64,000 nt of DNA from Paludibacter sp. (GTDB lineage Bacteria; Bacteroidota; Bacteroidia; Bacteroidales; Paludibacteraceae), in contig JAQTUE010000003.1 in NCBI GenBank assembly GCA_028710415.1, positions 62,001 through 126,000 on the forward strand, written 5' to 3'. Shown in pieces: positions 1-64,000 of this stretch; position 1 is the stretch's first letter, and every line of letters starts with the position of its first letter. The notes beneath the pieces were generated by a model that worked only from the letters and a program-made list of their open reading frames with translations, had not been told where the DNA came from and did not search any database. The translations under genes and the position numbers were made by a program.

Positions 1-275
1 CATTTTATTATTATCCGGATTTTGTTTTTGATTATCACGATAACAAATAGAATGTGATCAACCAGAAATATTCTTGCATCTGGCCCTCTTCTGGCTTGTA
101 TGATAGTGCCATTCGCAAACAAGTATTTCTATTGAAAAACAGGTTTAAGATATTGAAATATAAATAGATTTACATGCTAAACTATGACTTATACGCCTTG
201 CATCCAGAAATAGAACTAATAACTAACAGAAATTACAAAAAATGGAGTTTATTATTTTATAGTCATAATCGAATA

Positions 276-532
276 CCCCAAACCTTTCAAACTCTTCAAA
301 CTCGGAACGCTTAATGAAGGACTCGGAACGATATTTCCACGATGTCTTCACGATGTTGCTGGTATTACTGACATATTAAAGAGATGTTACAGTGATATTA
401 CACTCCTAATATTAGGGTGTAATATCACTGTAACATCACTGTATCATCACTGTAATATCACTGTAATATCAGCGACATCGTAGCGAATTCGTTCCGAGTT
501 TGAAAGGTTTGAAAGGTTTGAAGAGTTTGGGG
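276..532. repeat. Large nested palindrome of short repeats
   Basis: The centre is a perfect 21-bp inverted repeat (383-403 against 417-437) around CCTAATATTAGG. The right arm repeats TGTAATATCAC-like units. The outer arms pair CCCCAAACCTTTCAAACTC (276 on) with the run of TTTGAAAGG units at 498-532, and CTCGGAACG occurs on both sides. The right arm has more unit copies than the left. The architecture matches other intergenic palindromes in this window but the sequence differs. Confidence 0.8.
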
Positions 533-888
533 TTTGAAAGGTTTGGGGTTTAGAAGAGGGGGAATTGAACATGAAGCAATGTAACTGAATAAAATTCGGC
601 ATGCTTTCCGGACTGCTTCAAACTTTATAGTTTACTTATCAAAAGTAAAGATACACAATTATTGGTTGTCAACGCAGAAATATGCAAAAATATTTTGCTG
701 TTCCTTTCAATGTTTTCTTTCCGTACATATTGTATTCTTTAAACCGGACGCCTGATTTCAAATGACAGAATCAATGCATTCATAATTCAGAGTTTAGTGA
801 ATTGAAAGGTAAAATACTTATTGTATAAAACACAGTAATAAAAATTAGTTATTGTATTTAGTACATAATTTAATTAATTGAATATGTG

Positions 889-941
889 TTTTATAACATA
901 AAATAAAGTTGCAGTTATTTCAATATAATGGATTATTTTTG
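889..941 (+). promoter_or_regulatory. Putative promoter and operator of the NUDIX regulator gene
   Basis: TATTTTTG at 934-941 matches the Bacteroidota -7 element TAnnTTTG and lies 27 nt before the ATG at 969. Just upstream is a 15-nt palindrome, TTTTAT-AAC-ATAAAA (889-903), and a looser inverted repeat (ACATAATT...GAATATGT) near 863-888. Both could bind the regulator itself. That is inference from position only. Confidence 0.5.
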
Positions 942-968
942 TCGTCATACTAATCCTGATAGAACTAT

Positions 969-1670
969 ATGACGACCGAAAATTTATACAATCCCCACAT
1001 CTCTGTCGATTGTGTTGTGTTTGGTTTTGATGGAGAGAACCTCAAGGTATTACTGATCGAACGGAGTATCGACGAACAGAACGAATTGTACAACGATAAG
1101 AAACTGCCGGGAAGCGTGATTTTCTATGAGGAAGATTTGGATGATGCTGCTTCACGTGTGTTGAACGAGCTGACTGGACTGAAAAATATCTATCTGAGCC
1201 AGTTTCGGAGTTTTGGAAGCCCTAACCGGACTGCTAATCCACGCGATATCCTTTGGCTGGAACGTACTACCCAGCTAAAAATAGGCCGGATAGTAACCGT
1301 TGCCTATGTAGCACTGATTAAGATTGACCGGAAACTGGTATTCAATGCCGAAGATACCTCAGCAAGCTGGTATAATGTGAATGAAATTGCCGGCATGCAA
1401 CTTGCTTTTGACCATAATCAGATTATTGCAGACGGATTGCAGCATATCCGTCACCGGTTGGACCTGGAACCGCATTTATTGTTTGAACTCTTACCCCGTA
1501 AATTCACGATTTCCCAACTGCGATCGCTCTATGATGTAATTCACCAGACCAAGTCGGATGTACGGAATTTCCAGAAGAAAGTAGCGCAAATGCCGTATCT
1601 GGTCATGCTGGATGAGTTGGAAGAGGGGGTACCTCACAGGGCGGCAAGATTATATAAATATAAAAAATAG
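969..1670 (+). CDS. xylR: NUDIX-type transcriptional regulator of xylose use (XylR/AraR-like)
   Basis: The 233-aa protein has an N-terminal NUDIX-like domain (about residues 10-140: VDCVVFGFDGENLKVLLIER, then KLPGSVIFYEEDLDDAASRV in place of a full NUDIX box) and a C-terminal winged helix (about 160-230: LLPRKFTISQLRSLYDVIH). This is the NrtR-like layout of the Bacteroides arabinose and xylose regulators, in which the NUDIX domain senses a sugar ligand and is not catalytic. The conserved glutamates of an active NUDIX box are incomplete here, in line with a sensor. It lies directly upstream of xylB, GH3, xylA and xylE on the same strand, so it probably controls them. Xylose as effector is inferred from the neighbours. 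Confidence 0.85.
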   Translation: MTTENLYNPHISVDCVVFGFDGENLKVLLIERSIDEQNELYNDKKLPGSVIFYEEDLDDAASRVLNELTGLKNIYLSQFRSFGSPNRTANPRDILWLERTTQLKIGRIVTVAYVALIKIDRKLVFNAEDTSASWYNVNEIAGMQLAFDHNQIIADGLQHIRHRLDLEPHLLFELLPRKFTISQLRSLYDVIHQTKSDVRNFQKKVAQMPYLVMLDELEEGVPHRAARLYKYKK

Positions 1671-1671
1671 A

Positions 1672-1790
1672 GAACCCCTAACCCCTAAAGGGGAACTTAA
1701 TTACTTTCGGATCTGAAATGTTTTTTGAAATAGAATATAAATAAACAATACTAACTTTCTTACCCCCCTTTAGGGGTTGGGGGTTGTTAT
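1672..1790. repeat. C-rich/G-rich inverted repeat between xylR and xylB
   Basis: AACCCCTAACCCCTAAAGGGG begins just after the xylR stop, and its near-exact inverse (CCCCTTTAGGGGTTGGGGG) lies at about 1766-1788. The two 20-nt arms could pair across about 75 nt. Each arm also folds on itself at CCCCTAAAGGGG/CCCCTTTAGGGG. It could act as an intra-operon RNA structure; the sequence alone does not show this. Confidence 0.7.
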
Positions 1791-1804
1791 ATTAACTTAT
1801 CATT

Positions 1805-3277
1805 ATGTACTTACTTGGATATGATTTAGGAAGTTCGTCGGTAAAGGCGAGTCTGGTGAATGCCGCGACAGGCGAGTGTGTTTCGAGTGCATTCTTTCCA
1901 AAGAAAGAAATGGAGATTAAGTCTGTAAAGGCAGGTTGGGCTGAACAGGACACTGAAACATGGTGGACAAACCTCAAACTGGCAACAGAGGCTGTACTGG
2001 CTGAATTTGGGAAAGATCCGGCAGCTATCAAAGCCATTGGCATTTCGTATCAAATGCACGGGTTGGTATTGGTGGATGAAAACCAACAGGCTATCCGTGA
2101 CTCGATTATCTGGTGTGATAGCCGTGCAGTACCTTACGGACAAAAGGCTTTTGAAGAAATAGGAGGTGAGAAATGCCTGTCCCATTTACTGAATACCCCG
2201 GGTAATTTTACCTTGTCGAAAATGGCATGGGTAAAAGAACATGAGCCTGAAAACTTTGCAAAAGCAAAATACTATATGTTGCCGGGTGATTACCTGGCCA
2301 TGCGTATGACCGGAAAAGCAAGTACCACTGCTTCCGGATTATCAGAAGGAATAGCCTGGGACTTTAAGAAAGATGCTCCTGCCGGATTCTTGTTTGATTA
2401 TTATGGTTTTGATACAGCGTTGATTCCTGAGTTGGTTCCTACTTTTGGACAACAGGGCAACCTGAAAGCCGATATTGCAACTGAACTCGGATTGGCAGCA
2501 GGAACACCTGTCACCTACCGTGCCGGTGACCAACCGAACAACGCCCTTTCATTAAATGTATTGAATCCCGGAGAGATTGCCGCTACAGGAGGTACCTCCG
2601 GAGTTGTTTACGGAGTGAACGATGATGCAAAATATGATCCGCAATCACGCGTAAACTCATTTGCCCATGTGAACCACACAGATGTTGCCACCAGAGTAGG
2701 GGTGTTGCTTTGTATCAATGGGACCGCAATCCTCAATACCTGGATTAAAAACAACGTGGCACCCGAAGGTATCAGTTATGCCGAAATGAATGAACTGGCA
2801 GCCCAGATACCGGTAGGCAGCGAAGGAGTCAGCATTATTCCTTTTGGTAATGGTGCCGAACGGGTCCTTGAAAACCAGGAACCAAACTGTTCCATCCATG
2901 GAATTAATTTCAACCGCCATACTAAAGCTCATTTAGCACGTGCCGCCCACGAAGGAATCGCCTTTTCGTTTAAGTACGGCATGGACATTATGAACCAAAT
3001 GGGTATTGAAACTAAGACTATCCGGGCAGGTCATGCCAACCTGTTCCTGAGTCCGATCTTCCGCCAGACCCTGGCCAATATCACCGGGGCAACCATTGAA
3101 TTGTACAATACTGATGGTTCAGTAGGTGCAGCCCGTGGAGCAGGAATAGGAGCAGGGATCTACAAGAATGCCGAAGAAGCTTTTGTTACTTTAAAGAAAA
3201 TCATCATTGTAACTCCGGAACCTGAAAATGTTGCAGCAAGCATGGCAGCATACGAAAAGTGGGAGAAATATATTTGA
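1805..3277 (+). CDS. xylB: Xylulokinase
   Basis: This 490-aa FGGY-family sugar kinase phosphorylates D-xylulose to D-xylulose 5-phosphate, the last step before the pentose phosphate pathway. The N-terminal nucleotide fold opens with GYDLGSSSVKASLV. YQMHGLVLVD (about 80) and IIWCDSRA (about 100) are typical xylulokinase motifs. The C-terminal half carries the ATP-site segments GDQPNNALSL (about 240) and ATGGTSGVVYG (about 260). Length is normal for the family. It sits between the regulator and the GH3 xylosidase, with xylA further down the same strand. Context makes xylulose more likely than another pentulose as substrate. Confidence 0.93.
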   Translation: MYLLGYDLGSSSVKASLVNAATGECVSSAFFPKKEMEIKSVKAGWAEQDTETWWTNLKLATEAVLAEFGKDPAAIKAIGISYQMHGLVLVDENQQAIRDSIIWCDSRAVPYGQKAFEEIGGEKCLSHLLNTPGNFTLSKMAWVKEHEPENFAKAKYYMLPGDYLAMRMTGKASTTASGLSEGIAWDFKKDAPAGFLFDYYGFDTALIPELVPTFGQQGNLKADIATELGLAAGTPVTYRAGDQPNNALSLNVLNPGEIAATGGTSGVVYGVNDDAKYDPQSRVNSFAHVNHTDVATRVGVLLCINGTAILNTWIKNNVAPEGISYAEMNELAAQIPVGSEGVSIIPFGNGAERVLENQEPNCSIHGINFNRHTKAHLARAAHEGIAFSFKYGMDIMNQMGIETKTIRAGHANLFLSPIFRQTLANITGATIELYNTDGSVGAARGAGIGAGIYKNAEEAFVTLKKIIIVTPEPENVAASMAAYEKWEKYI

Positions 3278-3286
3278 TATAACCTC

Positions 3287-3316
3287 ACCCCTGACCCCTC
3301 TCCTCAAGGAGAGGGG
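3287..3316. repeat. Hairpin in the xylB-GH3 spacer
   Basis: Perfect 9-bp stem CCCCTCTCC (3295-3303), loop TCAA, GGAGAGGGG (3308-3316), only 20 nt before the GH3 start. No long T run follows, so it looks like an mRNA-stability or processing stem within the operon, not a terminator. The preceding ACCCCTGACCCC is a short direct repeat. Confidence 0.65.
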
Positions 3317-3336
3317 AACAGTAAAGATATATTAAA

Positions 3337-5559
3337 ATGAAAAAGCGATTATTTAAAGCCTTCAACCGCAATCTGAAATTCAGTACTGCAGCAGTATTTC
3401 TACTGTTCAGTACTGCTCTTTGTGCACAATCAGTTGTGAAATATCCATTCCAGGATACTAAAAAGACAATTGATGAACGTGTGACAGACCTTGTAGGGCG
3501 GTTGACATTAGAAGAAAAAGCGACACAGATGCTGCATGATGCCCCGGCCATTAAGCGGTTGGACATCCTTCCTTACAGCTGGTGGAACGAAGCATTGCAT
3601 GGCGTGGCACGAACAGGCCGGGCAACAGTGTTTCCTGAAAATGTAGGGCTGGCAGCTACCTTTGATGAAGATTTGGTCTATCGTATCGGGCAGGCTATAT
3701 CGGATGAAGCATGGGCGAAATATAACATTGCACAGCGCTTGGAGAATTACAGCATATATACAGGGATTACCTTTTATGCCCCCAATGTAAATATCTTCAG
3801 GGATCCACGTTGGGGCAGGGGACAGGAAACCTATGGTGAAGATCCTTACCTGACATCACGAATGGGCGTTGCCTATGTGAAAGGAATGCAGGGTGATGAC
3901 CCTAAATATCTTAAAACAGCTGCCTGTGCAAAACACTATGTAGTTCATTCAGGACCGGAAGCATTGCGTCATTCATTCGATGCAGAACCACCGATGAAAG
4001 ATTTCATGGAGACTTATGTGCCAGCCTTTGAAACCCTGGTTAAGGAGGGAAAAGTGGAAAGTGTGATGTGTGCCTATAACCGCACTTTTGGCAAACCATG
4101 TTGCGGAAGCTCCTATCTGTTAAATGATCTGTTGCGCAAACAATGGGGATTCACAGGCTATGTGACCACCGACTGTTGGGCTATCCAGAACTTCTATAAA
4201 TACCATGGGGCTGCAAAAGATGCGGCAGAAGCCTGTGCGTTGGCAATCAAAAGTGGTGTGAACCTGAATTGCGGGAATGAGTTTAACAGCCTTCCCGAAG
4301 CAGTGAAACGGGGACTTGTGACTGAGAAGGAAGTCGATGCAGCACTGAGCCAATTATTAAGGACCAGATTCCGGCTTGGGTTATTCGATCAACAAAACCA
4401 GAATCCTTATTCGAAGATCAGTGAAGATGTCATCGGTTGCCAGAAACATATTGATTTAGCCTATGAGTCTGCTGCAAAGTCTTTAGTACTGTTGCAAAAC
4501 AATAGGAATATCCTTCCTTTGAAGAAAGATTTAAAATCACTGTATGTTGTTGGCCCGTATGCTGCCAGCCAGGATGTGTTGCTGGGTAATTACAACGGAG
4601 TGAGCGATCGCCTGACTACAGTGATGCAAGCCATAGTTGGCAAGGTAAGCGCAGGTACTTCAGTAAACTACCGGATTGGGGTTGAGCCCAGTGCAGCGAA
4701 TAAAAACTCAATGAACTATTCGTTAGGGGAAGCTGCAGCAGCCGATGCTGTGGTGGCTGTATTCGGAATATCCGGACTTTTTGAAGGGGAAGAAGGTGAA
4801 TCAACAGCTTCTACTACCCGGGGGGACCGTCTTGATTTAGGCTTGCCTCAAAATCAACTGGATTATCTCCGTCTGTTGAAGAAAGAATGCAAGAAACCGA
4901 TCATACTGGTGCTTACCGGTGGAAGTCCGATTTGTACACCTGAACTATCGGAAATTGCCGATGCGATACTTTTTGTCTGGTATCCGGGACAGGAAGGCGG
5001 CAGGGCAGTAGCCGACGCTATCTTCGGGGATGTGAATCCTTCAGGAAGGTTGTGTATCACGTTTCCAAAATCGGTTAGCCAGTTGCCTGCTTTCGAAGAC
5101 TACAGCATGAAAGGGCGCACCTATCGCTATATGACGGAAGAACCACTTTATCCTTTTGGGTTTGGATTGAGCTATACGTCGTATGCCTACAGCAATATGA
5201 AGATAGAGAAGGAAAAAATCAAGAAAGGCCAATCGGTGAAAGTTTCAGCTACCATAACAAATACAGGAAAATCCGGTGGTGAAGAGGTTGCACAGCTTTA
5301 TATTACCGACCTGAAAGCTAGTGCTGCAACACCTGTTTTTTCTCTCAAAAGCATGAAACGCATAAAGCTTGCAGCAGGAGAATCAAAGGATGTTACTTTT
5401 GAAGTGACTCCTCAAATGATGGAGCTAGTCACTGAAACAGGGGATCGAATTATCGAACCGGGTGATTTTAAGGTGTATATTACAGGCAGTTCACCTTCGG
5501 AGCTTTCAATAAAACTGGGAGCAGCAACACCTGTATCACGAGTATTCAACGTAAAATAA
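3337..5559 (+). CDS. Exported GH3 beta-xylosidase/beta-glucosidase
   Basis: This 740-aa glycoside hydrolase family 3 enzyme has an N-terminal signal peptide ending near FSTALCAQS. Domain order is the GH3 barrel (about 40-360), the GH3 C-terminal domain (about 380-600) and a fibronectin III-like domain (about 630-715). The nucleophile is the aspartate in TTDCWAI (D279). The nearby KHY, the bulky Trp-Ala after the Asp-Cys pair, and the position inside a xylose operon favour beta-xylosidase over glucosidase. It would release xylose from xylo-oligosaccharides in the periplasm, feeding XylE, XylA and XylB. The exact linkage and sugar preference cannot be read from the sequence. Confidence 0.9.
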   Translation: MKKRLFKAFNRNLKFSTAAVFLLFSTALCAQSVVKYPFQDTKKTIDERVTDLVGRLTLEEKATQMLHDAPAIKRLDILPYSWWNEALHGVARTGRATVFPENVGLAATFDEDLVYRIGQAISDEAWAKYNIAQRLENYSIYTGITFYAPNVNIFRDPRWGRGQETYGEDPYLTSRMGVAYVKGMQGDDPKYLKTAACAKHYVVHSGPEALRHSFDAEPPMKDFMETYVPAFETLVKEGKVESVMCAYNRTFGKPCCGSSYLLNDLLRKQWGFTGYVTTDCWAIQNFYKYHGAAKDAAEACALAIKSGVNLNCGNEFNSLPEAVKRGLVTEKEVDAALSQLLRTRFRLGLFDQQNQNPYSKISEDVIGCQKHIDLAYESAAKSLVLLQNNRNILPLKKDLKSLYVVGPYAASQDVLLGNYNGVSDRLTTVMQAIVGKVSAGTSVNYRIGVEPSAANKNSMNYSLGEAAAADAVVAVFGISGLFEGEEGESTASTTRGDRLDLGLPQNQLDYLRLLKKECKKPIILVLTGGSPICTPELSEIADAILFVWYPGQEGGRAVADAIFGDVNPSGRLCITFPKSVSQLPAFEDYSMKGRTYRYMTEEPLYPFGFGLSYTSYAYSNMKIEKEKIKKGQSVKVSATITNTGKSGGEEVAQLYITDLKASAATPVFSLKSMKRIKLAAGESKDVTFEVTPQMMELVTETGDRIIEPGDFKVYITGSSPSELSIKLGAATPVSRVFNVK

Positions 5560-5597
5560 ATAATATTAAATCAGATTAATAAAAACAATTAAAAATT

Positions 5598-6914
5598 ATG
5601 AGCGCAAAAGTTTATTTCCCATCAGTGGGAGAAATCAAATTTGAAGGTAAAGAAAGTAAAAACCCAATGGCATTCCGTTATTATGATGCTGAAAAAGTGG
5701 TTTATGGTAAATCCATGAAAGAATGGTTTAAATTTAGCATGGCCTGGTGGCATTCAATGTGTGCCGAAGGTGGCGATCCATTTGGAGGAGGAACACAAGT
5801 TCACCCATGGGTAGGAGCTGCTGATGCTTTGCAGGCTGCTAAAGATAAAATGGATGCAGGTTTTGAATTCATGACAAAAATTGGAATCGAATACTATTGT
5901 TTCCACGATTTGGATTTAATCAGCGAAGGTAATAGTATCGAAGAATACGAAGCTAATTTGAAAGCTATCGTTGCCTATGCAAAAGAAAAACAAGCTGCTA
6001 CAGGTATCAAACTTATGTGGGGTACTGCCAATGTTTTCTCTCCTGCCCGTTATATGAATGGTGCCAGCACCAATCCTGATTTTAATGCAGCTGCCCGTGC
6101 CATGGTACAGATTAAAAATGCTATTGACGCCACTATCGAATTAGGTGGCAAGGCATATGTATTCTGGGGAGGACGCGAAGGTTACATGTCGTTGTTAAAC
6201 ACTAACATGAAACGTGAAAAACAACACATGGGTATGATGTTGACGAAAGCCCGTGACTATGCCCGTGCACAGGGTTTCAAAGGAGTATTCCTGATTGAGC
6301 CAAAACCAATGGAACCAATGAAACATCAATATGATGTGGATACTGAAACAGTAATCGGCTTCCTGAAAGAATTCGGTTTGGAGAATGATTTCAAAATCAA
6401 TATTGAAGTAAACCACGCCACTTTGGCCGGCCATACTTTCGAACACGAATTGCAATGTGCTGTTGACGCAGGTATGTTGGGTGCTATCGATGCGAACCGT
6501 GGTGATGTACAAAACGGTTGGGATACTGACCAATTTCCGGTTGATGTGTATGAATTGACACAGGCTATGTTGGTTGTCCTTCAAGGTGGTGGTATGCAAG
6601 GTGGCGGTACTAACTTCGATGCTAAGATCCGTCGTAACTCTACCGATAACGATGATTTATTTATCGCTCACATTGGAGCTATGGATGTTATGGCACGCTC
6701 GTTAGAAGCTGCAGCTGCTATCCTGGAAGAATCCCCATACTGCAAAATGGTTTCTGACCGTTACGCTTCGTATGATTCAGGAAAAGGTAAAGAATTTGAA
6801 GAAGGAAAATTATCTTTCGAAGATTGTGTTGCCTATGCAAAGTCAAAAGACGAACCGGCACAAATCAGTGGTAAACAAGAGCTTTACGAAGCCATTGTAA
6901 ATATGTACATCTAA
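5598..6914 (+). CDS. xylA: Xylose isomerase
   Basis: This 438-aa class II (long) D-xylose isomerase interconverts D-xylose and D-xylulose in the cytoplasm with two divalent metals. Visible landmarks are [17 protein letters not shown] (about 50), FHDLDL (catalytic His, about 100), VFWGGREGY (about 195), EPKPMEP (metal ligand Glu, about 235), [15 protein letters not shown] (about 273) and the DANRGD motif (about 300). The start follows an A-rich leader 38 nt after the GH3 stop. Codon use looks like that of a highly expressed gene. It feeds xylulose to XylB. Confidence 0.97.
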
Positions 6915-6925
6915 TAATCAGAGGC

Positions 6926-7001
6926 AAGAGGTAAGAAGGTAAGAAGTAAGTCAATTGTTTGATTTTACTACTTACTCCTTACCTCTTACTCCTTACCTCT
7001 T
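6926..7001. repeat. Inverted heptad-type repeat between xylA and xylE
   Basis: The left arm AAGAGGTAAGAAGGTAAG (from 6926) is built of AAGAGGT-like units of 7-8 nt. The right arm (6970-7001) carries the complement, ACTTACTCCTTACCTCTT, with one more unit. It starts 11 nt after the xylA stop and ends 12 nt before the xylE ATG. The RNA could form a long hairpin inside the operon, which could set the ratio of isomerase to transporter. That role is inference. Confidence 0.75.
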
Positions 7002-7013
7002 AATTCTAAAAAT

Positions 7014-8411
7014 ATGAACACACATAACGGAAGTAAACTTTACATTTTCGGTATTACAATGGTGGCTACCCTGGGTGGTTTACTTTTTGGCTATGACACA
7101 GCGGTTATTTCAGGCGCTGTTGATTCATTGAAAACCGTATTTCACCTGAATGAAGCTACTTTTGGCAGTATGGCAACAACCTATCATGGAGCCACGGTAG
7201 CAAGTGCGCTTATAGGTTGTATTATCGGTAGTGCGGTTTCAGGCATTTTTGCAGAAAAGTTGGGGCGTAAAAACTCGTTGCTTTTTGCTGCCATTATGTT
7301 TTTCTTATCTGCATGCGGTGCTGCCTATCCTGAATTCTTTTTCTTTGCAAAAGGGGATAGCTCTGTATCGGTATTGTTAGCTTTCAATATTTACCGCGTT
7401 GTAGGTGGTATCGGTGTTGGGTTGGCTTCAGCCATTTGTCCTATGTATATCGCAGAAATTGCACCGGCAGAAATTCGTGGTAAACTGGTTTCTTGGAATC
7501 AGTTCGCCATTATCTTTGGTATGTTGATAGTTTATTTTGTAAATTATTTTATCACCAAAGGACAAACCCAGGAATGGATTGATGCTACCGGATGGCGTTA
7601 TATGTTTGCTTCGAACGCAGTACCGGCAGCCGTATTTGGCATCCTGTTGTTTTTTGTACCCGAAACACCGCGTCACCTGGCATTGATTGGCCAGGAAGAA
7701 AAAGCGTTGCACATCCTTGGTAAAATCAACGGTTCGAATAAAGCCAAGGAAATTTTACAGGATATCAAGGATTCTGCCCATGAAAAGATTGAGAAAGTGT
7801 TGGCGTATGGCTGGAAAGTATTGGTGATAGGAATCCTGTTGTCTGTTTTCCAACAGGCAGTAGGTATCAATGTGGTACTTTACTATGCACCTACGATCTT
7901 TAAAGGCCTTGGATTTGGGAATGATGCAGCCATGTATCAGACAGTTATCATGGGATTTATCAATATTGTGTTTACCCTGATAGCTATCTTTACGGTGGAT
8001 AAATTCGGACGTAAACCGTTGTTGATCATTGGTTCGGTGGGTATGGCTATTGGTATGTTTGCCATTGGATTATTGGCTTATCTCCAGATAATCGGAGTGA
8101 GTACCTTGATATTCATTGTCATCTATTCGGCTTCATTTATGATGTCATGGGGACCAATCTGCTGGGTACTTATCTCGGAGATCTTCCCGAATACCATCCG
8201 TGGAAAAGCAATTGCTATTGCCGTTGCAGCACAGTGGATATCCAACTTTATTGTTTCATCCAGTTTCCCTGCCTTGCAATCCATCAGCATGACTTTTACG
8301 TATTGCCTGTACGGGGTGATGAGTGTCCTGTCGGCTATTTTTGTATGGAAGATGGTTCCTGAGACAAAAGGAAAAACATTGGAAGACATGACTAAACTGT
8401 GGAGAAAATAA
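7014..8411 (+). CDS. xylE: MFS sugar/proton symporter, xylose transporter
   Basis: This 465-aa major facilitator has 12 predicted membrane segments. Sugar-porter signatures are present: GGLLFGYDTAVISGA in TM1, AEKLGRKNSL after TM2, VGGIGVGLAS, PETPRHLAL between the halves, QQAVGINVVLYYAP in TM7, DKFGRKPLL in the second half, and the terminal VPETKGKTLED. These are the marks of the XylE/GLUT family, which takes up xylose with protons across the inner membrane. It is the last gene of the xylose operon and is followed by a strong terminator at 8470. Xylose as substrate is inferred from context. Confidence 0.93.
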   Translation: MNTHNGSKLYIFGITMVATLGGLLFGYDTAVISGAVDSLKTVFHLNEATFGSMATTYHGATVASALIGCIIGSAVSGIFAEKLGRKNSLLFAAIMFFLSACGAAYPEFFFFAKGDSSVSVLLAFNIYRVVGGIGVGLASAICPMYIAEIAPAEIRGKLVSWNQFAIIFGMLIVYFVNYFITKGQTQEWIDATGWRYMFASNAVPAAVFGILLFFVPETPRHLALIGQEEKALHILGKINGSNKAKEILQDIKDSAHEKIEKVLAYGWKVLVIGILLSVFQQAVGINVVLYYAPTIFKGLGFGNDAAMYQTVIMGFINIVFTLIAIFTVDKFGRKPLLIIGSVGMAIGMFAIGLLAYLQIIGVSTLIFIVIYSASFMMSWGPICWVLISEIFPNTIRGKAIAIAVAAQWISNFIVSSSFPALQSISMTFTYCLYGVMSVLSAIFVWKMVPETKGKTLEDMTKLWRK

Positions 8412-8469
8412 TTGCTGAAATCTATTTTTCAAGAGTGATTTTTTAATAAGTTTGTATGTTAGTAATGAG

Positions 8470-8507
8470 AAACACCTGCGTAATAATATGTGCAGGTGTT
8501 TTTTTTG
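8470..8507 (+). terminator. Rho-independent terminator after xylE
   Basis: Stem AAACACCTGC (8470-8479) pairs with GCAGGTGTTT (8492-8501), followed by a run of T to 8507. It ends the xylose operon. Confidence 0.9.
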
Positions 8508-8593
8508 TTTCTATCAATGAACTAATTGTCATGCATTATTAATTTGATGATCTTAAATTACATTTACAACCTTGCTATACTTTAAAAATCAAA

Positions 8594-8756
8594 AAACCTT
8601 ATTTTTATTTATTTGAACCTTAGTAGCACAGCCAACGCCCTATATTAAACCTTATTCTTTGATTGGAATACTATCCGTAGACAATCTGTCAAAGAATAAG
8701 GTTTGGTTTTACTGGTGGCAATCAGGTACTAAGGTTGAACAAAAAAATAAGGTTTT
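8594..8756. repeat. Nested palindrome with ACCTTATT units
   Basis: The inner perfect 16-bp inverted repeat is AAACCTTATTCTTTGA (8647-8662) with TCAAAGAATAAGGTTT (8689-8704). The outer arms AAAACCTTATTTTT (from 8594) and AAAATAAGGTTTT (to 8756) flank it, and an intermediate pair GAACCTTAGTA / TACTAAGGTTG lies between. Every arm uses the same ACCTTA(T/G) unit, so direct and inverted repeats are combined. Confidence 0.8.
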
Positions 8757-9057
8757 AAATATAAGAAATGAAATACAACAAATAAAAAATGATTAAGAAA
8801 GTTGTAAGGTTCTATTAATCAGATGACCATATGATGTTTATTTAATTTTCCCGGTTATCTTAATTGATATTTGATCCTTAATCCTGGGGCTTGATTATAA
8901 AATGAGTCATAAAAATTTTTATTTTAGATAATCGGATAAATCTATTGAATTGTAAGCTGACATTGGATTTAAAGTCAGATTAAACAGAATACTCAGTAAG
9001 AATGAATTGTTTTGCCACGTATTTGCATAAAAATGAAATTCTATCTCCTGATATGCC

Positions 9058-9086
9058 TTGTAATTCGATCAAAAAGTATATTTTTG
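9058..9086 (+). promoter_or_regulatory. Promoter of the POT transporter gene
   Basis: TTG at 9058-9060, 18 nt, then TATTTTTG at 9079-9086, matching the Bacteroidota -33/-7 pattern. The predicted leader is about 90 nt. Confidence 0.6.
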
Positions 9087-9180
9087 CACACTCTTAGTGC
9101 CCTTGAGACACAAAACACCCGGATGCACAAACAACTGCGTTCATTTTATTCAATCTGCTAAAATAATAAACAACTAATTT

Positions 9181-10728
9181 ATGTCAACTACTGAACCAAA
9201 ACAAGGTCATCCGAAAGGGTTATACTTTGTTTTCGCTACCGGAATGTCTGAACGATTCAGTTATTACGGGATGCGTGCACTTTTCGTACTCTATCTCATC
9301 AAGGCTTTGATGATGGACAAGCAACTGGCTTCCACCATTTATGGAAACTATACCGGACTGGTATACCTGACACCACTGATTGGCGGGTATGTAGCCGATC
9401 ATTTCTGGGGAATGCGACGTTCAATTTTTTGGGGAGCCATCATGATGGTGCTGGGACAGTTATTCATGTTTGTCAGCGCATTAAACTATCAGAGCGGTGA
9501 AATAGCACGATGGTTGATGTATGGTGGGTTGGCATTGCTTATTTTCGGGAATGGATTTTTCAAGCCAAATATCTCTGCCATTGTGGGCCAACTGTATGAA
9601 CCCGGTGATAAGCGCCTGGATTCAGCATTTACGATTTTTTACATGGGGATCAATGTAGGGGCATTTATAGCACCATTGCTCTGCGGTTTTGTCGGGGATA
9701 CCGGTAATCCGGCAGATTTCAAGTGGGGCTTCATGGCTGCTGCGCTGAGTATGGTGTGCAGTCTGATCTTGTTTGTAGGATGGAAAAATAAATACCTGAT
9801 AAGCCCGAATGGTGAACAGCTGGGTGTTGAAGCCGCAGGGAAAATAGCAGCTCATAAATCTGAAAAGGAAGCAGCACCGGAGAAGAGCAAACAACAAAAC
9901 ATGGTTGCGTTTGTAAAATGGGCAGTTGGAGCCATCGTGTTGTATTCAGTATTCCATTATGGTTTTGAGTTCGATTTAATTGGTGCCGTTATATTTTCGT
10001 TGTGTATTATCATCCCGGCTTATATCATTACAGACAGTTCGCTGACTAAAATTGAGCGTCAACGTGTCTGGGTGATTTATATCATTGCTTTCTTCGTGAT
10101 ATTCTTCTGGTCGGCATTCGAACAGGCAGGTGCATCGCTGACATTCTTTGCTGATGAGCAAACCGACCGTAATATTCTTGGTTGGGTGATGCCTGCCAGC
10201 TGGTTTCAATCGTTCAACCCGGTATTTGTAGTGCTTTTTGCACCGCTTCTTTCCATGTTGTGGACTAAGTTGGGACGAAAGAACCTTGATCCCGCATCAC
10301 CGATTAAACAGGCAATGGGATTATTCCTGCTGGCACTGGGTTATCTGGTGATTGCACTGGGCGTGAAAGATGCTGCTCCGGGCATGAAAGTAAGTATCCT
10401 TTGGCTGACAAGTCTGTATTTTATCCACTCCATGGGTGAATTAATGCTTTCCCCAATTGGGTTGTCGATGGTGAATAAACTGGCCCCGATGCGTTTTGCC
10501 TCCTTGCTGATGGGTGTCTGGTACATGTCGAATGCCACAGCCAATAAATTTGCCGGAATGCTGAGTGGATATTATCCGGAGGCAGGCAAAACAAAAGTCC
10601 TGTTGGGATATCACATCACTACCCTGTACGATTTCTTTATGTTCTTCGTCATCATGTCAGGGGTAGCTGCCATTATTCTTTTCGGGCTGTCAAAGTGGTT
10701 GCAGAAACTGATGAATGGGGTGAGGTAG
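9181..10728 (+). CDS. POT/PTR-family peptide:H+ symporter
   Basis: This 515-aa transporter is a proton-dependent oligopeptide transporter of the inner membrane. The family ExxERFSYYG motif is present (SERFSYYGMRALFVLYL, about residues 23-40), as are GGYVADHFWGMRRSI (about 68-82), the PTR2 signature FFKPNISAIVGQLY (about 125) and FYMGINVGAFIAPLLCG (about 157). About 14 hydrophobic segments are visible, with a charged loop rich in Lys and Glu near residues 220-235. It imports di- and tripeptides. It has its own promoter and terminator and no obvious link to the xylose genes. Confidence 0.93.
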   Translation: MSTTEPKQGHPKGLYFVFATGMSERFSYYGMRALFVLYLIKALMMDKQLASTIYGNYTGLVYLTPLIGGYVADHFWGMRRSIFWGAIMMVLGQLFMFVSALNYQSGEIARWLMYGGLALLIFGNGFFKPNISAIVGQLYEPGDKRLDSAFTIFYMGINVGAFIAPLLCGFVGDTGNPADFKWGFMAAALSMVCSLILFVGWKNKYLISPNGEQLGVEAAGKIAAHKSEKEAAPEKSKQQNMVAFVKWAVGAIVLYSVFHYGFEFDLIGAVIFSLCIIIPAYIITDSSLTKIERQRVWVIYIIAFFVIFFWSAFEQAGASLTFFADEQTDRNILGWVMPASWFQSFNPVFVVLFAPLLSMLWTKLGRKNLDPASPIKQAMGLFLLALGYLVIALGVKDAAPGMKVSILWLTSLYFIHSMGELMLSPIGLSMVNKLAPMRFASLLMGVWYMSNATANKFAGMLSGYYPEAGKTKVLLGYHITTLYDFFMFFVIMSGVAAIILFGLSKWLQKLMNGVR

Positions 10729-10730
10729 AA

Positions 10731-10849
10731 AGTCAAGAGACAAGAGTCAAGAGACAAGAGTCAAGAGACAAGAGTCAAGAACCAAGAGTCAAGATACAAG
10801 ACTCAGAACAAAAGACAAAAAACAAAAGACAAAAGACAAAAGACAAGAG
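10731..10849. repeat. 7-nt-period tandem repeat after the POT gene
   Basis: Beginning 3 nt after the stop codon are 17 consecutive 7-nt units: AGTCAAG and AGACAAG alternate, then drift to ACAAAAG. The strand is almost free of pyrimidines apart from C and a few T. An open frame crosses it but has no protein-like composition. It is not a CRISPR: there are no spacers. Confidence 0.9.
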
Positions 10850-10915
10850 AACCAGAATAAATGATTCTTTTCAACAAATGTCAAAGATCAATTGGTTGTC
10901 CTGAATTGAAATTAT

Positions 10916-10962
10916 AAAAAAGAATCCCTTGCCGGAAGTATGGCAGGGGATTCTTTTGTTTT
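10916..10962 (+). terminator. Terminator after the POT gene and its repeat
   Basis: AAAAGAATCCCTTGCC pairs with GGCAGGGGATTCTTTT, with a T-rich tail. The stem is symmetrical enough to work in both directions. Confidence 0.8.
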
Positions 10963-11103
10963 AATAGGTTCCATTTATATCGACAGACCTTACTCTAAAT
11001 TGAACTCATATGTTGATTTTATCTATTGAATTATGAAATTGAAACCGGAATTGCACCCGAATTTGCTTTTGACTCGCTTTTGATTTGCTTTTGTCCCGAT
11101 TTA

Positions 11104-11230
11104 AGTATCGAGGGGGTTCAGTTAGGGTTTCCTTAGGGTTTCGTTAGGGTTTCGTTAGGGTTCAGTTAGGTAAACCTCTCCAAACCCTCACTGAACCCTA
11201 AGGAAACACTCTCGAAATACCCTCGATACT
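11104..11230. repeat. AGGTAAACC-core palindromic element, copy A
   Basis: Ends are a perfect 11-bp inverted repeat, AGTATCGAGGG (11104-11114) and CCCTCGATACT (11220-11230). The left arm has five GTTAGGGTTTC-like units, the right arm about two of the complement. The centre is AGGTAAACCTC at 11168-11178. Copies with the same core but different unit sequence lie at 46986-47087 and 63474-63560. Confidence 0.85.
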
Positions 11231-11632
11231 AAAACTAAGTGAATACTTAGAGAACCAATCAGGCAAACTGAATAGAAAAGGTCTCAAAACTAAAACGGAT
11301 TGTAGTTAGGTATAGATGATCTTTTGGGTTTGAAATGCCGAAAACAGATGACCAACAGGGGATTGGACGCACCACTGACTGTTAAATATGAGATTCGAAA
11401 AAGTTAAAAATCAATAAATTGCAAGACAATTACTACGCAAACAGACGCAAATAGACGCAAACTGACGTCAGGAGTTGCAACATCTGAAAAAAAAGTCGTT
11501 TAACACTATTTCAACTCGGTTCAATTTAATTAAATATTATTTATCTTTACAGGGTAATCTCTAAGAACTATACCTTTAGGGTCAACAATGTAAGTAAAAT
11601 AATTTTAAGTCTTATAAAAAAATCAAAGATTA

Positions 11633-11801
11633 GAACGCAGATATTCGCGGTTTTGGCGGATTTAAGATGGATTTTATTCCAACAAGTTAGAATTGATTCT
11701 TTCCTATTGATCAACTCCAACTTGTTGGAGTTTAATCCGAATAAAATCAAAATAATTAAAGAATCCGCAAACATCCGCCTGATCAGCGAATATCCGCGTT
11801 C
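11633..11801. repeat. Long imperfect palindrome with GCGGATATTCGCG-type ends
   Basis: Arms pair in order: GAACGCAGATATTCGCGG (11633 on) with AGCGAATATCCGCGTTC (to 11801); GATTTTATTC (11670-11679) with GAATAAAATC (11739-11748); CCAACAAGTT (11679-11688) with AACTTGTTGG (11719-11728). The whole 169-nt segment would fold as one hairpin. A repeat of this kind, not a gene, explains the open frame across it. Confidence 0.8.
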
Positions 11802-11890
11802 CATTCTTTAAAACATAGAAGGACACTATATCCTTCAAGAACTGAGAACAAATAACCGGAATCCATTTATTCATTTAAAACTTTACAACT

Positions 11891-12523
11891 ATGAGTGTCG
11901 CACAAAATCCATTACTGGGGCCAATGAGAAATTCAATGGCTAATTTTACAATGTATACCTTAAACGGGATGAACATTGTCCGTTCGAAACCATTCAAGGT
12001 CAAAGATCCCAAGACTGAAAAGCAACTCAACAATCGGGCGCGTATTAGCCTGTTTGCTAAAACGTATCACAAGTTCAAAAGCATTCTTGTCCTGGGATTC
12101 CCGGAACGTGATGTAACAAAATCACCTCAAAACATGTTGGTTTCGGTCAATTTCACGACTGCTTTCGTGATGGTGGATAAAGTTCCGGTGATCAATTATC
12201 CCCTTCTGTTGCTTGCCAAAGGTTCGTTGCCCAAAGTAACCATTACGGAAGCCCTGACCGATGCCGATGGAATTACACTGAAATACGATGCCCTTGCTTT
12301 GACTCCTGATTTAAATGCTACTGATGAAATCATTGCCTGTGCCGGTTTATTAAACGGTGGATTGCTGATGGCCCGTCAATTTATCGGGCATAAAGCCATC
12401 GGCACTATCCATCTCAACCATTCAAACCTTAAGGCGGATGACGTGGTTTGCTGCTATGTATTTGTACGGAGCGGGGATGGGGAAAAAGCCTCTGATTCGG
12501 TGTATGTGGAAGTGAAGGACTGA
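11891..12523 (+). CDS. DUF6266-like protein of unknown function
   Basis: This 210-aa protein has no signal peptide or membrane segment. The N-terminus (PLLGPMRNSMANFTMYTLNGMNIVRSKP, then KDPKTEKQLNNRARI) resembles the DUF6266 proteins common in Bacteroidota, which are small beta-rich proteins of unknown role often found singly or in tandem copies. The family call is from memory of the N-terminal pattern. It stands alone, with repeats on both sides, and the island's AT-rich spacer before it contains no clear TAnnTTTG element close to the ATG. Confidence 0.65.
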   Translation: MSVAQNPLLGPMRNSMANFTMYTLNGMNIVRSKPFKVKDPKTEKQLNNRARISLFAKTYHKFKSILVLGFPERDVTKSPQNMLVSVNFTTAFVMVDKVPVINYPLLLLAKGSLPKVTITEALTDADGITLKYDALALTPDLNATDEIIACAGLLNGGLLMARQFIGHKAIGTIHLNHSNLKADDVVCCYVFVRSGDGEKASDSVYVEVKD

Positions 12524-13288
12524 ACTGCCAATGGTTAAAAAGAAAAGCTCTATAACGTTTTAGGTGGGTAATTGAATTTCTTAATTATTTGCCACCCTAA
12601 TTTATTACTCCGTAGGAGTAAACTGTGCATAACCCCCAGATTTATCTGGGGGAAAGAATAATCTAAATAAAAAACTCCGTAGGAGTTTACCATCATTGAA
12701 TATGTCATTACAACTCACTTATTGCAAGTAAAATACTTGTTTTAATTGGGAAACTTTTATAGAGTATATATAGTCTGTATTCATTGTCCACCAGATAAAT
12801 CTGGGGGTTCCGTCAAGCCGGAATGTACCATATACTACTTGTGGCTTTCTCTTTTGTAATGATTCTACCAAACTGTCAGTGCTACGCACCTTTTTATTAG
12901 TTCTTGATATTTAGTTCTACCAAACTGTCGGGACTCTGTCCCTTTACAATGCCAACACAAGAGCATATGATACATTCCGGCTTGACGGAAGCTCCGATAT
13001 TTTGGTAGATAGGATTAAAATGAAAAGCAATTAAAGGTGCAGATGGAACATTCCGGTCTATCGGAAGCACCGAAACCTATTTTTGTCACTTTTGGGACAC
13101 ATTGCGGATAATCAAATAAAATTATTTGCTGTTAGCTGAAAACTGTTAGAAATGAGATGAAGTAAGCTGCTTTGTTAGTTAATTCTCTAATACCTTAACG
13201 TAAGAGCCACATACTGTGCAGGAGCATTGTTTTTGTGATTGTATAGTTAAATAGTTCTTATTTGACGAAAAAAGTTGAGTAGACATTA
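12524..13288. other. Repeat-dense non-coding region
   Basis: No gene seen. It contains ACTCCGTAGGAGT palindromes twice (near 12607 and 12671), the 20-nt palindrome CCCCCAGATTTATCTGGGGG (near 12632), a half-copy of it near 12793, the long inverted repeat 12808-12990, and a fragment of the island's 'ATGAGATGAAGTAA' repeat near 13150-13205. Confidence 0.7.
12808..12990. repeat. Inverted-repeat-bounded element (MITE-like)
   Basis: A perfect 20-bp inverted repeat bounds it: TTCCGTCAAGCCGGAATGTA at 12808-12827 and its complement at 12971-12990. Similarity runs a further few bases inward. Inside are two copies of TTCTACCAAACTGTC, each followed by a small hairpin (GTGCTACGCAC and GGGACTCTGTCCC). There is no coding capacity. 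CCGGAATGTACC recurs at 52.1 kb. No transposase is nearby, so any mobility would need help in trans. Confidence 0.7.
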
Positions 13289-13317
13289 ATAGGTATCTAA
13301 AAAGATACCTATCTTTG
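13289..13317 (+). promoter_or_regulatory. Promoter with overlapping operator-like palindrome, DUF4160/DUF2442 pair
   Basis: A perfect 9-bp inverted repeat ATAGGTATC (13289-13297), 6-nt spacer, GATACCTAT (13304-13312), overlaps the -7 element TATCTTTG (13310-13317). Binding there would block transcription. The second gene of the pair has a helix-turn-helix, so autoregulation is a natural inference. Confidence 0.75.
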
Positions 13318-13341
13318 TATGTAAATAAAATATAAAGAACG

Positions 13342-13581
13342 ATGCCTGAAATCTTTAGAATATTTGGATTACGATTTTTCTTTTATTCAGATGAACATTT
13401 ACCGATTCATGTACATGTTAAAAATGGAGCTGGTGAAGCAAAATTTGAAATTGCAACCGATGAAATTATACTAAAACAAAGCTGGGGAATGAAAAGCAAA
13501 GACTTAAAAATGGCAGAGAAATTAATCCAACAACACCAGGATTTAATTATTGACCATTGGATTAAATACTTTAATAATTAA
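13342..13581 (+). CDS. DUF4160 protein
   Basis: The 79-aa protein has the DUF4160 pattern: MPEIFRIFGLRFFFYSDEHLPIHVHV at the N-terminus, with the HLPIHVHV His cluster, and a helical C-terminus (KMAEKLIQQHQDLIIDHWIKYF). DUF4160 genes are usually paired with a DUF2442 gene, as here (6-nt gap), and the pair is widely listed as a toxin-antitoxin-like module. The biochemical role is not established from sequence. The -7 element ends 24 nt before the ATG. Confidence 0.85.
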   Translation: MPEIFRIFGLRFFFYSDEHLPIHVHVKNGAGEAKFEIATDEIILKQSWGMKSKDLKMAEKLIQQHQDLIIDHWIKYFNN

Positions 13582-13587
13582 AAGAAT

Positions 13588-14019
13588 ATGGAAACAACAC
13601 TAAACAACATACTAAAAGTTTGGTTTTCAGACAACCTGATATCCATCGAGACTAAAAGTGGAATCGTAAAGAGCCATCCATTGCGTTGGTTTCCCCGATT
13701 AGAAAAGGCCACTGTTGAGCAACGAAACAATTTTGAGTTATCACATTTTGGGATTCATTGGCCTGAGCTTGACGAGGACTTGAGTTTTGAAGGTTTTTTT
13801 ACATTCAATAAAGATGAAATAGAGGCCCAAAAATCTGAGATTCAAAAAGTATTGGCCAGGTTCCCTGAACTAAATATTTCCGAACTTGCCAGACGTATTG
13901 GTATCAGTCCAACTTTAATGCGGCACTATGCTTGCAACGTAAAACAGCCCAGCCCGGAGCGCACACAACAAATAATAGAAGCATTACATCAGGTAGGTCG
14001 TGAACTTATGGCTATTTAG
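13588..14019 (+). CDS. DUF2442 protein with C-terminal helix-turn-helix
   Basis: The 143-aa protein has an N-terminal DUF2442 domain (about 1-80: LIS...SGIVKSHPLRWFPRLEKAT, then FELSHFGIHWPELDEDLSFEGFF) and a C-terminal helix-turn-helix (about 90-140: FPELNISELARRIGISPTLMRHYACNVKQPSPERTQQII). The HTH makes it the likely DNA-binding partner of the DUF4160 protein and the likely ligand of the palindrome at 13289-13312. The two genes share one promoter. Confidence 0.85.
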   Translation: METTLNNILKVWFSDNLISIETKSGIVKSHPLRWFPRLEKATVEQRNNFELSHFGIHWPELDEDLSFEGFFTFNKDEIEAQKSEIQKVLARFPELNISELARRIGISPTLMRHYACNVKQPSPERTQQIIEALHQVGRELMAI

Positions 14020-14104
14020 AATAATTCAGCCCAGAAAAATAAACAGATGATTCATCTGAAGAATTTATCGAATTACAAATCCTCAACTGGATTTACTGAG
14101 GTTA

Positions 14105-14359
14105 TTGAAGGAAAGTGGCGGTGTAAAATCAACAAGTGGCGGTGTAAAATCAGGTAATGGACTTGAAACTGGCGGTATAAATTCATTTGAACGACAAATC
14201 CTGGAAACCGTGTTACAACTACCAGGACTGAATACCCCGGCTCTTGCAGCCACACTTGACAAAAGTTTGTGTACTACCCAGCGATACCTGAAGAAACTTA
14301 GTGATGATAGGAAAAATGAATTCAGGGGGGCAGCTAAGAATGGGGGATATTCCCCGTAG
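14105..14359 (+). pseudogene. Remnant: C-terminal winged-helix end of an AlbA_2-type ATP-binding regulator
   Basis: An 84-codon open stretch with no good start (TTG only) and an in-frame stop just upstream. The C-terminal 55 residues read as a winged helix ending in FRGAAKNGGYS, which resembles the conserved GSxKxGYW end of AlbA_2/ATP-dependent helicase-like regulators. The N-terminal part contains a tandem SGGVKS repeat encoded by an 18-bp direct duplication. I read it as the surviving 3' end of a lost gene. Confidence 0.5.
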
Positions 14360-14706
14360 GAAACAACAATTGATTTTTTGGTAATAACTCTATATTTCAC
14401 AAACTGACACGGTAAATGCTAAAGAAAGTGTGACCCGTGTTACTGTCAGTATAAAAAACTGGCTCCGAAACAGGCATTCGCTCGAATTTAGGAGTACCTG
14501 GGAAATGATTCACAACCCCAATTTTAAAGTGGTCGAATTTGACTGCTTTAAATCACAAGCTGGAATATCTTCTGCCCCTTAAGTGTAGGATACGAAACTA
14601 ACTCTGTTAATCTACGTTATATCCTTTACTAATTGTAGTTTGATAATTCAACTTATCCTATCCTAAAAATAAAGAGTATTTGATGAACATTTTCAACACT
14701 AATTTG
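14360..14706. other. Intergenic region with a fragment of the island repeat
   Basis: Bases 14525-14580 match the start of the long repeat at 20302-20355 (shared GTGGTCGAATTTGAC / GTGATCGAATTTGAC, GGAATATCTTCTGCCCC). Otherwise nothing recognised. Confidence 0.6.
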
Positions 14707-14714
14707 TATCTTTG
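14707..14714 (+). promoter_or_regulatory. -7 element directly before a GTG start
   Basis: TATCTTTG at 14707-14714 matches TAnnTTTG exactly. The next open frame begins with GTG at 14719, 5 nt away, where the transcript itself should begin. This implies a leaderless mRNA or an internal start. Confidence 0.7.
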
Positions 14715-14718
14715 TTAA

Positions 14719-15264
14719 GTGATAGAACCTCAAGAAATAGAACTGGATTTCGAGATTGATAAGTTGACTAATTCCATTGAGAATTCGTTGACTAATGAGG
14801 TGTTTTATACAGAAATAACACGACTATATCCTAAAGACAACAAACAGATCAAAAAGACAGAATGGGTTTTTAACTGGCAAAATGAATTTAAAGATTCGGC
14901 AAAAGAGATTTATAAACTGAACATTATTAACAATTCGACAATTATACAAGGGTTAATTTGTTTTACTGACAAGCATGATCATATATTTATTTCTCTCATT
15001 GAAAGTGCAAAATTCAATAAAGGTAAAAACAAACTTTATAGAGGAGTTGCTGGTAACTTAGTAGCTTTCAGTTGCAAAGTTTCGTTTGAGAAAGGCTATG
15101 ATGGAGTAGTATCTTTTTTAGCCAAATCAGCACTTGTTGAACATTATCGACAGACTTTAGGAGCAAAACAGTTTGGCAGTGGAAACCAAATGTTCATTGA
15201 TACGAAAGAATCACTGGCATTAGTAAAACAATATTTTAATAACTTCGAATATGGCAAACTTTAA
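14719..15264 (+). CDS. GNAT-like protein, first gene of a toxin-antitoxin-like pair
   Basis: The 181-aa protein has a C-terminal half (about 100-175) that resembles a GNAT acetyltransferase fold: YRGVAGNLVAFSCKVSFEKGYDGVVSF, then ALVEHYRQTLGAKQF, matching the acetyl-CoA loop, helix and final strand pattern. The P-loop-like RxxGxG/A is degenerate (RGVAGN), so catalysis is uncertain. The GTG start is 5 nt after the -7 element; no in-frame ATG occurs until late. It overlaps the next small gene by 14 nt, a layout typical of toxin-antitoxin pairs. The function is inference. Confidence 0.55.
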   Translation: MIEPQEIELDFEIDKLTNSIENSLTNEVFYTEITRLYPKDNKQIKKTEWVFNWQNEFKDSAKEIYKLNIINNSTIIQGLICFTDKHDHIFISLIESAKFNKGKNKLYRGVAGNLVAFSCKVSFEKGYDGVVSFLAKSALVEHYRQTLGAKQFGSGNQMFIDTKESLALVKQYFNNFEYGKL

Positions 15265-15418
15265 AAAAATGGACGATCAAGATTTTGAGTTCATAAACAA
15301 ACCTTTGACTGCTCAGGAAGAGAAAGAATTTAGTGACTTTCTTAAAAACCGTAAGTCTAAAACAAAAGTGAAACGAATTTTGACAACAAGTATCCGACCA
15401 AAAGAAAAGTTGGCGTAA
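15251..15418 (+). CDS. Small basic protein overlapping the GNAT-like gene
   Basis: This 55-aa reading frame starts at an ATG inside the end of the preceding gene (14-nt overlap, other frame). It has an acidic N-terminal half (MDDQDFEFINKPLTAQEEKEF) and a basic C-terminal half (KNRKSKTKVKRILTTSIRPKEKL). Overlap, composition and the terminator directly after it support a real translated gene. It could be the antitoxin or partner of the GNAT-like protein. I know no family for it. Confidence 0.65.
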   Translation: MANFKKMDDQDFEFINKPLTAQEEKEFSDFLKNRKSKTKVKRILTTSIRPKEKLA

Positions 15419-15431
15419 CTTGAATTAATAC

Positions 15432-15470
15432 AATCGGCTGAACCTTTCCAATAAAAGTTCAGCCGATTCA
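15432..15470 (+). terminator. Terminator after the GNAT-like/small protein pair
   Basis: AATCGGCTGAAC (15432-15443) pairs with GTTCAGCCGATT (15457-15468). The stem is perfect over 12 bp. The following T content is modest. Confidence 0.7.
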
Positions 15471-15521
15471 TTTAATAAGTAAAATGAAGTGAAAGATGTT
15501 TACACAAAATTAAAGAACCAT

Positions 15522-15661
15522 GTTGAGTGTAGCGTGTATGTTTATGTAGTCTCCTGACTACGTCAAGTTACAAGCAAGAAATTGCTTTGCATATTGAAAT
15601 ATACTATTAAAAGCTTGGGCTTATATTTTAGCACGACGTAGTCTGGAGATTACGCCGTACC
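15522..15661. repeat. 140-bp dispersed repeat, copy 1
   Basis: Begins GTTGAGTGTAGCGTGT and ends CACGACGTAGTCTGGAGA...CCGTACC. Copy 2 of the same length lies at 27920-28059 in the same orientation. Each copy contains a GTAGTCTCC/GGAGACTAC-type inverted pair at its two ends, so it can fold back. The two copies bracket the restriction enzyme and the cassette array. Confidence 0.85.
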
Positions 15662-15708
15662 GGGTAATTTAAAAAAACAATTTGAGTTCCAATTAAGAAA
15701 ATAAATAT

Positions 15709-16557
15709 ATGGAGGAAAATAAAATAACAAAACCAAACAATACAGCTGTAAGAACTGCTTTATGGAGAGCTTTACACATTCAAGTTGATGACAAACCATA
15801 TATATTTGAAGATGAAGTGGGAATTCGATTAATAGCACCACCTGATGATTGGCAACAACGACCTGATATGAAATTCACAAAACGGATTCGGGCTTCTATT
15901 TTGGCACGTGCACGTTATATTGAAGATTTGATTCTTGAACAAAGTAAAGACGGAATTAGTCAGTATGTTATTCTTGGCGCCGGACTTGACACTTTTGCAC
16001 AACGTAGACCAGATATTGCTTCTAAACTTCAGATATATGAAATTGATCAGCCCGATATGCTGAATTGGAAACAACAACGATTAATTGAATTAGGATTTGG
16101 CGTACCTAAATACTTGCATTTTGTGCCGGTAGATTTTGAAACTTCATCCTGGTGGGAAAAGCTATTGAACTCAGGATTTGACTTAAACAAACCCGCTGTT
16201 GTTGCCTGCACAGGAGTTACTTTGTATCTTACAAAAGAGGCGATAATTTCAACACTAAACCAAATTGCAACATTTGCATCTGGCTCAACACTTGCCCTAA
16301 CATTTAATTTGCCAATTGAACTTGTTGATGAAGAAGATAAACCATTAATAGAAATGTCAATAAAGGGTGCAAATGCATCAGGAACACCAATGATAAGTTT
16401 TTTTGCACCCAATGAAATAATGGTTTTAGCCCGTGAAGCAGGTTTTAAAGATGCAAAAACAATATCAACAAAAGATATGGAACAAATTTATTTTAAAAAC
16501 AGAGCCGACAATCTTATACCTGCAAGCGGAGAAGTCTTTTTATTGGCAACAACGTAG
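15709..16557 (+). CDS. Class I SAM-dependent methyltransferase, LCM (leucine carboxyl methyltransferase-like) family
   Basis: This 282-aa protein has the SAM-site motif YVILGAGLDTFAQR (about residues 83-96) and EIDQPDMLNWKQQRL (about 110), the hallmark of the LCM/TIGR00027 family, followed by PVDFETSSWWEKL and a conserved ACTGVTLYLTKEAI (about 165-178). Relatives methylate small molecules or carboxylates; the substrate here is unknown. It sits between a 140-bp repeat and the restriction-modification gene, with no operon partner, and was probably acquired with the island. Confidence 0.85.
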   Translation: MEENKITKPNNTAVRTALWRALHIQVDDKPYIFEDEVGIRLIAPPDDWQQRPDMKFTKRIRASILARARYIEDLILEQSKDGISQYVILGAGLDTFAQRRPDIASKLQIYEIDQPDMLNWKQQRLIELGFGVPKYLHFVPVDFETSSWWEKLLNSGFDLNKPAVVACTGVTLYLTKEAIISTLNQIATFASGSTLALTFNLPIELVDEEDKPLIEMSIKGANASGTPMISFFAPNEIMVLAREAGFKDAKTISTKDMEQIYFKNRADNLIPASGEVFLLATT

Positions 16558-16629
16558 AAAAGAAATACAACTAAAATAAACGAGAACATAAAAAAATACC
16601 GTTGATACATTGACTTTTGTGGGTTCGGA

Positions 16630-16840
16630 ACGGGAATATCTTCTGCCCTTTGTTTTTAATGAGATGAAGTAATCTGCTTTATGCTTTAATTCTCTATTAC
16701 CTTTAACTTAAGAACCTGGACCACCCTGTCTGGGTTTTTTAATGCATGAAAACACCCGTAAACAGCTGTTTTATGGATTTGTATAAATAAAGTTTCATAT
16801 TTAGATGATATTGTTAAAATGTTTTGTAATTTTGAGGGCG
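16630..16840 (+). repeat. Long direct repeat left of the restriction enzyme gene, with terminator and promoter
   Basis: Shares with 20338-20528 the blocks GGGAATATCT, ATGAAGTAATCTGCT.TATGCTTTAAT, GGGTTTTTTAATGCATG, AAACACCCGTAAACAG and TGTAATTTTGAGGGC. It has a terminator-like GGGTTTTTT stem and a -7 element, TAATTTTG (16827-16834), which would drive the downstream gene. A shorter relative lies near 13150-13205. Confidence 0.8.
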
Positions 16841-16903
16841 GGAAAATATGAGTTGAAAAAGTAAAACGCAGTTACATCATTAGTCTAAAATAAACTGAAT
16901 AAC

Positions 16904-19900
16904 ATGTCATTATTTCAAATTCAAGTTGAACGTCAATATATTGCAGGAATCACAACTAACCTGAGCCCGATATATGAAAAGTATCTTGCATATTTTGGCA
17001 ATCAGGATATACAGGCAAATATATTACAGGTTAAGGAAGAGCAATATCAGGGTGAATTTATCCGTGCTTTATTTGTAGATATATTGGGATATACCGCCCA
17101 ACCCCATTTAAATTATAATCTGCTCAGGGAAAAGAAAAACGAAACAGATGCAAAAAGTGCAGATGCTGCCATCATTGTCAATAATAAAATTGTAGCAGTA
17201 ATAGAACTGAAAGACCATAAAACACAGGATCTGAAAAAGATTGAGCCACAGGCTTTCGGTTATAAAAACAATCATAGTAACTGTCGGTATGTTGTCACTT
17301 CAAATTTTGAACGGCTGAGGTTTTATATTGAGAATGCAGTGGAGTTTATTGAATTCGATCTATTTAATCTTACTTACGATGATTTTAAACGGTTGTGGTT
17401 GTGCCTTTCATATGAAAGTATCCTGAAGGACCTACCACTGGAAGTAAAAAAAGAATCAGTTAGTAACGAGGATATTATTACCAAGAAACTGTATAAGGAT
17501 TATTCGGTATTTAAACGTTCCCTTTTTGACAATATCGTATTATTGAATCCGGAATACGATAAACTGCTGCTTTTTAAGAAGACACAAAAGCTGTTGGACC
17601 GATTCCTGTTCCTGTTTTTTGCAGAAGATAAAGAATTACTTCCTGCCAATTCTGTAAAAAGCACTGTAGAAAAGTGGGGAAGATACAATTCCGACCCAAT
17701 GAACGACTATCGCACGTTGTACAGTCGATTTGTAAGATACTTCAAATTGTTGGATGAAGGTTATAAGGATGCCAATGTAGAGATATATGCTTATAATGGA
17801 GGGTTATTTGCAAACGACGAAATCTTAAATAGTATCAGGATTGATGATGCTATTTTGTCTGAGAATATACTTAAATTGACAATATACGATTTCGGTACTG
17901 AAGTAGATGTAAACATACTTGGACATATTTTTGAAAACAGTCTGAATGAAATTGAAGAGGTTACTAATGAAATAACCACCGGCGTAAAGACTACCTCCAG
18001 ACGTAGACAGGAAGGAGTGTTTTATACCCCACGTTATATCACCCAGTATATTGTTGAAAATACCGTTGGACGTTTGTGTGAAGAAAAGAAGGTTGAACTG
18101 GGTATTGGCGAGGAACTATTTGAATATAAGCGTGCCGACAAAAAGAAACAGGCACTGAAAGTGTTTGACAAGTATCGTGACTGGCTGTTACAAATTACCA
18201 TCGTGGACCCGGCTTGCGGGAGTGGAGCATTTCTGAATACAGCACTTGATTTTTTAATAGCCGAACATGCCTGGATTGACAGCCAACAGGAAAAGATAAC
18301 CGGGCTAAAAGGGCACTATTCTATGGAGTTATCCAATATCGAAAACACAATTTTGGAAAACAACCTGTTCGGGGTGGATATTAACGAAGAAAGTGTGGAG
18401 ATTGCCAGACTGTCGTTGTGGCTTCGAACGGCTAAACCTCACCGTAAACTGTCTTCATTGAATGACAACATAAAGTGTGGAAACTCTCTGATTAACGATC
18501 CTACTGTAGCCGGAGAAAAAGCATTTGACTGGTACAAAGAATTTCCACAAGTATTTGGACGTAAAGGAAAAACAGAGGAGGTAATTATCATCGAAAAAAA
18601 TGAAACACCCGATTATCTGAAACTTATTAAAGAAAAGTCATTGGAAGCTCAGGCAAAAGCGGAGCAAGGAATTGAATTATCCAAAGAAGCTCTGGAAATT
18701 ACCAGGAAATTGACTGAATATGTTGATAAGTTAGAATCTGTTTCCGCACCCAAAGAAGATTATGAAAAGCAGAGTTCGGGTTTTGATGTGGTGATAGGTA
18801 ATCCACCGTATGTAAGACTTGAAACTATGAAAGACTTATCGGAATCTATGTCGAAAATGAATTATAAGACATTTGAGAAACGGGGAGATTTATATTGCCT
18901 GTTTGTTGAAAAAGGTTTTGATATCTTGAAAAAGAATGGAGTAATTTCTTTTATCATGCCTAATAAATGGTTACAAGCAGGATATGGGAAGTCATTAAGA
19001 GAGTATTTTCTGAGTTATGAACTCAATCAATTAATCGATTTTGGAGATATTCAAATCTTTGAAGGTGCTACTACCTATCCCTGTATTTTTGTTTCCCGCA
19101 AAGCAAAACCCAAAGAAGAATTTACGGTTTCAGTATTACCAGAAGCCGGTAAAGAAGATTTTTATTCAAATGTTGTTTCATCTGCCGAAACATTTAAAAC
19201 CAATCAATTCTCAGGTGACACCTGGGTGATATCTTCCTGGAAAGAAAAGAAGTTAATAGAAAGTCTTAATAATAAGTTTAGTTCATTATTTGAGTTTATT
19301 AGTGGTGAAGCTTTCTATGGAATGAAAACCGGGCTAACTGAGGCCTTTTTGATTGATGAAACAATTAGAGAACAATTAATTAAGGAACACTCTGGAGCAA
19401 AAGATATTATTAAGCCTGTTTTAAGAGGAAGAGATATCAATAAATGGGTTTCTATTGAAAGTAATAGCTATATAATTGGTACTTTTCCTGCATTAAATAT
19501 TGATATTGAAAATTATCCTTCAATTAAAAATTACTTATTAAGTTTTGGAAAAAAAAGACTTGAACAATCAGGCGAAAAAGGTAGTAGAAAGAAAGCAAAT
19601 AATAAATGGTTTGAAACTCAAGATACATTTGCATATTGGAAAGAGTTTTCTAAACCTAAAATAATGTATCAAAAGTTTCAGGTTAAACCTTGTTTTATTT
19701 ATGATGAACAAGGTCTTTATTGTAATGATTCAATGTGGATAATACCCTCAGAAAATAAAGGATTACTTGCAATACTAAATTCGAAGCTTGGTTGGTGGCT
19801 TATCACTAAATACTGCACTCAAATACAGAATGGTGTTCAATTAATCTGGAAATATTTTGGACAGATACCGATTGCAAATACAACTGATGAATTAGCTGTA

Positions 19901-20242
19901 AAAGCCAACGAAATGCTTTCTTTAAATACTGAATTGCATGAAGTATCACAGAAATTCCAGCGTATGTTGCAACGTAAGTTTGAGTTGGAAGATTTACCCA
20001 TAAAACTGCAAAACTGGTACACACTGTCGTATAAAGAATTTATTGCTGAGTTAGGCAAGAAAAAAGTAAAACTAACCCTTGCCCAGGAAGCTGAATGGGA
20101 AGAGTATTTCAATGCTGAACAAGTTAAAGCCATGCAAGTTAAAAATCAGATTGAAGAAACCGATAAAGAGATTGACATAATGGTGTATAAGCTGTATGGG
20201 TTGACGGAAGAGGAAGTGGGAATTGTGGAGGGGAAAAAGTAA
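16904..20242 (+). CDS. Type IIG restriction-modification enzyme (Eco57I-like, nuclease-methylase-specificity in one chain)
   Basis: This 1112-aa protein would cut and methylate DNA at its own recognition site. The N-terminal nuclease shows a PD-(D/E)xK-like core: D87 in ADAAIIV and E101-L-K103 in VIELKDHKT. The adenine methylase has motif I DPACGSGAFL (from 435) and motif IV NPPYV (633-637). The C-terminal 450 residues are a TaqI-like target-recognition domain and coiled-coil end. Length fits the family. No separate R, M or S gene lies beside it. The gene sits between two long direct repeats, which fits acquisition as a cassette. Base composition shifts to AT-rich near 19260-19850, inside the recognition domain, suggesting that part was exchanged. 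Confidence 0.92.
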   Translation: MSLFQIQVERQYIAGITTNLSPIYEKYLAYFGNQDIQANILQVKEEQYQGEFIRALFVDILGYTAQPHLNYNLLREKKNETDAKSADAAIIVNNKIVAVIELKDHKTQDLKKIEPQAFGYKNNHSNCRYVVTSNFERLRFYIENAVEFIEFDLFNLTYDDFKRLWLCLSYESILKDLPLEVKKESVSNEDIITKKLYKDYSVFKRSLFDNIVLLNPEYDKLLLFKKTQKLLDRFLFLFFAEDKELLPANSVKSTVEKWGRYNSDPMNDYRTLYSRFVRYFKLLDEGYKDANVEIYAYNGGLFANDEILNSIRIDDAILSENILKLTIYDFGTEVDVNILGHIFENSLNEIEEVTNEITTGVKTTSRRRQEGVFYTPRYITQYIVENTVGRLCEEKKVELGIGEELFEYKRADKKKQALKVFDKYRDWLLQITIVDPACGSGAFLNTALDFLIAEHAWIDSQQEKITGLKGHYSMELSNIENTILENNLFGVDINEESVEIARLSLWLRTAKPHRKLSSLNDNIKCGNSLINDPTVAGEKAFDWYKEFPQVFGRKGKTEEVIIIEKNETPDYLKLIKEKSLEAQAKAEQGIELSKEALEITRKLTEYVDKLESVSAPKEDYEKQSSGFDVVIGNPPYVRLETMKDLSESMSKMNYKTFEKRGDLYCLFVEKGFDILKKNGVISFIMPNKWLQAGYGKSLREYFLSYELNQLIDFGDIQIFEGATTYPCIFVSRKAKPKEEFTVSVLPEAGKEDFYSNVVSSAETFKTNQFSGDTWVISSWKEKKLIESLNNKFSSLFEFISGEAFYGMKTGLTEAFLIDETIREQLIKEHSGAKDIIKPVLRGRDINKWVSIESNSYIIGTFPALNIDIENYPSIKNYLLSFGKKRLEQSGEKGSRKKANNKWFETQDTFAYWKEFSKPKIMYQKFQVKPCFIYDEQGLYCNDSMWIIPSENKGLLAILNSKLGWWLITKYCTQIQNGVQLIWKYFGQIPIANTTDELAVKANEMLSLNTELHEVSQKFQRMLQRKFELEDLPIKLQNWYTLSYKEFIAELGKKKVKLTLAQEAEWEEYFNAEQVKAMQVKNQIEETDKEIDIMVYKLYGLTEEEVGIVEGKK

Positions 20243-20301
20243 AGGAATTAATGTAAGCTGCAACTTCATTTTGACTTGCAAGTTATTTAGCCAAATAAAT
20301 T

Positions 20302-20528
20302 AAAGTGATCGAATTTGACAACTTTAAATCTCAAGTGGGAATATCTACAGCCCCTTGTTGTAATGGGATGAAGTAATCTGCTATATGCTTTAATTTTAAG
20401 AACCCGAACCAACCCGTCCGGGTTTTTTAATGCATGGAAACACCCGTAAACAGGCGTTTTATAAATTTATTTTAAAATAAGTTAGTCAAACGGTTGGTAT
20501 TGTTAATAAATATTGTAATTTTGAGGGC
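20302..20528 (+). repeat. Long direct repeat right of the restriction enzyme gene
   Basis: Partner of 16630-16840 in the same orientation. It also carries the extra left part (GTGATCGAATTTGAC...) found as a fragment at 14525-14580. It includes AACCCG...CGGGTTTTTT (terminator-like, serving the RM gene) and TAATTTTG at 20516-20523. Confidence 0.8.
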
Positions 20529-20695
20529 TTAATTAAATAAAAAAGATAGAATTCTATTAAAAATACATTTCAATCCGAAATAAACAAATCCTGTTACTGG
20601 ATTACAAATCCAAAGACTACAAAAACTGGGATTACAAATTACGAGTGTTCGGAAGATTAAAACAAGCATTTGATACAGCTTCAATATAAAAAGGC

Positions 20696-20745
20696 GGAGT
20701 CGGTATATTAATTGTTCGCGCAATTATACCGGCTCCACTTTATTT
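20696..20745 (+). terminator. Hairpin with T-rich tail
   Basis: GGAGTCGGTAT (20696-20706) pairs with ATACCGGCTCC (20726-20736), with AATTG/CAATT extending the stem inside. TTTATTTTTT follows. It would stop any transcript entering from the RM gene side. Confidence 0.75.
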
Positions 20746-20899
20746 TTTCTACCCCCGGTGCGGAAAGTTTACCCGGATACATCAATAGTAAAACCACCGG
20801 GATACACACACATTACCACCAAAGATTCGGCCAGATAAAAATCAGTTAGATAAATTAAAAATAAAATAACAATTTATAGTTAATGTAAAAAATTGTATT

Positions 20900-21008
20900 T
20901 ATCTTTGGACAAAATTTTATTAAAAATACTTCAAAACATTACTAAATAAATAAATAGTTAAAGTTGGACATACCCGGTTTTGTTAATGTCAACAGTTTTA
21001 TAGATTTG
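20900..21008 (+). promoter_or_regulatory. Two candidate promoters reading into the cassette array
   Basis: TATCTTTG at 20900-20907 and TAGATTTG at 21001-21008 both fit TAnnTTTG. The second has TTTG 18 nt upstream (20979-20982). Both lie before the first attC-like boundary, as the common promoter of an integron does. That parallel is inference. Confidence 0.5.
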
Positions 21009-21107
21009 CTGATATTAAGAACAAAAAATAAATCGGAAACTAAAACTAAATGCGAACTATGTCCGGTTAACTGAACATATCCATTTTCAACTAAGCATAT
21101 TCACGGG

Positions 21108-21118
21108 TTAGTGGCAAG
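21108..21118. repeat. Right core of an attC-like repeat before the first cassette
   Basis: GGGTTAGTGGCAAG matches the right ends of the fuller repeats (CGTTAGGGGCAAG at 22016-22028, CGTTAGCAGCAAG at 25612-25624). It lies 36 nt before the first cassette gene. Confidence 0.55.
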
Positions 21119-21153
21119 CATAAAAAAAACATACAACCAAAGAGTAAATAAGT

Positions 21154-21858
21154 ATGACTGAAATTGATGTAGACTTTGACTTTCGAAAAGACAGTAAATG
21201 TGGTGACCCTGATGCAGACAGCCAAAAACTATATGAAGCTCATAAATTATTGTGGAGCAAATCATTGCCTTGTGGGAAAAATTTTGAATTGAAAATTATA
21301 GGTGACAGTTACGGTAGGATACTGATAAATAGTGATTTGTATGCAAATTTATCAAGCGACAGAATGTGTCCACATTTTGATGGAAATTATAACGGGAAAT
21401 TTGACGGTTGGCTTTCTGACTTTGAAAGAGAAGAATTGAAACATAAAGTTCGCACTATTGGAGGACATATAATTTTTCCTGCTAACAAGAAAAATGGTTT
21501 TACAGTAAATCAAGCCAGAGGGGTAAGCAGAATAATTTGCGACAGATTTGATTTAACATTAGAATGTATTAGACGTTTTTACAAAAACGAACACAGTCCA
21601 CTTTATGACACACTTACGAGATACAAAGATTTTTTTGATTTGTTCATTGACTTTAGTGGATATGTTGACTTCTTTATGTTGCATGACTTTATTTATGACA
21701 ACGAGAAAATAAACTTTTCTTTGCAGTTTGACAACTTTAACCGACCTGCATTACCTCAGACTGTTGACGAATACAAACAATATAAAAATCATACAATAGG
21801 TTTAATGAATAGCAGAAACATGAGAATTTTAGAAAGTATTAAAACTGCGATTAAATGA
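21154..21858 (+). CDS. Cytosolic protein of unknown function (DUF6994-like)
   Basis: This 234-aa protein has no signal peptide or membrane span. It starts MTEIDVDFDFRKDSKCGDPDADS and has LHKLLWSK-like AHKLLWSKSLPCGK (about 28), SDRMCPHFDG (about 68), GGHIIFPANKK (about 103) and FKDFFDLFIDFSGYVDFF-like aromatic-rich stretches. This pattern matches proteins I recall as DUF6994, found scattered in unrelated bacteria, as expected of a mobile cassette gene. It is the first gene of the array and is followed within 3 nt by an attC-like repeat. No function is known to me. Confidence 0.6.
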   Translation: MTEIDVDFDFRKDSKCGDPDADSQKLYEAHKLLWSKSLPCGKNFELKIIGDSYGRILINSDLYANLSSDRMCPHFDGNYNGKFDGWLSDFEREELKHKVRTIGGHIIFPANKKNGFTVNQARGVSRIICDRFDLTLECIRRFYKNEHSPLYDTLTRYKDFFDLFIDFSGYVDFFMLHDFIYDNEKINFSLQFDNFNRPALPQTVDEYKQYKNHTIGLMNSRNMRILESIKTAIK

Positions 21859-21860
21859 AT

Positions 21861-22028
21861 GCCAGCCACTAACACACGCTCTTATGTTCATTGGCTGGCT
21901 GACGTGCATTCCGGCAGTTTTGCTCCCGCATTCACTTTGTCGCTCCACGACAGCGAATGCTCCCGCAAATGGTACATGCCGAGAATCGGTACCTCCAAAT
22001 GCCCATAGCCTCAGTCGTTAGGGGCAAG
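21861..22028. repeat. attC-like imperfect hairpin repeat, copy 1
   Basis: Starts GCCACTAACACACGCTC and ends CAGTCGTTAGGGGCAAG, so the ends are inverted cores (CTAAC / GTTAG). Inside, GACGTGCATTCCGGCAG, GCATTCACTTTGTCG and CGACAGCGAATGC, GGTACATGCCGAGAATCGG, and CCAAATGCCCATAG pair back towards the left arm. About 165 nt would fold as one long bulged hairpin, as integron attC sites do. The core does not match the integron consensus GTTRRRY exactly. Related copies are at 25450-25624 and 26452-26585. Confidence 0.75.
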
Positions 22029-22099
22029 TTTAGAAAAAAAAAGATAGCGCGAAAAATTAGAATCTGACAGCAAACAAACACCTTAAAAACAGAAACTAT

Positions 22100-22804
22100 A
22101 TGGAAAGAGACATTAACGACTTTATAACTATTGTTAGACAAAAAAATGGAATTATAAAAATTACTCATAATCTTTCAAATGAGGGTAACATTTACAAACT
22201 ATTGAGAGACCTCGGTTTTAGAAAAGCCAAATTAAACAAGAAATATGTTTATTTTCGACGAGAAAGTGGCACTGTAATTCTTTCCTCATTTCAAGAAATG
22301 AAAGATGCATTTCGAGATATACTTAAAAAATATGAGTTCACAAATATCCCAGATGACATTAGATATGATTCTGTCTTAAATTGGTATCATAATAGAAGAC
22401 CTATTAAAGAAAATGGACTTTTTAATCATTACTTAGAGGACAGTTTAACTGAATTTGAGGGTGAAATTTTAGTACCTGTTGATCCTAAAAACAAAACCAG
22501 GAAATTTAATACAGAGAATTTACTGACAAAGCTTGAAGAATTGAAATTCAAATCAACTGTTGACAAAATTGGTACGTATTGCATAAACAATCCGCTTTAC
22601 TATAAAAAAGTTGGAGAGAATAAATATCTTATCTTTAATCACTTCAACTCAAAGAATAAAAACAATGACGGCTTCGACAGTTGGCTTGCAACTTATTCAA
22701 CTGAAAATCAAATTGGAAGCAAGAAACCGTTACTAATTGAAGATATTCGCTTGAATTTTATATTAGACCGAGATTTTGAATTAATTGAAAACTATCTACA
22801 TTGA
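22100..22804 (+). CDS. Unknown cytosolic protein, cassette 2 first gene
   Basis: I do not recognise this 234-aa protein. It is soluble and rich in Lys and Asn. The N-terminus (DFITIVRQKNGIIKITHNLS...) looks like a short alpha/beta unit, followed by KKYVYFRRESGTVILSS and a central NWYHNRRPIKENGLFNHYLEDSL. A later GFDSWLATYS stretch ends the fold. The gene follows an attC-like repeat by 70 nt and is 70 nt upstream of a membrane protein gene, so the two may form one cassette. AT content is high compared with the core genome genes. Confidence 0.6.
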   Translation: MERDINDFITIVRQKNGIIKITHNLSNEGNIYKLLRDLGFRKAKLNKKYVYFRRESGTVILSSFQEMKDAFRDILKKYEFTNIPDDIRYDSVLNWYHNRRPIKENGLFNHYLEDSLTEFEGEILVPVDPKNKTRKFNTENLLTKLEELKFKSTVDKIGTYCINNPLYYKKVGENKYLIFNHFNSKNKNNDGFDSWLATYSTENQIGSKKPLLIEDIRLNFILDRDFELIENYLH

Positions 22805-22874
22805 AAACAATTAATCTGAATTTTATTTTCTAACAATCATTTTACTAATTTGAATCACATATTTACAAACTGTC

Positions 22875-23657
22875 ATGAAAGAAAAAAATAATATTATTGT
22901 CGTAACAAGCCTGATATCCTTAGGATTACTAATAATTTTCTTTGCTCTCCAACTAATTAATTCTGATGTTTTGGATTTAGATGTAAAGTGGATTATTGTT
23001 TCCGCTTCACCTGTAATTATTGGATTGATTTTATCTGGTATCATAAAATCTTTTAAAGGATTTGGAGTTGAACTAGAATTGAATTTATTAGAAAAAGTTG
23101 AATCGGGATCGGGATTAATTGGTAGAGTTGAGTGTTTTCCAACTACTGAGTTAACTAAACAATCTACGAACGTTTTATTTTCAATGTCTGAAGAAAGAAG
23201 AAATTCAATTGAACGATTGCAGCTTATTTCTGGCAAGATAAATTATTATGATTATTACGCACTAAACGAATATATTCAGAATTTGCGCAGATTAAAGTAT
23301 ATAGAGTTTATTGATAATAATGGTAGGTTTCAAGCTTTATTATCTGTGAATAGTTTCAGGAAAAATCATAGTCGCTTAGAAAACAACGACAATTTAGAAA
23401 AAATTGAGGCACTTATACAAAGTGTTGAGAGAGAAGACTACAAAGATTATTATAGAAGCATTATCACTGAAACAATTTTATTAAGCGACTCTTTAATTGT
23501 TGCATACAAGAAGTTTCAAAGAACTAAAAATGTCGTTATTTCATTTAGCGACCAGATATTACCTGTTTTGGATTCAAATGATAAGATGATAGGTATAACA
23601 AGCAGAATAAAACTAACAGAAAAAATTGCTGAACAAGTTGTCAAATCAGAAAAATGA
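22875..23657 (+). CDS. Two-TM membrane protein with CBS-like C-terminus, cassette 2 second gene
   Basis: The 260-aa protein has two N-terminal membrane segments (about 8-27 and 39-60), then a soluble region of about 190 residues. The end (about 215-250: KNVVISFSDQILPVLDSNDKMIGITSRIKLTEKIAE) has the strand-helix pattern of a CBS motif, with LPVLDSNDKMIGITSR as the typical core. A tandem partner CBS motif is not obvious. The layout (2 TM plus sensory or effector soluble part) recalls small membrane effectors of defence systems, but I cannot assign it. An attC-like right core follows directly after the stop. Confidence 0.6.
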   Translation: MKEKNNIIVVTSLISLGLLIIFFALQLINSDVLDLDVKWIIVSASPVIIGLILSGIIKSFKGFGVELELNLLEKVESGSGLIGRVECFPTTELTKQSTNVLFSMSEERRNSIERLQLISGKINYYDYYALNEYIQNLRRLKYIEFIDNNGRFQALLSVNSFRKNHSRLENNDNLEKIEALIQSVEREDYKDYYRSIITETILLSDSLIVAYKKFQRTKNVVISFSDQILPVLDSNDKMIGITSRIKLTEKIAEQVVKSEK

Positions 23658-23664
23658 CTAAAAA

Positions 23665-23698
23665 CCTAGCCCATAGCCTCGGTCGTTAGCAGCCATTA
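23665..23698. repeat. Reduced attC-like boundary
   Basis: Only the right arm is present: GCCCATAGCCTCGGTCGTTAGCAGCC, matching 22001-22026 and the 25598-25623 end. It separates the membrane protein gene from the HEPN gene. Confidence 0.65.
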
Positions 23699-23706
23699 TA
23701 AAAAAA

Positions 23707-24468
23707 ATGACAGATAGTACGAAAATAAGATATATTCAACCACCCAAACAGTTAATGTCTGGATTTCTAAACTTTGCAAAAGAAATAGAGCAAAAGTGTA
23801 TTGAGAATGGTGTGAAGTTTACAGAAAACGATATTGCAGAGATTTTCAATAATAGTTTTCCAGGAAAGATTAGAGCAAATTTTTTCCTCTGGGTTGGGGA
23901 CTTAAACGATATTATTGATGGAATGAATATCATATTGACAGACTTGTCTGATTTACGTAAGGACAAAAACTCATTAAAAGGTAATCCTATTGTAAGAAGC
24001 GAATTACTTTTTCAAGCTTTTTTTGGAGAGTTTTTTAGAATGAGAGAAATATCTAAGATATTTATGAAGTTGTTGACTTACGAGAGAGTTCTTAACAAGA
24101 AAGCTAAACAAGCTTTTGTTGGATTCTATTTTGAAGCTTTTGATACGATATATGAGATTAGAAATAAGCTAATTCACCAAGGTGTATCATTCAAGAAATA
24201 TGACGTAAATTTAGACTTATCTATTTTCGACGACTTAACTATTGAAGAGCAAGAAAAATTTATTTCACTAATAAAAGAGTCTAATACGAGAGAAAATACT
24301 GTTGAAATACAATGTGCGATTTACATTAAAATGATTAAATACTCAATGCATACATTTATTGAATTTCAAGAGATGCTAAATGTAGTTCTAGCAGATTTAA
24401 TTATTAGCTACGAAAAAGAAGTATTGACAATTACGGTTGAAAAAAATAATAATAACAAAAGTTTATAA
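23707..24468 (+). CDS. HEPN-like protein, cassette 3 first gene
   Basis: This 253-aa, largely alpha-helical protein has EIRNKLIHQG with R152 and H157, an Rx4H motif as in the active site of HEPN RNases (Rx4-6H). The preceding helix (KAKQAFVGFYFEAFDTIY) and following segment fit a HEPN four-helix bundle in the middle third of the chain. The next gene starts 1 nt after its stop, so the two are co-translated. HEPN proteins often act as RNases in toxin-antitoxin and antiphage systems; others only bind nucleotides. The assignment rests on the motif and helical context. Confidence 0.6.
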   Translation: MTDSTKIRYIQPPKQLMSGFLNFAKEIEQKCIENGVKFTENDIAEIFNNSFPGKIRANFFLWVGDLNDIIDGMNIILTDLSDLRKDKNSLKGNPIVRSELLFQAFFGEFFRMREISKIFMKLLTYERVLNKKAKQAFVGFYFEAFDTIYEIRNKLIHQGVSFKKYDVNLDLSIFDDLTIEEQEKFISLIKESNTRENTVEIQCAIYIKMIKYSMHTFIEFQEMLNVVLADLIISYEKEVLTITVEKNNNNKSL

Positions 24469-24469
24469 A

Positions 24470-25039
24470 ATGACAAAAGAAGAGCAAATTAAGTTAGACT
24501 GTTGGGATAATTCCCTAATGACAATAGGAACTTCATATATTTTTACTCAAAAAGCAAAAAAATACAAAATTTATATTCGTACGATTACAATTTTAGGACT
24601 TATCGTCCCATTGCTTTTAGGAGCATTGGTTGCTGCTTATGGACAAAACTCTTCTATCTTGACAATCGCAATTTTCATTACAGCTCCAATCGCAATTCTA
24701 CAAATCGTATTATCAGGAATATCTCTAGTCTTAAAATGGGACGATTTATTAGCTTATTCATTAGAATCTCAAACAGAAAACAGAATATTATTTGACGAAT
24801 ATCAAAAACTAGCAAAATATTCGACAACAGATATTTTGGAACTTGAGAAACAATTTGACATTTTAAAAGTAAAAGACAATGCGCGAACAGTGCAAGATGA
24901 GAAAATAACATTCACAGGTAAAGAGAATAGGAAAGGAATGCGATATGGTCTTTACATATTGAAAAGACAATGCGCAACATGTAATACTATTCCACAATCA
25001 ATGACACCAACAGACTGCAATACTTGCGGCAATTACTAA
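24470..25039 (+). CDS. SLATT-like 2-TM protein with CxxC-x11-CxxC tail
   Basis: I choose ATG 24470 (1 nt after the HEPN stop) over an upstream in-frame start inside the HEPN gene; this gives 189 aa. Two adjacent membrane segments (about 43-65 and 69-96) are flanked by amphipathic helices (FTQKAKKYKIYIR before; WDDLLAYSLESQTENRILFDEYQKLAKY after), the layout of SLATT pore-forming effector domains. The C-terminus has C168, C171, C183 and C186, exactly CxxC-x11-CxxC, a likely zinc ribbon. I recall a family named after this motif as a mobilome protein. SLATT domains occur in nucleotide-signalled defence. An effector role is inference. Confidence 0.7.
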   Translation: MTKEEQIKLDCWDNSLMTIGTSYIFTQKAKKYKIYIRTITILGLIVPLLLGALVAAYGQNSSILTIAIFITAPIAILQIVLSGISLVLKWDDLLAYSLESQTENRILFDEYQKLAKYSTTDILELEKQFDILKVKDNARTVQDEKITFTGKENRKGMRYGLYILKRQCATCNTIPQSMTPTDCNTCGNY

Positions 25040-25058
25040 CAATTAAAACCAATAACAA

Positions 25059-25256
25059 ATGACACCTAATGTACAAAGACTAATTAATGATTTCGCTAAT
25101 TTATCAGAATCAGACAAAATTGAAGTAGCTGAGTTTTTCAAAAGATATAGGGAATCGGTTGTGGGAAGAGAAAGTAACACTCGGACTTATACTCAAAGAA
25201 ATGAAAGAATACTGGGCCCAACAGCTAATGCCACTTGTCCATTTTGTGGAAAATAG
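25059..25256 (+). CDS. Small protein with C-terminal CPFCGK
   Basis: The 65-aa protein has an N-terminal helical region (VQRLINDFANLSESDKIEVAEFFKRYRES), a basic Arg/Thr-rich middle, and ends CPFCGK, half of a zinc ribbon. It lies 19 nt after the CxxC-x11-CxxC gene, so the HEPN, 2-TM and this gene form a three-gene unit bounded by attC-like repeats. The two half-ribbon pattern suggests a metal-binding partner or inhibitor. I recognise no family. Confidence 0.6.
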   Translation: MTPNVQRLINDFANLSESDKIEVAEFFKRYRESVVGRESNTRTYTQRNERILGPTANATCPFCGK

Positions 25257-25276
25257 ACTTGATTACAGACTGACCA

Positions 25277-25340
25277 AATAACGGCTGCTAATACATAGGG
25301 CTTCGTGCGGTCGGTACGACCCAGCATGAAGCCTCGGTTG
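25277..25340. repeat. Left core of an attC-like repeat
   Basis: AACGGCTGCTAATACATAGGGC... is the inverse of GTTAGCAGC at the right ends. It starts 20 nt after the small CPFCGK gene, then changes into unrelated sequence. About 110 nt of unassigned DNA separate it from the next left arm. Confidence 0.5.
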
Positions 25341-25449
25341 CACTACATCCCTGAGAGGTTTTTTGTGGAGAGAAAAATAAAAGCGTTTGTTTACTATTGA
25401 GTTATCGGTGTGTTTCGTTGAGTTTCCAAATAGACTCTTTTGAAGAAAA

Positions 25450-25624
25450 CACGCCTATGGTCATTTGCTGGCTGACCCCGCTAAGGCGGGGCAAGCAGTG
25501 CATTCCGGCAGTTTTGCCCTGCATTCACTTTGTAGTTTCACGACAGTGAATGCTTCCTCCCGCAAAAGGTACATGCCGAGAAACGGTACCGCCAAATGCC
25601 CATAATTCGGTCGTTAGCAGCAAG
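25450..25624. repeat. attC-like imperfect hairpin repeat, copy 2
   Basis: It shares GTGCATTCCGGCAGTTTTGC, GCATTCACTTTGTAG, CACGACAGTGAATGC, GGTACATGCCGAGAAACGG, CCAAATGCCCATAA and the end CGGTCGTTAGCAGCAAG with the copy at 21861-22028. It differs by a 20-nt insert containing CCCCGCTAAGGCGGGG, itself a hairpin, in the left arm. Two base changes in the central stem (ACAGTGAATGC against ACAGCGAATGC) keep it paired only weakly. Confidence 0.75.
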
Positions 25625-25692
25625 CCGTAAAAAAAAAAGAAAAAGAAAGAAACGACTGCGGTAATCCCAGCCGAAATCAGTAAAATAGAATC

Positions 25693-25809
25693 ATGACTTT
25701 AGAACAAAACCTCGACAACATTCTCCGCGCTGGCTCGGGTCTCCTGACTAGTGCTATTACAAATGAAAGAGAGCAATATTTTGGACAGAGGTCAATGAAC
25801 GCTCAATAG
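25693..25809 (+). CDS. Possible 38-aa peptide or gene remnant
   Basis: The open frame MTLEQNLDNILRAGSGLLTS... starts 69 nt after an attC-like right core, exactly where cassette genes begin, and ends 26 nt before the lipoprotein start. The sequence looks protein-like (helical, no repeats) and may be the N-terminal stub of a lost gene or a leader peptide. No family recognised. Confidence 0.35.
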   Translation: MTLEQNLDNILRAGSGLLTSAITNEREQYFGQRSMNAQ

Positions 25810-25835
25810 TCAATAGCATAAAAAAAATGTACCAT

Positions 25836-26384
25836 ATGAAAAAGATTCTTTATTTATTAATTTTAATTAGTCTCAGCTCTTGTTTGCACTCACAAGAGCA
25901 GGATTCAATTAGCGATTTTAATACTTTAATTGGGAAAAAGTATTCCGATTATGAAGAAATCGGAAGTCCAAATTCGTTTAATAACTATTTCATTGACTCA
26001 GAACATGGCTTCGGAATTAGTGGATTTAGATACAAGAATGCTGTAATATTTACCTTAGAGTTGAATGTTGGAATGAAGGGTAGAAAAGCAATTAGTAAGA
26101 TAGTAGATTTGATTTATGCGCCCGATAATTGTTATTTCGTTAGTACAAATTGTTACAAATTAGTAAATGGGAAAGACACAATTGGAGATGAATATATAGT
26201 ATTTAAAAAGATGGATACTGTTTTAAAGGATAAAGTATTAGCGATTTACAAAGCAAACAAGGTAACCAGTAAATTTGAGTTAATGAATTCTGATTGTTTT
26301 ACAGATTGTTTGATATTTAATGAGGTATCAAAGTTCAATATTTTTAAATCAAAAGATGGGTATACAGTAAATTATTTTGAGTAA
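25836..26384 (+). CDS. Small lipoprotein of unknown function, cassette gene
   Basis: I prefer ATG 25836 (MKKILYLLILISLSSCLHS, 182 aa) because it gives a clean lipoprotein signal with lipobox LSSC; an in-frame ATG 9 nt upstream is less likely. The mature part (about 165 residues) begins with a Ser/Asp-rich linker, then KKYSDYEEIGSPNSFNN and an alpha/beta region without motifs I know. It should be anchored in a membrane facing the periplasm or outside. Followed by an attC-like repeat. Confidence 0.65.
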   Translation: MKKILYLLILISLSSCLHSQEQDSISDFNTLIGKKYSDYEEIGSPNSFNNYFIDSEHGFGISGFRYKNAVIFTLELNVGMKGRKAISKIVDLIYAPDNCYFVSTNCYKLVNGKDTIGDEYIVFKKMDTVLKDKVLAIYKANKVTSKFELMNSDCFTDCLIFNEVSKFNIFKSKDGYTVNYFE

Positions 26385-26451
26385 TTGTTGTACAAAAAGC
26401 GAATAGCCTCCGTAGAAAAGGAAATAACGACCAAATTAATCGCAAAACGGC

Positions 26452-26585
26452 CATGCTGCTAACATACGCTCTATTGGAATTGGCTGACTGACGTGCATTC
26501 CGGCAGTTTTGCTCCCGCATTCACTTTTTCGTTTCACGACAGCGAATGCACCTACAAACCGCCAAATGCCCTAACTCCGGCGTTT
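26452..26585. repeat. attC-like imperfect hairpin repeat, copy 3
   Basis: Begins CATGCTGCTAACATACGCTC (perfect inverse of GTTAGCAGC) and shares TTGGCTGACTGACGTGCATT, CCGGCAGTTTTGCTCCCGC, CACGACAGCGAATGC and CGCCAAATGCCC with copy 1. The right arm is shortened (the GGTACATGCCG stretch is lost), and the right core has decayed to CGGCGTTTTGAA. It lies about 55 nt after the lipoprotein gene. Confidence 0.7.
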
Positions 26586-26636
26586 TGAATCATTGTAATC
26601 AACCAGACAAGCATTCGCAAACAATTAAAATATAAA

Positions 26637-27026
26637 ATGACAAAATTAGACCCAATAATTGCAGTAACTGACGTTGAAGCAAGTTCGGAGTGGTATCAAA
26701 AAATATTTGGATTTAAAAAGAATCACGGTGGCAACCATTTTTCCGTTTTAGTTTCTGACAATGGAGAAATTATTCTCTGCCTTCACAAATGGGAAGAACA
26801 TAACCATCCGACAATGATAAATCCAGGTATAACGCCTGGAAATGGACTATTGCTTTACTTCAGAACAGAGAATCTGAATGATATTTACCAAAATGCTTTA
26901 GAAGCAGGTTGTCTGATAGAAGAAGATATTCACTTAAATACAAATTCCCTGAGAAAAGAGTTTTCTTTTCGTGACCCTGACGGATATTTTTTGACTATTA
27001 CTGAATTTCATACGTATGAAGGGTAA
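26637..27026 (+). CDS. VOC/glyoxalase-fold protein
   Basis: The 129-aa protein is a vicinal-oxygen-chelate domain: two beta-alpha-beta-beta-beta units with DPIIAVTDVEASSEWYQKIFGF at the start, GGNHFSVLVSDNGEIILCLH in the first half and FRDPDGYFLTITEF at the end. Relatives include glyoxalase I, bleomycin and fosfomycin resistance proteins and many unknowns. The substrate cannot be read. VOC genes are frequent cassette cargo in integrons, which fits its place as the last gene of this array. Confidence 0.85.
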   Translation: MTKLDPIIAVTDVEASSEWYQKIFGFKKNHGGNHFSVLVSDNGEIILCLHKWEEHNHPTMINPGITPGNGLLLYFRTENLNDIYQNALEAGCLIEEDIHLNTNSLRKEFSFRDPDGYFLTITEFHTYEG

Positions 27027-27319
27027 CCCCACAAACTAAAAGATTAATAGATAGGAGTTTTCACGAATAGACAAAAAAGGAATTAAAACCGGGAAGAAAA
27101 ATAGCAAATGTTCAACAAAGGCATGAACCTTTGTGCAGTTGATTCTGTTTGTAAAAATCCGGAGGAACGGGGTACGATGGGTGCTACCAGTCCAATCAAT
27201 AATGATGAAGAACGCCTATGTATTTGTGTAAACTGAATGAGAAAATGACAAAATAAGAATCTCATTAAGAAGAGAATAGCTATTTGACTACAAAAAAAGA
27301 TAGTTTAAAGCATAAAACA

Positions 27320-27910
27320 ATGGAATTACAACTTATTCAGAGTAAAATTTATACAATAAGGGGCTATAAAGTAATGCTTGACTTTGATTTGGCCGAAATG
27401 TATGGTATTGAAACCAGGGTATTGAAACAAGCCGTAAGGCGTAATGTTGACCGCTTCGAGGGCGATGATTTCATGTTTGAACTTACAGCATATGAAGTGC
27501 AGGAGTTTTCAAGATCACAATTTGTGACCTTGAACAGAGGCAGAGGATCAAATGTTAAGTATGCCCCTTTTGCATTTACCGAATTAGGCGTGGCCATGCT
27601 CAGTAGTGTGTTGAACTCAAAAACAGCCATAGAGATAAACAGAGGAATAATGCGGGCTTTCGTAACGGTGCGTCAATTGATGTTTAATCCTCCAATTAAC
27701 AGTGCAGCGGAGCTACAAACAGAGGTAAGAGAACTTAAAAAGTACATGGAGGAAGTATTGACAGATCAGAACGAAATAAACGAAGATACACGCACCCAAC
27801 TTGAACTTATCAATCAAACATTGGCAGAAATGCAGGTAAATAATAATACAACAAGTAAACCCCGGCGACGGATTGGGTATATTTTAGATAATGAGGAAAC
27901 AACAAATTAA
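27320..27910 (+). CDS. ORF6N domain protein
   Basis: I choose ATG 27320 (MELQLIQSKIYTIRGYKVMLD, 196 aa); a TTG 36 nt upstream adds residues without family match. The N-terminal ORF6N domain covers about residues 5-90: IYTIRGYKVMLDFDLAEMYG, VLKQAVRRNVDRFEGDDFMFEL, then YAPFAFTELGVAMLSSVL. The C-terminal third is a coiled coil. ORF6N domains come from phage antirepressors and are spread through Bacteroidota genomes as single genes; they are thought to bind DNA. It closes the accessory island and is followed by the second 140-bp repeat. Confidence 0.88.
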   Translation: MELQLIQSKIYTIRGYKVMLDFDLAEMYGIETRVLKQAVRRNVDRFEGDDFMFELTAYEVQEFSRSQFVTLNRGRGSNVKYAPFAFTELGVAMLSSVLNSKTAIEINRGIMRAFVTVRQLMFNPPINSAAELQTEVRELKKYMEEVLTDQNEINEDTRTQLELINQTLAEMQVNNNTTSKPRRRIGYILDNEETTN

Positions 27911-27919
27911 AAAAACGCT

Positions 27920-28059
27920 GTTGAGTGTAGCGTGTTTGTTTACGTAATCTCCAGACTAAGTCAAGTTAGAAGCATGGCTTTACCTTGCATACTGAAATAT
28001 ACTTTTAAAAGCCGGAGCAATTATTTTAGCACGACGTAGTCTGGAGACTACACCGTACC
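27920..28059. repeat. 140-bp dispersed repeat, copy 2
   Basis: Direct copy of 15522-15661, same length, starting GTTGAGTGTAGCGTGT and sharing TTAGCACGACGTAGTCTGGAGA near its end. It starts 10 nt after the ORF6N stop. Confidence 0.85.
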
Positions 28060-28415
28060 TTGGTAGAAAAAGAAGACGCTCAAAAGTACTTCTTATGTTT
28101 TGAGGTTTGATACATGAAAGCGTTTTAGTTGGAGCAGGCTAACAATTGGGAAATGGAATGAAGACTATATCGACTTCACATCTTTGGGTTGTAATTCAAT
28201 AACTTCCAGGTTCTGGATGTTATCGCTAGCAATTTCAATCCTTATCAGGGTTTGTACCTTGTGGAAGCCGTATTACCTTAGGCACCCGGATTAAATTGGT
28301 GAAAAAAAGCTTCTTTTATAGATTTCGCTGATTATATCTATGAGAAGAATTATGAACGAAAAGTAGGGATAGATGCGATGATAGACAGTTCTTTTTTATG
28401 TCTGACTATAAAATT
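28060..28415. other. Island right edge, degenerate sequence
   Basis: Apart from the phosphoesterase remnant (28182-28290) and a CTCAAAAGTACTTCTTATGTTTTGAG hairpin near 28079, I see nothing here. Confidence 0.5.
28182..28290 (-). pseudogene. Duplicated 3' fragment of the phosphoesterase gene
   Basis: GGTTGTAATTCAATAACTTC and the following 90 nt match the 3' end of the gene at 29175-29696 (29209 onward), with base changes and indels after about 100 nt. It is in the same orientation, about 1.0 kb away. It encodes the decayed C-terminus (LEVIELQP) and lies just inside the island's right edge. Confidence 0.8.
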
Positions 28416-28595
28416 CTAATACTGCCACAGCCCTTGTTTTTGATTTGAAGCGTAAAGCCCATTATTATTAACAGAACTGCTTTTACTATGAGGTTGTTTG
28501 AAGATGTTACTTGTACTATGAAGTCCCTTTAAATTTGTACAATTACAAAATAATGTGGCTATTACAGCCAATAATAAAAATCTGACAGTTTTCAT
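28416..28595 (-). CDS. Very small lipoprotein
   Basis: This 59-aa frame reads MKTVRFLLLAVIATLFCNC, a classic lipoprotein signal with two possible lipidation cysteines, then a 40-residue Ser/Asn-rich tail ending GLYASNQKQGLWQY. A perfect -7 element on the same strand (TACCTTTG, 28732-28739) lies upstream. Signal, promoter and orientation support a real gene. Function unknown; small Bacteroidota lipoproteins of this size are often entry or immunity factors, which is speculation here. Confidence 0.65.
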   Translation of the reverse strand: MKTVRFLLLAVIATLFCNCTNLKGLHSTSNIFKQPHSKSSSVNNNGLYASNQKQGLWQY

Positions 28596-28731
28596 TTGAA
28601 TTGATTATTTGTATATAGTAATTTAAGAATTTCGCAGTTGAAAATTATTGGGAAAAAATGCTACGGCAATAATTAAAAATAGAGTTATTATTTCATTTAT
28701 CAGAGAAATTACCTTAACTGAATAATGACGG

Positions 28732-28739
28732 CAAAGGTA
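28732..28739 (-). promoter_or_regulatory. -7 element for the small lipoprotein
   Basis: Reads TACCTTTG on the minus strand, a full match to TAnnTTTG. The leader to the ATG at 28595 would be about 130 nt. Confidence 0.55.
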
Positions 28740-28947
28740 ATTAAAAATATTAACCAACGAAATGAATAACACATAAAAATTAAATATAATTGTTAGAAAA
28801 AATATGACATTACAATAAAAAATATGACATCAAAAAGCTAAATAGACAAATTGAATGTAGTGTAAAATATGACAGGTATGTATTTTTAATGAAATATATC
28901 TTTGATTTTTTACAAACGATAAACGTCCCCATTATTCTAAGTTACTG

Positions 28948-29008
28948 TCAGGTATTGCATAACGACCTGCTTTATCATCGATAAAGCAGGTCGTTATGCA
29001 ATACCTGT
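28948..29008. repeat. 28-bp perfect hairpin with 3-nt loop
   Basis: CAGGTATTGCATAACGACCT and the next 7 bases (28949-28975) pair without mismatch with 28981-29007, and C28976-G28980 closes the stem around the loop ATC. No T run follows on either strand, so it is not a standard terminator. Perfect arms imply a recent origin or selection. Confidence 0.9.
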
Positions 29009-29174
29009 TAAAAGTCAGGCTTTGTAATTAAGGTTACAGAAGATATACGGTATCCACGAGTTTTTCCTTTTTTGTTGAGATAGAGCTAAAATGAACAGTC
29101 AAAAGTTATAACCCACGGAACATTAGAGGAGAATAAGATCTCTTGTTTCCAATGAACTAAATAGCCTGGTTTTT

Positions 29175-29696
29175 CTATTGCACGTCATTTAATGGTTTAA
29201 CTTGTTTTGGTTGTAATTCAATAACTTCCAGGTTCTGGATCTTATCACCATCAATTTCAATGCGGATAAGGGTTTGTATTTTGTGGAAACCGTACTTGCC
29301 GGCAGCACCCGGATTGATGTGCAGCAGGTCCAGCTTTTTGTCGTTCACAACTTTCAGGATGTGTGAATGCCCGCAAACAAAAAGCTTTGGAGGTTGCTGA
29401 AAGATGGCAGGACGCACCAACGGATCATAATTGCCGGGGTAACCGCCAATGTGGGTGAGCCAGACTTTAACACCTTCGCACGTAAAGCGGTTGTGCTGGG
29501 GGAAAATAGCCCGGATATCATAGCCATCGATATTGCCCCAGACTCCACGAAGAGGTTTGAAGGCACGCAAACGGTTGACGACATCCATCGAGCCCCAGTC
29601 GCCGGCATGCCATATCTCGTCGCAATTAGCAAAATGTTCAAGAATACGGTCGTCAAGCATCCCGTGAGTGTCCGAAAGTATACCGATACGTGTCAT
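29175..29696 (-). CDS. YfcE/MJ0936-type metallophosphoesterase
   Basis: This 173-aa calcineurin-like phosphoesterase has GILSDTHG (metal ligands D and H, residues 5-12), HAGDWGSMD (about 36), GNIDGYDI (about 55), LTHIGGYPG (about 80) and FVCGHSHI (about 108). Relatives hydrolyse phosphodiesters with Mn or similar metals in the cytosol; the natural substrate is often unknown. It has a -7 element (TACTTTTG on the minus strand, 29727-29734) giving a short leader. Its 3' end is duplicated in decayed form 1 kb downstream. Confidence 0.9.
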   Translation of the reverse strand: MTRIGILSDTHGMLDDRILEHFANCDEIWHAGDWGSMDVVNRLRAFKPLRGVWGNIDGYDIRAIFPQHNRFTCEGVKVWLTHIGGYPGNYDPLVRPAIFQQPPKLFVCGHSHILKVVNDKKLDLLHINPGAAGKYGFHKIQTLIRIEIDGDKIQNLEVIELQPKQVKPLNDVQ

Positions 29697-29726
29697 GATA
29701 TGGTTATTTTATGTTCCTAATGAGGG

Positions 29727-29734
29727 CAAAAGTA
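29727..29734 (-). promoter_or_regulatory. -7 element of the phosphoesterase gene
   Basis: TACTTTTG on the minus strand, about 30 nt before the ATG at 29696. Confidence 0.6.
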
Positions 29735-29816
29735 ATAAAAATGAACAATAAAGGCATCAAAAAAAGTAACTGTTACAAGGAATTGAATTATTTCTACAAT
29801 TAATGGGAAACAGCAT

Positions 29817-29847
29817 TTTGTTTATGTATCGAATTTCGCTACTTTTG
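29817..29847 (+). promoter_or_regulatory. Promoter of the M23-like gene; fixes its start
   Basis: TTTG (29817-29820), 19 nt, TACTTTTG (29840-29847): an exact match to the Bacteroidota vegetative promoter. An in-frame ATG at 29803 lies upstream of it and cannot be on this transcript, so the start must be ATG 29860 or 29878. Confidence 0.8.
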
Positions 29848-29859
29848 TACACTTTTGGC

Positions 29860-30744
29860 ATGAAGGATAAAATTGCAATGAAAAAGAAAACGAATAAACT
29901 CAAGCCTTTTATAGCGAAATTACGGTTTAAATACCGTGTTTCGATACTAAATGAAAATACGCTGGAAGAATCGTGGCATGTACGATTGTCCCGTTTCAGT
30001 GTTTTTATGTTTGTGTCATCCTTTATTGCCCTTACTTTTATAGTGCTGACTATCCTGATTTTTACCACCCCGATAAGCCGTTATTTACCCGGATATGGTG
30101 AAACCGGAAACCGGTCGAGCATTATCAATGAATCCATGCGTGCCGATTCACTGGTGCAACAGGTTGATTTGCAGGAAGGATATGTTGATATTATCAAAGG
30201 CATCATCACCGGGAAGATGAGCCCTGACTCCATAGCCTCATTGGATTCCATAGCCCTGAAACAGCGGGCAAAGATTTTAATGGAGAAATCGAAGAAAGAA
30301 AAAACCTTTGTCGATAATTTCGAGAAAGAAGAGAAATATAACCTGGCAAGCATCGATACAAAGCCAACCGAAAATTCATATGTATTCTTCAGGCCGACCC
30401 GTGGAGTCATTTCTTCATCGTTTAACCTGGGTGAAGAGAAGTATGGCATTTACCTGATTACTTCACCGAATGAAAGCGTAGTCAGTGTGTTGGAAGGAAC
30501 GGTGGTTTATGAAGCTTTTACATTCGATTACGGATGGGTGGTACAGGTGCAGCATCAAAATAATTATCTTTCCATTTATAAAAATAATACCCGTGTGCTG
30601 AAAAAGGTAGGGGATGAAGTGAAAGCAGGCGAAAGCATTGCCATCACCGGAGATGCAACCGCTAAAAAATCAGGCAACCAGTTTTATTTTGAACTATGGA
30701 AACAAGGGAAACCTGTTGATCCGGAAGAGGTGATAATTTTCTAA
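29860..30744 (+). CDS. Membrane-anchored M23/LytM-like protein, catalytic residues missing
   Basis: From ATG 29860 it is 294 aa. A basic cytoplasmic N-terminus is followed by one membrane segment (about 46-72) and a periplasmic C-terminal LytM domain (about 180-294: RGVISSSFNLGEEKYGIYL, VSVLEGTVVYEAFT, VVQVQHQNNYLSIY, KVGDEVKAGESIA, FYFELWKQGKPVDPE). Active M23 peptidases have H...D and HxH zinc ligands; here the first is replaced (EEKYGIYL) and the last reads NQFYFEL, so it is probably a non-catalytic regulator in the manner of EnvC or NlpD. It is 12 nt upstream of dxr and likely co-transcribed. Confidence 0.85.
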   Translation: MKDKIAMKKKTNKLKPFIAKLRFKYRVSILNENTLEESWHVRLSRFSVFMFVSSFIALTFIVLTILIFTTPISRYLPGYGETGNRSSIINESMRADSLVQQVDLQEGYVDIIKGIITGKMSPDSIASLDSIALKQRAKILMEKSKKEKTFVDNFEKEEKYNLASIDTKPTENSYVFFRPTRGVISSSFNLGEEKYGIYLITSPNESVVSVLEGTVVYEAFTFDYGWVVQVQHQNNYLSIYKNNTRVLKKVGDEVKAGESIAITGDATAKKSGNQFYFELWKQGKPVDPEEVIIF

Positions 30745-30756
30745 CTTGTTACCAAG

Positions 30757-31917
30757 ATGAACGAACAAAAAAAACAAATAGCAATTCTGGGATCTACAGG
30801 TTCTATCGGAACCCAGGCCCTGGAAGTGATTTCAGATAATAATTCAATGTTCGAGGTGTATGCCCTGACGGCAAACAACAATGTTGATTTATTGATAGAA
30901 CAATCGCGGAAGTTCATGCCCGAAATGGTGGCTATCGGCAACGAGACACATTACCAGGCATTGAAAGAGGCATTGGCTGACCTGCCGATAAAAGTATTTG
31001 CAGGAGCTGATTCCATAGCCCAGGTGGCAGAAATGCAACCCATCGAAATTGTATTGACTGCCATGGTTGGATACTCGGGTTTAAAGCCGACCATCCATGC
31101 CATAAAAGCAGGAAAGAAAATAGCATTAGCAAATAAAGAAACCCTGGTAGTGGCCGGAGAAATGATCTGTGAGTTAGCTTCAACCTATCATGCGCCCATC
31201 ATTCCGGTTGATTCGGAACATTCAGCCATCTTCCAATGTTTGGCAGGTGAAGGGAACAACCCGATAGAGAAAGTGATCCTGACAGCTTCGGGAGGACCCT
31301 TCCGGACAAAGTCGCTTCAGGAACTGGAACATGTGACCAGTGCCCAGGCACTGAAACATCCAAACTGGGATATGGGTGCCAAGATTACGATCGACTCGGC
31401 CAGTTTAATGAATAAGGGATTTGAAATTATTGAAGCAAAATGGCTTTTTGGGGTGACACCCGACCAGATACAGGTAGTGGTACATCCGCAGTCCATCATT
31501 CATTCCATGGTTCAGTTTGTGGATGGATCTATCAAGGCCCAACTGGGAATGCCGGATATGAAATTGCCGATACAATATGCTTTTACATATCCTGAACGCA
31601 TAAAATCTAATTTTCCGCGTTTTGATTTCGATGCCTGTTCGCAGTTTACATTTGAAAAACCGGATGAAGAACGGTTCAGGAACCTGGCTTTTGCCTATTA
31701 TGTGATGGAAAAAGGAGGTAACATGCCTTGTATCCTGAATGCTGCCAATGAAATTGTGGTAGCTGAATTTTTAAAGGATAAAATTGGTTTTCTTCAGATG
31801 AGCGATATTATTGAAGAAATACTGGCAAAGGCTGATTTTATTGCCAAGCCTACGTATGATGATTATGTGAAGACGGATGCTATTGTGAGGATACTGACTA
31901 AAGAGATGATTAGATAG
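30757..31917 (+). CDS. dxr: 1-deoxy-D-xylulose-5-phosphate reductoisomerase
   Basis: This 386-aa enzyme makes 2-C-methyl-D-erythritol 4-phosphate, the committed step of the MEP isoprenoid pathway, in the cytosol with NADPH. Visible: LGSTGSIGTQALEV (NADPH fold, about 9-22), ANKETLVVAGE (about 125), PVDSEHSAIFQ (metal site, about 148-158), ILTASGGPF (about 175), WDMGAKITIDSASLMNKGFE (about 204) and HPQSIIHSMVQF (about 245). Length is normal. Its stop codon is the first three bases of a run of TAGTGGG repeats. Confidence 0.97.
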   Translation: MNEQKKQIAILGSTGSIGTQALEVISDNNSMFEVYALTANNNVDLLIEQSRKFMPEMVAIGNETHYQALKEALADLPIKVFAGADSIAQVAEMQPIEIVLTAMVGYSGLKPTIHAIKAGKKIALANKETLVVAGEMICELASTYHAPIIPVDSEHSAIFQCLAGEGNNPIEKVILTASGGPFRTKSLQELEHVTSAQALKHPNWDMGAKITIDSASLMNKGFEIIEAKWLFGVTPDQIQVVVHPQSIIHSMVQFVDGSIKAQLGMPDMKLPIQYAFTYPERIKSNFPRFDFDACSQFTFEKPDEERFRNLAFAYYVMEKGGNMPCILNAANEIVVAEFLKDKIGFLQMSDIIEEILAKADFIAKPTYDDYVKTDAIVRILTKEMIR

Positions 31918-31985
31918 TGGGTAGTGGGTAGTGGGTAGTAGGTAGTAGGTAGAAAGTAGTAGAAATTAGTGGAAAGTAGAAAGTC
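31915..31985. repeat. TAGTGGG-type heptad repeat starting at the dxr stop codon
   Basis: Units of 7 nt: TAGTGGG three times, TAGTAGG twice, then TAGAAAG, TAGTAGA and later drifted units to 31983. The dxr stop TAG is itself the start of the first unit. Almost all purine plus T on this strand. Confidence 0.9.
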
Positions 31986-32033
31986 GGATTAATATTAGTA
32001 TACACAGATTTCAGGACCATACATATTATAGCG

Positions 32034-32519
32034 ATGCAGGAATATCATTTGAAAAACAGGCCAAACAGGGAAATAATATCGGATAGTGATATAAATGATA
32101 TTTTACAAAAAGGTAAATTTGTCGTCATTTCAATGTGCCGGGACAACGAACCTTACATTGTGACATTAAGTTATGGATTTGATGCTAAAGAAAGATCTAT
32201 CTATGTGCATTGTGCACCCCAGGGGTTGAAAATTGATTTTTTCAAATCAAATAACAGGATTTGTGCTACGATAATTGAGGATGGTGGTTATGCAATTGAT
32301 GAATGTGCCCATAATTATAAGACTGTTGTTTTTTGGGGTGATATTTCTTTTGTGACAGATATTGAAGAAAAGAAACACGGTATGAAAATACTTTTGAATC
32401 ATTTGGAAAATGATATTGAACTGATTCAGGAAAAGTTGTTGAAATCAAACGAATATTATTCAAAAATGGAGGTGTTGAGAATCGATATCAGGCAGATTCA
32501 TGCAAAAGCCGGAAGGTAA
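32034..32519 (+). CDS. Pyridoxamine 5'-phosphate oxidase-family flavin-binding protein
   Basis: The 161-aa protein has the split-barrel fold of the PNPOx-like family: ISMCRDNEPYIVTLSYGFD (about 38-56), SIYVHCAPQGLKIDFFKSNNRICATI (about 63-88), then KTVVFWGDISFV (about 102). These match small FMN-binding proteins, often named for nitroimidazole (Nim) resistance or flavin reduction, more than true PdxH. The reaction is unknown. It and the next gene separate dxr from rseP, which are close neighbours in many Bacteroidota. Confidence 0.8.
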   Translation: MQEYHLKNRPNREIISDSDINDILQKGKFVVISMCRDNEPYIVTLSYGFDAKERSIYVHCAPQGLKIDFFKSNNRICATIIEDGGYAIDECAHNYKTVVFWGDISFVTDIEEKKHGMKILLNHLENDIELIQEKLLKSNEYYSKMEVLRIDIRQIHAKAGR

Positions 32520-32544
32520 CTAAATAGTTGAAATTTTTATATGC

Positions 32545-33624
32545 ATGATGGAAATTCCCAAAACTGAGGGCATTAAATACGCGGGGTCAAAACTTAAGAT
32601 GTTGCCATACATTTTTGAGCTGGTAAACGAACTGAAAGATGTTGACACGGTGCTCGATGGTTTCAGCGGTTCAACGCGGGTTTCGCAGGCATTTGCCCAA
32701 TTGGGTTATTCCACCACTTCGAATGATATTTCAGTCTGGTCGGAAGTATTTGCAACGTGTTACCTGATTTCAAACCAATCAAATTCCTATTATCAGGAGT
32801 TGATTGACCATTTGAACAACCTGACCGGGATAGAAGGATGGTATACCGAACACTACGGAGGAGCCGAAAGTGATATAAAAAAACCGTTTCAGATAAAAAA
32901 TGCCAGGAAGCTGGATACTATCCGTGACGAAATTGACAACCTGAAACTGAACTGGGAAGATAAATGCGTGATGCTTACCAGTTTGATATATGCAATGGAT
33001 AAAGTGGACAGCACCTTAGGTCATTTTGCTGCCTATTTGTCAGACTGGTCACCGCGTTCATTTAATGATTTAAAACTGAAACTGCCCTTGCGTTTCACAT
33101 TGGAAGGCAGCAACAGGGTTATTCGGGATGATATATTTAATACGGTAGCTAATAACCGGTTCGATTTGGTTTATCTTGATCCGCCTTACGGATCGAATAA
33201 CGAAAAGATGCCGCCAAGCAGAGTACGTTATGCATCGTATTACCATTTGTGGACTACGATCATTCAGCATGATAAGCCGGCTCTATTTGGAAAAGCAAAC
33301 CGGCGGGAGGATTCGAGGGATGACAGGTCGGCATCGGTTTTTGAAGAATTCAGGAAGAATGAAACGGGTGATTTTTTAGCCATGGATGCCTTGCGAAGAT
33401 TAATTGAGGAAACAAAGGCACATTATTTGCTGTTGTCGTACAGCTCCGGAGGAAGGGCAACCAAGCAACAATTGCTGGAGATCCTGTCCGGGTCGGGTAA
33501 ATTGCTGGACGTTAAACTGATTGATTATAAAAAAAATGTAATGAGCAGCATGCGTACCACAAAAGAATGGATAAACAGTGATGAAAGACATCATGAATAT
33601 CTCTTTTTAATGGAAAAACAATGA
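32545..33624 (+). CDS. D12-class adenine-N6 DNA methyltransferase (orphan)
   Basis: This 359-aa protein starts KYAGSKLKMLPYI (motif X/SAM region, about 10-22), has motif I DGFSGSTRVSQAF (about 38-50), the helical insertion with target recognition in the middle, and motif IV YLDPPYGSNN (about 209-218). These define the Dam/D12 class acting on adenine. No restriction gene lies beside it, so it is an orphan methylase or a remnant of an RM system. It sits 25 nt after the flavin-binding gene. ATG 32545 or 32548 are both possible. Confidence 0.88.
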   Translation: MMEIPKTEGIKYAGSKLKMLPYIFELVNELKDVDTVLDGFSGSTRVSQAFAQLGYSTTSNDISVWSEVFATCYLISNQSNSYYQELIDHLNNLTGIEGWYTEHYGGAESDIKKPFQIKNARKLDTIRDEIDNLKLNWEDKCVMLTSLIYAMDKVDSTLGHFAAYLSDWSPRSFNDLKLKLPLRFTLEGSNRVIRDDIFNTVANNRFDLVYLDPPYGSNNEKMPPSRVRYASYYHLWTTIIQHDKPALFGKANRREDSRDDRSASVFEEFRKNETGDFLAMDALRRLIEETKAHYLLLSYSSGGRATKQQLLEILSGSGKLLDVKLIDYKKNVMSSMRTTKEWINSDERHHEYLFLMEKQ

Positions 33625-33633
33625 CATAAAAGG

Positions 33634-33717
33634 AAGCCGGTCGGAAAGACAGGTCTTAACAGAATAAAAATAAATTCAATAAACAATAAATCTAATTCCG
33701 GGTCGGAAGACCGGCTT
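33634..33717. repeat. Inverted repeat in the spacer before rseP
   Basis: AAGCCGGTC (33634-33642) pairs with GACCGGCTT (33709-33717). GGTCGGAA occurs on both sides as a direct repeat. The loop is AT-rich. Confidence 0.6.
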
Positions 33718-33765
33718 ACGAAAAACTAATTTACATCTTAACTAGTCAACAATTCAACATTTCCT

Positions 33766-35253
33766 ATGGAAACATTTCTAATCAGAGCATTACAGTTAAT
33801 TCTTAGTCTATCAATTCTAGTGGTTTTACACGAATTTGGACACTTTGCTTTTGCCCGTCTTTTCAAGGTTCGTGTAGAGAAATTTTATATGTTTTTCAAT
33901 CCGAATTTTTCATTAATCCGTGCAAAAAAGATAAACGGACATTGGGATATAAAGTTATTTTCTAAAAACATACCGGCTAATGAACGTCCTAAAATGGATG
34001 CTGATGGCGACGTGATGCACGATTCAAAAGGGAAACCTATTTTGGAACAAATACCGGAGGCGGATCTTCCGGAGGGAGATTGGCGTAAATATCCTGACAA
34101 TACAGAATGGGGTATTGGTTGGTTGCCACTTGGAGGTTATTGCAAGATTTCAGGGATGGTCGATGAAACGACTGATGTAACCCAACTGAATGACGAACCA
34201 CAAGTATGGGAATATCGTTCCCGTTCGGTATGGCAACGGTTGCCCATTATTATTGGTGGTGTACTGGTCAATTTCATATTAGCCATGGTGATTTATGCTG
34301 CGGTATTGTTTACCTGGGGACAGGATTACCTACCTCTGAAAAATGCCAAATACGGATTGCATTTTGCACCGATAATGTTGGAAAACGGTTTCAGGAATGG
34401 TGATAATATTGAAAAAATAGATGGTAAACCGGTTGAACAGTATTCAGAAGTCATTGAGAAAATACTTTTTGACGCGAAAAGAAATATACTGGTTTCAAGG
34501 GATGGTAAATTAACAGAATTTACATTACCTGAAGATATGGCGCAAAAAGTACTTGCTGCCCATCAAACAGAGCTTGTCTCCATTCGAATTCCATTTGTGA
34601 TTTCAGAAGTTACGGCAGGCTCACCTGCTGAAAAAGCGAAGCTCCAGGCCGGAGATAGTATTATTGGTGTCAATGGGAAACCATTGTTTATATTCCAGGA
34701 TATTGCAGCAGAACTTGATGCATCACGCAATACGGAAGTCAACCTGAGTTATGTTCGAAAAGGGGCTGTCATGCAAACGAAAGTTCAATTGGATGAAACG
34801 GCTAAACTTGGAGTCATGAAGGAAATAAGCACGAAAATATTACCTGTAAAACATACAAGCTATGGTTTTCTGGCATCAGTTCCTGCAGGCATAAACCTGG
34901 GTTGGGAAACATTGACCAGTTATGTAAAACAATTTAAACTGGTATTTACGAAGGAAGGTTCAAAACAACTGGGTGGATTTGGAAGTATTGGCAAAATGTT
35001 TCCTAAAACCTGGGATTGGGAGTCGTTCTGGCGATTAACAGCCTTGTTGTCGGTGATTCTTGCCTTTATGAATTTCTTGCCTATACCGGCTTTGGATGGT
35101 GGTTACGTACTCTTTCTGATTTATGAGATGATAACCAAAAAGAAACCAAATGAAAGATTCCTGGAGTATGCCCAGACTGTAGGGATGATGCTGCTGTTCG
35201 GATTGCTGCTTTATGCGAATGGGAATGACCTGTTCAAAGCGATATTCAGATAA
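33766..35253 (+). CDS. rseP: RIP metalloprotease RseP (site-2 protease family)
   Basis: The 495-aa inner-membrane protease has the zinc site HEFGH in its first membrane segment (about residues 22-26), a long soluble insert after it, two PDZ-like domains (about 215-275, and 295-345 with AGSPAEKAKLQAGDSIIGVNG), and the second catalytic motif NFLPIPALDGG in the C-terminal membrane part (about 438-448). It cuts membrane proteins such as anti-sigma factors. The first soluble loop (residues about 55-110) is longer than in E. coli RseP, a feature I also know from other Bacteroidota. Confidence 0.95.
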   Translation: METFLIRALQLILSLSILVVLHEFGHFAFARLFKVRVEKFYMFFNPNFSLIRAKKINGHWDIKLFSKNIPANERPKMDADGDVMHDSKGKPILEQIPEADLPEGDWRKYPDNTEWGIGWLPLGGYCKISGMVDETTDVTQLNDEPQVWEYRSRSVWQRLPIIIGGVLVNFILAMVIYAAVLFTWGQDYLPLKNAKYGLHFAPIMLENGFRNGDNIEKIDGKPVEQYSEVIEKILFDAKRNILVSRDGKLTEFTLPEDMAQKVLAAHQTELVSIRIPFVISEVTAGSPAEKAKLQAGDSIIGVNGKPLFIFQDIAAELDASRNTEVNLSYVRKGAVMQTKVQLDETAKLGVMKEISTKILPVKHTSYGFLASVPAGINLGWETLTSYVKQFKLVFTKEGSKQLGGFGSIGKMFPKTWDWESFWRLTALLSVILAFMNFLPIPALDGGYVLFLIYEMITKKKPNERFLEYAQTVGMMLLFGLLLYANGNDLFKAIFR

Positions 35254-35274
35254 ATATAGCATACTGTCACAGAA

Positions 35275-35312
35275 TAAAAAAGACTTAGGAGTTTCTTCTA
35301 AGTCTTTTTTTT
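35275..35312 (+). terminator. Terminator after rseP
   Basis: AAAAAAGACTTAG pairs with CTAAGTCTTTTTTTT across the loop GAGTTTCTT. Strong intrinsic terminator, usable in both directions. Confidence 0.9.
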
Positions 35313-35323
35313 GTTAGACTAAT

Positions 35324-35414
35324 AACACGGAACACGGAACACGGAACACGGAACACGGAACACGGAACACGGAACACGGAACATGGAACATGGAACATGG
35401 AACATGGAACACGG
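35324..35414. repeat. AACACGG tandem heptamer array (13 units)
   Basis: Thirteen exact-length 7-nt units fill 91 nt: eight AACACGG, four AACATGG, one AACACGG. The block of identical C-to-T variants in the middle shows expansion by local duplication. It lies after the rseP terminator. Confidence 0.95.
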
Positions 35415-35478
35415 AACGAAATACCGTATTCGCCGGTTCTTCAATTGTAAATAGTAAATGAATAAATAGTACATTCTT

Positions 35479-36495
35479 TTAGCTTGTACAATTCCTGCAC
35501 ATATCGAACTGCATCCGGTTATTGATTATCCGGCTTCTGAAATTATTGGCTTTTGAACTTTGCCAACAGTCTAAAAATGACTGTTCATTGATGTTTCCAA
35601 AGGAGTGTTCGGAAGATTTATCAAAACAACAGGGCAAAACCTCGCCATGTACGTTAATCACGGCTCCACTCCACATTCTCCAGCAACGGTTAGGTTGGCG
35701 ACCCTTTATCTTGTATTGTCCGTTTCTTGTTCTCTTATACCGTGCATACCTGTCTTTTGTTGTCAATAAATCACTTCCTTTTTCAAAATCATAGAGTTGT
35801 GCAGATTTGAAAGTTAAGCGATCAGCTGACAATGACTTAGCCAGCATTTTCATTTCTGTCATCTGATGTTCATTGTTTTTAAGTACCAGGAATTGAATTT
35901 CCACCAGGGGAGTGATTGATTTCAATTCTTTCTTCCACTCCACAATATTGTTGATCCCAACAAGCGTTTTTTGAAGATTTCCACCTACACGGTATGTTTC
36001 GTAAACATCCTGGGTAGTACCGTCTATTGAAACGATCAGTTTATCCAGCCCGGAAAGTACTATTTCACGGGCAATTTTTTTATTCAGGAATTGACCATTC
36101 GTCGATGTGGAAGAATAAATGCCTGATTCGTGGGTGTACTTAATGAACTCCATCAACTGGTTGCAAAGGAAAGGTTCACCCTGAAAATAGAGAATGACAT
36201 GCTGCAGGGTCGGCTTTAATTCATCAATCAATTTCTTGAATAATTCAAATTTAAATGTTGATTTGTCATGTGAAGGTATACTGTTTTTTCCTACCGGACA
36301 TTCCGGACAATGCAGGTTGCAAAAGTTTGAAGTTTCAATAGAAATAAAATGTGGATAAATATTCCGATTTTTAAGAAATAAAACAGATGAATATAAATAT
36401 GAAAAAATTAACTTTAGCCAATTTGTTATTTTAAGAATAGAGAGGTAATTGGTTAACTTAAAAAGTCTTAGGGATTTAATATAGTGTAATTTCAT
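35479..36495 (-). CDS. Radical SAM/SPASM protein
   Basis: Taking ATG 36495 (MKLHYIKSLRLFKL) gives 338 aa; an in-frame ATG 21 nt upstream is possible. The radical SAM cluster motif is CNLHCPEC (CxxxCxxC). The barrel follows with YFQGEPFLCNQL and TSTNGQFL. The C-terminal SPASM-like part has CWRMWSGAVINVHGEVLPCCFD and the terminal MCRNC, so extra Fe-S clusters are likely. Such enzymes modify peptides or small molecules. No precursor peptide gene is visible beside it; the closest relatives may act in cell-surface or cofactor metabolism. The substrate cannot be read. Confidence 0.88.
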   Translation of the reverse strand: MKLHYIKSLRLFKLTNYLSILKITNWLKLIFSYLYSSVLFLKNRNIYPHFISIETSNFCNLHCPECPVGKNSIPSHDKSTFKFELFKKLIDELKPTLQHVILYFQGEPFLCNQLMEFIKYTHESGIYSSTSTNGQFLNKKIAREIVLSGLDKLIVSIDGTTQDVYETYRVGGNLQKTLVGINNIVEWKKELKSITPLVEIQFLVLKNNEHQMTEMKMLAKSLSADRLTFKSAQLYDFEKGSDLLTTKDRYARYKRTRNGQYKIKGRQPNRCWRMWSGAVINVHGEVLPCCFDKSSEHSFGNINEQSFLDCWQSSKANNFRSRIINNRMQFDMCRNCTS

Positions 36496-36623
36496 ATTAA
36501 CTTTAATGATAAACAAAAGTACTAATAAGTTGTTATAGAAGTAATCTTGTGCTTTTTTGATTTGATATTAACAAAATATGTCAAAATCGATTGCAAAGTA
36601 AGGTAAAATTCGTTGAAAGATTG

Positions 36624-36631
36624 TATATTTG
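36624..36631 (+). promoter_or_regulatory. -7 element before the TPR lipoprotein gene
   Basis: TATATTTG at 36624-36631; leader about 50 nt, AT-rich. Confidence 0.6.
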
Positions 36632-36686
36632 CGGCCAGAATGATCATATATAAAAATTAAATAATTTATAATTAAAAAACAACGTT

Positions 36687-38390
36687 ATGAAAAAGCAATT
36701 ATTTTTCGCGGTTTCGATGGTGTTTGCGTTAGTCTTCAGTTCTTGTAGCAAAGACTTGACCGCATTAGATCCTAGCTTATTTAAATGTAATCCAAATCCA
36801 CTGGAAGTAAAAGGTGGTAAAGTTGATGCCACTATTACCGGAACATTCCCGGTGAAGTATTTCAACAAAAATGCAGTTGTTACTGTGACTCCGGTATTAA
36901 AATTTGAAGGAAAAGAAGTCAAAGGTACACCTGTAGTGTTCCAGGGAGAAAAAGTTAAGGGCAATGACAAAACCATCGCTTTCAAAACAGGCGGAAATTA
37001 CTCATTGAAAACTTCGTTCGATTATGTGGCGGAAATGGCAAAATCAGAGCTTTATCTTGAATTCAGTGTTGTTCAGAAAAAGAAAACATATCAGATTCCA
37101 AGTGTAAAGGTTGCCGATGGTGTGATTGCTACTTCACAACTGGTTTCAACCAATGCATCCGAAATGAATGCAGTGATTGTACCTGATAAATTTCAACGTG
37201 TTATCCAACAACAACAGGAAGCAGATATCATGTTCCTGATCCAACAATCCAAACTTCGCAAGACAGAAACCAGTTCAGCTGATATGGTTTCATTGACAAA
37301 GAAGATCAAGGAAGTAAAGGAAAACCCGAACCAAAAAGTTGCAGGATTTGATTTGTCAGCTTATGCTTCTCCAGACGGTCCATTAAAATTGAATACCAAT
37401 TTGGCAGAAAGCCGTGAAAAAGTGACAGTTGATTTCATGAACAAGGAAATGAAAAAACTGAAAACCAGTGTAAAAATTGATTCTAAATTTACACCGGAAG
37501 ATTGGGCAGGTTTCCAGGCTTTAATGGAAAAATCGAATATCCAGGATAAACAATTAATTTTACGTGTTCTTACCATGTATACTGATCCTGAAGAAAGAGA
37601 CCGTCAAATTAAGAATATCTCAACTGCATTCAAACAAATTGCCGAAGAAATACTTCCACAATTACGTCGTTCAAAATTGAAACTGACAGTTGATGTTACC
37701 GGTAAATCGGATGTTGAAATTACAAAATTAGCGAATGAAGATGCTTCTAAACTTTCGGTTGAAGAATTGCTTTATGCTGCTACTTTAACTACTGATTTGG
37801 GCGAAAAAGCTGCTATTTATCAAAAAGTGACTGAACAATATCCTGCTGATGCACGTGGTTATAATAACTTAGGTGTTGTTAAGTTCCAACAGGGAAATAC
37901 AGATGATGCTGCTCGTTATTTTGCAAAAGCACTGGAAATTGATCCAACTAATGTGGATATGAACTACAATGCAGGTTTAACTTCACTTGCAAAAGGTGAT
38001 TTGGCTAAATCGGAAGTATACTTCGGTAAAGCTGCCGGAACAAGCGGTAACGTTGGTGAAGGACTAGGTTCTATCTATACTATCCGTGGAGACTATTCAA
38101 AAGCAAAAACTTATTTCGGTTCTACAGCTTCGAATAATGCTGCCTTATTGCAAATCCTGAATGCTGACTACAGCGGAGCGCGTACAACCTTAGCGGCTGT
38201 TGCAAGACCTAATGCTATGACTTCATACCTTGGAGCTATCATTGGTGCCCGTACAAACGACCGTGATGCCGTTTACAGCAATTTGAGGAATGCAGTGAAA
38301 CAAGATGGTTCATTAGCTGCAAAAGCAGTAAAAGATATTGAATTCTCGAAATTTGCTACTGACGAAACATTTCTTTCGATCGTTAAGTAA
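36687..38390 (+). CDS. Lipoprotein with OmpA-like and TPR regions
   Basis: The 567-aa protein has a lipoprotein signal (MKKQLFFAVSMVFALVFSSC, lipobox FSSC). A beta-rich N-terminal part (about 30-150) is followed by a segment (about 225-265) resembling an OmpA-like stretch: FDLSAYASPDGPLKLNTNLAESREK. The C-terminal third has TPR units (AIYQKVTEQYPADARGYNNLGVVKFQQGNTDDAARYFAKALEIDP, about 387-430, and the next). Codon use and promoter suggest high expression. Relatives in Bacteroidales are abundant periplasmic or outer-membrane proteins of unknown function. The mix of OmpA and TPR recalls T9SS accessory proteins but is not enough to name one. Confidence 0.75.
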   Translation: MKKQLFFAVSMVFALVFSSCSKDLTALDPSLFKCNPNPLEVKGGKVDATITGTFPVKYFNKNAVVTVTPVLKFEGKEVKGTPVVFQGEKVKGNDKTIAFKTGGNYSLKTSFDYVAEMAKSELYLEFSVVQKKKTYQIPSVKVADGVIATSQLVSTNASEMNAVIVPDKFQRVIQQQQEADIMFLIQQSKLRKTETSSADMVSLTKKIKEVKENPNQKVAGFDLSAYASPDGPLKLNTNLAESREKVTVDFMNKEMKKLKTSVKIDSKFTPEDWAGFQALMEKSNIQDKQLILRVLTMYTDPEERDRQIKNISTAFKQIAEEILPQLRRSKLKLTVDVTGKSDVEITKLANEDASKLSVEELLYAATLTTDLGEKAAIYQKVTEQYPADARGYNNLGVVKFQQGNTDDAARYFAKALEIDPTNVDMNYNAGLTSLAKGDLAKSEVYFGKAAGTSGNVGEGLGSIYTIRGDYSKAKTYFGSTASNNAALLQILNADYSGARTTLAAVARPNAMTSYLGAIIGARTNDRDAVYSNLRNAVKQDGSLAAKAVKDIEFSKFATDETFLSIVK

Positions 38391-38412
38391 TTGATTCAAG
38401 TCAAAGTTTTAT

Positions 38413-38449
38413 AAAAAAGTCCAATGCAGAATATGCATTGGACTTTTTT
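38413..38449 (+). terminator. Terminator after the TPR lipoprotein gene
   Basis: AAAAAAGTCCAATGCA pairs with TGCATTGGACTTTTTT, 5-nt loop. Strong in both directions. Confidence 0.92.
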
Positions 38450-38599
38450 ACATTTTACCAGATTCATTTGGATGCAATCAATCAAAAATTCAGGATTACA
38501 AATCAATCAGATTATTTATTAAATATTATTTATGAGAGTTTTAATGAACATTGTAGGATATTAATCTCAACAACATTTTCATTTTCCGTCATTTAACTG

Positions 38600-38607
38600 T
38601 ATCTTTG
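38600..38607 (+). promoter_or_regulatory. -7 element of the rsfS-ftsH-LUD group
   Basis: TATCTTTG at 38600-38607 with TTTT at 38576-38579 in the -33 position; leader about 31 nt. Confidence 0.7.
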
Positions 38608-38643
38608 TAACCATTTTCAAATTTAAATTAATAGAACAACATA

Positions 38644-39003
38644 ATGCAGGAAAACGAACAAATTGTAAATAAAATTGTTGAAGGTATACAGGAACGAAAG
38701 GGAAAAAATATAGTAGTTGTTAACCTGACTAAATTACAGGAAGCTCCATGCAGTTATTTCGTGATTTGTGAAGGAGATTCAAATGTTCATGTTAATGCCA
38801 TTGCACAATCCATTAAGGACTATGTCCGCGAGCAAATACAGGTGAAACCGTATGCAACTGATGGTTTTCAAAACTGCGAATGGATAGCCATGGATTATGG
38901 ACAAATCATTGTACATGTGTTTCAACGTCCCATACGCGCATTTTACGACATCGAACATTTATGGTCCGACGCCGATTTGAAGAAATTGGAGGATATACTC
39001 TAA
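38644..39003 (+). CDS. rsfS: Ribosome silencing factor RsfS
   Basis: The 119-aa protein matches the RsfS/Iojap family: VVVNLTKLQEAPCSYFVICEGDSNVHVNAIAQSI (about 23-57) and the C-terminal EWIAMDYGQIIVHVFQRPIRAFYDIEHLWSDA (about 80-111). It binds ribosomal protein uL14 and blocks subunit joining when nutrients are short. It comes first in the group rsfS-ftsH-LUD-OmpA-cdsA, an order common in Bacteroidota. Confidence 0.95.
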   Translation: MQENEQIVNKIVEGIQERKGKNIVVVNLTKLQEAPCSYFVICEGDSNVHVNAIAQSIKDYVREQIQVKPYATDGFQNCEWIAMDYGQIIVHVFQRPIRAFYDIEHLWSDADLKKLEDIL

Positions 39004-39093
39004 TTTCTTTTTGATTTGTAAATTCAATGCAAAACCAAGAAATGAGTTTTTTGTTTTAATTGTAAATAACAAGATAACATTAATAGTAGAAGA

Positions 39094-41235
39094 ATGGAAA
39101 ATAAAACCCCGAATCAAAGTCCGGTAAAACCAACGGGTAAATTCCCTAAATTTAATATTTCGTGGATATATGGTATCATCATATTAGTTTTGTTGGGTTC
39201 GTACTTCTTTAACGAAAATACACCCACAAAAGAAATTCCCTTTACGACATTCAAAGAATATATTAAGCAGGGGATGATTCTAAAAATCGATGTCTATAAT
39301 TCCAAGAATGCCATTGAAGCCAAATTAGTTGATTATTCTAAAATTTCAACGGATACTACTGCATTGAGAAAAGCCTTTGGTGATAAATACAAGGCGTTAG
39401 CGCTTGATCCGAAGGTTCTGAAGGATTCATTGACCAGGAAAGATACGCAAGTCCTGAAGAAGGTTTACGGCGATAAATTCGATATGTATTCAAAGGACAG
39501 GTTAATTACCGTAAGTGTTCCGGCTGAAGAAATATCTAGGTTCATACAGAGCGCTGAAGATAAGTATGGTTTCAAAGGTGCTGTTGAATACAAAGAAAGC
39601 CGCAATTATTTTGACGTATTTCTGTACAGCGTTTTGCCTTTCTTATTGTTGATTCTTTTCTTTGTATTCATGAACCGTCGTATGTCAGGACAAATGGGCG
39701 GTGGCTCAGGAGGAGGAATATTCAATGTTGGTAAATCAAAAGCACAGCTTTTTGATAAAGGGGATACAACAAATAAAATTACGTTTAAGGATGTAGCCGG
39801 ATTGGCAGAAGCAAAACAGGAAATTGAAGAAATTGTTGCTTTCCTTAAAAATCCTACCAAATATACAGAATTGGGTGGTAAGATTCCAAAAGGTGCTTTA
39901 TTGGTAGGCCCTCCGGGAACCGGTAAAACATTACTTGCTAAAGCAGTTGCCGGTGAAGCTGATGTTCCTTTTTTCTCCATGTCAGGATCTGACTTTGTTG
40001 AAATGTTTGTCGGGGTAGGGGCATCACGTGTACGTGATTTGTTCCGTCAGGCAAAAGAAAAAGCACCCTGTATTATCTTCATTGATGAAATTGATGCTGT
40101 AGGCCGTGCCCGTGGTAAAAACCCAAATATGGGCAGTAATGACGAGCGTGAAAATACATTGAACCAATTGCTCACCGAAATGGATGGATTTGGTTCTAAC
40201 AGCGGAGTAATCATTCTGGCAGCTACCAACCGGGCAGATATCCTGGATAAAGCATTATTACGTGCCGGTAGGTTTGACCGTCAGATCCATGTTGATTTGC
40301 CGGATGTGAATGAACGGAAACAAATTTTCAATGTTCACCTGCGTCCAATCAAAATAAACGAAACTGTCGATGTGAATTTCTTATCACGTCAAACTCCGGG
40401 TTTCTCCGGGGCAGATATTGCCAATGTGTGTAACGAAGCAGCGTTGATTGCAGCCCGAAAAAACAAATCATTTGTTGAAAAACAGGATTTTCTGGATGCC
40501 GTCGATCGTATTGTGGGAGGGTTGGAAAAGAAAACCAAGATTACTACTGTTGCTGAGAAAAAATCTATAGCATATCATGAAGCAGGACATGCAACCATTA
40601 GCTGGATGCTGGAACATGCCAATCCACTGGTTAAAGTGACTATCGTTCCCCGTGGGGAAGCGTTGGGAGCTGCCTGGTACCTGCCGGAAGAAAGACAGTT
40701 GACAAACCGGGAGCATATGCTTGATGAAATGTGTTCCACACTGGGTGGCCGTGCTGCTGAGGAAGTCTTTTTGAATCAAATGTCAACGGGGGCAATCAAT
40801 GACCTGGAACGGGTTACAAAAAGGGCTTATGCTATGGTTGCTTATTTCGGAATGAGTGATAAACTCGCCAATATGAGCTATTATGATTCCACCGGCAATT
40901 CCGATTATGGATTTACCAAACCTTATAGTGAAAAGACAGCTGAATTGATTGACTCAGAGGCTAAGAATATAGTTGCAGTTGAATACGACCGTGCAAAAAA
41001 GATTCTGAGCGATAATGCAGTTGGTCATAATACCCTGGCTGAATTGTTGATTGAAAAAGAAGTCATTTTTGCTGAAGATCTTGAAAAGATATTTGGTAAA
41101 CGTCCCTGGACTTCTCGTAATGATGAGTTAATGGCTCAAAACGGTGAAACGGAAGAATTAGAAGAATCAAAATCTGATAAAGCTGAATTAACTGAAGCTG
41201 CATCAGTTGAAAAAACTGAGGAAAATGCCAATTGA
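39094..41235 (+). CDS. ftsH: ATP-dependent zinc metalloprotease FtsH
   Basis: The 713-aa inner-membrane AAA protease has two membrane segments (about 22-40 and 176-192) around a periplasmic loop, Walker A GPPGTGKT (about 274), Walker [11 protein letters not shown] (about 327-336), second region of homology [16 protein letters not shown] (about 386), and the zinc site HEAGH (about 496). The periplasmic loop is longer than in E. coli, and there is an acidic C-terminal tail ([15 protein letters not shown] type). It degrades membrane and regulatory proteins. The next gene starts before its stop codon. Confidence 0.97.
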
Positions 41236-41863
41236 TTCTTCCCGTCAAAGAATTTTACAACTGATAGCAGAAACCGGTAAAAACAGACCGGTTTCTGCTG
41301 TTGTTTTAAATTCTAATGTTGATGAAATCTATAAACCCATTTTACCTGATGCTGTAACATGTTTCAGGAATGAACTGGAATCAATCAACGGGCAATGTAT
41401 CCTGTGTGAGGATGAGCCGGATTTATATTCGAGACTTCGATCCTTTGTCGAACAAGCAAAATTCCCTTATCTGTATTGCCGGGATTCTTATATCGCAGGC
41501 CAGCTTGGAAAATGCAATATCCCTTTTTCAAATACAGATTCTGATTTTGAAAATATGCAGGCCGGCATTACCGGTTGCGAATTACTGATAGCCCGTACAG
41601 GGAGTGTGCTGGTATCATCTGCAACCGAATCGGGCAGGCAAATGAATGTCTTTCCACCGGTTCATATCGTGTTGGCTCATGTATCACAACTCGTAAATTA
41701 TCCCGAAGATGCTTACAATGCAATTCAGGAAAAGTATGGAGATTCACTGCCTTCAACCATTTCTACAATCACCGGTCCCAGCCGGACAGCCGATATCGAA
41801 AAAACCCTTGTGCTAGGGGCTCACGGGCCAAAAGAATTTGTTGTTTTTCTATGCAAAGAATAA
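41225..41863 (+). CDS. LUD-domain protein (LutC/YkgG family)
   Basis: From ATG 41225 ([19 protein letters not shown]) it is 212 aa; the start overlaps the ftsH end by 11 nt, so translation is coupled. The LUD domain is shown by ITGCELLIARTGSVLVSSATESGRQMNVFPPVHIVLAHVSQLV (about 115-160) and the end ISTITGPSRTADIEKTLVLGAHGPKEFVVFL. LutC-type proteins serve lactate oxidation with LutA and LutB, but neither is present here, so its role in this position, next to ftsH, is open. Confidence 0.88.
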   Translation: MPIDSSRQRILQLIAETGKNRPVSAVVLNSNVDEIYKPILPDAVTCFRNELESINGQCILCEDEPDLYSRLRSFVEQAKFPYLYCRDSYIAGQLGKCNIPFSNTDSDFENMQAGITGCELLIARTGSVLVSSATESGRQMNVFPPVHIVLAHVSQLVNYPEDAYNAIQEKYGDSLPSTISTITGPSRTADIEKTLVLGAHGPKEFVVFLCKE

Positions 41864-41871
41864 ACTTTTGC

Positions 41872-41879
41872 TATCTTTG
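41872..41879 (+). promoter_or_regulatory. -7 element with a long leader before the OmpA gene
   Basis: TATCTTTG at 41872-41879. The leader to ATG 42042 would be about 155 nt, AT-rich and without an obvious fold. Confidence 0.55.
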
Positions 41880-42041
41880 TACAGTATTCTTTTAGTTCTC
41901 TTCCTTATTTATTAAAATCGACAATTTTTAATTTTGAAAAGGTGTTTTGAGTCTATTTTTAGATTGAATTTAGCCTGTATTATTCTAGTAATTTATCCGG
42001 GCAATAAATTTATTGTTGTCAAATTATTTAAAATCATTTAA

Positions 42042-42944
42042 ATGAAACTATCTGATTCGATTCTTTTCTCCTTGATTCTTTCTGTTTCTTTATTCTCTTG
42101 TACTCCCATTTATAAATGCGGTGAAGCAAAACCTGAAAAAAGGTTATTCCTGCCAAAAATAGTAATGAATGTAATTCATGAAAGGGATTCGTTATGTACC
42201 ACTTTGTCATCTAGGGAAAACGAACTGTATAAGCTCAGGAACGATACAACAACATTAGGCAATGAGATCAGGGATCTCACAAAACGATATGATAACCTTT
42301 CTAGCGACAAACTTTCACAATCCGAACAATACAGTTCAGCGTTGAAAAAGAAATCGGAAGAGTTAAAGCAAAAGTCAGAGGAGTTGATTGCTAAAGAAAA
42401 GCTGTTGGCCAGCAGGGAGAATGCCTTGAATGACATGAAGAAGGTAGTGGCCCGTCAGGATTCAATTACAGGACGTTTGAATGATATATTGCGTAAGGCT
42501 TTGCTGGGTTTCAAATCCGATGAGCTCTCCGTGTATATTAAAAACGGGAAAGTATATGTTTCAATGTCCGACAAATTGCTCTTTAAATCAGGGAGTGCTG
42601 CTGTCGAAACAAAAGGTACCGAAGCCATCCAGGTATTGGCTGATGTGCTTAATAAAAACAACGATATAGATATCCTGGTCGAAGGCCATACCGATAATAT
42701 CCCCATTAAAACAGCACAATACCATGATAACTGGGATTTAAGTGCTGCCAGGGCTATATCTATTGTCAGGATTCTGACCGATGAATATAAGATTTCACCA
42801 CTCAGGCTGACAGCTTCCGGGAAGGGTGAATTTACCCCAAGGGCATCAAACTCAACGCCCGAAGGCAGGGCAAGCAACCGACGAACTGAAATAATTTTAT
42901 CGCCAAAGCTCGATGAACTTATGAAACTTCTCAAGACTAACTAG
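42042..42944 (+). CDS. OmpA-family lipoprotein with coiled coil
   Basis: The 300-aa protein has a lipoprotein signal ending LFSC (MKLSDSILFSLILSVSLFSC), a long coiled coil (about 45-140, heptads rich in Lys, Glu and Ser: KKKSEELKQKSEELIAKEKLL) and a C-terminal OmpA domain (about 175-290) with DILVEGHTDNIPI, WDLSAARAISIVRIL and GRASNRRTEIIL, including the peptidoglycan-binding Asp and Arg. It should tether the outer membrane to the cell wall, the coiled coil acting as a spacer. Its own promoter lies upstream. Confidence 0.9.
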   Translation: MKLSDSILFSLILSVSLFSCTPIYKCGEAKPEKRLFLPKIVMNVIHERDSLCTTLSSRENELYKLRNDTTTLGNEIRDLTKRYDNLSSDKLSQSEQYSSALKKKSEELKQKSEELIAKEKLLASRENALNDMKKVVARQDSITGRLNDILRKALLGFKSDELSVYIKNGKVYVSMSDKLLFKSGSAAVETKGTEAIQVLADVLNKNNDIDILVEGHTDNIPIKTAQYHDNWDLSAARAISIVRILTDEYKISPLRLTASGKGEFTPRASNSTPEGRASNRRTEIILSPKLDELMKLLKTN

Positions 42945-42990
42945 TGATAAACTATTTTCGATTATTTGTATCCTATTATATCTGAATACT

Positions 42991-43815
42991 ATGAATAACT
43001 TTGTAAAACGAACTTTGAGCGGATCTTTATTTGTTGCGCTGATTGTCGGTTCTATTTTGCTGAGTCCCTATACTTTTGCACCATTCTTTGCATTAATCAG
43101 CGGATGGATCGTTTATGAATTCCATATTTTATCGAACCATAATCACAGCATCACGGTCAATCCCCTGATTGGCTCAATAGGCGCGGTGTTGTTATTCGTA
43201 GGTTCATTTTTATATTCTTCTGGTATCTGGCAATTCCCTGTCTATACAATTTATGGCTTTTACGTTGTGATTGTCTTAATATCCGAGCTATACCGCAAAA
43301 AGGAAAATCCAATTGATAACTGGGCGTATTTTATTCTGGGACAGATTTTAATCGCTCTTCCTTTTGCACTATTAAACTATATTCTTTTTCTTGATAAGTG
43401 GCAACCGCTTCTTTTGTTGTCGGTTTTTGTTACTATCTGGGTAAATGATACCGGTGCCTATCTGGTAGGTGTTACGCTTGGAAAACATCGCCTTTTCGAA
43501 CGCATTTCCCCAAAGAAATCATGGGAAGGATTTGTAGGAGGTGCTTTGACGGCCTTACTTTCCGGGTATGTTTTCTCGATGTTAATCCCTCAGATTAGTT
43601 TGATCGATTGGTTTATATTTTCAGAAATAATTGTAGTATTCGGTACTTTCGGTGATTTGATTGAATCGTTGATGAAGCGGACTGTGAATGTAAAAGATTC
43701 TGGAAATGTTATTCCCGGACATGGTGGTCTTCTTGACCGTTTTGACAGTATGATTTTGGCAGCTCCGGTTATTTTTATATATTTGACACTGTTGTTCAAT
43801 CATGTCATTAAATAG
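42991..43815 (+). CDS. cdsA: Phosphatidate cytidylyltransferase
   Basis: The 274-aa inner-membrane enzyme makes CDP-diacylglycerol from phosphatidate and CTP, the precursor of phospholipids. About seven hydrophobic segments, VNDTGAYLVGVTLGKHRLFERISPKKSWEGFVGG (about 150-183) and the CDS signature SLMKRTVNVKDSGNVIPGHGGLLDRFDS (about 227-254) are visible. It lies 46 nt after the OmpA gene and 48 nt before the acyltransferase gene, in keeping with a lipid-synthesis pair. Confidence 0.96.
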   Translation: MNNFVKRTLSGSLFVALIVGSILLSPYTFAPFFALISGWIVYEFHILSNHNHSITVNPLIGSIGAVLLFVGSFLYSSGIWQFPVYTIYGFYVVIVLISELYRKKENPIDNWAYFILGQILIALPFALLNYILFLDKWQPLLLLSVFVTIWVNDTGAYLVGVTLGKHRLFERISPKKSWEGFVGGALTALLSGYVFSMLIPQISLIDWFIFSEIIVVFGTFGDLIESLMKRTVNVKDSGNVIPGHGGLLDRFDSMILAAPVIFIYLTLLFNHVIK

Positions 43816-43863
43816 ATGAATAGTTTTTGGAAGAGTATTAATTCTTTTTAATTTTAATAGACT

Positions 43864-45030
43864 ATGGAATATGATTTTGAAGAAATAAGATGTTATAAAA
43901 ACGAAGAAGTACACGAAGTACTGACCCGTTTAAGCGAAGAAAAGCAATTTATGAAGGTGTTGAGCACGATCTATCCGCTCTTGCCAAAAGAAGTCATTAA
44001 ACAGCGTTTGATGAGCTTTAATTCCAATTATGCTTTTCAAACTGATATGGTTTATCCTTTCCTGCAGTACCTGGAAGCTAATATGACAAAAGGGATAAAA
44101 CTCAATGGACTTGATAAGATTGATGTTTCCAAATCCTGTTTGTATATCTCGAACCATCGGGATATTATTCTGGACTCGGCATTCCTGTGCGGTAAGTTTA
44201 TTGAAAAGAAGATGAATACTGTCGAGATTGCAATTGGCGATAATTTGTTGATTTACCCCTGGATTGAAGATCTGGTGAAGGTAAACAAAAGCTTTATTGT
44301 GAAGCGTGGATTAGGTGCCCGCCAAATCCTCGAAAGCTCAAAGCGATTGTCAACCTATATAGCTGATACTATTTCGCGGAATCAATCTATTTGGATTGCC
44401 CAGCGTGAAGGGCGTGCAAAAGACTCAAATGACCGGACACAGGAAAGCCTCTTGAAAATGTTGAATATGTTTGGGGACGGTAATTTTATCGAAAATCTGA
44501 CTCAATTGAACATTTGCCCGTTAAGTATTTCGTATGAGTACGATCCTTGTGATTACCTGAAAGCAAAAGAAATGCAGTTACGCAGGGATGATCCAAATTT
44601 TAAAAAGAACCCTCAGGATGATTTGCTTAATATGGAAACCGGAGTAATGGGTTACAAGGGAAGCGTCGTCTATGAAATAACCGGATCTATTAATAAGGAT
44701 TTGAAGAAGATTGCAATTGAAACTTCAAACAAGAATGAACAGATAACACTGGTTACCGAATTGATTGATAAACGGATTCATTCAAATTATACAATTTATC
44801 CAAACAATAAAATAGCTTATGACACTATCAAACAGAGCAAACTTTTCTCAGGTGAGTATACGACCATAGAAAAATTAGATTTTGAAAGATACCTGTCGTT
44901 GCAAATAGCTAAGATAGATATTGAAAATAAAGATGTAGATTTCCTGAGGTCAAAACTCCTCGAAATGTATGCTAATCCGCTCATTAATCAACTAAGTGCC
45001 ACTGCCTCCTATTTAGAAGAAGGTGAATAA
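43864..45030 (+). CDS. Acyltransferase, PlsC-like
   Basis: The 388-aa protein has the acyltransferase core SCLYISNHRDIILDSAFL (about 93-110; NH...D catalytic motif with one more residue than the usual HX4D), VNKSFIVKRGLGARQIL (about 140-156) and IWIAQREGRAKDSNDRTQ (about 176-193) in place of the FPEGTRS motif. This matches a Bacteroidota group of 1-acyl-glycerol-3-phosphate or related acyltransferases. The N-terminal 85 residues and C-terminal 130 are specific to the group. The position after cdsA supports a phospholipid role. Confidence 0.82.
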   Translation: MEYDFEEIRCYKNEEVHEVLTRLSEEKQFMKVLSTIYPLLPKEVIKQRLMSFNSNYAFQTDMVYPFLQYLEANMTKGIKLNGLDKIDVSKSCLYISNHRDIILDSAFLCGKFIEKKMNTVEIAIGDNLLIYPWIEDLVKVNKSFIVKRGLGARQILESSKRLSTYIADTISRNQSIWIAQREGRAKDSNDRTQESLLKMLNMFGDGNFIENLTQLNICPLSISYEYDPCDYLKAKEMQLRRDDPNFKKNPQDDLLNMETGVMGYKGSVVYEITGSINKDLKKIAIETSNKNEQITLVTELIDKRIHSNYTIYPNNKIAYDTIKQSKLFSGEYTTIEKLDFERYLSLQIAKIDIENKDVDFLRSKLLEMYANPLINQLSATASYLEEGE

Positions 45031-45031
45031 A

Positions 45032-45084
45032 TACAAAAACAAAAAACGTGTCCTGAATTTCAGGACACGTTTTTTGTTTTTGTA
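45032..45084. terminator. Bidirectional terminator between convergent genes
   Basis: A 24-bp perfect stem: 45032-45055 (ending AACGTGTCCTG) with 45061-45084 (starting CAGGACACGTT), loop AATTT. Both sides carry A or T runs, so it serves the plus-strand acyltransferase gene and the minus-strand decarboxylase gene. Confidence 0.95.
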
Positions 45085-45118
45085 TAAGCTATTAAGATGT
45101 AAATCAGAAAATTTAGGT

Positions 45119-46510
45119 TTAATATCCCAGAATCTTCAACATCGATTTGTAGCTTTGTTCTTTTGCGAATAGTTTCGTGAAATACTCGCCATCTTCATCC
45201 TGATCAATGATCACCAGCTTTGGCGCGGGGATCAAACAATGCTGGATACCACCAAATCCACTCAAGGACTCCTGGTAAGCACCTGTATGGAAAAACCCGA
45301 TATATTGTTCTACTTCATCATGCATTTTAGGCAGGAAGACTGCATTCGAATGTACCTCGGCATTGTAGAAATCCTCGCTGTCGCAGGTTAAGCCTCCTAA
45401 GTTGACACGCTCATATTCCGAATCCCAGTTGTTGATAGCCAGGAAAACATATCGTTGGTTGATTGCCCAGGTATCGGGAAGGGTAGTCATGAATGAACTG
45501 TCGATCATATTCCAGAGCTCCCGGTCATTTTGTTTCTTTTGATTTACAATGGAATAAAGCATGGCACCGCTTTCACCAACTGTGTACGATCCGAACTCAG
45601 TAAAGATATGTGGTTCGGGTACGCCGTTCTGTGTGCAAATAGTCTTGATTTGAGCAACAATCTCTTCCGCCATGTACTCGTAGTCGTACACCATATCCAG
45701 GTGAGTCTGGATAGGGAATCCGCCTCCGATATTTAAACTGTCCAATTGTGGGCATTTCTTTTTCAGTTCACAATACAGGTTGACAGCCTTGTTTAATTCA
45801 TTCCAGTAATAAGCGGTGTCTTTTACGCCGGTGTTGATGAAGAAATGAAGCATCTTCAGTTCAACCTGCGGATTGTTGGCAATGTGTTTGGTATAGTATG
45901 GGATTATGTCGTTATATCGAATGCCCAGGCGTGAAGTATAGAAGTCAAACTTCGGTTCTTCTTCAGCTGCAATGCGCATACCTACCTTGAATTTGATATC
46001 AAAGTCCTTAAGGAACAAGTCCAGTTCAAACTTATTGTCGAGTACAGGTATCACGTTTGTGAATCCCTGACGCATTAGGTTCTGAATGTTTTCAACATAT
46101 TGAGGGCGTTTAAATCCGTTGCATATGATAAAAGTATCCAGCTTAAGTAATTTCTGTTCATACAATGACTCCATTATATTGATGTCAAATGCCGAAGAAG
46201 TCTCTATATGAACGTCGTGTTTCAACACTTCTTCCATCACGAATGAAAAGTGTGAACTTTTGGTACAATAACAATAATTGTAATCTCCTTCATAGTCTAC
46301 CTTGGCCATAGCAACATTAAACATACGGCGCGCTTTGCGAATGTTGTCGGCTATTTTTGGCAAATAGGAGATTCTTAAAGGGGTTCCGTATTGTTTAATA
46401 ATATCCATCAAGGGTACACCGCACCATTCCAGTTCGTTTTCAATGATATTGAATTCTTCGTTTGGAAATTCAAAACTTTGTTCAATGAGGTCTTTATATT
46501 TATTCTTCAT
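45119..46510 (-). CDS. speA: Arginine decarboxylase (PLP fold III, short Bacteroidota type)
   Basis: I choose ATG 46510 (MKNKYKDLIEQSFEFPNEEF, 463 aa), as in relatives; an in-frame ATG at 46576 adds 22 residues of poor match. The PLP-binding Lys lies in YNYCYCTKSSHFSFV, followed by HIETSSAFDINIM; FVGM-like FKVGMRIAAEEEPKFDFYTSRLG and SLNIGGGFPI belong to the barrel; the C-terminal domain has FTEFGSYTVGESGAM and CDSEDFY. It would make agmatine, the first step to polyamines. A perfect -7 element is upstream. Other diamino acid substrates cannot be excluded. Confidence 0.85.
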   Translation of the reverse strand: MKNKYKDLIEQSFEFPNEEFNIIENELEWCGVPLMDIIKQYGTPLRISYLPKIADNIRKARRMFNVAMAKVDYEGDYNYCYCTKSSHFSFVMEEVLKHDVHIETSSAFDINIMESLYEQKLLKLDTFIICNGFKRPQYVENIQNLMRQGFTNVIPVLDNKFELDLFLKDFDIKFKVGMRIAAEEEPKFDFYTSRLGIRYNDIIPYYTKHIANNPQVELKMLHFFINTGVKDTAYYWNELNKAVNLYCELKKKCPQLDSLNIGGGFPIQTHLDMVYDYEYMAEEIVAQIKTICTQNGVPEPHIFTEFGSYTVGESGAMLYSIVNQKKQNDRELWNMIDSSFMTTLPDTWAINQRYVFLAINNWDSEYERVNLGGLTCDSEDFYNAEVHSNAVFLPKMHDEVEQYIGFFHTGAYQESLSGFGGIQHCLIPAPKLVIIDQDEDGEYFTKLFAKEQSYKSMLKILGY

Positions 46511-46613
46511 CTTTCTATTGGCTAAAAATAGTATATAATGTAATTGAGTTGGATGAAATAAAAAATATTCATCCAAGTAAGTTAGATTGAAATGAATTTG
46601 TTGAAAAAGTTTG

Positions 46614-46621
46614 CAAAAGTA
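46614..46621 (-). promoter_or_regulatory. -7 element of the decarboxylase gene
   Basis: TACTTTTG on the minus strand at 46621-46614; leader about 100 nt to ATG 46510. Confidence 0.65.
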
Positions 46622-47413
46622 ACCATTAATTTTAAATACTGCGTGTGATAAGTGATATTTTTTAGTTTATTGGATTTTATCTGTGTCTGTTCAATTATTT
46701 CCGGCATCGCAAGTTGCATCTGTTTGGATATAAAAACTTAGCTCAGGGGTTAACTTTGTATGATAGGTTCTTTAGAAAGTTTTGATTAAATGATTAAATC
46801 AATTAAATAGCTTATTTTAAATAACCCATTTGTTTCCATTTAGCTCCAAAACCATCTATTCCTGTTGGCAAATCCAACAGATGGAAATCTAAACTGAAAT
46901 CTCAAAATGGAATGAAAACGGCATACTGATGCAGTGTCTTTTCAAGAATGGCTCCCCGGAATTTGCGTTTTATTTGTTTGAAACATGAAGGGGGTTCATT
47001 GAGGGTTGATTGAGGGTTGATTGAGGGTTCATTGAGGGTTAGGAGAGGTAAACCTCAACCAACCCTCTCTCAACCCCCTTTGAAAGGTCTCTATACAGTG
47101 AATGAATGACGATGAAATTCAAAATTTATTCCAAAGGATGAATTGAACTAAAATAGATCAAATTCAGGAGTGATTGAAATTCAAATTCAGGATCGGATTC
47201 AATGTTGCACGAAGGCTGTAAGAAGTTCCACAATCTTTTCCACAGAAACATGTATTTGCCTGGCAATAAATGGAAGAAATAAAATACTGAATGAATGGAA
47301 AACGTAAGATGATAATGTATCATATACAATTAACAAATTTAATTACAGAAACATAGTGGAGGATATTATCATTATATTTCATAATAAATTAAACAGAATA
47401 TCAGAAACTCTGT
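46622..47413. other. Long intergenic region
   Basis: No gene supported. It contains the palindromic element 46986-47087; the rest has only weak direct repeats (ATTCAAATTCAGGA types near 47160-47200). Confidence 0.6.
46986..47087. repeat. AGGTAAACC-core palindromic element, copy B
   Basis: The left arm has five GGGTTCATTGA / GGGTTGATTGA units, the centre is GAGAGGTAAACCTC (AGGTAAACCTC at 47046-47056), and the right arm AACCAACCCTCTCTCAACCC has about two complementary units. Same core 11-mer as copy A, but unlike repeat units. Confidence 0.85.
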
Positions 47414-47421
47414 TATATTTG
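47414..47421 (+). promoter_or_regulatory. -7 element of the first secreted-protein gene
   Basis: TATATTTG at 47414-47421, leader about 57 nt to ATG 47484. Confidence 0.65.
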
Positions 47422-47483
47422 CACAGAATAATAAATCTGATAATTTTTGGAAGGTGATTATTGACCCACTATTTAACTGCAAC

Positions 47484-48860
47484 ATGAGAATTAATAATTT
47501 ATATAAAAGAATCTGTCTGACGACTATACTCGTTCTGATATCCTTTTTTACCTTTGGACAAGCTACACTGCCTTTCGCGTATGATAGTGGGAATCCGGGT
47601 ACTGCTATCACCGGATTAACACAATCCGGGTTAGGTAATGATTATGGCACAAGTCCTAAAATGAAATTTGATACTCAGGGGGCTAATCTTATTCTGAACT
47701 TCTCAGGTGTGCCTGGAACTCTTTCATTTAAGATTAAATGGAATCAAAGTACAACTTTATCCAGGTTCCCCGGGGATTTTACATTGCAGGAATCAGCAGA
47801 TGGTACAACGTATACAACCGTTCGATTGTATAATGCGACCAACGGAACGGCTTTATCCAATGGATCAGTTGTTACGGAATCAGTTACTACATTGCTGTCA
47901 GCTACACGTTATTTAAAGTGGATCTATACTTCAAAATCGAATGGAAATATTGGAATCGGAGCTATCAGTTTAACAGCCGGGAATAGTTCTATCCTGAATA
48001 TTTCAACAAATACCCTTTCCGGGTTTGGGTATGTTGCCGGTAGCGGGCCTTCTGCTGAAAAATCATTTACTGTAAGTGGCAGTAGTCTGACTAACAACAT
48101 TAGTATCACACCACCCTCGGATTATGAAGTATCCATCGGTTCAGGAGCGTCGTTTGTTGCAATAAATCCAATAACTTTGACTCAGGCGGGAGGGATTGTA
48201 AACACTACAACAATCTATTCCCGCTTAAAATCAGGACTGATAAGCGGGACTTATAATGAAAATATTACAGTTGCTGTGATAGGTGGTAATTCAAGTCCTG
48301 TAGCTTGTACAGGAACTGTCACTGCAAATCCTTCCATAGTACTGACGGATGTAACCGATCCAACTCTGAATACTGTTCAGGGAAGTCCGGTTTCACAGAC
48401 AATAAATGTGAGCGGGGTCAATCTAAGCATGGATCTGGGGCTTGCTATTTCAGGAACCGATGCCAGTTTGTTTTCACTATCGAACTATACGGTAACCGAA
48501 ACGGGAGGAAATGTTCCGAATACGCTTGTAACCATTACCTATACTCCCAATGCAGTAGGCACCAATACCGCCTATCTGACCATGTCCAGTACCGGTGCAA
48601 TGCCCGTTATTCGAACTTTAAACGGGATTGCCTCAGTGAATACCGGGTTAGATGACCTAAAAACGACTTTGGTAGTTACTTCCCAAAATGGCAATGTCTT
48701 GTTTAATACATCTGCCGGTGAAACAGTTGAGATTTACAATTCTATTGGCCAGCAGTTGGTCCGTAAGCAGACTATGGAGGGTGTAAATACGATCCCGGTT
48801 GCTGTGCGCGGTGTTATACTGGTGAAAATTGGAAGCAAGGTTGCAAAAGTAATTATGTAA
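47484..48860 (+). CDS. Secreted protein with type IX secretion sorting domain
   Basis: From ATG 47484 (458 aa) a signal peptide ends near FFTFGQA. The N-terminal part (about 20-160) is a beta-sandwich with SGVPGTLSFKIKW and FTLQESADGTTYTTV. Two Ig-like or DUF11-type repeats follow (ILNISTNTLSGFGYVAGSGPSAEKSFTVSG; IVLTDVTDPTLNTVQGSPVSQTINVSG). The C-terminus (about 395-458) is a T9SS sorting domain: AGETVEIYNSIGQQLVRKQTM, ending VRGVILVKIGSKVAKVIM. It should be exported and attached to or released from the surface. No catalytic domain seen. Confidence 0.88.
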   Translation: MRINNLYKRICLTTILVLISFFTFGQATLPFAYDSGNPGTAITGLTQSGLGNDYGTSPKMKFDTQGANLILNFSGVPGTLSFKIKWNQSTTLSRFPGDFTLQESADGTTYTTVRLYNATNGTALSNGSVVTESVTTLLSATRYLKWIYTSKSNGNIGIGAISLTAGNSSILNISTNTLSGFGYVAGSGPSAEKSFTVSGSSLTNNISITPPSDYEVSIGSGASFVAINPITLTQAGGIVNTTTIYSRLKSGLISGTYNENITVAVIGGNSSPVACTGTVTANPSIVLTDVTDPTLNTVQGSPVSQTINVSGVNLSMDLGLAISGTDASLFSLSNYTVTETGGNVPNTLVTITYTPNAVGTNTAYLTMSSTGAMPVIRTLNGIASVNTGLDDLKTTLVVTSQNGNVLFNTSAGETVEIYNSIGQQLVRKQTMEGVNTIPVAVRGVILVKIGSKVAKVIM

Positions 48861-48906
48861 CCATTCCTTGTTGTCTTAATCTCTGACTTATTCAAGAATT
48901 AAAGAT

Positions 48907-48933
48907 AAGCTATCCTGATGGGTAGCTTTTTTT
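48907..48933 (+). terminator. Terminator after the first secreted-protein gene
   Basis: AAGCTATCC, loop TGAT, GGGTAGCTT followed by TTTTT. Confidence 0.8.
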
Positions 48934-49274
48934 GTGACTGTTACCCGCAATCACTTTCAGAGTGCATTCACTTTTTCTGATTCTAATTGATTTATCACAA
49001 AGATGAATAATCATGCAATATCGATATTGTTATATTTTGAAAGTAATTAACATAAATATGTGGCAAATACTATGACATCCGAGTATTTGTTAGTTTCTTA
49101 TTAAAAAAATAAACTTATATTTGTTGACTTTATTTTATACAATCAATCCTTAACATTCTATTTTAATAGTATCTTCATGCAATAGTAATCATTCTGTCAG
49201 ATCGCAGGCCTATTTTTGCAATTGTAAAGTAAGTAAATGATAAATTAATTTATAATAATTTTAAAATAAACAAC
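48934..49274. other. AT-rich leader region
   Basis: Two candidate -7 elements face the next gene: TATATTTG (49116-49123) and TATTTTTG (49211-49218). No gene or larger repeat seen. Confidence 0.55.
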
Positions 49275-50912
49275 ATGAGAAGAATTACTTTTTTTAAAAC
49301 TTTACTCGTTGCAATTGCACTGGTGGTTGGAAGTGCGAATGTCAAAGCTCAAGAGTCAATAATCTATTCAACTGGGTTTGAAAGTGCAGATGGGTTCACT
49401 GCAGGTACTGTGTATAACAATTCAACTATTGCATATACAGGTGCATCAGGTAATCAGTGGGGAACTTACTTTGGTACACCTTCAACAACAAGTCCAATTG
49501 TAGGTTCACAGTCAATTCAATTGAGATGGTATACTACTACGGCTTCAAGTTTGGGGTATACTTTTACAAATTTCGATAAACCAAATGTAACAAAAGTTAC
49601 ATTTAATGCAGCAAATACGGCAGGTATTAATTTAATAGTTTCTTATTCTACCGATGGAGGTTCAACTTATACTGGAGCTCAAACATTCACATTAACAACA
49701 ACTTCAACAACCTATACTTATACTCTTAGTACGGATCCAGCAGGTTTTGTTTCACCAGTTCGATTTAAATTTCAGTTAACATATACTTCAGCTCCAGCTG
49801 GAACATCTAGACTTTATCTTGATAATATTGCAATTTATGGAATTCCACCAGCTGTACCTGTAGCAGCTACACCTGTAATTTCACTTTTAACGGGTAATTA
49901 TTACACTCCACAGAATGTAACTATTAGTTGTAGTACTCCAAGTTCTTCAATTTATTATAGTGTTGATGGATCAGTTCCAAGTAATACAAGCCCAACAAGC
50001 ATTCTGTTCACAGATGCAATAGCCGTAAATTTAACTCAAACTTTGAAAGCTATTGCTTATGCTACTGGATTTACAGCAAGTTCAATAAATTCCGCAGCTT
50101 ATACATTTCCTACAACAATAGCTAATATTGCAACATTAAGAACTTCTCCTACCAGTGGTTTTTACAAGTTAACTGGCGAAGCAGTACTTACTTATCAATC
50201 ACCTGCTACTTTTGGAAAACCAAAATTTATCCAAGATGCAACTGGTGGAATTTTAATTTACGATAGTGGAGCTAAAATTTCGACAAATTATAATTTAAAT
50301 GATGGAATTACAGGACTTATTGGAACTCTATCTCTTTATAATGGTTATTTGTTAGAATTTTATCCAGTAACTGATCCCGGTGTTGCAACATCAACGAATA
50401 ATACTGTGATTCCTGCAATTGCATCCATTGCTACTTTAGCTAATTATCCTTCCCAACTAGTTACTGTAAAAAATGTTGCGATAACAGGGACTGGAAATTT
50501 TGCTGCATCTACTAATTATACTGTAAATGATGGAGCAGCAGGTTTCTTACGTACTGCATATACTGATTTACCATATATTGCTACAGCAATTCCAACCGGT
50601 GCGCAAGATATTACAGGTATAGTTTTAAACAATAGTATTACTGAAGTTGATTTGGTGCCACGTACAGCAGCTGATATGGTTTCGTCAACTGTGACATCAA
50701 CAAAACCAGTTTCAATGATTTCAACAATATATACATCTAATAATAGTATCTTTTTTTCAGCCCATACCGGTGAATCAGTTCAGATCTTTAATGCCACAGG
50801 TCAACGACTAATTCAAAAGTTAGCCGTTGAAGGACTAAACAGTATTGCTGTTTCTGCGAAAGGTGTCGTACTGGTAAAAGTAGGCGACCGTTTTGCTAAA
50901 GTGATTCTGTAA
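49275..50912 (+). CDS. Secreted multi-domain protein with type IX secretion sorting domain
   Basis: The 545-aa protein has a signal peptide (ending VKAQ). Domain order: a jelly-roll-like N-terminal domain (about 27-190: IIYSTGFESADGFTAGT to RLYLDNIAIYGI); a chitobiase C-terminal-type domain (about 198-280: NYYTPQNVTISCSTPSSSIYYSVDGSVPSNTSPTS); a DUF5689-like OB-fold domain (about 283-470: IANIATLRTSPTSGFYKLTGEAV, FIQDATGGILIYDSG); and the T9SS sorting domain (about 485-545, AHTGESVQIFNATGQRLIQKL). Its last 60 residues closely match those of the preceding gene. No catalytic site found; surface binding is likely. Confidence 0.9.
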   Translation: MRRITFFKTLLVAIALVVGSANVKAQESIIYSTGFESADGFTAGTVYNNSTIAYTGASGNQWGTYFGTPSTTSPIVGSQSIQLRWYTTTASSLGYTFTNFDKPNVTKVTFNAANTAGINLIVSYSTDGGSTYTGAQTFTLTTTSTTYTYTLSTDPAGFVSPVRFKFQLTYTSAPAGTSRLYLDNIAIYGIPPAVPVAATPVISLLTGNYYTPQNVTISCSTPSSSIYYSVDGSVPSNTSPTSILFTDAIAVNLTQTLKAIAYATGFTASSINSAAYTFPTTIANIATLRTSPTSGFYKLTGEAVLTYQSPATFGKPKFIQDATGGILIYDSGAKISTNYNLNDGITGLIGTLSLYNGYLLEFYPVTDPGVATSTNNTVIPAIASIATLANYPSQLVTVKNVAITGTGNFAASTNYTVNDGAAGFLRTAYTDLPYIATAIPTGAQDITGIVLNNSITEVDLVPRTAADMVSSTVTSTKPVSMISTIYTSNNSIFFSAHTGESVQIFNATGQRLIQKLAVEGLNSIAVSAKGVVLVKVGDRFAKVIL

Positions 50913-50930
50913 GTACTTATTGATTCTATT

Positions 50931-50980
50931 CCCAACAAAAAAAGAAGTTGTCCACATGGATAACTTCTTTTTTTGTTGGG
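50931..50980. terminator. Bidirectional terminator
   Basis: 50931-50954 (CCCAACAAAAAAAGAAGTT...) pairs with 50957-50980 over 24 positions with one G-T. It separates the plus-strand secreted-protein gene from minus-strand queG. Confidence 0.92.
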
Positions 50981-50999
50981 ATAAATAAAATAGGTAACG

Positions 51000-51929
51000 C
51001 TATGATGTACCCTGAGTTTTATCCAGCATCTGGATATTGTATTTCAGCTTTGTAAAGCCTGCCCGTTTAATGGCTGATTTGGAAAAGGTTTGATTGAATT
51101 CTTTTTCCGTGAGTTGTTCCCAGTTTTCTTTATCCCAGGATAACATACTTTCAGTTGGGGCAAGTTCTTTATGAGTATGGGGTATTACCCATTTGGCATT
51201 CCATGGGCAAACATCCGCACAGATATCACAGCCCAGGGCATTACCCGAGAGGCAGGGTTGAAATTCAGGAGGTATGTCGCTTTTACGTTCTATGGTCATG
51301 TAGGAAATGCATCGGCGGGCATCCATGGATCCATCCAGCAATGCATTCGTAGGACAGGCATCAATACATTGGGTACACGTTCCGCAGTGGGGAGTTGTAG
51401 GAGTATCATATTCCGTTTCGATATTCAACAGGAGAATTCCAATAAAAGTGTATGACCCTAAACCCGGGTGAATTAATTGGGTATGTTTACCTATCCAACC
51501 CAGTCCGGCACGTTCCGCCCAACGCCGTTCAAGTATCGGGGCTGAATCAACAAAGGAATGCTGTACCTGGTTATTTACACTCTCCGGACCATATGCTGCA
51601 CAGATAGCCTGTTCCAGTTCGGATAATTTGTTTTTCAACACAACATGATAGTCGGTAGCCGAATAGGCATATTTCGCAATCTGAGGGGCTGAGGGGCTTT
51701 GTTTCTGATCAGGGAAGTAATTCATTAGTACAACTACCACAGACTTGCAACCGGGAACCAGAATGCGTGGGTCGGTGCGCTTCTCAAAATTCCGTTCGAG
51801 GTAATGCATGTCCCCATGCTTTCCCTCCTCAAGCCACTGACGCAGGTACAAAGCATCTTCCGTTAAGGCTTCTGCCCGGGCTATGCCGCAGGCGTCAAAC
51901 CCAAGTGAAAGGGCTGTTTGTTTTATCAT
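51000..51929 (-). CDS. queG: Epoxyqueuosine reductase QueG
   Basis: The 309-aa cytosolic iron-sulfur and cobalamin enzyme does the last step of queuosine tRNA modification. Visible: LGFDACGIARAE (about 9-20), ERNFEKRTDPRILVPGCKSVVVVLMNY (about 46-72), RAGLGWIGKHTQLIHPGLGSY (about 136-156), and two 4Fe-4S ligand sets, CGTCTQCIDACPTNAL (about 183-198) and GCDICADVCPWN (about 234-245). Length is normal. Confidence 0.95.
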   Translation of the reverse strand: MIKQTALSLGFDACGIARAEALTEDALYLRQWLEEGKHGDMHYLERNFEKRTDPRILVPGCKSVVVVLMNYFPDQKQSPSAPQIAKYAYSATDYHVVLKNKLSELEQAICAAYGPESVNNQVQHSFVDSAPILERRWAERAGLGWIGKHTQLIHPGLGSYTFIGILLLNIETEYDTPTTPHCGTCTQCIDACPTNALLDGSMDARRCISYMTIERKSDIPPEFQPCLSGNALGCDICADVCPWNAKWVIPHTHKELAPTESMLSWDKENWEQLTEKEFNQTFSKSAIKRAGFTKLKYNIQMLDKTQGTS

Positions 51930-52196
51930 ATTAGTATCTTAACTCTCAATTTCGTGTATTTTTTGGCACAATATTACAGAATTAACTTCTAACTATTTTA
52001 GTCACACTATTCCATATAAGGTCTTAAAATCAAAATACGTAGTATTTTTATAATCCGTTTTTTATTCCGAAAACCGGAATGTTCCATCCGCCAAATCTAC
52101 GTATATTCCGAAAACCGGAATGTACCATCCGCGTTCTAATCTTAATTCTGGCTTGTCCAGGTTAGGGATTATACGAATTACTGCGAATCACATGAA
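51930..52196. other. Spacer with two copies of a palindromic unit
   Basis: ATTCCGAAAACCGGAATGT occurs at about 52066-52084 and again at about 52107-52125, each followed by (T/A)CCATCCGC. Each unit is itself a hairpin (TTCCG-AAAAC-CGGAA). The same CCGGAATGTACC word occurs near 12.82 kb in the island. Confidence 0.75.
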
Positions 52197-53336
52197 TTAT
52201 AAAAGCTGTTCTATCGCTTTTCTCAATTCTTCAAAACTCAGGCTTCGGGAGATAATGTTTCCTTTCTTATCCATTAAAAAAGTAGTAGGGATTTCTGAAA
52301 TATTATAAGAATTGACAAATTTGGTATTGGGTCCGTTTTCATCACGCACACAGGTCCAGGGTATGTTTTCGCTGGATTGTTTCCAAAGTTGCTTATTTCG
52401 GTCGAGTGATACCTGGTAAATTTCAAATCCACGTTTGTGGTATTTTTCATAGAGTGCGCGTAATGCAAAGGTGTAATCCACACTTTCTTTTGCTTCGTAG
52501 GCTGAAAAATCCAGTAAAATAACCTTGCCTATCAGGGAGGATAGTTTACGTGCCACATTATTTTTATCGGGTAAGGCAATATCGATATAACCTGTGCCTT
52601 GTTTTGCAAATACTTCATTCCAGGCTTCTTTATCTTTCGCCTGACGTTCTTTGCGGATGGCATCTATCACTAGAGCATATAAATTCTTGCTACGCTCATA
52701 TTCCGGCATAAATGTATTGTAGGATGTAGCTACAGCAGCGCAATAAGGCTTGTCCGACTTGATGTAGGGAGAAAATAAATACGTGTCGTTCACTTTCTGG
52801 TAAAGTGCAAAATAGGCGGCTGCCGAACGGGGATTCTGAAGTATCATTTTACGAGCCATGTCTTTATGGGTCTCAATATCTTTTTCAATGACTGTAATTT
52901 TTGCATTGCGTGCATTGGTTTCCATATCCGAAGTCAGTTCGTTGGCTAACTGCTGGATATTCATGACTGATTTGCGTAGAATCTGAATCTGACTGGAGGT
53001 GGCGGAACCTGTCACGGTATACTCGGTAGCAAAATTCGTTGATTTGGCATCAATGTTTATTTCTTCGCACGAATCAACAGCGAAAGTAATCACTTTGTCG
53101 TTTAACCTTAAGCGATAAAAATCAGGATATGCCGGTCGGTCGGATTTGAACTTAAAAGATCCGTTAGGCCGTAACCGGACCGAATCAAGTACGGTTGTAT
53201 TTGACAATCCACTATGTTCAAAATAAAGCTTTTCACCTTTGGCGTCTTTTACGGTGCCTGTAATATAAAATTTAGTGTTTTGCTTGCAGGAAACCAGGCC
53301 TAAAACTATCAGACAGAGAATTAGTGATTTTTTCAT
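52197..53336 (-). CDS. DUF4369/thioredoxin-fold lipoprotein lacking CxxC
   Basis: The 379-aa protein has a lipoprotein signal (MKKSLILCLIVLGLVSC), an N-terminal DUF4369-type beta domain (about 25-120: YITGTVKDAKGEKLYFEHSG), a helical middle, and a C-terminal TlpA/AhpC-like thioredoxin fold (about 255-379: LIGKVILLDFSAYEAKESVDY, FEIYQVSLDRNKQLW, ISEIPTTFLMDKKGNIISR). At the active site the sequence is FSAYEAKES, where a redox protein would have WCxxC, so it cannot do thiol exchange in the usual way. It would bind a ligand or partner in the periplasm. It is the last gene of a minus-strand run. Confidence 0.88.
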   Translation of the reverse strand: MKKSLILCLIVLGLVSCKQNTKFYITGTVKDAKGEKLYFEHSGLSNTTVLDSVRLRPNGSFKFKSDRPAYPDFYRLRLNDKVITFAVDSCEEINIDAKSTNFATEYTVTGSATSSQIQILRKSVMNIQQLANELTSDMETNARNAKITVIEKDIETHKDMARKMILQNPRSAAAYFALYQKVNDTYLFSPYIKSDKPYCAAVATSYNTFMPEYERSKNLYALVIDAIRKERQAKDKEAWNEVFAKQGTGYIDIALPDKNNVARKLSSLIGKVILLDFSAYEAKESVDYTFALRALYEKYHKRGFEIYQVSLDRNKQLWKQSSENIPWTCVRDENGPNTKFVNSYNISEIPTTFLMDKKGNIISRSLSFEELRKAIEQLL

Positions 53337-53405
53337 GGCATTGATGTAAATTTACAATCCCCTAAATAGTTCAATGAACACATTAGGGGATTAAAAAAGT
53401 TATTT

Positions 53406-53912
53406 TTAGTTCGTTTTGAATTTGTATTTTACCAGCGATAACTGTTCATTTGCCTCTACAATTTTATTCTTGAGGCTTTCTTTATAGAGCTTCAGTCTCG
53501 ATTGCAGTTCTTTGTCACCAACTGCCAGCATTTGTACTGCCAGAATGGCTGCATTGAGTGAAGCATTGATCCCCACAGTAGCTACCGGGATTCCCGGAGG
53601 CATTTGTACAATAGCCAGCAAAGCATCCATTCCATCGAGTGTAGCATTAATAGGCACCCCAATAACAGGCAATGTAGTCATAGAGGCAATTACACCAGGC
53701 AAATGGGCTGCCATTCCTGCAGCGGCAATAATTACCTCAATGCCGTTATCCTGTGCGTTTGTGGCAAATAATTCCACTTCCTTAGGTGTACGATGTGCCG
53801 ACAATGCATTTATTTCAAAAGGTACTTCAAACTCATTCAGCAGGGCTGCCGCTTTTTCCATGACAGGCAAGTCGGAAGTGCTGCCCATGATAATACTTAC
53901 TTTAGGTTTCAT
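53406..53912 (-). CDS. purE: N5-carboxyaminoimidazole ribonucleotide mutase
   Basis: The 168-aa class I PurE converts N5-CAIR to CAIR in purine synthesis. GSTSDLPVMEKA (about 10-21), ALSAHRTPKEV (about 37-47, catalytic His), AAAGMAAHLPGVIAS (about 64-78) and TVGINASLNAAILAVQML (about 112-130) are diagnostic. The C-terminal 25 residues are lysine-rich. Gcv H lies directly upstream, an order frequent in Bacteroidota. Confidence 0.96.
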   Translation of the reverse strand: MKPKVSIIMGSTSDLPVMEKAAALLNEFEVPFEINALSAHRTPKEVELFATNAQDNGIEVIIAAAGMAAHLPGVIASMTTLPVIGVPINATLDGMDALLAIVQMPPGIPVATVGINASLNAAILAVQMLAVGDKELQSRLKLYKESLKNKIVEANEQLSLVKYKFKTN

Positions 53913-54037
53913 AAATTGTTGAATTGTTGAACGATTAATTCTTTTAATGCTGATCGGGGAGATATTATCAGTATTGACCGGATAAAATCAATTGATGAGA
54001 AATGAGCTTTCCCGGAAAATACAAGCCAGTCCCGGAT

Positions 54038-54418
54038 TTAAGCTCCAATCAAAGCTTCATATTCTGCTGCCGAAAGCAACGTATCTAACTGTGCAATGTC
54101 GGAAACACCAACTTTCACCATCCAGCCTTTTCCATAAGGATCATCATTTACCAGTTCAGGATTTGTTTCCAATTCTTCATTGAATTCAATGATTTCACCA
54201 TCGACAGGTAAATACAGGTCCGAAACCGTTTTAACTGCTTCCACAGTACCAAATACTTCACCTTCGTTTAACGTTTCGCCTACTGTTTCTACTTCAACAA
54301 AGACGATCTCGCCTAATTCGCTCTGGGCATAGTCCGTAATCCCTACAAAAGCAACTTCGCCTTCCAGGCGAATCCATTCGTGTTCTTTTGTGTACTTTAA
54401 ATTAGCAGGTACATTCAT
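54038..54418 (-). CDS. gcvH: Glycine cleavage system H protein
   Basis: The 126-aa lipoyl carrier shuttles the methylamine group between the P, T and L proteins of glycine cleavage. [35 protein letters not shown] and the lipoylation site [11 protein letters not shown] (Lys63) are clear. The other gcv genes are not in the window. It is 32 nt downstream of the EEP gene and upstream of purE. Confidence 0.97.
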
Positions 54419-54450
54419 AATAATAAGTTTTTTTAGTTTGTAATATATAT

Positions 54451-55572
54451 TTAAATGTCATTGATATTTAATTTACACAGTACCGGATAATGGTCGGAGT
54501 ATTTCACCTTGTCAGATTGGTACTGAATAGGTGTAAATCCTACAAAATCATACAATACATAATCAATACGGAAATGGTAATACCGGTCATTGAAAGTCCA
54601 TCCCAGGCCATTACCTGTTTCAGCAAAAGCATCTTTCAATTTGCCTTTCACCATCGTGTAGGCATACGAAGTGGGAACATCGTTGAAATCGCCGCATACA
54701 ATGATCCGGTAGGGTGATCCTTCAATAACTTTGGCAACAGCATCAGCCTGTTGGGAGCGTAACCTGTAAGCTACCCCGAGTTTGTGAGAGAAATTCAGCG
54801 TTATTCCTTTCAGGTTTTTAGTGTCGAAGTTCTCTTTCAGGGTAAGGGGCATGTCCTTGTCATTCTCTGTCAACCTGTTTGACTCCAAATGATTATTTAC
54901 CAACCTGATTATTTTACCTTTTATTTTTATATCCGAAAAGATCGATATGTTATAATTTGACGGATACCTGATTTCCTGTTTGTTGATGATCGGGTATTTT
55001 GAAAAAGTAGCCACTCCTGACAGGCTTAAATTGTATTTTGCCTTTTGCTTGTATTGGATATGTTTGTAAGGGTACTTCCTAAAAATACGAAAGATATCAT
55101 TTTCTGTCAGGAATTCCCTGTTTGCACTAACAGTAAATTCCTGCATGCAGACAATGTCAGCATCTGTATCTAAAATATATTGAATAACCTTGTTTGGATT
55201 ACGACGGGTATGTTTTTTTAGTTCACCGCTCATCCTTGTGTTATAAGTTAGCAACGTGACCGGATTGTTTGTTGGTGCTGTTTCTGTTTTTCCAATATGA
55301 ATGGGAAAAGTGTTATTGATTTCTGAGGATGAAAATAACAGGATACTTAGTGAAAGAAGAAAAAGCCACTTTCGGGCTATGAGCCAGAAAATTACAAATG
55401 CAATGTTGACAAGGATGGTCAGTGGGAAGATTAATGCAAAATAAGCTGGAAGGGTCAGTTTCTCAGGGCTTACCACCGATCCAATTAAAGTCATAAGCAT
55501 AAAAAGGACTGCAACCATATTTGATGCTATCATTATCCATTTTACTAACGCTCTTCCAAACATGACTACCAA
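54451..55572 (-). CDS. Membrane-anchored endonuclease/exonuclease/phosphatase-family protein
   Basis: This 373-aa protein has three N-terminal membrane segments (about 8-85) and a C-terminal EEP domain (about 110-373). Visible catalytic stretches are [18 protein letters not shown] (metal-binding Glu), [19 protein letters not shown] (about 300) and [12 protein letters not shown] (terminal His). Family members cut nucleic acids or phosphoesters such as inositol phosphates; membrane anchoring places the active site outside the cytosol. It sits between the rhomboid genes and gcvH on one transcript. A second in-frame ATG 9 nt in is equally possible. Confidence 0.88.
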
Positions 55573-55604
55573 TTAATTCCCGGTTCACATTATCAACCTG
55601 TGAA

Positions 55605-56495
55605 TCAGTTCTTTTTTCCTTGTTCAAACAATTTCTTCTTTTCCTCGGTAGATAAACTTTCGTAACCGGAGGTTTTAATTTTATCCAGGATTTTATCTAT
55701 ATCAGCCATTTTACGGGCCTTATTCATATTGAACTCAGCATCGTTCATGGGTGAGGTACTGCGACCGGGATTTGGCTTTACCCTGAGTTTCCTTGGGCCA
55801 AATAATGTAGAGATGGCATCCAGGATTCGGTTCAATCCTTTCGTTAAATCTCTACCCTGACGCAAAGATACAACAAATAAATAACCCGCCAAAGCTCCAC
55901 CCAAATGAGCCAGTTCACCCCCGCCATTGGTGGAAGTAATGCCAAACAGGCTGGTCACGACAAAGAATATCGCAATATATTTAAGCTTTACACTTCCCAG
56001 AAAAAGTACCTGCAATTCCATATCCGGTGAACGAAAGGCTGTTGCCACAATGATTGCCATGATGGATCCAGAGGCTCCCAGCAACAGGCTTTGATGCAAT
56101 TCCGGTGCGTAATAGGGGAAAAGGTTATAGGAAAGGACATACACCAGGGCTGCCATGAATCCGCCAACCAGGTATAAACCGACCAGTTGTTTTTCGGAAA
56201 AGTACATGAGGAAGATCCTCCCGAACCAGAACAGGGTAAACATGTTGAAAAATATATGCAGGAACCCTTCGTGCAGGAACATGTACGTCAGGGGTGTCCA
56301 TGCCCTGAACAGCAACAATGTCGTATCGGCAGGCAGGGCAAGGTAGGATACTAAAAAACTTCCCGATATGTTGAATAGCAGGAGAAGGATTAACGTTAGT
56401 TTTAATACTATAAACACACTGGCGTTGATATAAATCAACTTGATAAGTGAGTTACCCTGTTTAAAGGTTTGTTTGATATTATCGAGTATATTCAT
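55605..56495 (-). CDS. Rhomboid-family intramembrane serine protease (long form)
   Basis: The 296-aa protein has six membrane segments. FLHEGFLHIFFNMFTLFWFGRIF (about 75-97) is the loop/TM2 motif, GASGSIMAIIVATAF (about 140) holds the catalytic Ser, and GELAHLGGALAGYLFV (about 193) the catalytic His. A basic cytoplasmic tail (about 215-296) follows and is not part of the core fold. Its gene is 15 nt downstream of another rhomboid gene, so the two form a tandem pair, perhaps with distinct substrates. Confidence 0.92.
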   Translation of the reverse strand: MNILDNIKQTFKQGNSLIKLIYINASVFIVLKLTLILLLLFNISGSFLVSYLALPADTTLLLFRAWTPLTYMFLHEGFLHIFFNMFTLFWFGRIFLMYFSEKQLVGLYLVGGFMAALVYVLSYNLFPYYAPELHQSLLLGASGSIMAIIVATAFRSPDMELQVLFLGSVKLKYIAIFFVVTSLFGITSTNGGGELAHLGGALAGYLFVVSLRQGRDLTKGLNRILDAISTLFGPRKLRVKPNPGRSTSPMNDAEFNMNKARKMADIDKILDKIKTSGYESLSTEEKKKLFEQGKKN

Positions 56496-56510
56496 GTCAG
56501 ATTCCGGTCT

Positions 56511-57236
56511 TTAAAGTGTCCGTTTCTTTTTCCAGATCAATATCAGGACGGCTCCGAATATCATACCACCCAGGTGGGCAAAATGGGCAACATTGTCTCC
56601 TGAAAACTGTGCAACACCCAGGAATAGTTCAGCTACTCCATATATCAATACAAATATACGTGCTTTGATAGGGACCGGGAAGAACAGCATCATTAGCTTT
56701 ACTTCCGGGAACAACCATCCAAAAGCCAGTAACAACCCAAACACAGAACCTGAAGCTCCAATGGTTATGGCTGAGTTTAGAAATTCCTTTTTCTGTAATA
56801 AAAGTGCCGGTGCATTTAGTACATTGGATGAGATAGCTGTATCGATAGCTGAAATGGCAGAGTGAAATTCAAACGACCAAAATAATTCCTGTACAAGTCC
56901 GGCACCTACACCGGTCAGTAAATAGTAAAATAAAAAACGTTTGGTGCCCCACAATTGTTCCAGCACACCACCAAACATATACAATGCGAACATATTAAAG
57001 AATATATGCCCGATTCCGCCATGCATGAACCCATAAGTGATCAGTTGTGCCGGATTGAATTTGGAGGATTCCCAGTAATGCAAACCCAGTATATCCGTTA
57101 AATCGACATTTAAGCCCCATTTCATGAATATACCCGGAACTACGATGCTTGCCAGCCATAAAACAATATTGATGGCAATCAAATTCTTGACTACAGGCGG
57201 TATGGAATTTAAAAAAGAAGGTCTGTAACTATTCAT
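56511..57236 (-). CDS. Rhomboid-family intramembrane serine protease
   Basis: The 241-aa protein has six membrane segments with YGFMHGGIGHIFFNMFALYMFGGVLE (about 68-93), catalytic GASGSVFGLL (about 160-169) and VAHFAHLGGMIFGA (about 213-226). An elongated loop (about 115-150) precedes the catalytic segment. It is the first gene of the minus-strand operon rhomboid-rhomboid-EEP-gcvH-purE-lipoprotein. Confidence 0.93.
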   Translation of the reverse strand: MNSYRPSFLNSIPPVVKNLIAINIVLWLASIVVPGIFMKWGLNVDLTDILGLHYWESSKFNPAQLITYGFMHGGIGHIFFNMFALYMFGGVLEQLWGTKRFLFYYLLTGVGAGLVQELFWSFEFHSAISAIDTAISSNVLNAPALLLQKKEFLNSAITIGASGSVFGLLLAFGWLFPEVKLMMLFFPVPIKARIFVLIYGVAELFLGVAQFSGDNVAHFAHLGGMIFGAVLILIWKKKRTL

Positions 57237-57481
57237 TTTGTAAAGTTGAGTGGATGAAATTTGATAAATAACGCGATATTTTAACTGATTTATTTGTTTT
57301 AATTCAGAATTTGCACTTTTTCGGACAATTTCAAAATAAAAAATAGGGTGAAAAGTCCTTTAAAACCCTTGTAGTGCTACATTTTACTACACAAAAGTAG
57401 TGAAAATACTGTCGAAAATATGTTTTCTAACATAAATTTCGAAAAGATATAAAATAAAACGATTTTTTTTAATTTAAACGC
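57237..57481. other. Divergent promoter region (rhomboid operon and HU)
   Basis: AT-rich spacer. A minus-strand -7 element, TACTTTTG, lies at 57399-57392. The HU promoter is at 57482-57511. No gene. Confidence 0.55.
57392..57399 (-). promoter_or_regulatory. -7 element of the rhomboid operon
   Basis: TACTTTTG on the minus strand; leader about 150 nt. Confidence 0.5.
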
Positions 57482-57511
57482 TTGTATATTAATTACAATC
57501 TGCTACATTTG
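57482..57511 (+). promoter_or_regulatory. Promoter of the HU gene
   Basis: TTG (57482-57484), 19 nt, TACATTTG (57504-57511). Good match to the Bacteroidota consensus; leader about 43 nt. Confidence 0.8.
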
Positions 57512-57559
57512 CAATATCAAAAATCATTTTTGTAGAATCTAATAAAAAATCAAAATCTT

Positions 57560-57832
57560 ATGAACAAAGCAGAATTAATCAATGCCATCGCTGCTGAAGC
57601 AGGTCTTAGCAAAGTTGATGCAAAAAAAGCGCTTGACGCAGTTGTTAAAAGTGTTTCTGACGCCCTGGTTTCAGGCGATAAAGTTAGTCTAGTTGGTTTC
57701 GGTACTTTCTCTGTAGCTGTTCGTTCAGCTCGTCCGGGCATTAACCCTGCTACAAAACAACCAATTAATATCGCTGAGAAAAAAGTTGCTAAATTTAAAG
57801 CTGGAGCTGAATTTACTGCAGCTATCAACTAA
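57560..57832 (+). CDS. hup: DNA-binding protein HU
   Basis: The 90-aa nucleoid protein matches HU throughout: MNKAELINAIAAEAGLSKVDAKKALDAVV, LVGFGTFSVAVRSARPGINPATKQPI (the DNA-binding arm, about 45-72) and KKVAKFKAGAEFTAAIN. It has its own strong promoter and a perfect palindromic terminator, so it is monocistronic and highly expressed. Confidence 0.98.
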   Translation: MNKAELINAIAAEAGLSKVDAKKALDAVVKSVSDALVSGDKVSLVGFGTFSVAVRSARPGINPATKQPINIAEKKVAKFKAGAEFTAAIN

Positions 57833-57856
57833 GAATTCGTGCATTTGTTTTTTTAT

Positions 57857-57888
57857 AAAAAAGGAATATGGTACCATATTCCTTTTTT
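57857..57888. terminator. Perfectly palindromic bidirectional terminator after HU
   Basis: A 32-nt sequence equal to its own complement, AAAAAAGGAATATGG-TACC..., with T run. It serves HU on plus and the DJ-1 gene on minus. Confidence 0.93.
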
Positions 57889-57944
57889 TATGTTCGGTCT
57901 TTTCCTTATTTGAAGGGAATCACAGGTTTACTTTCAATTCTTTA

Positions 57945-58487
57945 CTACACGCAAATGGCTGATGCAATTTTTTCTGATAAAGCTCTGCCTTTCAGTTCTT
58001 CCACCAATTTCAACGCAAACTGAACGGCAACCCCGGCAGCCTTGGCAGTACTGATATTTCCCGATTGCACAATCTTTTCTTTTGACAGGATGGCTCCTGT
58101 AAGCTGGTTCTCAAATCCGGGAAAGCATATTGCCTCTTTTCCCATGAGTAAGCCCATTTTCCCTAACAGGGAGGGCGCAGCACAAATGGCGGCGATAGGC
58201 TTGTTTTCAGCTGCTTGCTTCAGGAGCAGGTTCTTTAGTCCCTCATGGGCTTCCAGGTTTTTGGTCCCGGGCATGCCACCCGGCAAATACAGCAGGTCGT
58301 TATCACTGAAATCGGTTTTTGAAAACAAACTATCTGCCTGCATCGAAATACCATGTGCCCCTCGTACTGTTTTTTCCTTTGAAACAGAGACGGTAGTTAC
58401 TTCAATGTCAGCTCTTCTGAAAATGTCGATAGGAGCTATTGCTTCCAATTCCTCAAAGCCCTCTGCAAGAAATATAAATACTTTCAT
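57945..58487 (-). CDS. DJ-1/PfpI-family protein
   Basis: The 180-aa cytosolic protein has FLAEGFEELEAIAPIDIFRRA (about 5-25), LLYLPGGMPGTKNLEAHEGL (about 65-84) and AAICAAPSLLGKMGLL (about 99-114), with the nucleophile Cys in AICAAP. It matches the DJ-1/YajL branch. Reported activities are chaperone, glyoxalase III and deglycase; which one applies here is not readable. Confidence 0.92.
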   Translation of the reverse strand: MKVFIFLAEGFEELEAIAPIDIFRRADIEVTTVSVSKEKTVRGAHGISMQADSLFSKTDFSDNDLLYLPGGMPGTKNLEAHEGLKNLLLKQAAENKPIAAICAAPSLLGKMGLLMGKEAICFPGFENQLTGAILSKEKIVQSGNISTAKAAGVAVQFALKLVEELKGRALSEKIASAICV

Positions 58488-58825
58488 AGGTCAATGTCTT
58501 TAAGCGATTTAAAAAATGAATATAAGTAATTGCAACAATATAGTTTCCTGTTTTATATCATGAAAAAAAGTCATTAAACAGCTTTTCTAATAAAGGGAAT
58601 AAGGGTTTTGATATAGGGTAGATTGGTTTTCTACGAAGGGTTAAAGTTTTGATATGAGGGTTTGAAATTAAAAACCTTATTTTTGTTTTTACACCCTAAG
58701 TAGAAATATTAAGCAAAAAAGTCTAACCCTTATTCCCTTATTTAAATTTAAATAATACGACATTGTTTTGTTAATTAACAAGTTACTGTTTTAATAATTT
58801 CTCCTGTTACAGTTTTGCGGTTGTG
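58488..58825. other. Intergenic region between DJ-1 and TonB genes
   Basis: Almost filled by the nested palindrome at 58592-58740. No gene. Confidence 0.65.
58592..58740. repeat. Nested palindrome with AGGGTT units
   Basis: Outer arms AAAGGGAATAAGGGTT (58592-58607) and AACCCTTATTCCCTTA (58725-58740) match at 15 of 16. Inside, TAGGGTAGA / AAGGGTTAAAG / GAGGGTTTG units face ACCCTAAGTAGAAA. The left arm has more unit copies, as in the other elements of this kind. Confidence 0.78.
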
Positions 58826-59695
58826 TTATTCCAGTTTGTAATTATAGGTGATCGATCCGGTCTCTACGCCCTTCCCTGCTGTAAATCTTGTTTTATTAGC
58901 TGCTGACATGGCATCCCGTCGCATTTCTGAGTCCGATATCGTCGTCGGTGATCCTATTGAGGAGCTGGTAACAGTTCCTTTCTCATCCACCCGGATAATG
59001 ACGGTTATCTTGCCTTCCACATCCTTTGGGTAGTTTGGTTTTGCCGGATTACCATAATAGCTCCGGGTACCTAGCCTGAAAGTCGATCCGACTCCCGAAG
59101 CGCCATGCCCTGCAGGGTTTCCCTGTACGCCATTTCCTGAACCCGAGCCGGTTCCTTTTCCTGTACCGGTACCACTGCCATTGCCACTTCCTTTCCCACC
59201 GGTTGCACCGTTATTTCCAAACAGTCCGTTTACTGCATTGGCATTATTGATAGCCACCTGCTCTTTCCTGTTTTGATCTGCCTTGCGCTTTTCAGTCTCT
59301 ATCCGTTGGTTGTTGATCTCTGTCTGAATTTTACTAACACGTGCCTTCTCTTTTTGTTCGTTCAGGGCAACAGAATTATCTGTTTGTGTGAATACAGTTT
59401 GTTTCTCATGGGAGGATGTTTGGGTCGTGGTGGTTGATGCCGGTGACGCATTTATTGTTTTAGCTCTTGTTCCTGTGGAAACATTATTTGTTGAGGATCC
59501 CCGTGAAGGTACCGATACATAGCCTGAACCACCACCATCGGCATCATCCCCGAAACTGACTAAAAAACCTTCATTTTCAATTGAACTGGGAGCCGACAAT
59601 ACAACAAGCCATAAAACAAGCAGGATGATTGTACTCGATAGGGTTGAGCCTATTAGACCATATAATTTTGATTTCTGCACGCTGTTATTTTTCAA
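58826..59695 (-). CDS. TonB-family energy transducer
   Basis: The 289-aa protein has one N-terminal membrane anchor (about 12-34), a long low-complexity periplasmic spacer (about 45-210: Gly/Ser-rich, then a charged coiled segment rich in Lys, Glu and Gln, then a GSGNG-type repeat run), and a C-terminal TonB-like domain (about 213-289: NPAKPNYPKDVEGKITVIIRVDEKGTV, MRRDAMSAANKTRFTAG). It would transmit proton-motive energy to outer-membrane receptors together with ExbB and ExbD, whose genes are not in the window. It is 121 nt downstream of pdxJ. Confidence 0.85.
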   Translation of the reverse strand: MKNNSVQKSKLYGLIGSTLSSTIILLVLWLVVLSAPSSIENEGFLVSFGDDADGGGSGYVSVPSRGSSTNNVSTGTRAKTINASPASTTTTQTSSHEKQTVFTQTDNSVALNEQKEKARVSKIQTEINNQRIETEKRKADQNRKEQVAINNANAVNGLFGNNGATGGKGSGNGSGTGTGKGTGSGSGNGVQGNPAGHGASGVGSTFRLGTRSYYGNPAKPNYPKDVEGKITVIIRVDEKGTVTSSSIGSPTTISDSEMRRDAMSAANKTRFTAGKGVETGSITYNYKLE

Positions 59696-59816
59696 TAATT
59701 GGAGTGAATACTAAAAATTACAGATTTATTGTCAATGAATTTTATTCATTTCAGGGTTTAAATTGGATATTTTTTTATAAAATACCGGGATTTTGAACCG
59801 TCTTTACCTGTTACAT

Positions 59817-60530
59817 CTATTCTAACTGCTTTTTATAGCGTTTTATTGTGTCCTCCAGTCCAAAATAGAGTGCATCCGATATTAAGGCATGCCCAATAGA
59901 CACTTCTTCAATCCAGGGTATATGTGTGTGAAAATAGGCCAAATTCTCCAGGCTTAAATCATGTCCGGCATTTAATCCAAGTCCCAGTTTCTTAGCCAGT
60001 TTGGCAGCTTCCAGAAAGGGTGCAATAGCTTCTTCCCGGTCTTTCGGATAATTGGTGGCGTAAGGCTCTGTATACAGTTCCACCCGGTCGGTTCCAGTCA
60101 GGGCGGCATATTCAATGTTCTTAGGATCTGTATCCACAAAGATGGAAACCCTGATGCCTACGCTTTGAAAATCGGCCACCACATCTTTCAGAAATTCAAG
60201 GTTCGATACCGTATCCCAGCCGGCACTCGAGGTGATAGCATCCGGAGGATCAGGCACCAGGGTTACCTGATGAGGCCTGACCGATTTTACTAAATTGACA
60301 AAATCTGCTGAAGGATACCCTTCAATATTGAATTCTGTTTTAAGGATTGATTTTAAGTCCCATACATCCGTGCGTCGGATATGCCTTTCGTCAGGGCGTG
60401 GGTGGACAGTGATGCCTTCAGCCCCGAAACGTTCGCAATCGAGTGCTACCTGGCATACATTGGGTGTATTTCCTCCACGGGCATTCCGCAGGGTGGCAAT
60501 TTTATTAATATTGACGCTTAATTTTGTCAT
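59817..60530 (-). CDS. pdxJ: Pyridoxine 5'-phosphate synthase
   Basis: The 237-aa cytosolic TIM barrel condenses 1-deoxyxylulose 5-phosphate with 3-amino-1-hydroxyacetone phosphate to pyridoxine 5'-phosphate. [16 protein letters not shown] (about 5-20), [13 protein letters not shown] (about 37-49), QVTLVPDPP (about 94) and [13 protein letters not shown] (about 190) match. It lies head-to-head with nadK, as in many Bacteroidota. Confidence 0.97.
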
Positions 60531-60864
60531 TTTGTGGATAGGATTATTACTTTTTCTTGATTTTGAAGTTCAAAATTACTATGAAAATTGATTTATTATT
60601 TTAAACACGCACTGTTTTATATTTGTTTATATCTTTTATATTTGAATAACTCCTAACTGATTTATTTGCGGGTTTCATTTTCATTTAGTTTCTTTGTATT
60701 GCTTAAACAGAAGACTAATTTGCTGCAAAAATAGCTAAAAAATAACAGAAGGTTATCAGAAACTTTTAACTTTCAATCTTTTTTAATCATTATCTGTCAA
60801 AACAGGGAACTTACACCCTGATATTTTCTAATATCAACAGAATTTATTTTAAATTGTTTACATT
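60531..60864. other. Divergent regulatory region of pdxJ and nadK
   Basis: TATTTTTG on the minus strand (60733-60726) fits pdxJ. On the plus strand TATATTTG occurs at 60618-60625 and 60637-60644 and could serve nadK with a long leader. No gene. Confidence 0.55.
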
Positions 60865-61737
60865 ATGAGAATTGCCATATTTGGAAATATATACCGTCCG
60901 GTGATTTTGTCCCATATTCAGGTTTTGTATGAGTATTTCAAACAAAAACAGGTCACCATTATACTCGATAAAATACTGTATGAATTTGTTTTTGAACATG
61001 GTCAGATTGACCTTGAAGGAACTGAAATTATTCACAATGATAACTTTGTAGCCGATTTGGCCATGAGCATTGGTGGTGATGGTACTTTTTTAAATACAGC
61101 TGCCCGTATCGGGCGTAAACAAATACCTATCCTGGGAATCAATACCGGCAGGTTAGGCTTTCTGGCAGACGTGTCCAGTGAAGATATTATTCCTGCCCTG
61201 GATTCCATCCTGGCAAATCATTACAGCGTGGAGGAACGTACCCTGCTTTTTGTAGAAACCTCCGACGGTACTCCGTTTGAATATCCGTATGCCTTGAACG
61301 AAGTCTCAGTGCTCAAGCAGGACAGTTCATCCATGATGAGTATCAATGCCAGTGTGAATGGGGAGATGGTACATACCTACCAGGCGGATGGGCTGATTGT
61401 TTCAACCCCGACAGGCTCAACGGCCTATTCCATGAGTGTAGGCGGTCCGTTGGTTGTTCCCCAGGCTCAAAACATCATTCTTTCCCCGGTAGCCTCCCAC
61501 AGTCTGAATGTCCGCCCATTGATTGTTCCCGATTCTTGGATCATTGACCTGGAGGTTCACAGCCGAAGCCAGAATTACCTGGTAGCTTTGGATGGCCGAT
61601 CAATGGTGCTGGAGCATAAAACAAAATTGCGCATTCGTAAAGCTGATTATACAGTGATGATTATAAAACAGTTGAACCATACTTTCTTTGATACGTTGAA
61701 GAATAAATTAATGTGGGGTGTGGATAAGAGAAACTAG
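60865..61737 (+). CDS. nadK: NAD kinase
   Basis: The 290-aa cytosolic enzyme phosphorylates NAD to NADP. The GGDG motif (SIGGDGTFLN, about 70-79), LGINTGRLGFLAD (about 91-103), DGLIVSTPTGSTAYSMSVGGPLV (about 173-195) and SHSLNVRPLIVPD (about 211) are all present. Right after its stop codon an 8-nt-period repeat begins. Confidence 0.96.
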   Translation: MRIAIFGNIYRPVILSHIQVLYEYFKQKQVTIILDKILYEFVFEHGQIDLEGTEIIHNDNFVADLAMSIGGDGTFLNTAARIGRKQIPILGINTGRLGFLADVSSEDIIPALDSILANHYSVEERTLLFVETSDGTPFEYPYALNEVSVLKQDSSSMMSINASVNGEMVHTYQADGLIVSTPTGSTAYSMSVGGPLVVPQAQNIILSPVASHSLNVRPLIVPDSWIIDLEVHSRSQNYLVALDGRSMVLEHKTKLRIRKADYTVMIIKQLNHTFFDTLKNKLMWGVDKRN

Positions 61738-61739
61738 GT

Positions 61740-61803
61740 GATTAGTTAATTGGTTAATTGGTTGATTAAGTTGATTGGTTAATTAGTTAATTGGTTAATT
61801 AAG
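61740..61803. repeat. GGTTAATT 8-nt-period repeat after nadK
   Basis: Units AGTTAATT, GGTTAATT, GGTTGATT and AAGTTGATT run from just after the nadK stop to about 61803. The pattern resembles the heptad tracts elsewhere but with period 8. Confidence 0.85.
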
Positions 61804-61892
61804 TTGAGTGGATGAATGAGCTAATTCGATGAATGGTTTTTGGGCAATAAGAAATAGTAAATTATAAATGAATAAATAGTAAATATCATATA

Positions 61893-62828
61893 ATGAGAAT
61901 AGTCTTTATGGGCACTCCGGAGTTTGCGGTGGAAAGCCTGAAAATTTTAGTTGAAAATAAATATAATGTTGTTGGAGTTGTAACAATGCCGGATAAACCT
62001 GCAGGGAGAAAACAGAAAATTAAGTTTTCTGCAGTAAAACAATATGCTCTTGATCATAATTTGCCAATTCTTCAACCCGAAAGTTTGAAAGATGAAACTT
62101 TTATAAAAGAGTTAGAAAGCTTAAACGCAGATTTACAAATTGTTGTTGCCTTCCGGATGTTGCCCGAAGTGGTTTGGAACATGCCCCAATACGGTACCTT
62201 CAACCTGCATGCATCATTATTACCCCAGTACCGGGGTGCAGCGCCTATCAACTGGGCCATCATAAACGGTGAAAAGGAAACAGGGGCCACTACCTTTTTC
62301 CTGACCCATGAGATCGATACGGGTAAAATCATTTTACAGGAAAAAATAGCGATTTCCGATACTGATAATGCAGGCATTGTTCACGATAAGTTGATGGCAA
62401 TGGGAGCAGGGATGGTGAAAAAGACCGTTGACCTGCTGATGCAAGGTCAGATTGAAGGCATCGACCAGTCACAGTTCATGCATCCTGAAATGGAATTGAA
62501 ACCTGCACCAAAAATCTTTAAGGATACCTGTGAGATTAAGCTGGACTGGACTGTCGATAAAGTCTATAATTTTGTACGTGGCTTATCCCCTTATCCTGCT
62601 GCCTGGCTGGATATTCAATTCCCCGGACAACCGGATAAAGTGACATTGAAAGTCTATGAAACAGAAAAAGTACCGGAAGTGCATAACTTAACTGTCGGAA
62701 CCCTTGAAACTGATGGTAAGAAATTTGCCCGCATAGCCTTGCATGATGGTTTTATAGGGTTGAAGTCAGTACAGGTTCCCGGCAAGAAGCGCATGGATAT
62801 TGGCGAATTACTCCGTGGCATGCGCTAA
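61893..62828 (+). CDS. fmt: Methionyl-tRNA formyltransferase
   Basis: The 311-aa enzyme formylates Met-tRNAi with 10-formyl-tetrahydrofolate. FMGTPEFAVESLKIL (about 4-18), FNLHASLLPQYRGAAPINWAI (about 107-127, containing the catalytic Asn/His region) and ETGATTFFLTHEIDTG (about 134-149) are the family marks. A second, C-terminal OB-like domain (about 205-311) binds tRNA. Just after the stop a heptad-like CTCAAAC tract begins. Confidence 0.96.
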   Translation: MRIVFMGTPEFAVESLKILVENKYNVVGVVTMPDKPAGRKQKIKFSAVKQYALDHNLPILQPESLKDETFIKELESLNADLQIVVAFRMLPEVVWNMPQYGTFNLHASLLPQYRGAAPINWAIINGEKETGATTFFLTHEIDTGKIILQEKIAISDTDNAGIVHDKLMAMGAGMVKKTVDLLMQGQIEGIDQSQFMHPEMELKPAPKIFKDTCEIKLDWTVDKVYNFVRGLSPYPAAWLDIQFPGQPDKVTLKVYETEKVPEVHNLTVGTLETDGKKFARIALHDGFIGLKSVQVPGKKRMDIGELLRGMR

Positions 62829-62879
62829 CCTCAAACCCCAAATTTCAAACTGTCAAACTCCAAACCTCAAACTTCAAAC
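62829..62879. repeat. CTCAAAC-type heptad repeat after fmt
   Basis: Units CTCAAAC, CCCAAAT, TTCAAAC, TGTCAAA, CTCCAAAC, CTCAAAC and TTCAAAC follow the fmt stop directly. On the other strand they read GTTTGAG, close to the TTTGAAAG units of the palindrome at 276-532. Confidence 0.85.
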
Positions 62880-62883
62880 AAAA

Positions 62884-62925
62884 AAACGCTCAAAGGTGCT
62901 TCGCACGCTTTGAGGTTTTTTATTT
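62884..62925. terminator. Terminator between fmt and ridA
   Basis: CTCAAAGGTGC (62889-62899), loop TTC, GCACGCTTTGAG, then T-rich. Convergent genes share it. Confidence 0.8.
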
Positions 62926-63303
62926 TTATTTTACCGCAATCGTTTCAATCTCCACCAACGATCCCAATGGCAGTCCTTTCACAGCAAATGCTGCCCGTGC
63001 AGGACATTCCGCCTGATAATATTTTTTATACACATCATTCATCCCGGCAAAGTCTGCCATATCCGACAGGTATACCGTCGATTTTACCACATCCCCGAAA
63101 GTATATCCGGCTTCATCCAGAATAGCCTTTATATTTTCAAAAACCTGTTCCGTTTGTCCTGTAATATCGTTTGCTTCAATTTTACCCACTGCCGGATTAA
63201 TCGGTATCTGGCCTGATACATACAATGTCCCGTTCGCTTCTATTGCCTGGCTATACGGCCCAATGGCAGCCGGTGCCTTTGGGGTGTTGATTACTTTCTT
63301 CAT
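62926..63303 (-). CDS. ridA: RidA family enamine/imine deaminase
   Basis: I choose ATG 63303 (125 aa, MKKVINTPKAPAAIGPYSQAI). An in-frame ATG at 63369 lies upstream of a perfect -7 element (minus-strand TATCTTTG, 63337-63330) and so cannot be on that transcript. Family motifs: APAAIGPYSQAIEANG, SGQIPINPAVGKI, VVKSTVYLSDMADFAGMN, CPARAAFAVKGLPLGSLVEIE, with the conserved Arg in PARAAF. It removes reactive 2-aminoacrylate-type intermediates. Confidence 0.95.
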   Translation of the reverse strand: MKKVINTPKAPAAIGPYSQAIEANGTLYVSGQIPINPAVGKIEANDITGQTEQVFENIKAILDEAGYTFGDVVKSTVYLSDMADFAGMNDVYKKYYQAECPARAAFAVKGLPLGSLVEIETIAVK

Positions 63304-63329
63304 ATTCTCCCTTTTTATTTTTGTTAATG

Positions 63330-63337
63330 CAAAGATA
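63330..63337 (-). promoter_or_regulatory. -7 element of ridA; decides its start
   Basis: TATCTTTG on the minus strand. The short leader (about 20 nt) to ATG 63303 is typical. Confidence 0.75.
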
Positions 63338-63473
63338 ATCATATTTCTGAATCGACGATTTGGAAACACATATTTTGATCCATTTCAAGTTTCAATTTTC
63401 TAAATTCCGCCAAATATAACAATCAAATTTCTATATGAAAATGGTCCTGATTTGTTCTCTTTTTGTTTTAGGT

Positions 63474-63560
63474 TGAGAGGGGGTTGGTATAGGGTTGGTA
63501 TAGGGTTAAGATAGGTAAACCCCTCTTTGCCCTATCTATGCCCTATCCAAACCTTCTCGG
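63474..63560. repeat. AGGTAAACC-core palindromic element, copy C
   Basis: Left arm GAGAGGGGGTTGGTATAGGG with three GGTATAGGGTT-type units, centre AGATAGGTAAACCCCTC (core 63513-63525), right arm GCCCTATCTATGCCCTATCC. Same architecture as copies A (11.1 kb) and B (47.0 kb), different unit sequence. Confidence 0.85.
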
Positions 63561-63866
63561 AGCCTCCTGTTTGCCTGGAATGAAAGCTATTTAATTTAAA
63601 TTAGAAAAGATATATTTTAAAAAATCCTTAAATTATGAATACTCTCAAGGAATAATGGAGATTTGTTTCTTAAAATATTTGTTTCAACTGATTATGGCAA
63701 TAAAACCTGTTGGTTATTTTGATGAACGGAGTTATAGGATACTATTTCCCTTTGTATTCACGTTATTTTACAACATTTTAATTTTTATTTCTTTGAAATG
63801 GCAGGGATATAATGCAGTAACGCAAACGTTTGCATTGAAATATGTTAAATATAAGTATTTAATAGA

Positions 63867-63896
63867 TTGTAATATTATATAATATTCCTACATTTG
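63867..63896 (+). promoter_or_regulatory. Promoter of the last, truncated gene
   Basis: TTG (63867-63869), 19 nt, TACATTTG (63889-63896). Confidence 0.75.
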
Positions 63897-63930
63897 CTTT
63901 TGAATAATTAACCCTTTAAAATTTATGTTT

Positions 63931-64000
63931 ATGAAAAAAATTACTATTTTGGTTTTTGCTTTCTCCTTAACTGTTACATTCGCTCACGCCGGTGGTAACT
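63931..64000 (+). CDS. Exported protein, N-terminal part only
   Basis: The reading frame MKKITILVFAFSLTVTFAHA then GGN is a clear signal peptide with a probable cleavage after AHA. It runs off the window end. ATG 63925 (two codons earlier) is also in frame. What the mature protein is cannot be seen. Confidence 0.75.
   Translation, partial: MKKITILVFAFSLTVTFAHAGGN

What the first reader, a model, noticed from the sequence alone, without database searches (positions are those of the whole stretch)
21105..27030. Integron-like gene-cassette array with a non-canonical attC-like repeat in a Bacteroidota genome
Seen: eight or more small plus-strand genes are separated by a repeat whose ends are inverted cores (GCTAAC...GTTAGC) and whose about 165-nt body folds into one bulged hairpin (copies 21861-22028, 25450-25624, 26452-26585; right ends only at 21108, 23665-23698). 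Each gene or gene pair starts 10-70 nt after a right core and ends a few to about 70 nt before the next left core. This is the layout of integron cassettes. The core (GTTAGGGGCAA, GTTAGCAGCAA) does not fit GTTRRRY, and no integrase is in the window. Inference: a Bacteroidota-specific cassette system, or an integron variant using another recombinase.
Basis: partly seen in the sequence, partly recalled or inferred. Interest (0 to 1): 0.93.

Follow-up and report, generated by a model that had tools for sequence, protein, structure and literature searches.

The report
Integron-like gene arrays with unusual recombinase
This stretch is a row of small gene cassettes with matching ends and a repeat predicted to fold into a hairpin, likely captured and shuffled by a recombinase that is built differently from the usual integron enzyme and lies beside sister arrays in many Bacteroidota, which would give these bacteria their own gene-capture system.

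Summary
In detail: window 21107-26585 carries attC-like repeats between small same-strand genes, and the genome holds some 40 copies. Three window cassettes have matching ends: bases after GTTA at the cassette start are complementary to those before the left core at its far end. Genome-wide, 22 such pairs beat all 20,000 shuffles. Two cassettes shared between species break at GTTA. The enzyme missing here exists in relatives: a tyrosine recombinase (open frames 520-608 aa) upstream of sister arrays, in the same direction, with N-terminal HARP-like repeats and without the IntI-specific insertion. At 41 loci of such recombinases, 75 cassette pairs with an A/G mismatch at position 11 lie downstream, 1 upstream; 20 canonical IntI loci gave none. 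Predicted folding favours the bottom strand at 32 of 34 sites. In a sample of the window's class, the HARP-type N terminus is in 72 of 395 genomes, canonical IntI in 1. The window array has no integrase; decayed pieces lie beside two other arrays of the genome. I read it as an orphan array of an integron variant; recombination itself is untested.

The parts
21107..22016 (+). cassette 1: starts at GTTA 21107, own left core ends at 21873, site body to 22016
   Evidence: start GTTAGTGGCAAGCA and reverse complement of the end GTTAGTGGCTGGCA match at 12 of 14, A/G at position 11
21154..21858 (+). gene of cassette 1, DUF6994 protein, 234 aa
   Evidence: PF22507, 285 bits
21861..22028 (+). attC-like repeat copy of cassette 1 with the next right core
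22017..23684 (+). cassette 2 with genes 22100-22804 and 22875-23657; its site is cut down to 23664-23684
   Evidence: outer end CCTAGCCC remains next to ATAGCCTCGGTC; middle of the site is absent
23685..25336 (+). cassette 3 with genes 23707-24468, 24473-25039 (TIGR04402) and 25059-25256; left core near 25292, followed by a site body of another sequence
   Evidence: start GTTAGCAGCCATTAT against TTAGCAGCCGTTAT at the end, A/G at position 11
25337..25612 (+). gene-less, partly eroded stretch that holds the second repeat copy (25450-25624) without a recognisable left core
25613..26580 (+). cassette 4 with gene 25827-26384; left core ends at 26463
   Evidence: start GTTAGCAGCAAGCC and end GTTAGCAGCATGGCC match at 11 of 13 in register
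26452..26585 (+). last attC-like repeat copy; its right core (GTTTTG) is eroded
26637..27026 (+). glyoxalase-like gene after the last site, with no later site seen

Best explanation
The window holds an integron-like gene-cassette array without an integrase, whose cassettes carry matched ends and an attC-like repeat predicted to fold as a bottom-strand hairpin, and which was likely built by recombination at the GTTA core by a tyrosine recombinase with N-terminal HARP-like repeats of the kind that lies beside sister arrays in related genomes. Shown from sequence: the layout, the complementarity of the two ends of one cassette, two cross-species breakpoints at GTTA, the recombinase upstream of and parallel to arrays, and the absence of the IntI-specific insertion. 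Inferred: the recombinase acts on these sites; it takes the folded bottom strand; the HARP-like repeats help it hold the hairpin in place of the IntI insertion; the DNA just after the recombinase gene serves as attI; the window array is an orphan whose recombinase was lost or works from elsewhere.
For: End complementarity: 131 of 198 positions in 22 consecutive own-genome pairs, shuffle mean 104.5, sd 5.0, highest of 20,000 shuffles 125; pairs within one repeat at background. Direct repeats downstream of the recombinase in many loci and few upstream. 85 pairs of at least 12/14 downstream in 234,677 bp against 6 upstream in 188,437 bp at 40 loci; with A/G at position 11, 75 against 1 at 41 loci, 28 of 41 loci having at least one, first signature cassette 32-264 nt after the recombinase stop in 15 of those 28. 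None of 77 such pairs at 20 canonical IntI loci has the A/G mark (1 of 149 in the looser scan of 11 loci). Breakpoints. Recombinase next to repeats in L087, L088, L089 and, cut by the contig end, L091. Bottom strand more stable at 32 of 34 sites from 15 loci, p 1.4e-6. HARP over Pfam cut-off in 2 of 10 N termini and in the precomputed domains of 19 of the 120 listed relatives. Decayed recombinase pieces upstream of and parallel to own-genome arrays on C65 and C54.
Confidence: 0.82

Rival explanations
1. It is an ordinary orphan array (CALIN) of a canonical IntI integron, with IntI lost or elsewhere; the HARP-type recombinase is a bystander.
For: Canonical IntI is common in the wider phylum: over cut-off in 105 of 395 sampled genomes, nearly all outside the window's class; array logic is the same; canonical loci also show about 10-nt end complementarity.
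Against: TIGR02249 is over cut-off in 0 of 48 genomes of the genus and 1 of 395 of the class, while 42 of 48 genus genomes carry the repeat. The decayed pieces beside own arrays match the HARP-type family. Canonical arrays lie mostly on the divergent side (63 pairs against 14) without the A/G mark.
Confidence: 0.08
2. The chromosomal XerC/XerD or another recombinase of the host moves the cassettes, and the HARP-type protein has another job.
For: The own genome has arrays but, as intact tyrosine recombinases, only five PF00589 genes, two of them Xer-like; many one-repeat relatives of about 350-410 aa were not tied to arrays here.
Against: Position of the HARP-type gene at the array head in many genera and the 75-to-1 downstream excess; its relics beside own arrays.
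Confidence: 0.06
3. The repeats are MITE-like or REP-like intergenic repeats, and shared blocks spread by homologous recombination between copies.
For: Copies are similar enough for homologous exchange, and most cross-locus match ends that fall near cores lie inside shared repeats.
Against: The two ends of one unit are complementary, those of one repeat are not; one break joins two unrelated repeat bodies at CGTTA; different bodies serve the same role within one array.
Confidence: 0.04

Closest known systems
Integrons with an IntI integrase (chromosomal and mobile)
   Same: Arrays of short same-direction genes; sites with long imperfect inverted arms; cassette-specific core ends; bottom strand favoured in predicted folds; a tyrosine recombinase at the array head
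   Different: The recombinase lacks the IntI insertion (68 residues of 2a3v face 25 here), has HARP-like N-terminal repeats, and points the same way as the cassettes; A/G mark at position 11 of the cassette ends
Orphan attC clusters (CALIN)
   Same: The window array has sites and cassettes and no integrase
   Different: Whether the standard attC model would detect it was not tested
Reverse-orientation integrons of Spirochaetota (named in a passage of PMC9668308)
   Same: Integrase in reverse of the usual orientation
   Different: Those are IntI; here the enzyme is not
XerA and other Xer recombinases
   Same: Catalytic half scores nearly as high with XerA 5hxy (164.7 bits) as with integron integrase 2a3v (168 bits); database names are often 'recombinase XerD'
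   Different: HARP-like repeats and cassette arrays
HARP domain of SMARCAL1-type helicases (PF07443)
   Same: Pfam HARP over cut-off in two of ten N termini; SMARCAL1 HARP 4o66, XPB and UvsW among fold matches
   Different: Here in up to three copies and fused to a tyrosine recombinase; DNA binding of the known domains is recalled, not tested

Membership tests
Integron (IntI type) | IntI integrase with the IntI-specific additional domain near patch III | tested here: not met
   Insertion absent against 2a3v; TIGR02249 below its 265-bit cut-off in 48 of 48 genus genomes and for L111 (208.9 bits)
Integron (IntI type) | Tandem cassettes with a site at the 3' end, whose core pairs with the cassette's own start | tested here: met
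Integron (IntI type) | Site folds as a bottom-strand hairpin | tested here: met
   Prediction only: bottom strand more stable at 32 of 34 circle-form sites; the in-place repeat folds poorly
Integron (IntI type) | GTTRRRY core | tested here: not met
   9 of 75 starts fit; canonical loci scanned here mostly fail it too, 18 of 149 fit
Integron (IntI type) | attI next to the integrase gene | tested here: inconclusive
   First signature cassette 32-264 nt after the stop in 15 of 28 loci; no attI function shown
Integron (IntI type) | Integrase divergent from the cassettes | tested here: not met
   Same direction in L087-L089 and in the 75-to-1 excess downstream; canonical loci show the divergent layout. 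Not universal for IntI either
Integron (IntI type) | Demonstrated cassette excision and insertion | not testable with these tools
   Breakpoints at GTTA in two cross-species comparisons only
CALIN | At least two attC sites without integrase nearby | tested here: met
   Three repeat copies, no integrase in the window; with sites of the kind described here, not by the standard attC model
HARP domain (PF07443) | Match over the curated cut-off | tested here: met
   34.0 bits in L107 and 25.1 in L122 against a cut-off of 25; six others of ten listed below it, two without a match
HARP domain (PF07443) | Same fold as SMARCAL1 HARP | tested here: inconclusive
Tyrosine recombinase | Phage_integrase domain | tested here: met
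   PF00589 149.3 and 145.8 bits

The most novel reading that the evidence does not exclude
The window's class of Bacteroidota runs its own integron class: a recombinase with HARP-like fork-binding repeats has taken the place of IntI, reads long-stemmed folded cassette ends with a G.T wobble in the bottom strand, and feeds arrays that point the same way as itself. It would be a second, separately built solution to single-strand cassette capture, widespread in a class where canonical IntI is nearly absent.
Probability: 0.6. Interest if true: 0.93.

Novelty: new variant of a known kind. Interest (0 to 1): 0.87.

Why it matters
Integrons are a major natural gene-capture platform, and the IntI-specific domain is described as necessary for integron recombination (passage of PMC9668308). 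IntegronFinder 2.0 named one complete integron in Bacteroidetes proper, Salinibacter ruber M1 (passage of PMC9024848). My survey finds canonical IntI common in other classes of the phylum but in 1 of 395 genomes of the window's class, where the HARP-type N terminus is in 72. If HARP-type recombinases do the same work, a wide gene-flow system has been filed under 'XerD', searches need a new integrase profile and site model, and what lets a recombinase accept a folded strand becomes testable by removing the HARP-like repeats.

Tried and rejected
Rfam: no match at gathering scores. RNAalifold on in-place repeats: 3 pairs, so search model R1 is nearly a sequence profile. MITE-like and homologous-recombination readings: set aside on end complementarity and breakpoints. 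Canonical IntI in the class: 1 of 395, though 105 of 395 in the phylum, which I had not expected. GTTRRRY failure as a mark: dropped. TIGR04402 as a cassette marker: 2 of 272 genomes over cut-off, and E. coli among the controls; not informative. tet(X) as a cassette: no A/G pair in L282 or L283; one pair of 12/14 without the mark spans tet(X) in L283, at chance level. Direct repeats downstream of the Adonisia recombinase (L171) look like coding sequence. Cross-locus matches: of 14 matches of 300 bp or more (three within the own genome), 9 touch sites, and 11 of their 18 query-side ends lie within 24 nt of a core; since repeats are shared, I rest on the two base-resolved cases. Tree: IntI is one side of a branch (100/99), HARP-type rows fall outside it, but one-repeat rows sit in an unresolved fork and Xer rows are long, so one origin of all HARP-type proteins is not shown. 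Papers: ten searches listed no report of a HARP-recombinase integron or of this site class; the library holds no preprints and few subscription papers. PMC8138268, PMC9024848, PMC8618304 and PMC9668308 were seen as passages only.
Full report
What is in the window. Eight small plus-strand ORFs lie in 21154-27026, separated by repeat copies at 21861-22028, 25450-25624 and 26452-26585 and by right ends alone at 21107 and 23664-23698. The own genome (G000; window = C101:62001-126000) has 46 blastn matches to one copy, many in arrays with about 1 kb spacing.

The unit is a cassette. If the repeats were attC-like sites, the bases just after GTTA would belong to the next cassette and be complementary to the bases before the left core at that cassette's far end. 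I tested 37 of the 44 merged own-genome copies: 22 consecutive pairs closer than 3 kb match at 131 of 198 positions, against a shuffle mean of 104.5 (sd 5.0, highest of 20,000 shuffles 125); pairs within one repeat are at background, 4.24 of 9 against 4.32 for all pairs. Some copies in that alignment are out of register by a few bases, which works against the result. In the window three cassettes show it: 21107/21873, 23685/25292 and 25613/26463. The site after 25292 has a body of another sequence.

Movement between species. One own-genome cassette (L044 255-892) is 93.3% identical over 639 bp to a cassette of another species of the genus (L196), while the repeat bodies on either side are much less alike; the match starts in the last bases of the right arm and stops at the left core. 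In a second pair (L199/L205) the similarity begins at CGTTAGCAGCC, and upstream of it L199 has an unrelated repeat body.

The recombinase. Model R1 finds the repeat in 42 of 48 genomes of the genus, own genome included, and in 1 of 32 genomes of other families. TIGR02249 gave no canonical IntI in the genus (0 of 48 over cut-off) but a group of open frames of 520-608 aa. In L087, L088 and L089 such a gene lies upstream of and parallel to repeats, and L091 has a repeat cut by the contig end: 4 of 15 fetched loci. The protein has a tyrosine-recombinase half (PF00589 149.3 bits) and about 280 N-terminal residues with three repeats. An alignment of 34 N termini gave a model of three beta-beta-alpha-beta-beta-alpha-beta units (mean pLDDT 85.6, pTM 0.41). 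Pfam HARP is over cut-off in two of ten N termini; SMARCAL1 HARP, XPB and UvsW are among the fold matches, all at weak scores and mixed with unrelated folds. That HARP, XPB and UvsW domains bind forked or unusual DNA is recalled. Proteins with one or two such units also occur.

Not IntI. The nearest solved chains by profile are an integron integrase (2a3v, 168 bits) and XerA (164.7 bits); 68 residues of 2a3v face 25 of the query, so the IntI-specific insertion is absent. In a tree of 49 catalytic halves the 15 canonical IntI form one side of a branch (100/99) and the HARP-type rows fall outside it.

Spread. A scan with the recombinase kept the best 80 loci of a capped list, among them Paludibacter, Spirosoma, Arundinibacter, Runella, Belliella and Algoriphagus. 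L102 equals the contig of G036 and is titled Paludibacter sp., so the window's genus is probably Paludibacter-like (inference). In 41 of these loci, 75 cassette pairs with A at position 11 of the start and G in the reverse complement of the end lie in 235,742 bp downstream of the recombinase and 1 in 188,444 bp upstream; 28 of 41 loci have at least one. Twenty canonical IntI loci gave 63 pairs on the divergent side and 14 on the parallel side in 343 kb, none with the mark; a looser scan of 11 of them gave 1 of 149, against 75 of 162 at 24 HARP-type loci. In 395 sampled genomes of the class the HARP-type N terminus is in 72 at E <= 1e-10 and canonical IntI over cut-off in 1; in 395 of the phylum the numbers are 32 and 105. 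Many of the 72 are one-unit proteins that I did not tie to arrays. A protein search found 2,650 relatives at E <= 1e-20 among the 7,996 scored candidates.

Strand. At 34 sites from 15 loci with both borders fixed by signature cassettes, joined in silico to the cassette's own start, the bottom strand folds better at 32 (mean -32.7 against -28.8 kcal/mol; Wilcoxon p 1.4e-6; mean z against shuffles -5.4 and -3.9). The A/G mismatch gives a T.G wobble in the bottom strand and an A.C mismatch in the top strand, which would account for part of the bias. IntI binds the folded bottom strand of attC (passage of PMC8618304).

The window array itself. It has no integrase and no relic at E <= 0.01. The own genome shows no HARP-type N terminus at E <= 1e-10, but decayed pieces, 55-56% identical over 36-39 residues (E 4.7e-12), lie upstream of and parallel to the C65 array, a weaker one (41%, E 1.7e-4) by the C54 array, and one on C47 away from known arrays. 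The A/G mark is in 2 of 3 window cassettes but in about 1 of the 25 own-genome pairs printed, where A/T at position 10 plus an extra base is commoner. So the window is best read as an orphan array with partly eroded sites (23664-23698, 25337-25612, 26581).

Verdict. It works like an integron; it is not an IntI integron, since a defining feature was tested and not met. I file it as a new variant of a known kind. Recombination, attI and the role of the HARP-like repeats are inferred.

Noticed in passing
L282 4474-5178 (NZ_CP044520.1) and L283 5001-5705 (FJ012881.1), Acinetobacter baumannii and uncultured plasmids: A recombinase that matches only the catalytic half of the HARP-type enzyme (74.6% identity, residues 323-558 of L111) sits just upstream of and parallel to tet(X5) and tet(X3); 51 plasmid records match at 60-80%. 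This is the layout of an array head, but no cassette ends with the A/G mark were found around tet(X).
   Followed up: partly
window 24473-25039: Cassette 3 encodes TIGR04402 'mobilome CxxCx(11)CxxC protein' (200.9 bits, cut-off 70); 2 of 272 class genomes have it over cut-off.
   Followed up: partly
window 16904-20242: Type IIG restriction enzyme-methyltransferase directly upstream of the array (PADLOC 868.9 bits).
   Followed up: no
window 27323-27910: Gene after the array matches PADLOC candidate PDC-S05 (159.8 bits).
   Followed up: no
window 28175-28272 and 29197-29294; 28949-29007: An 85% direct repeat of 98 nt inside and near a metallophosphoesterase-like gene, and a perfect 28-nt inverted repeat.
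   Followed up: no
G086-type phylum sample, loci L252-L261 and L262-L281: Canonical IntI is over cut-off in 105 of 395 genomes sampled from the phylum, nearly all outside the window's class, more than the survey passage that I saw suggests.
   Followed up: partly
L035 6784-7011 and 8712-8948 (G000:C50): Two site bodies seem to abut through GAACT..AGTTCAAC, which reads like a gene-less cassette of about 16 nt.
   Followed up: no
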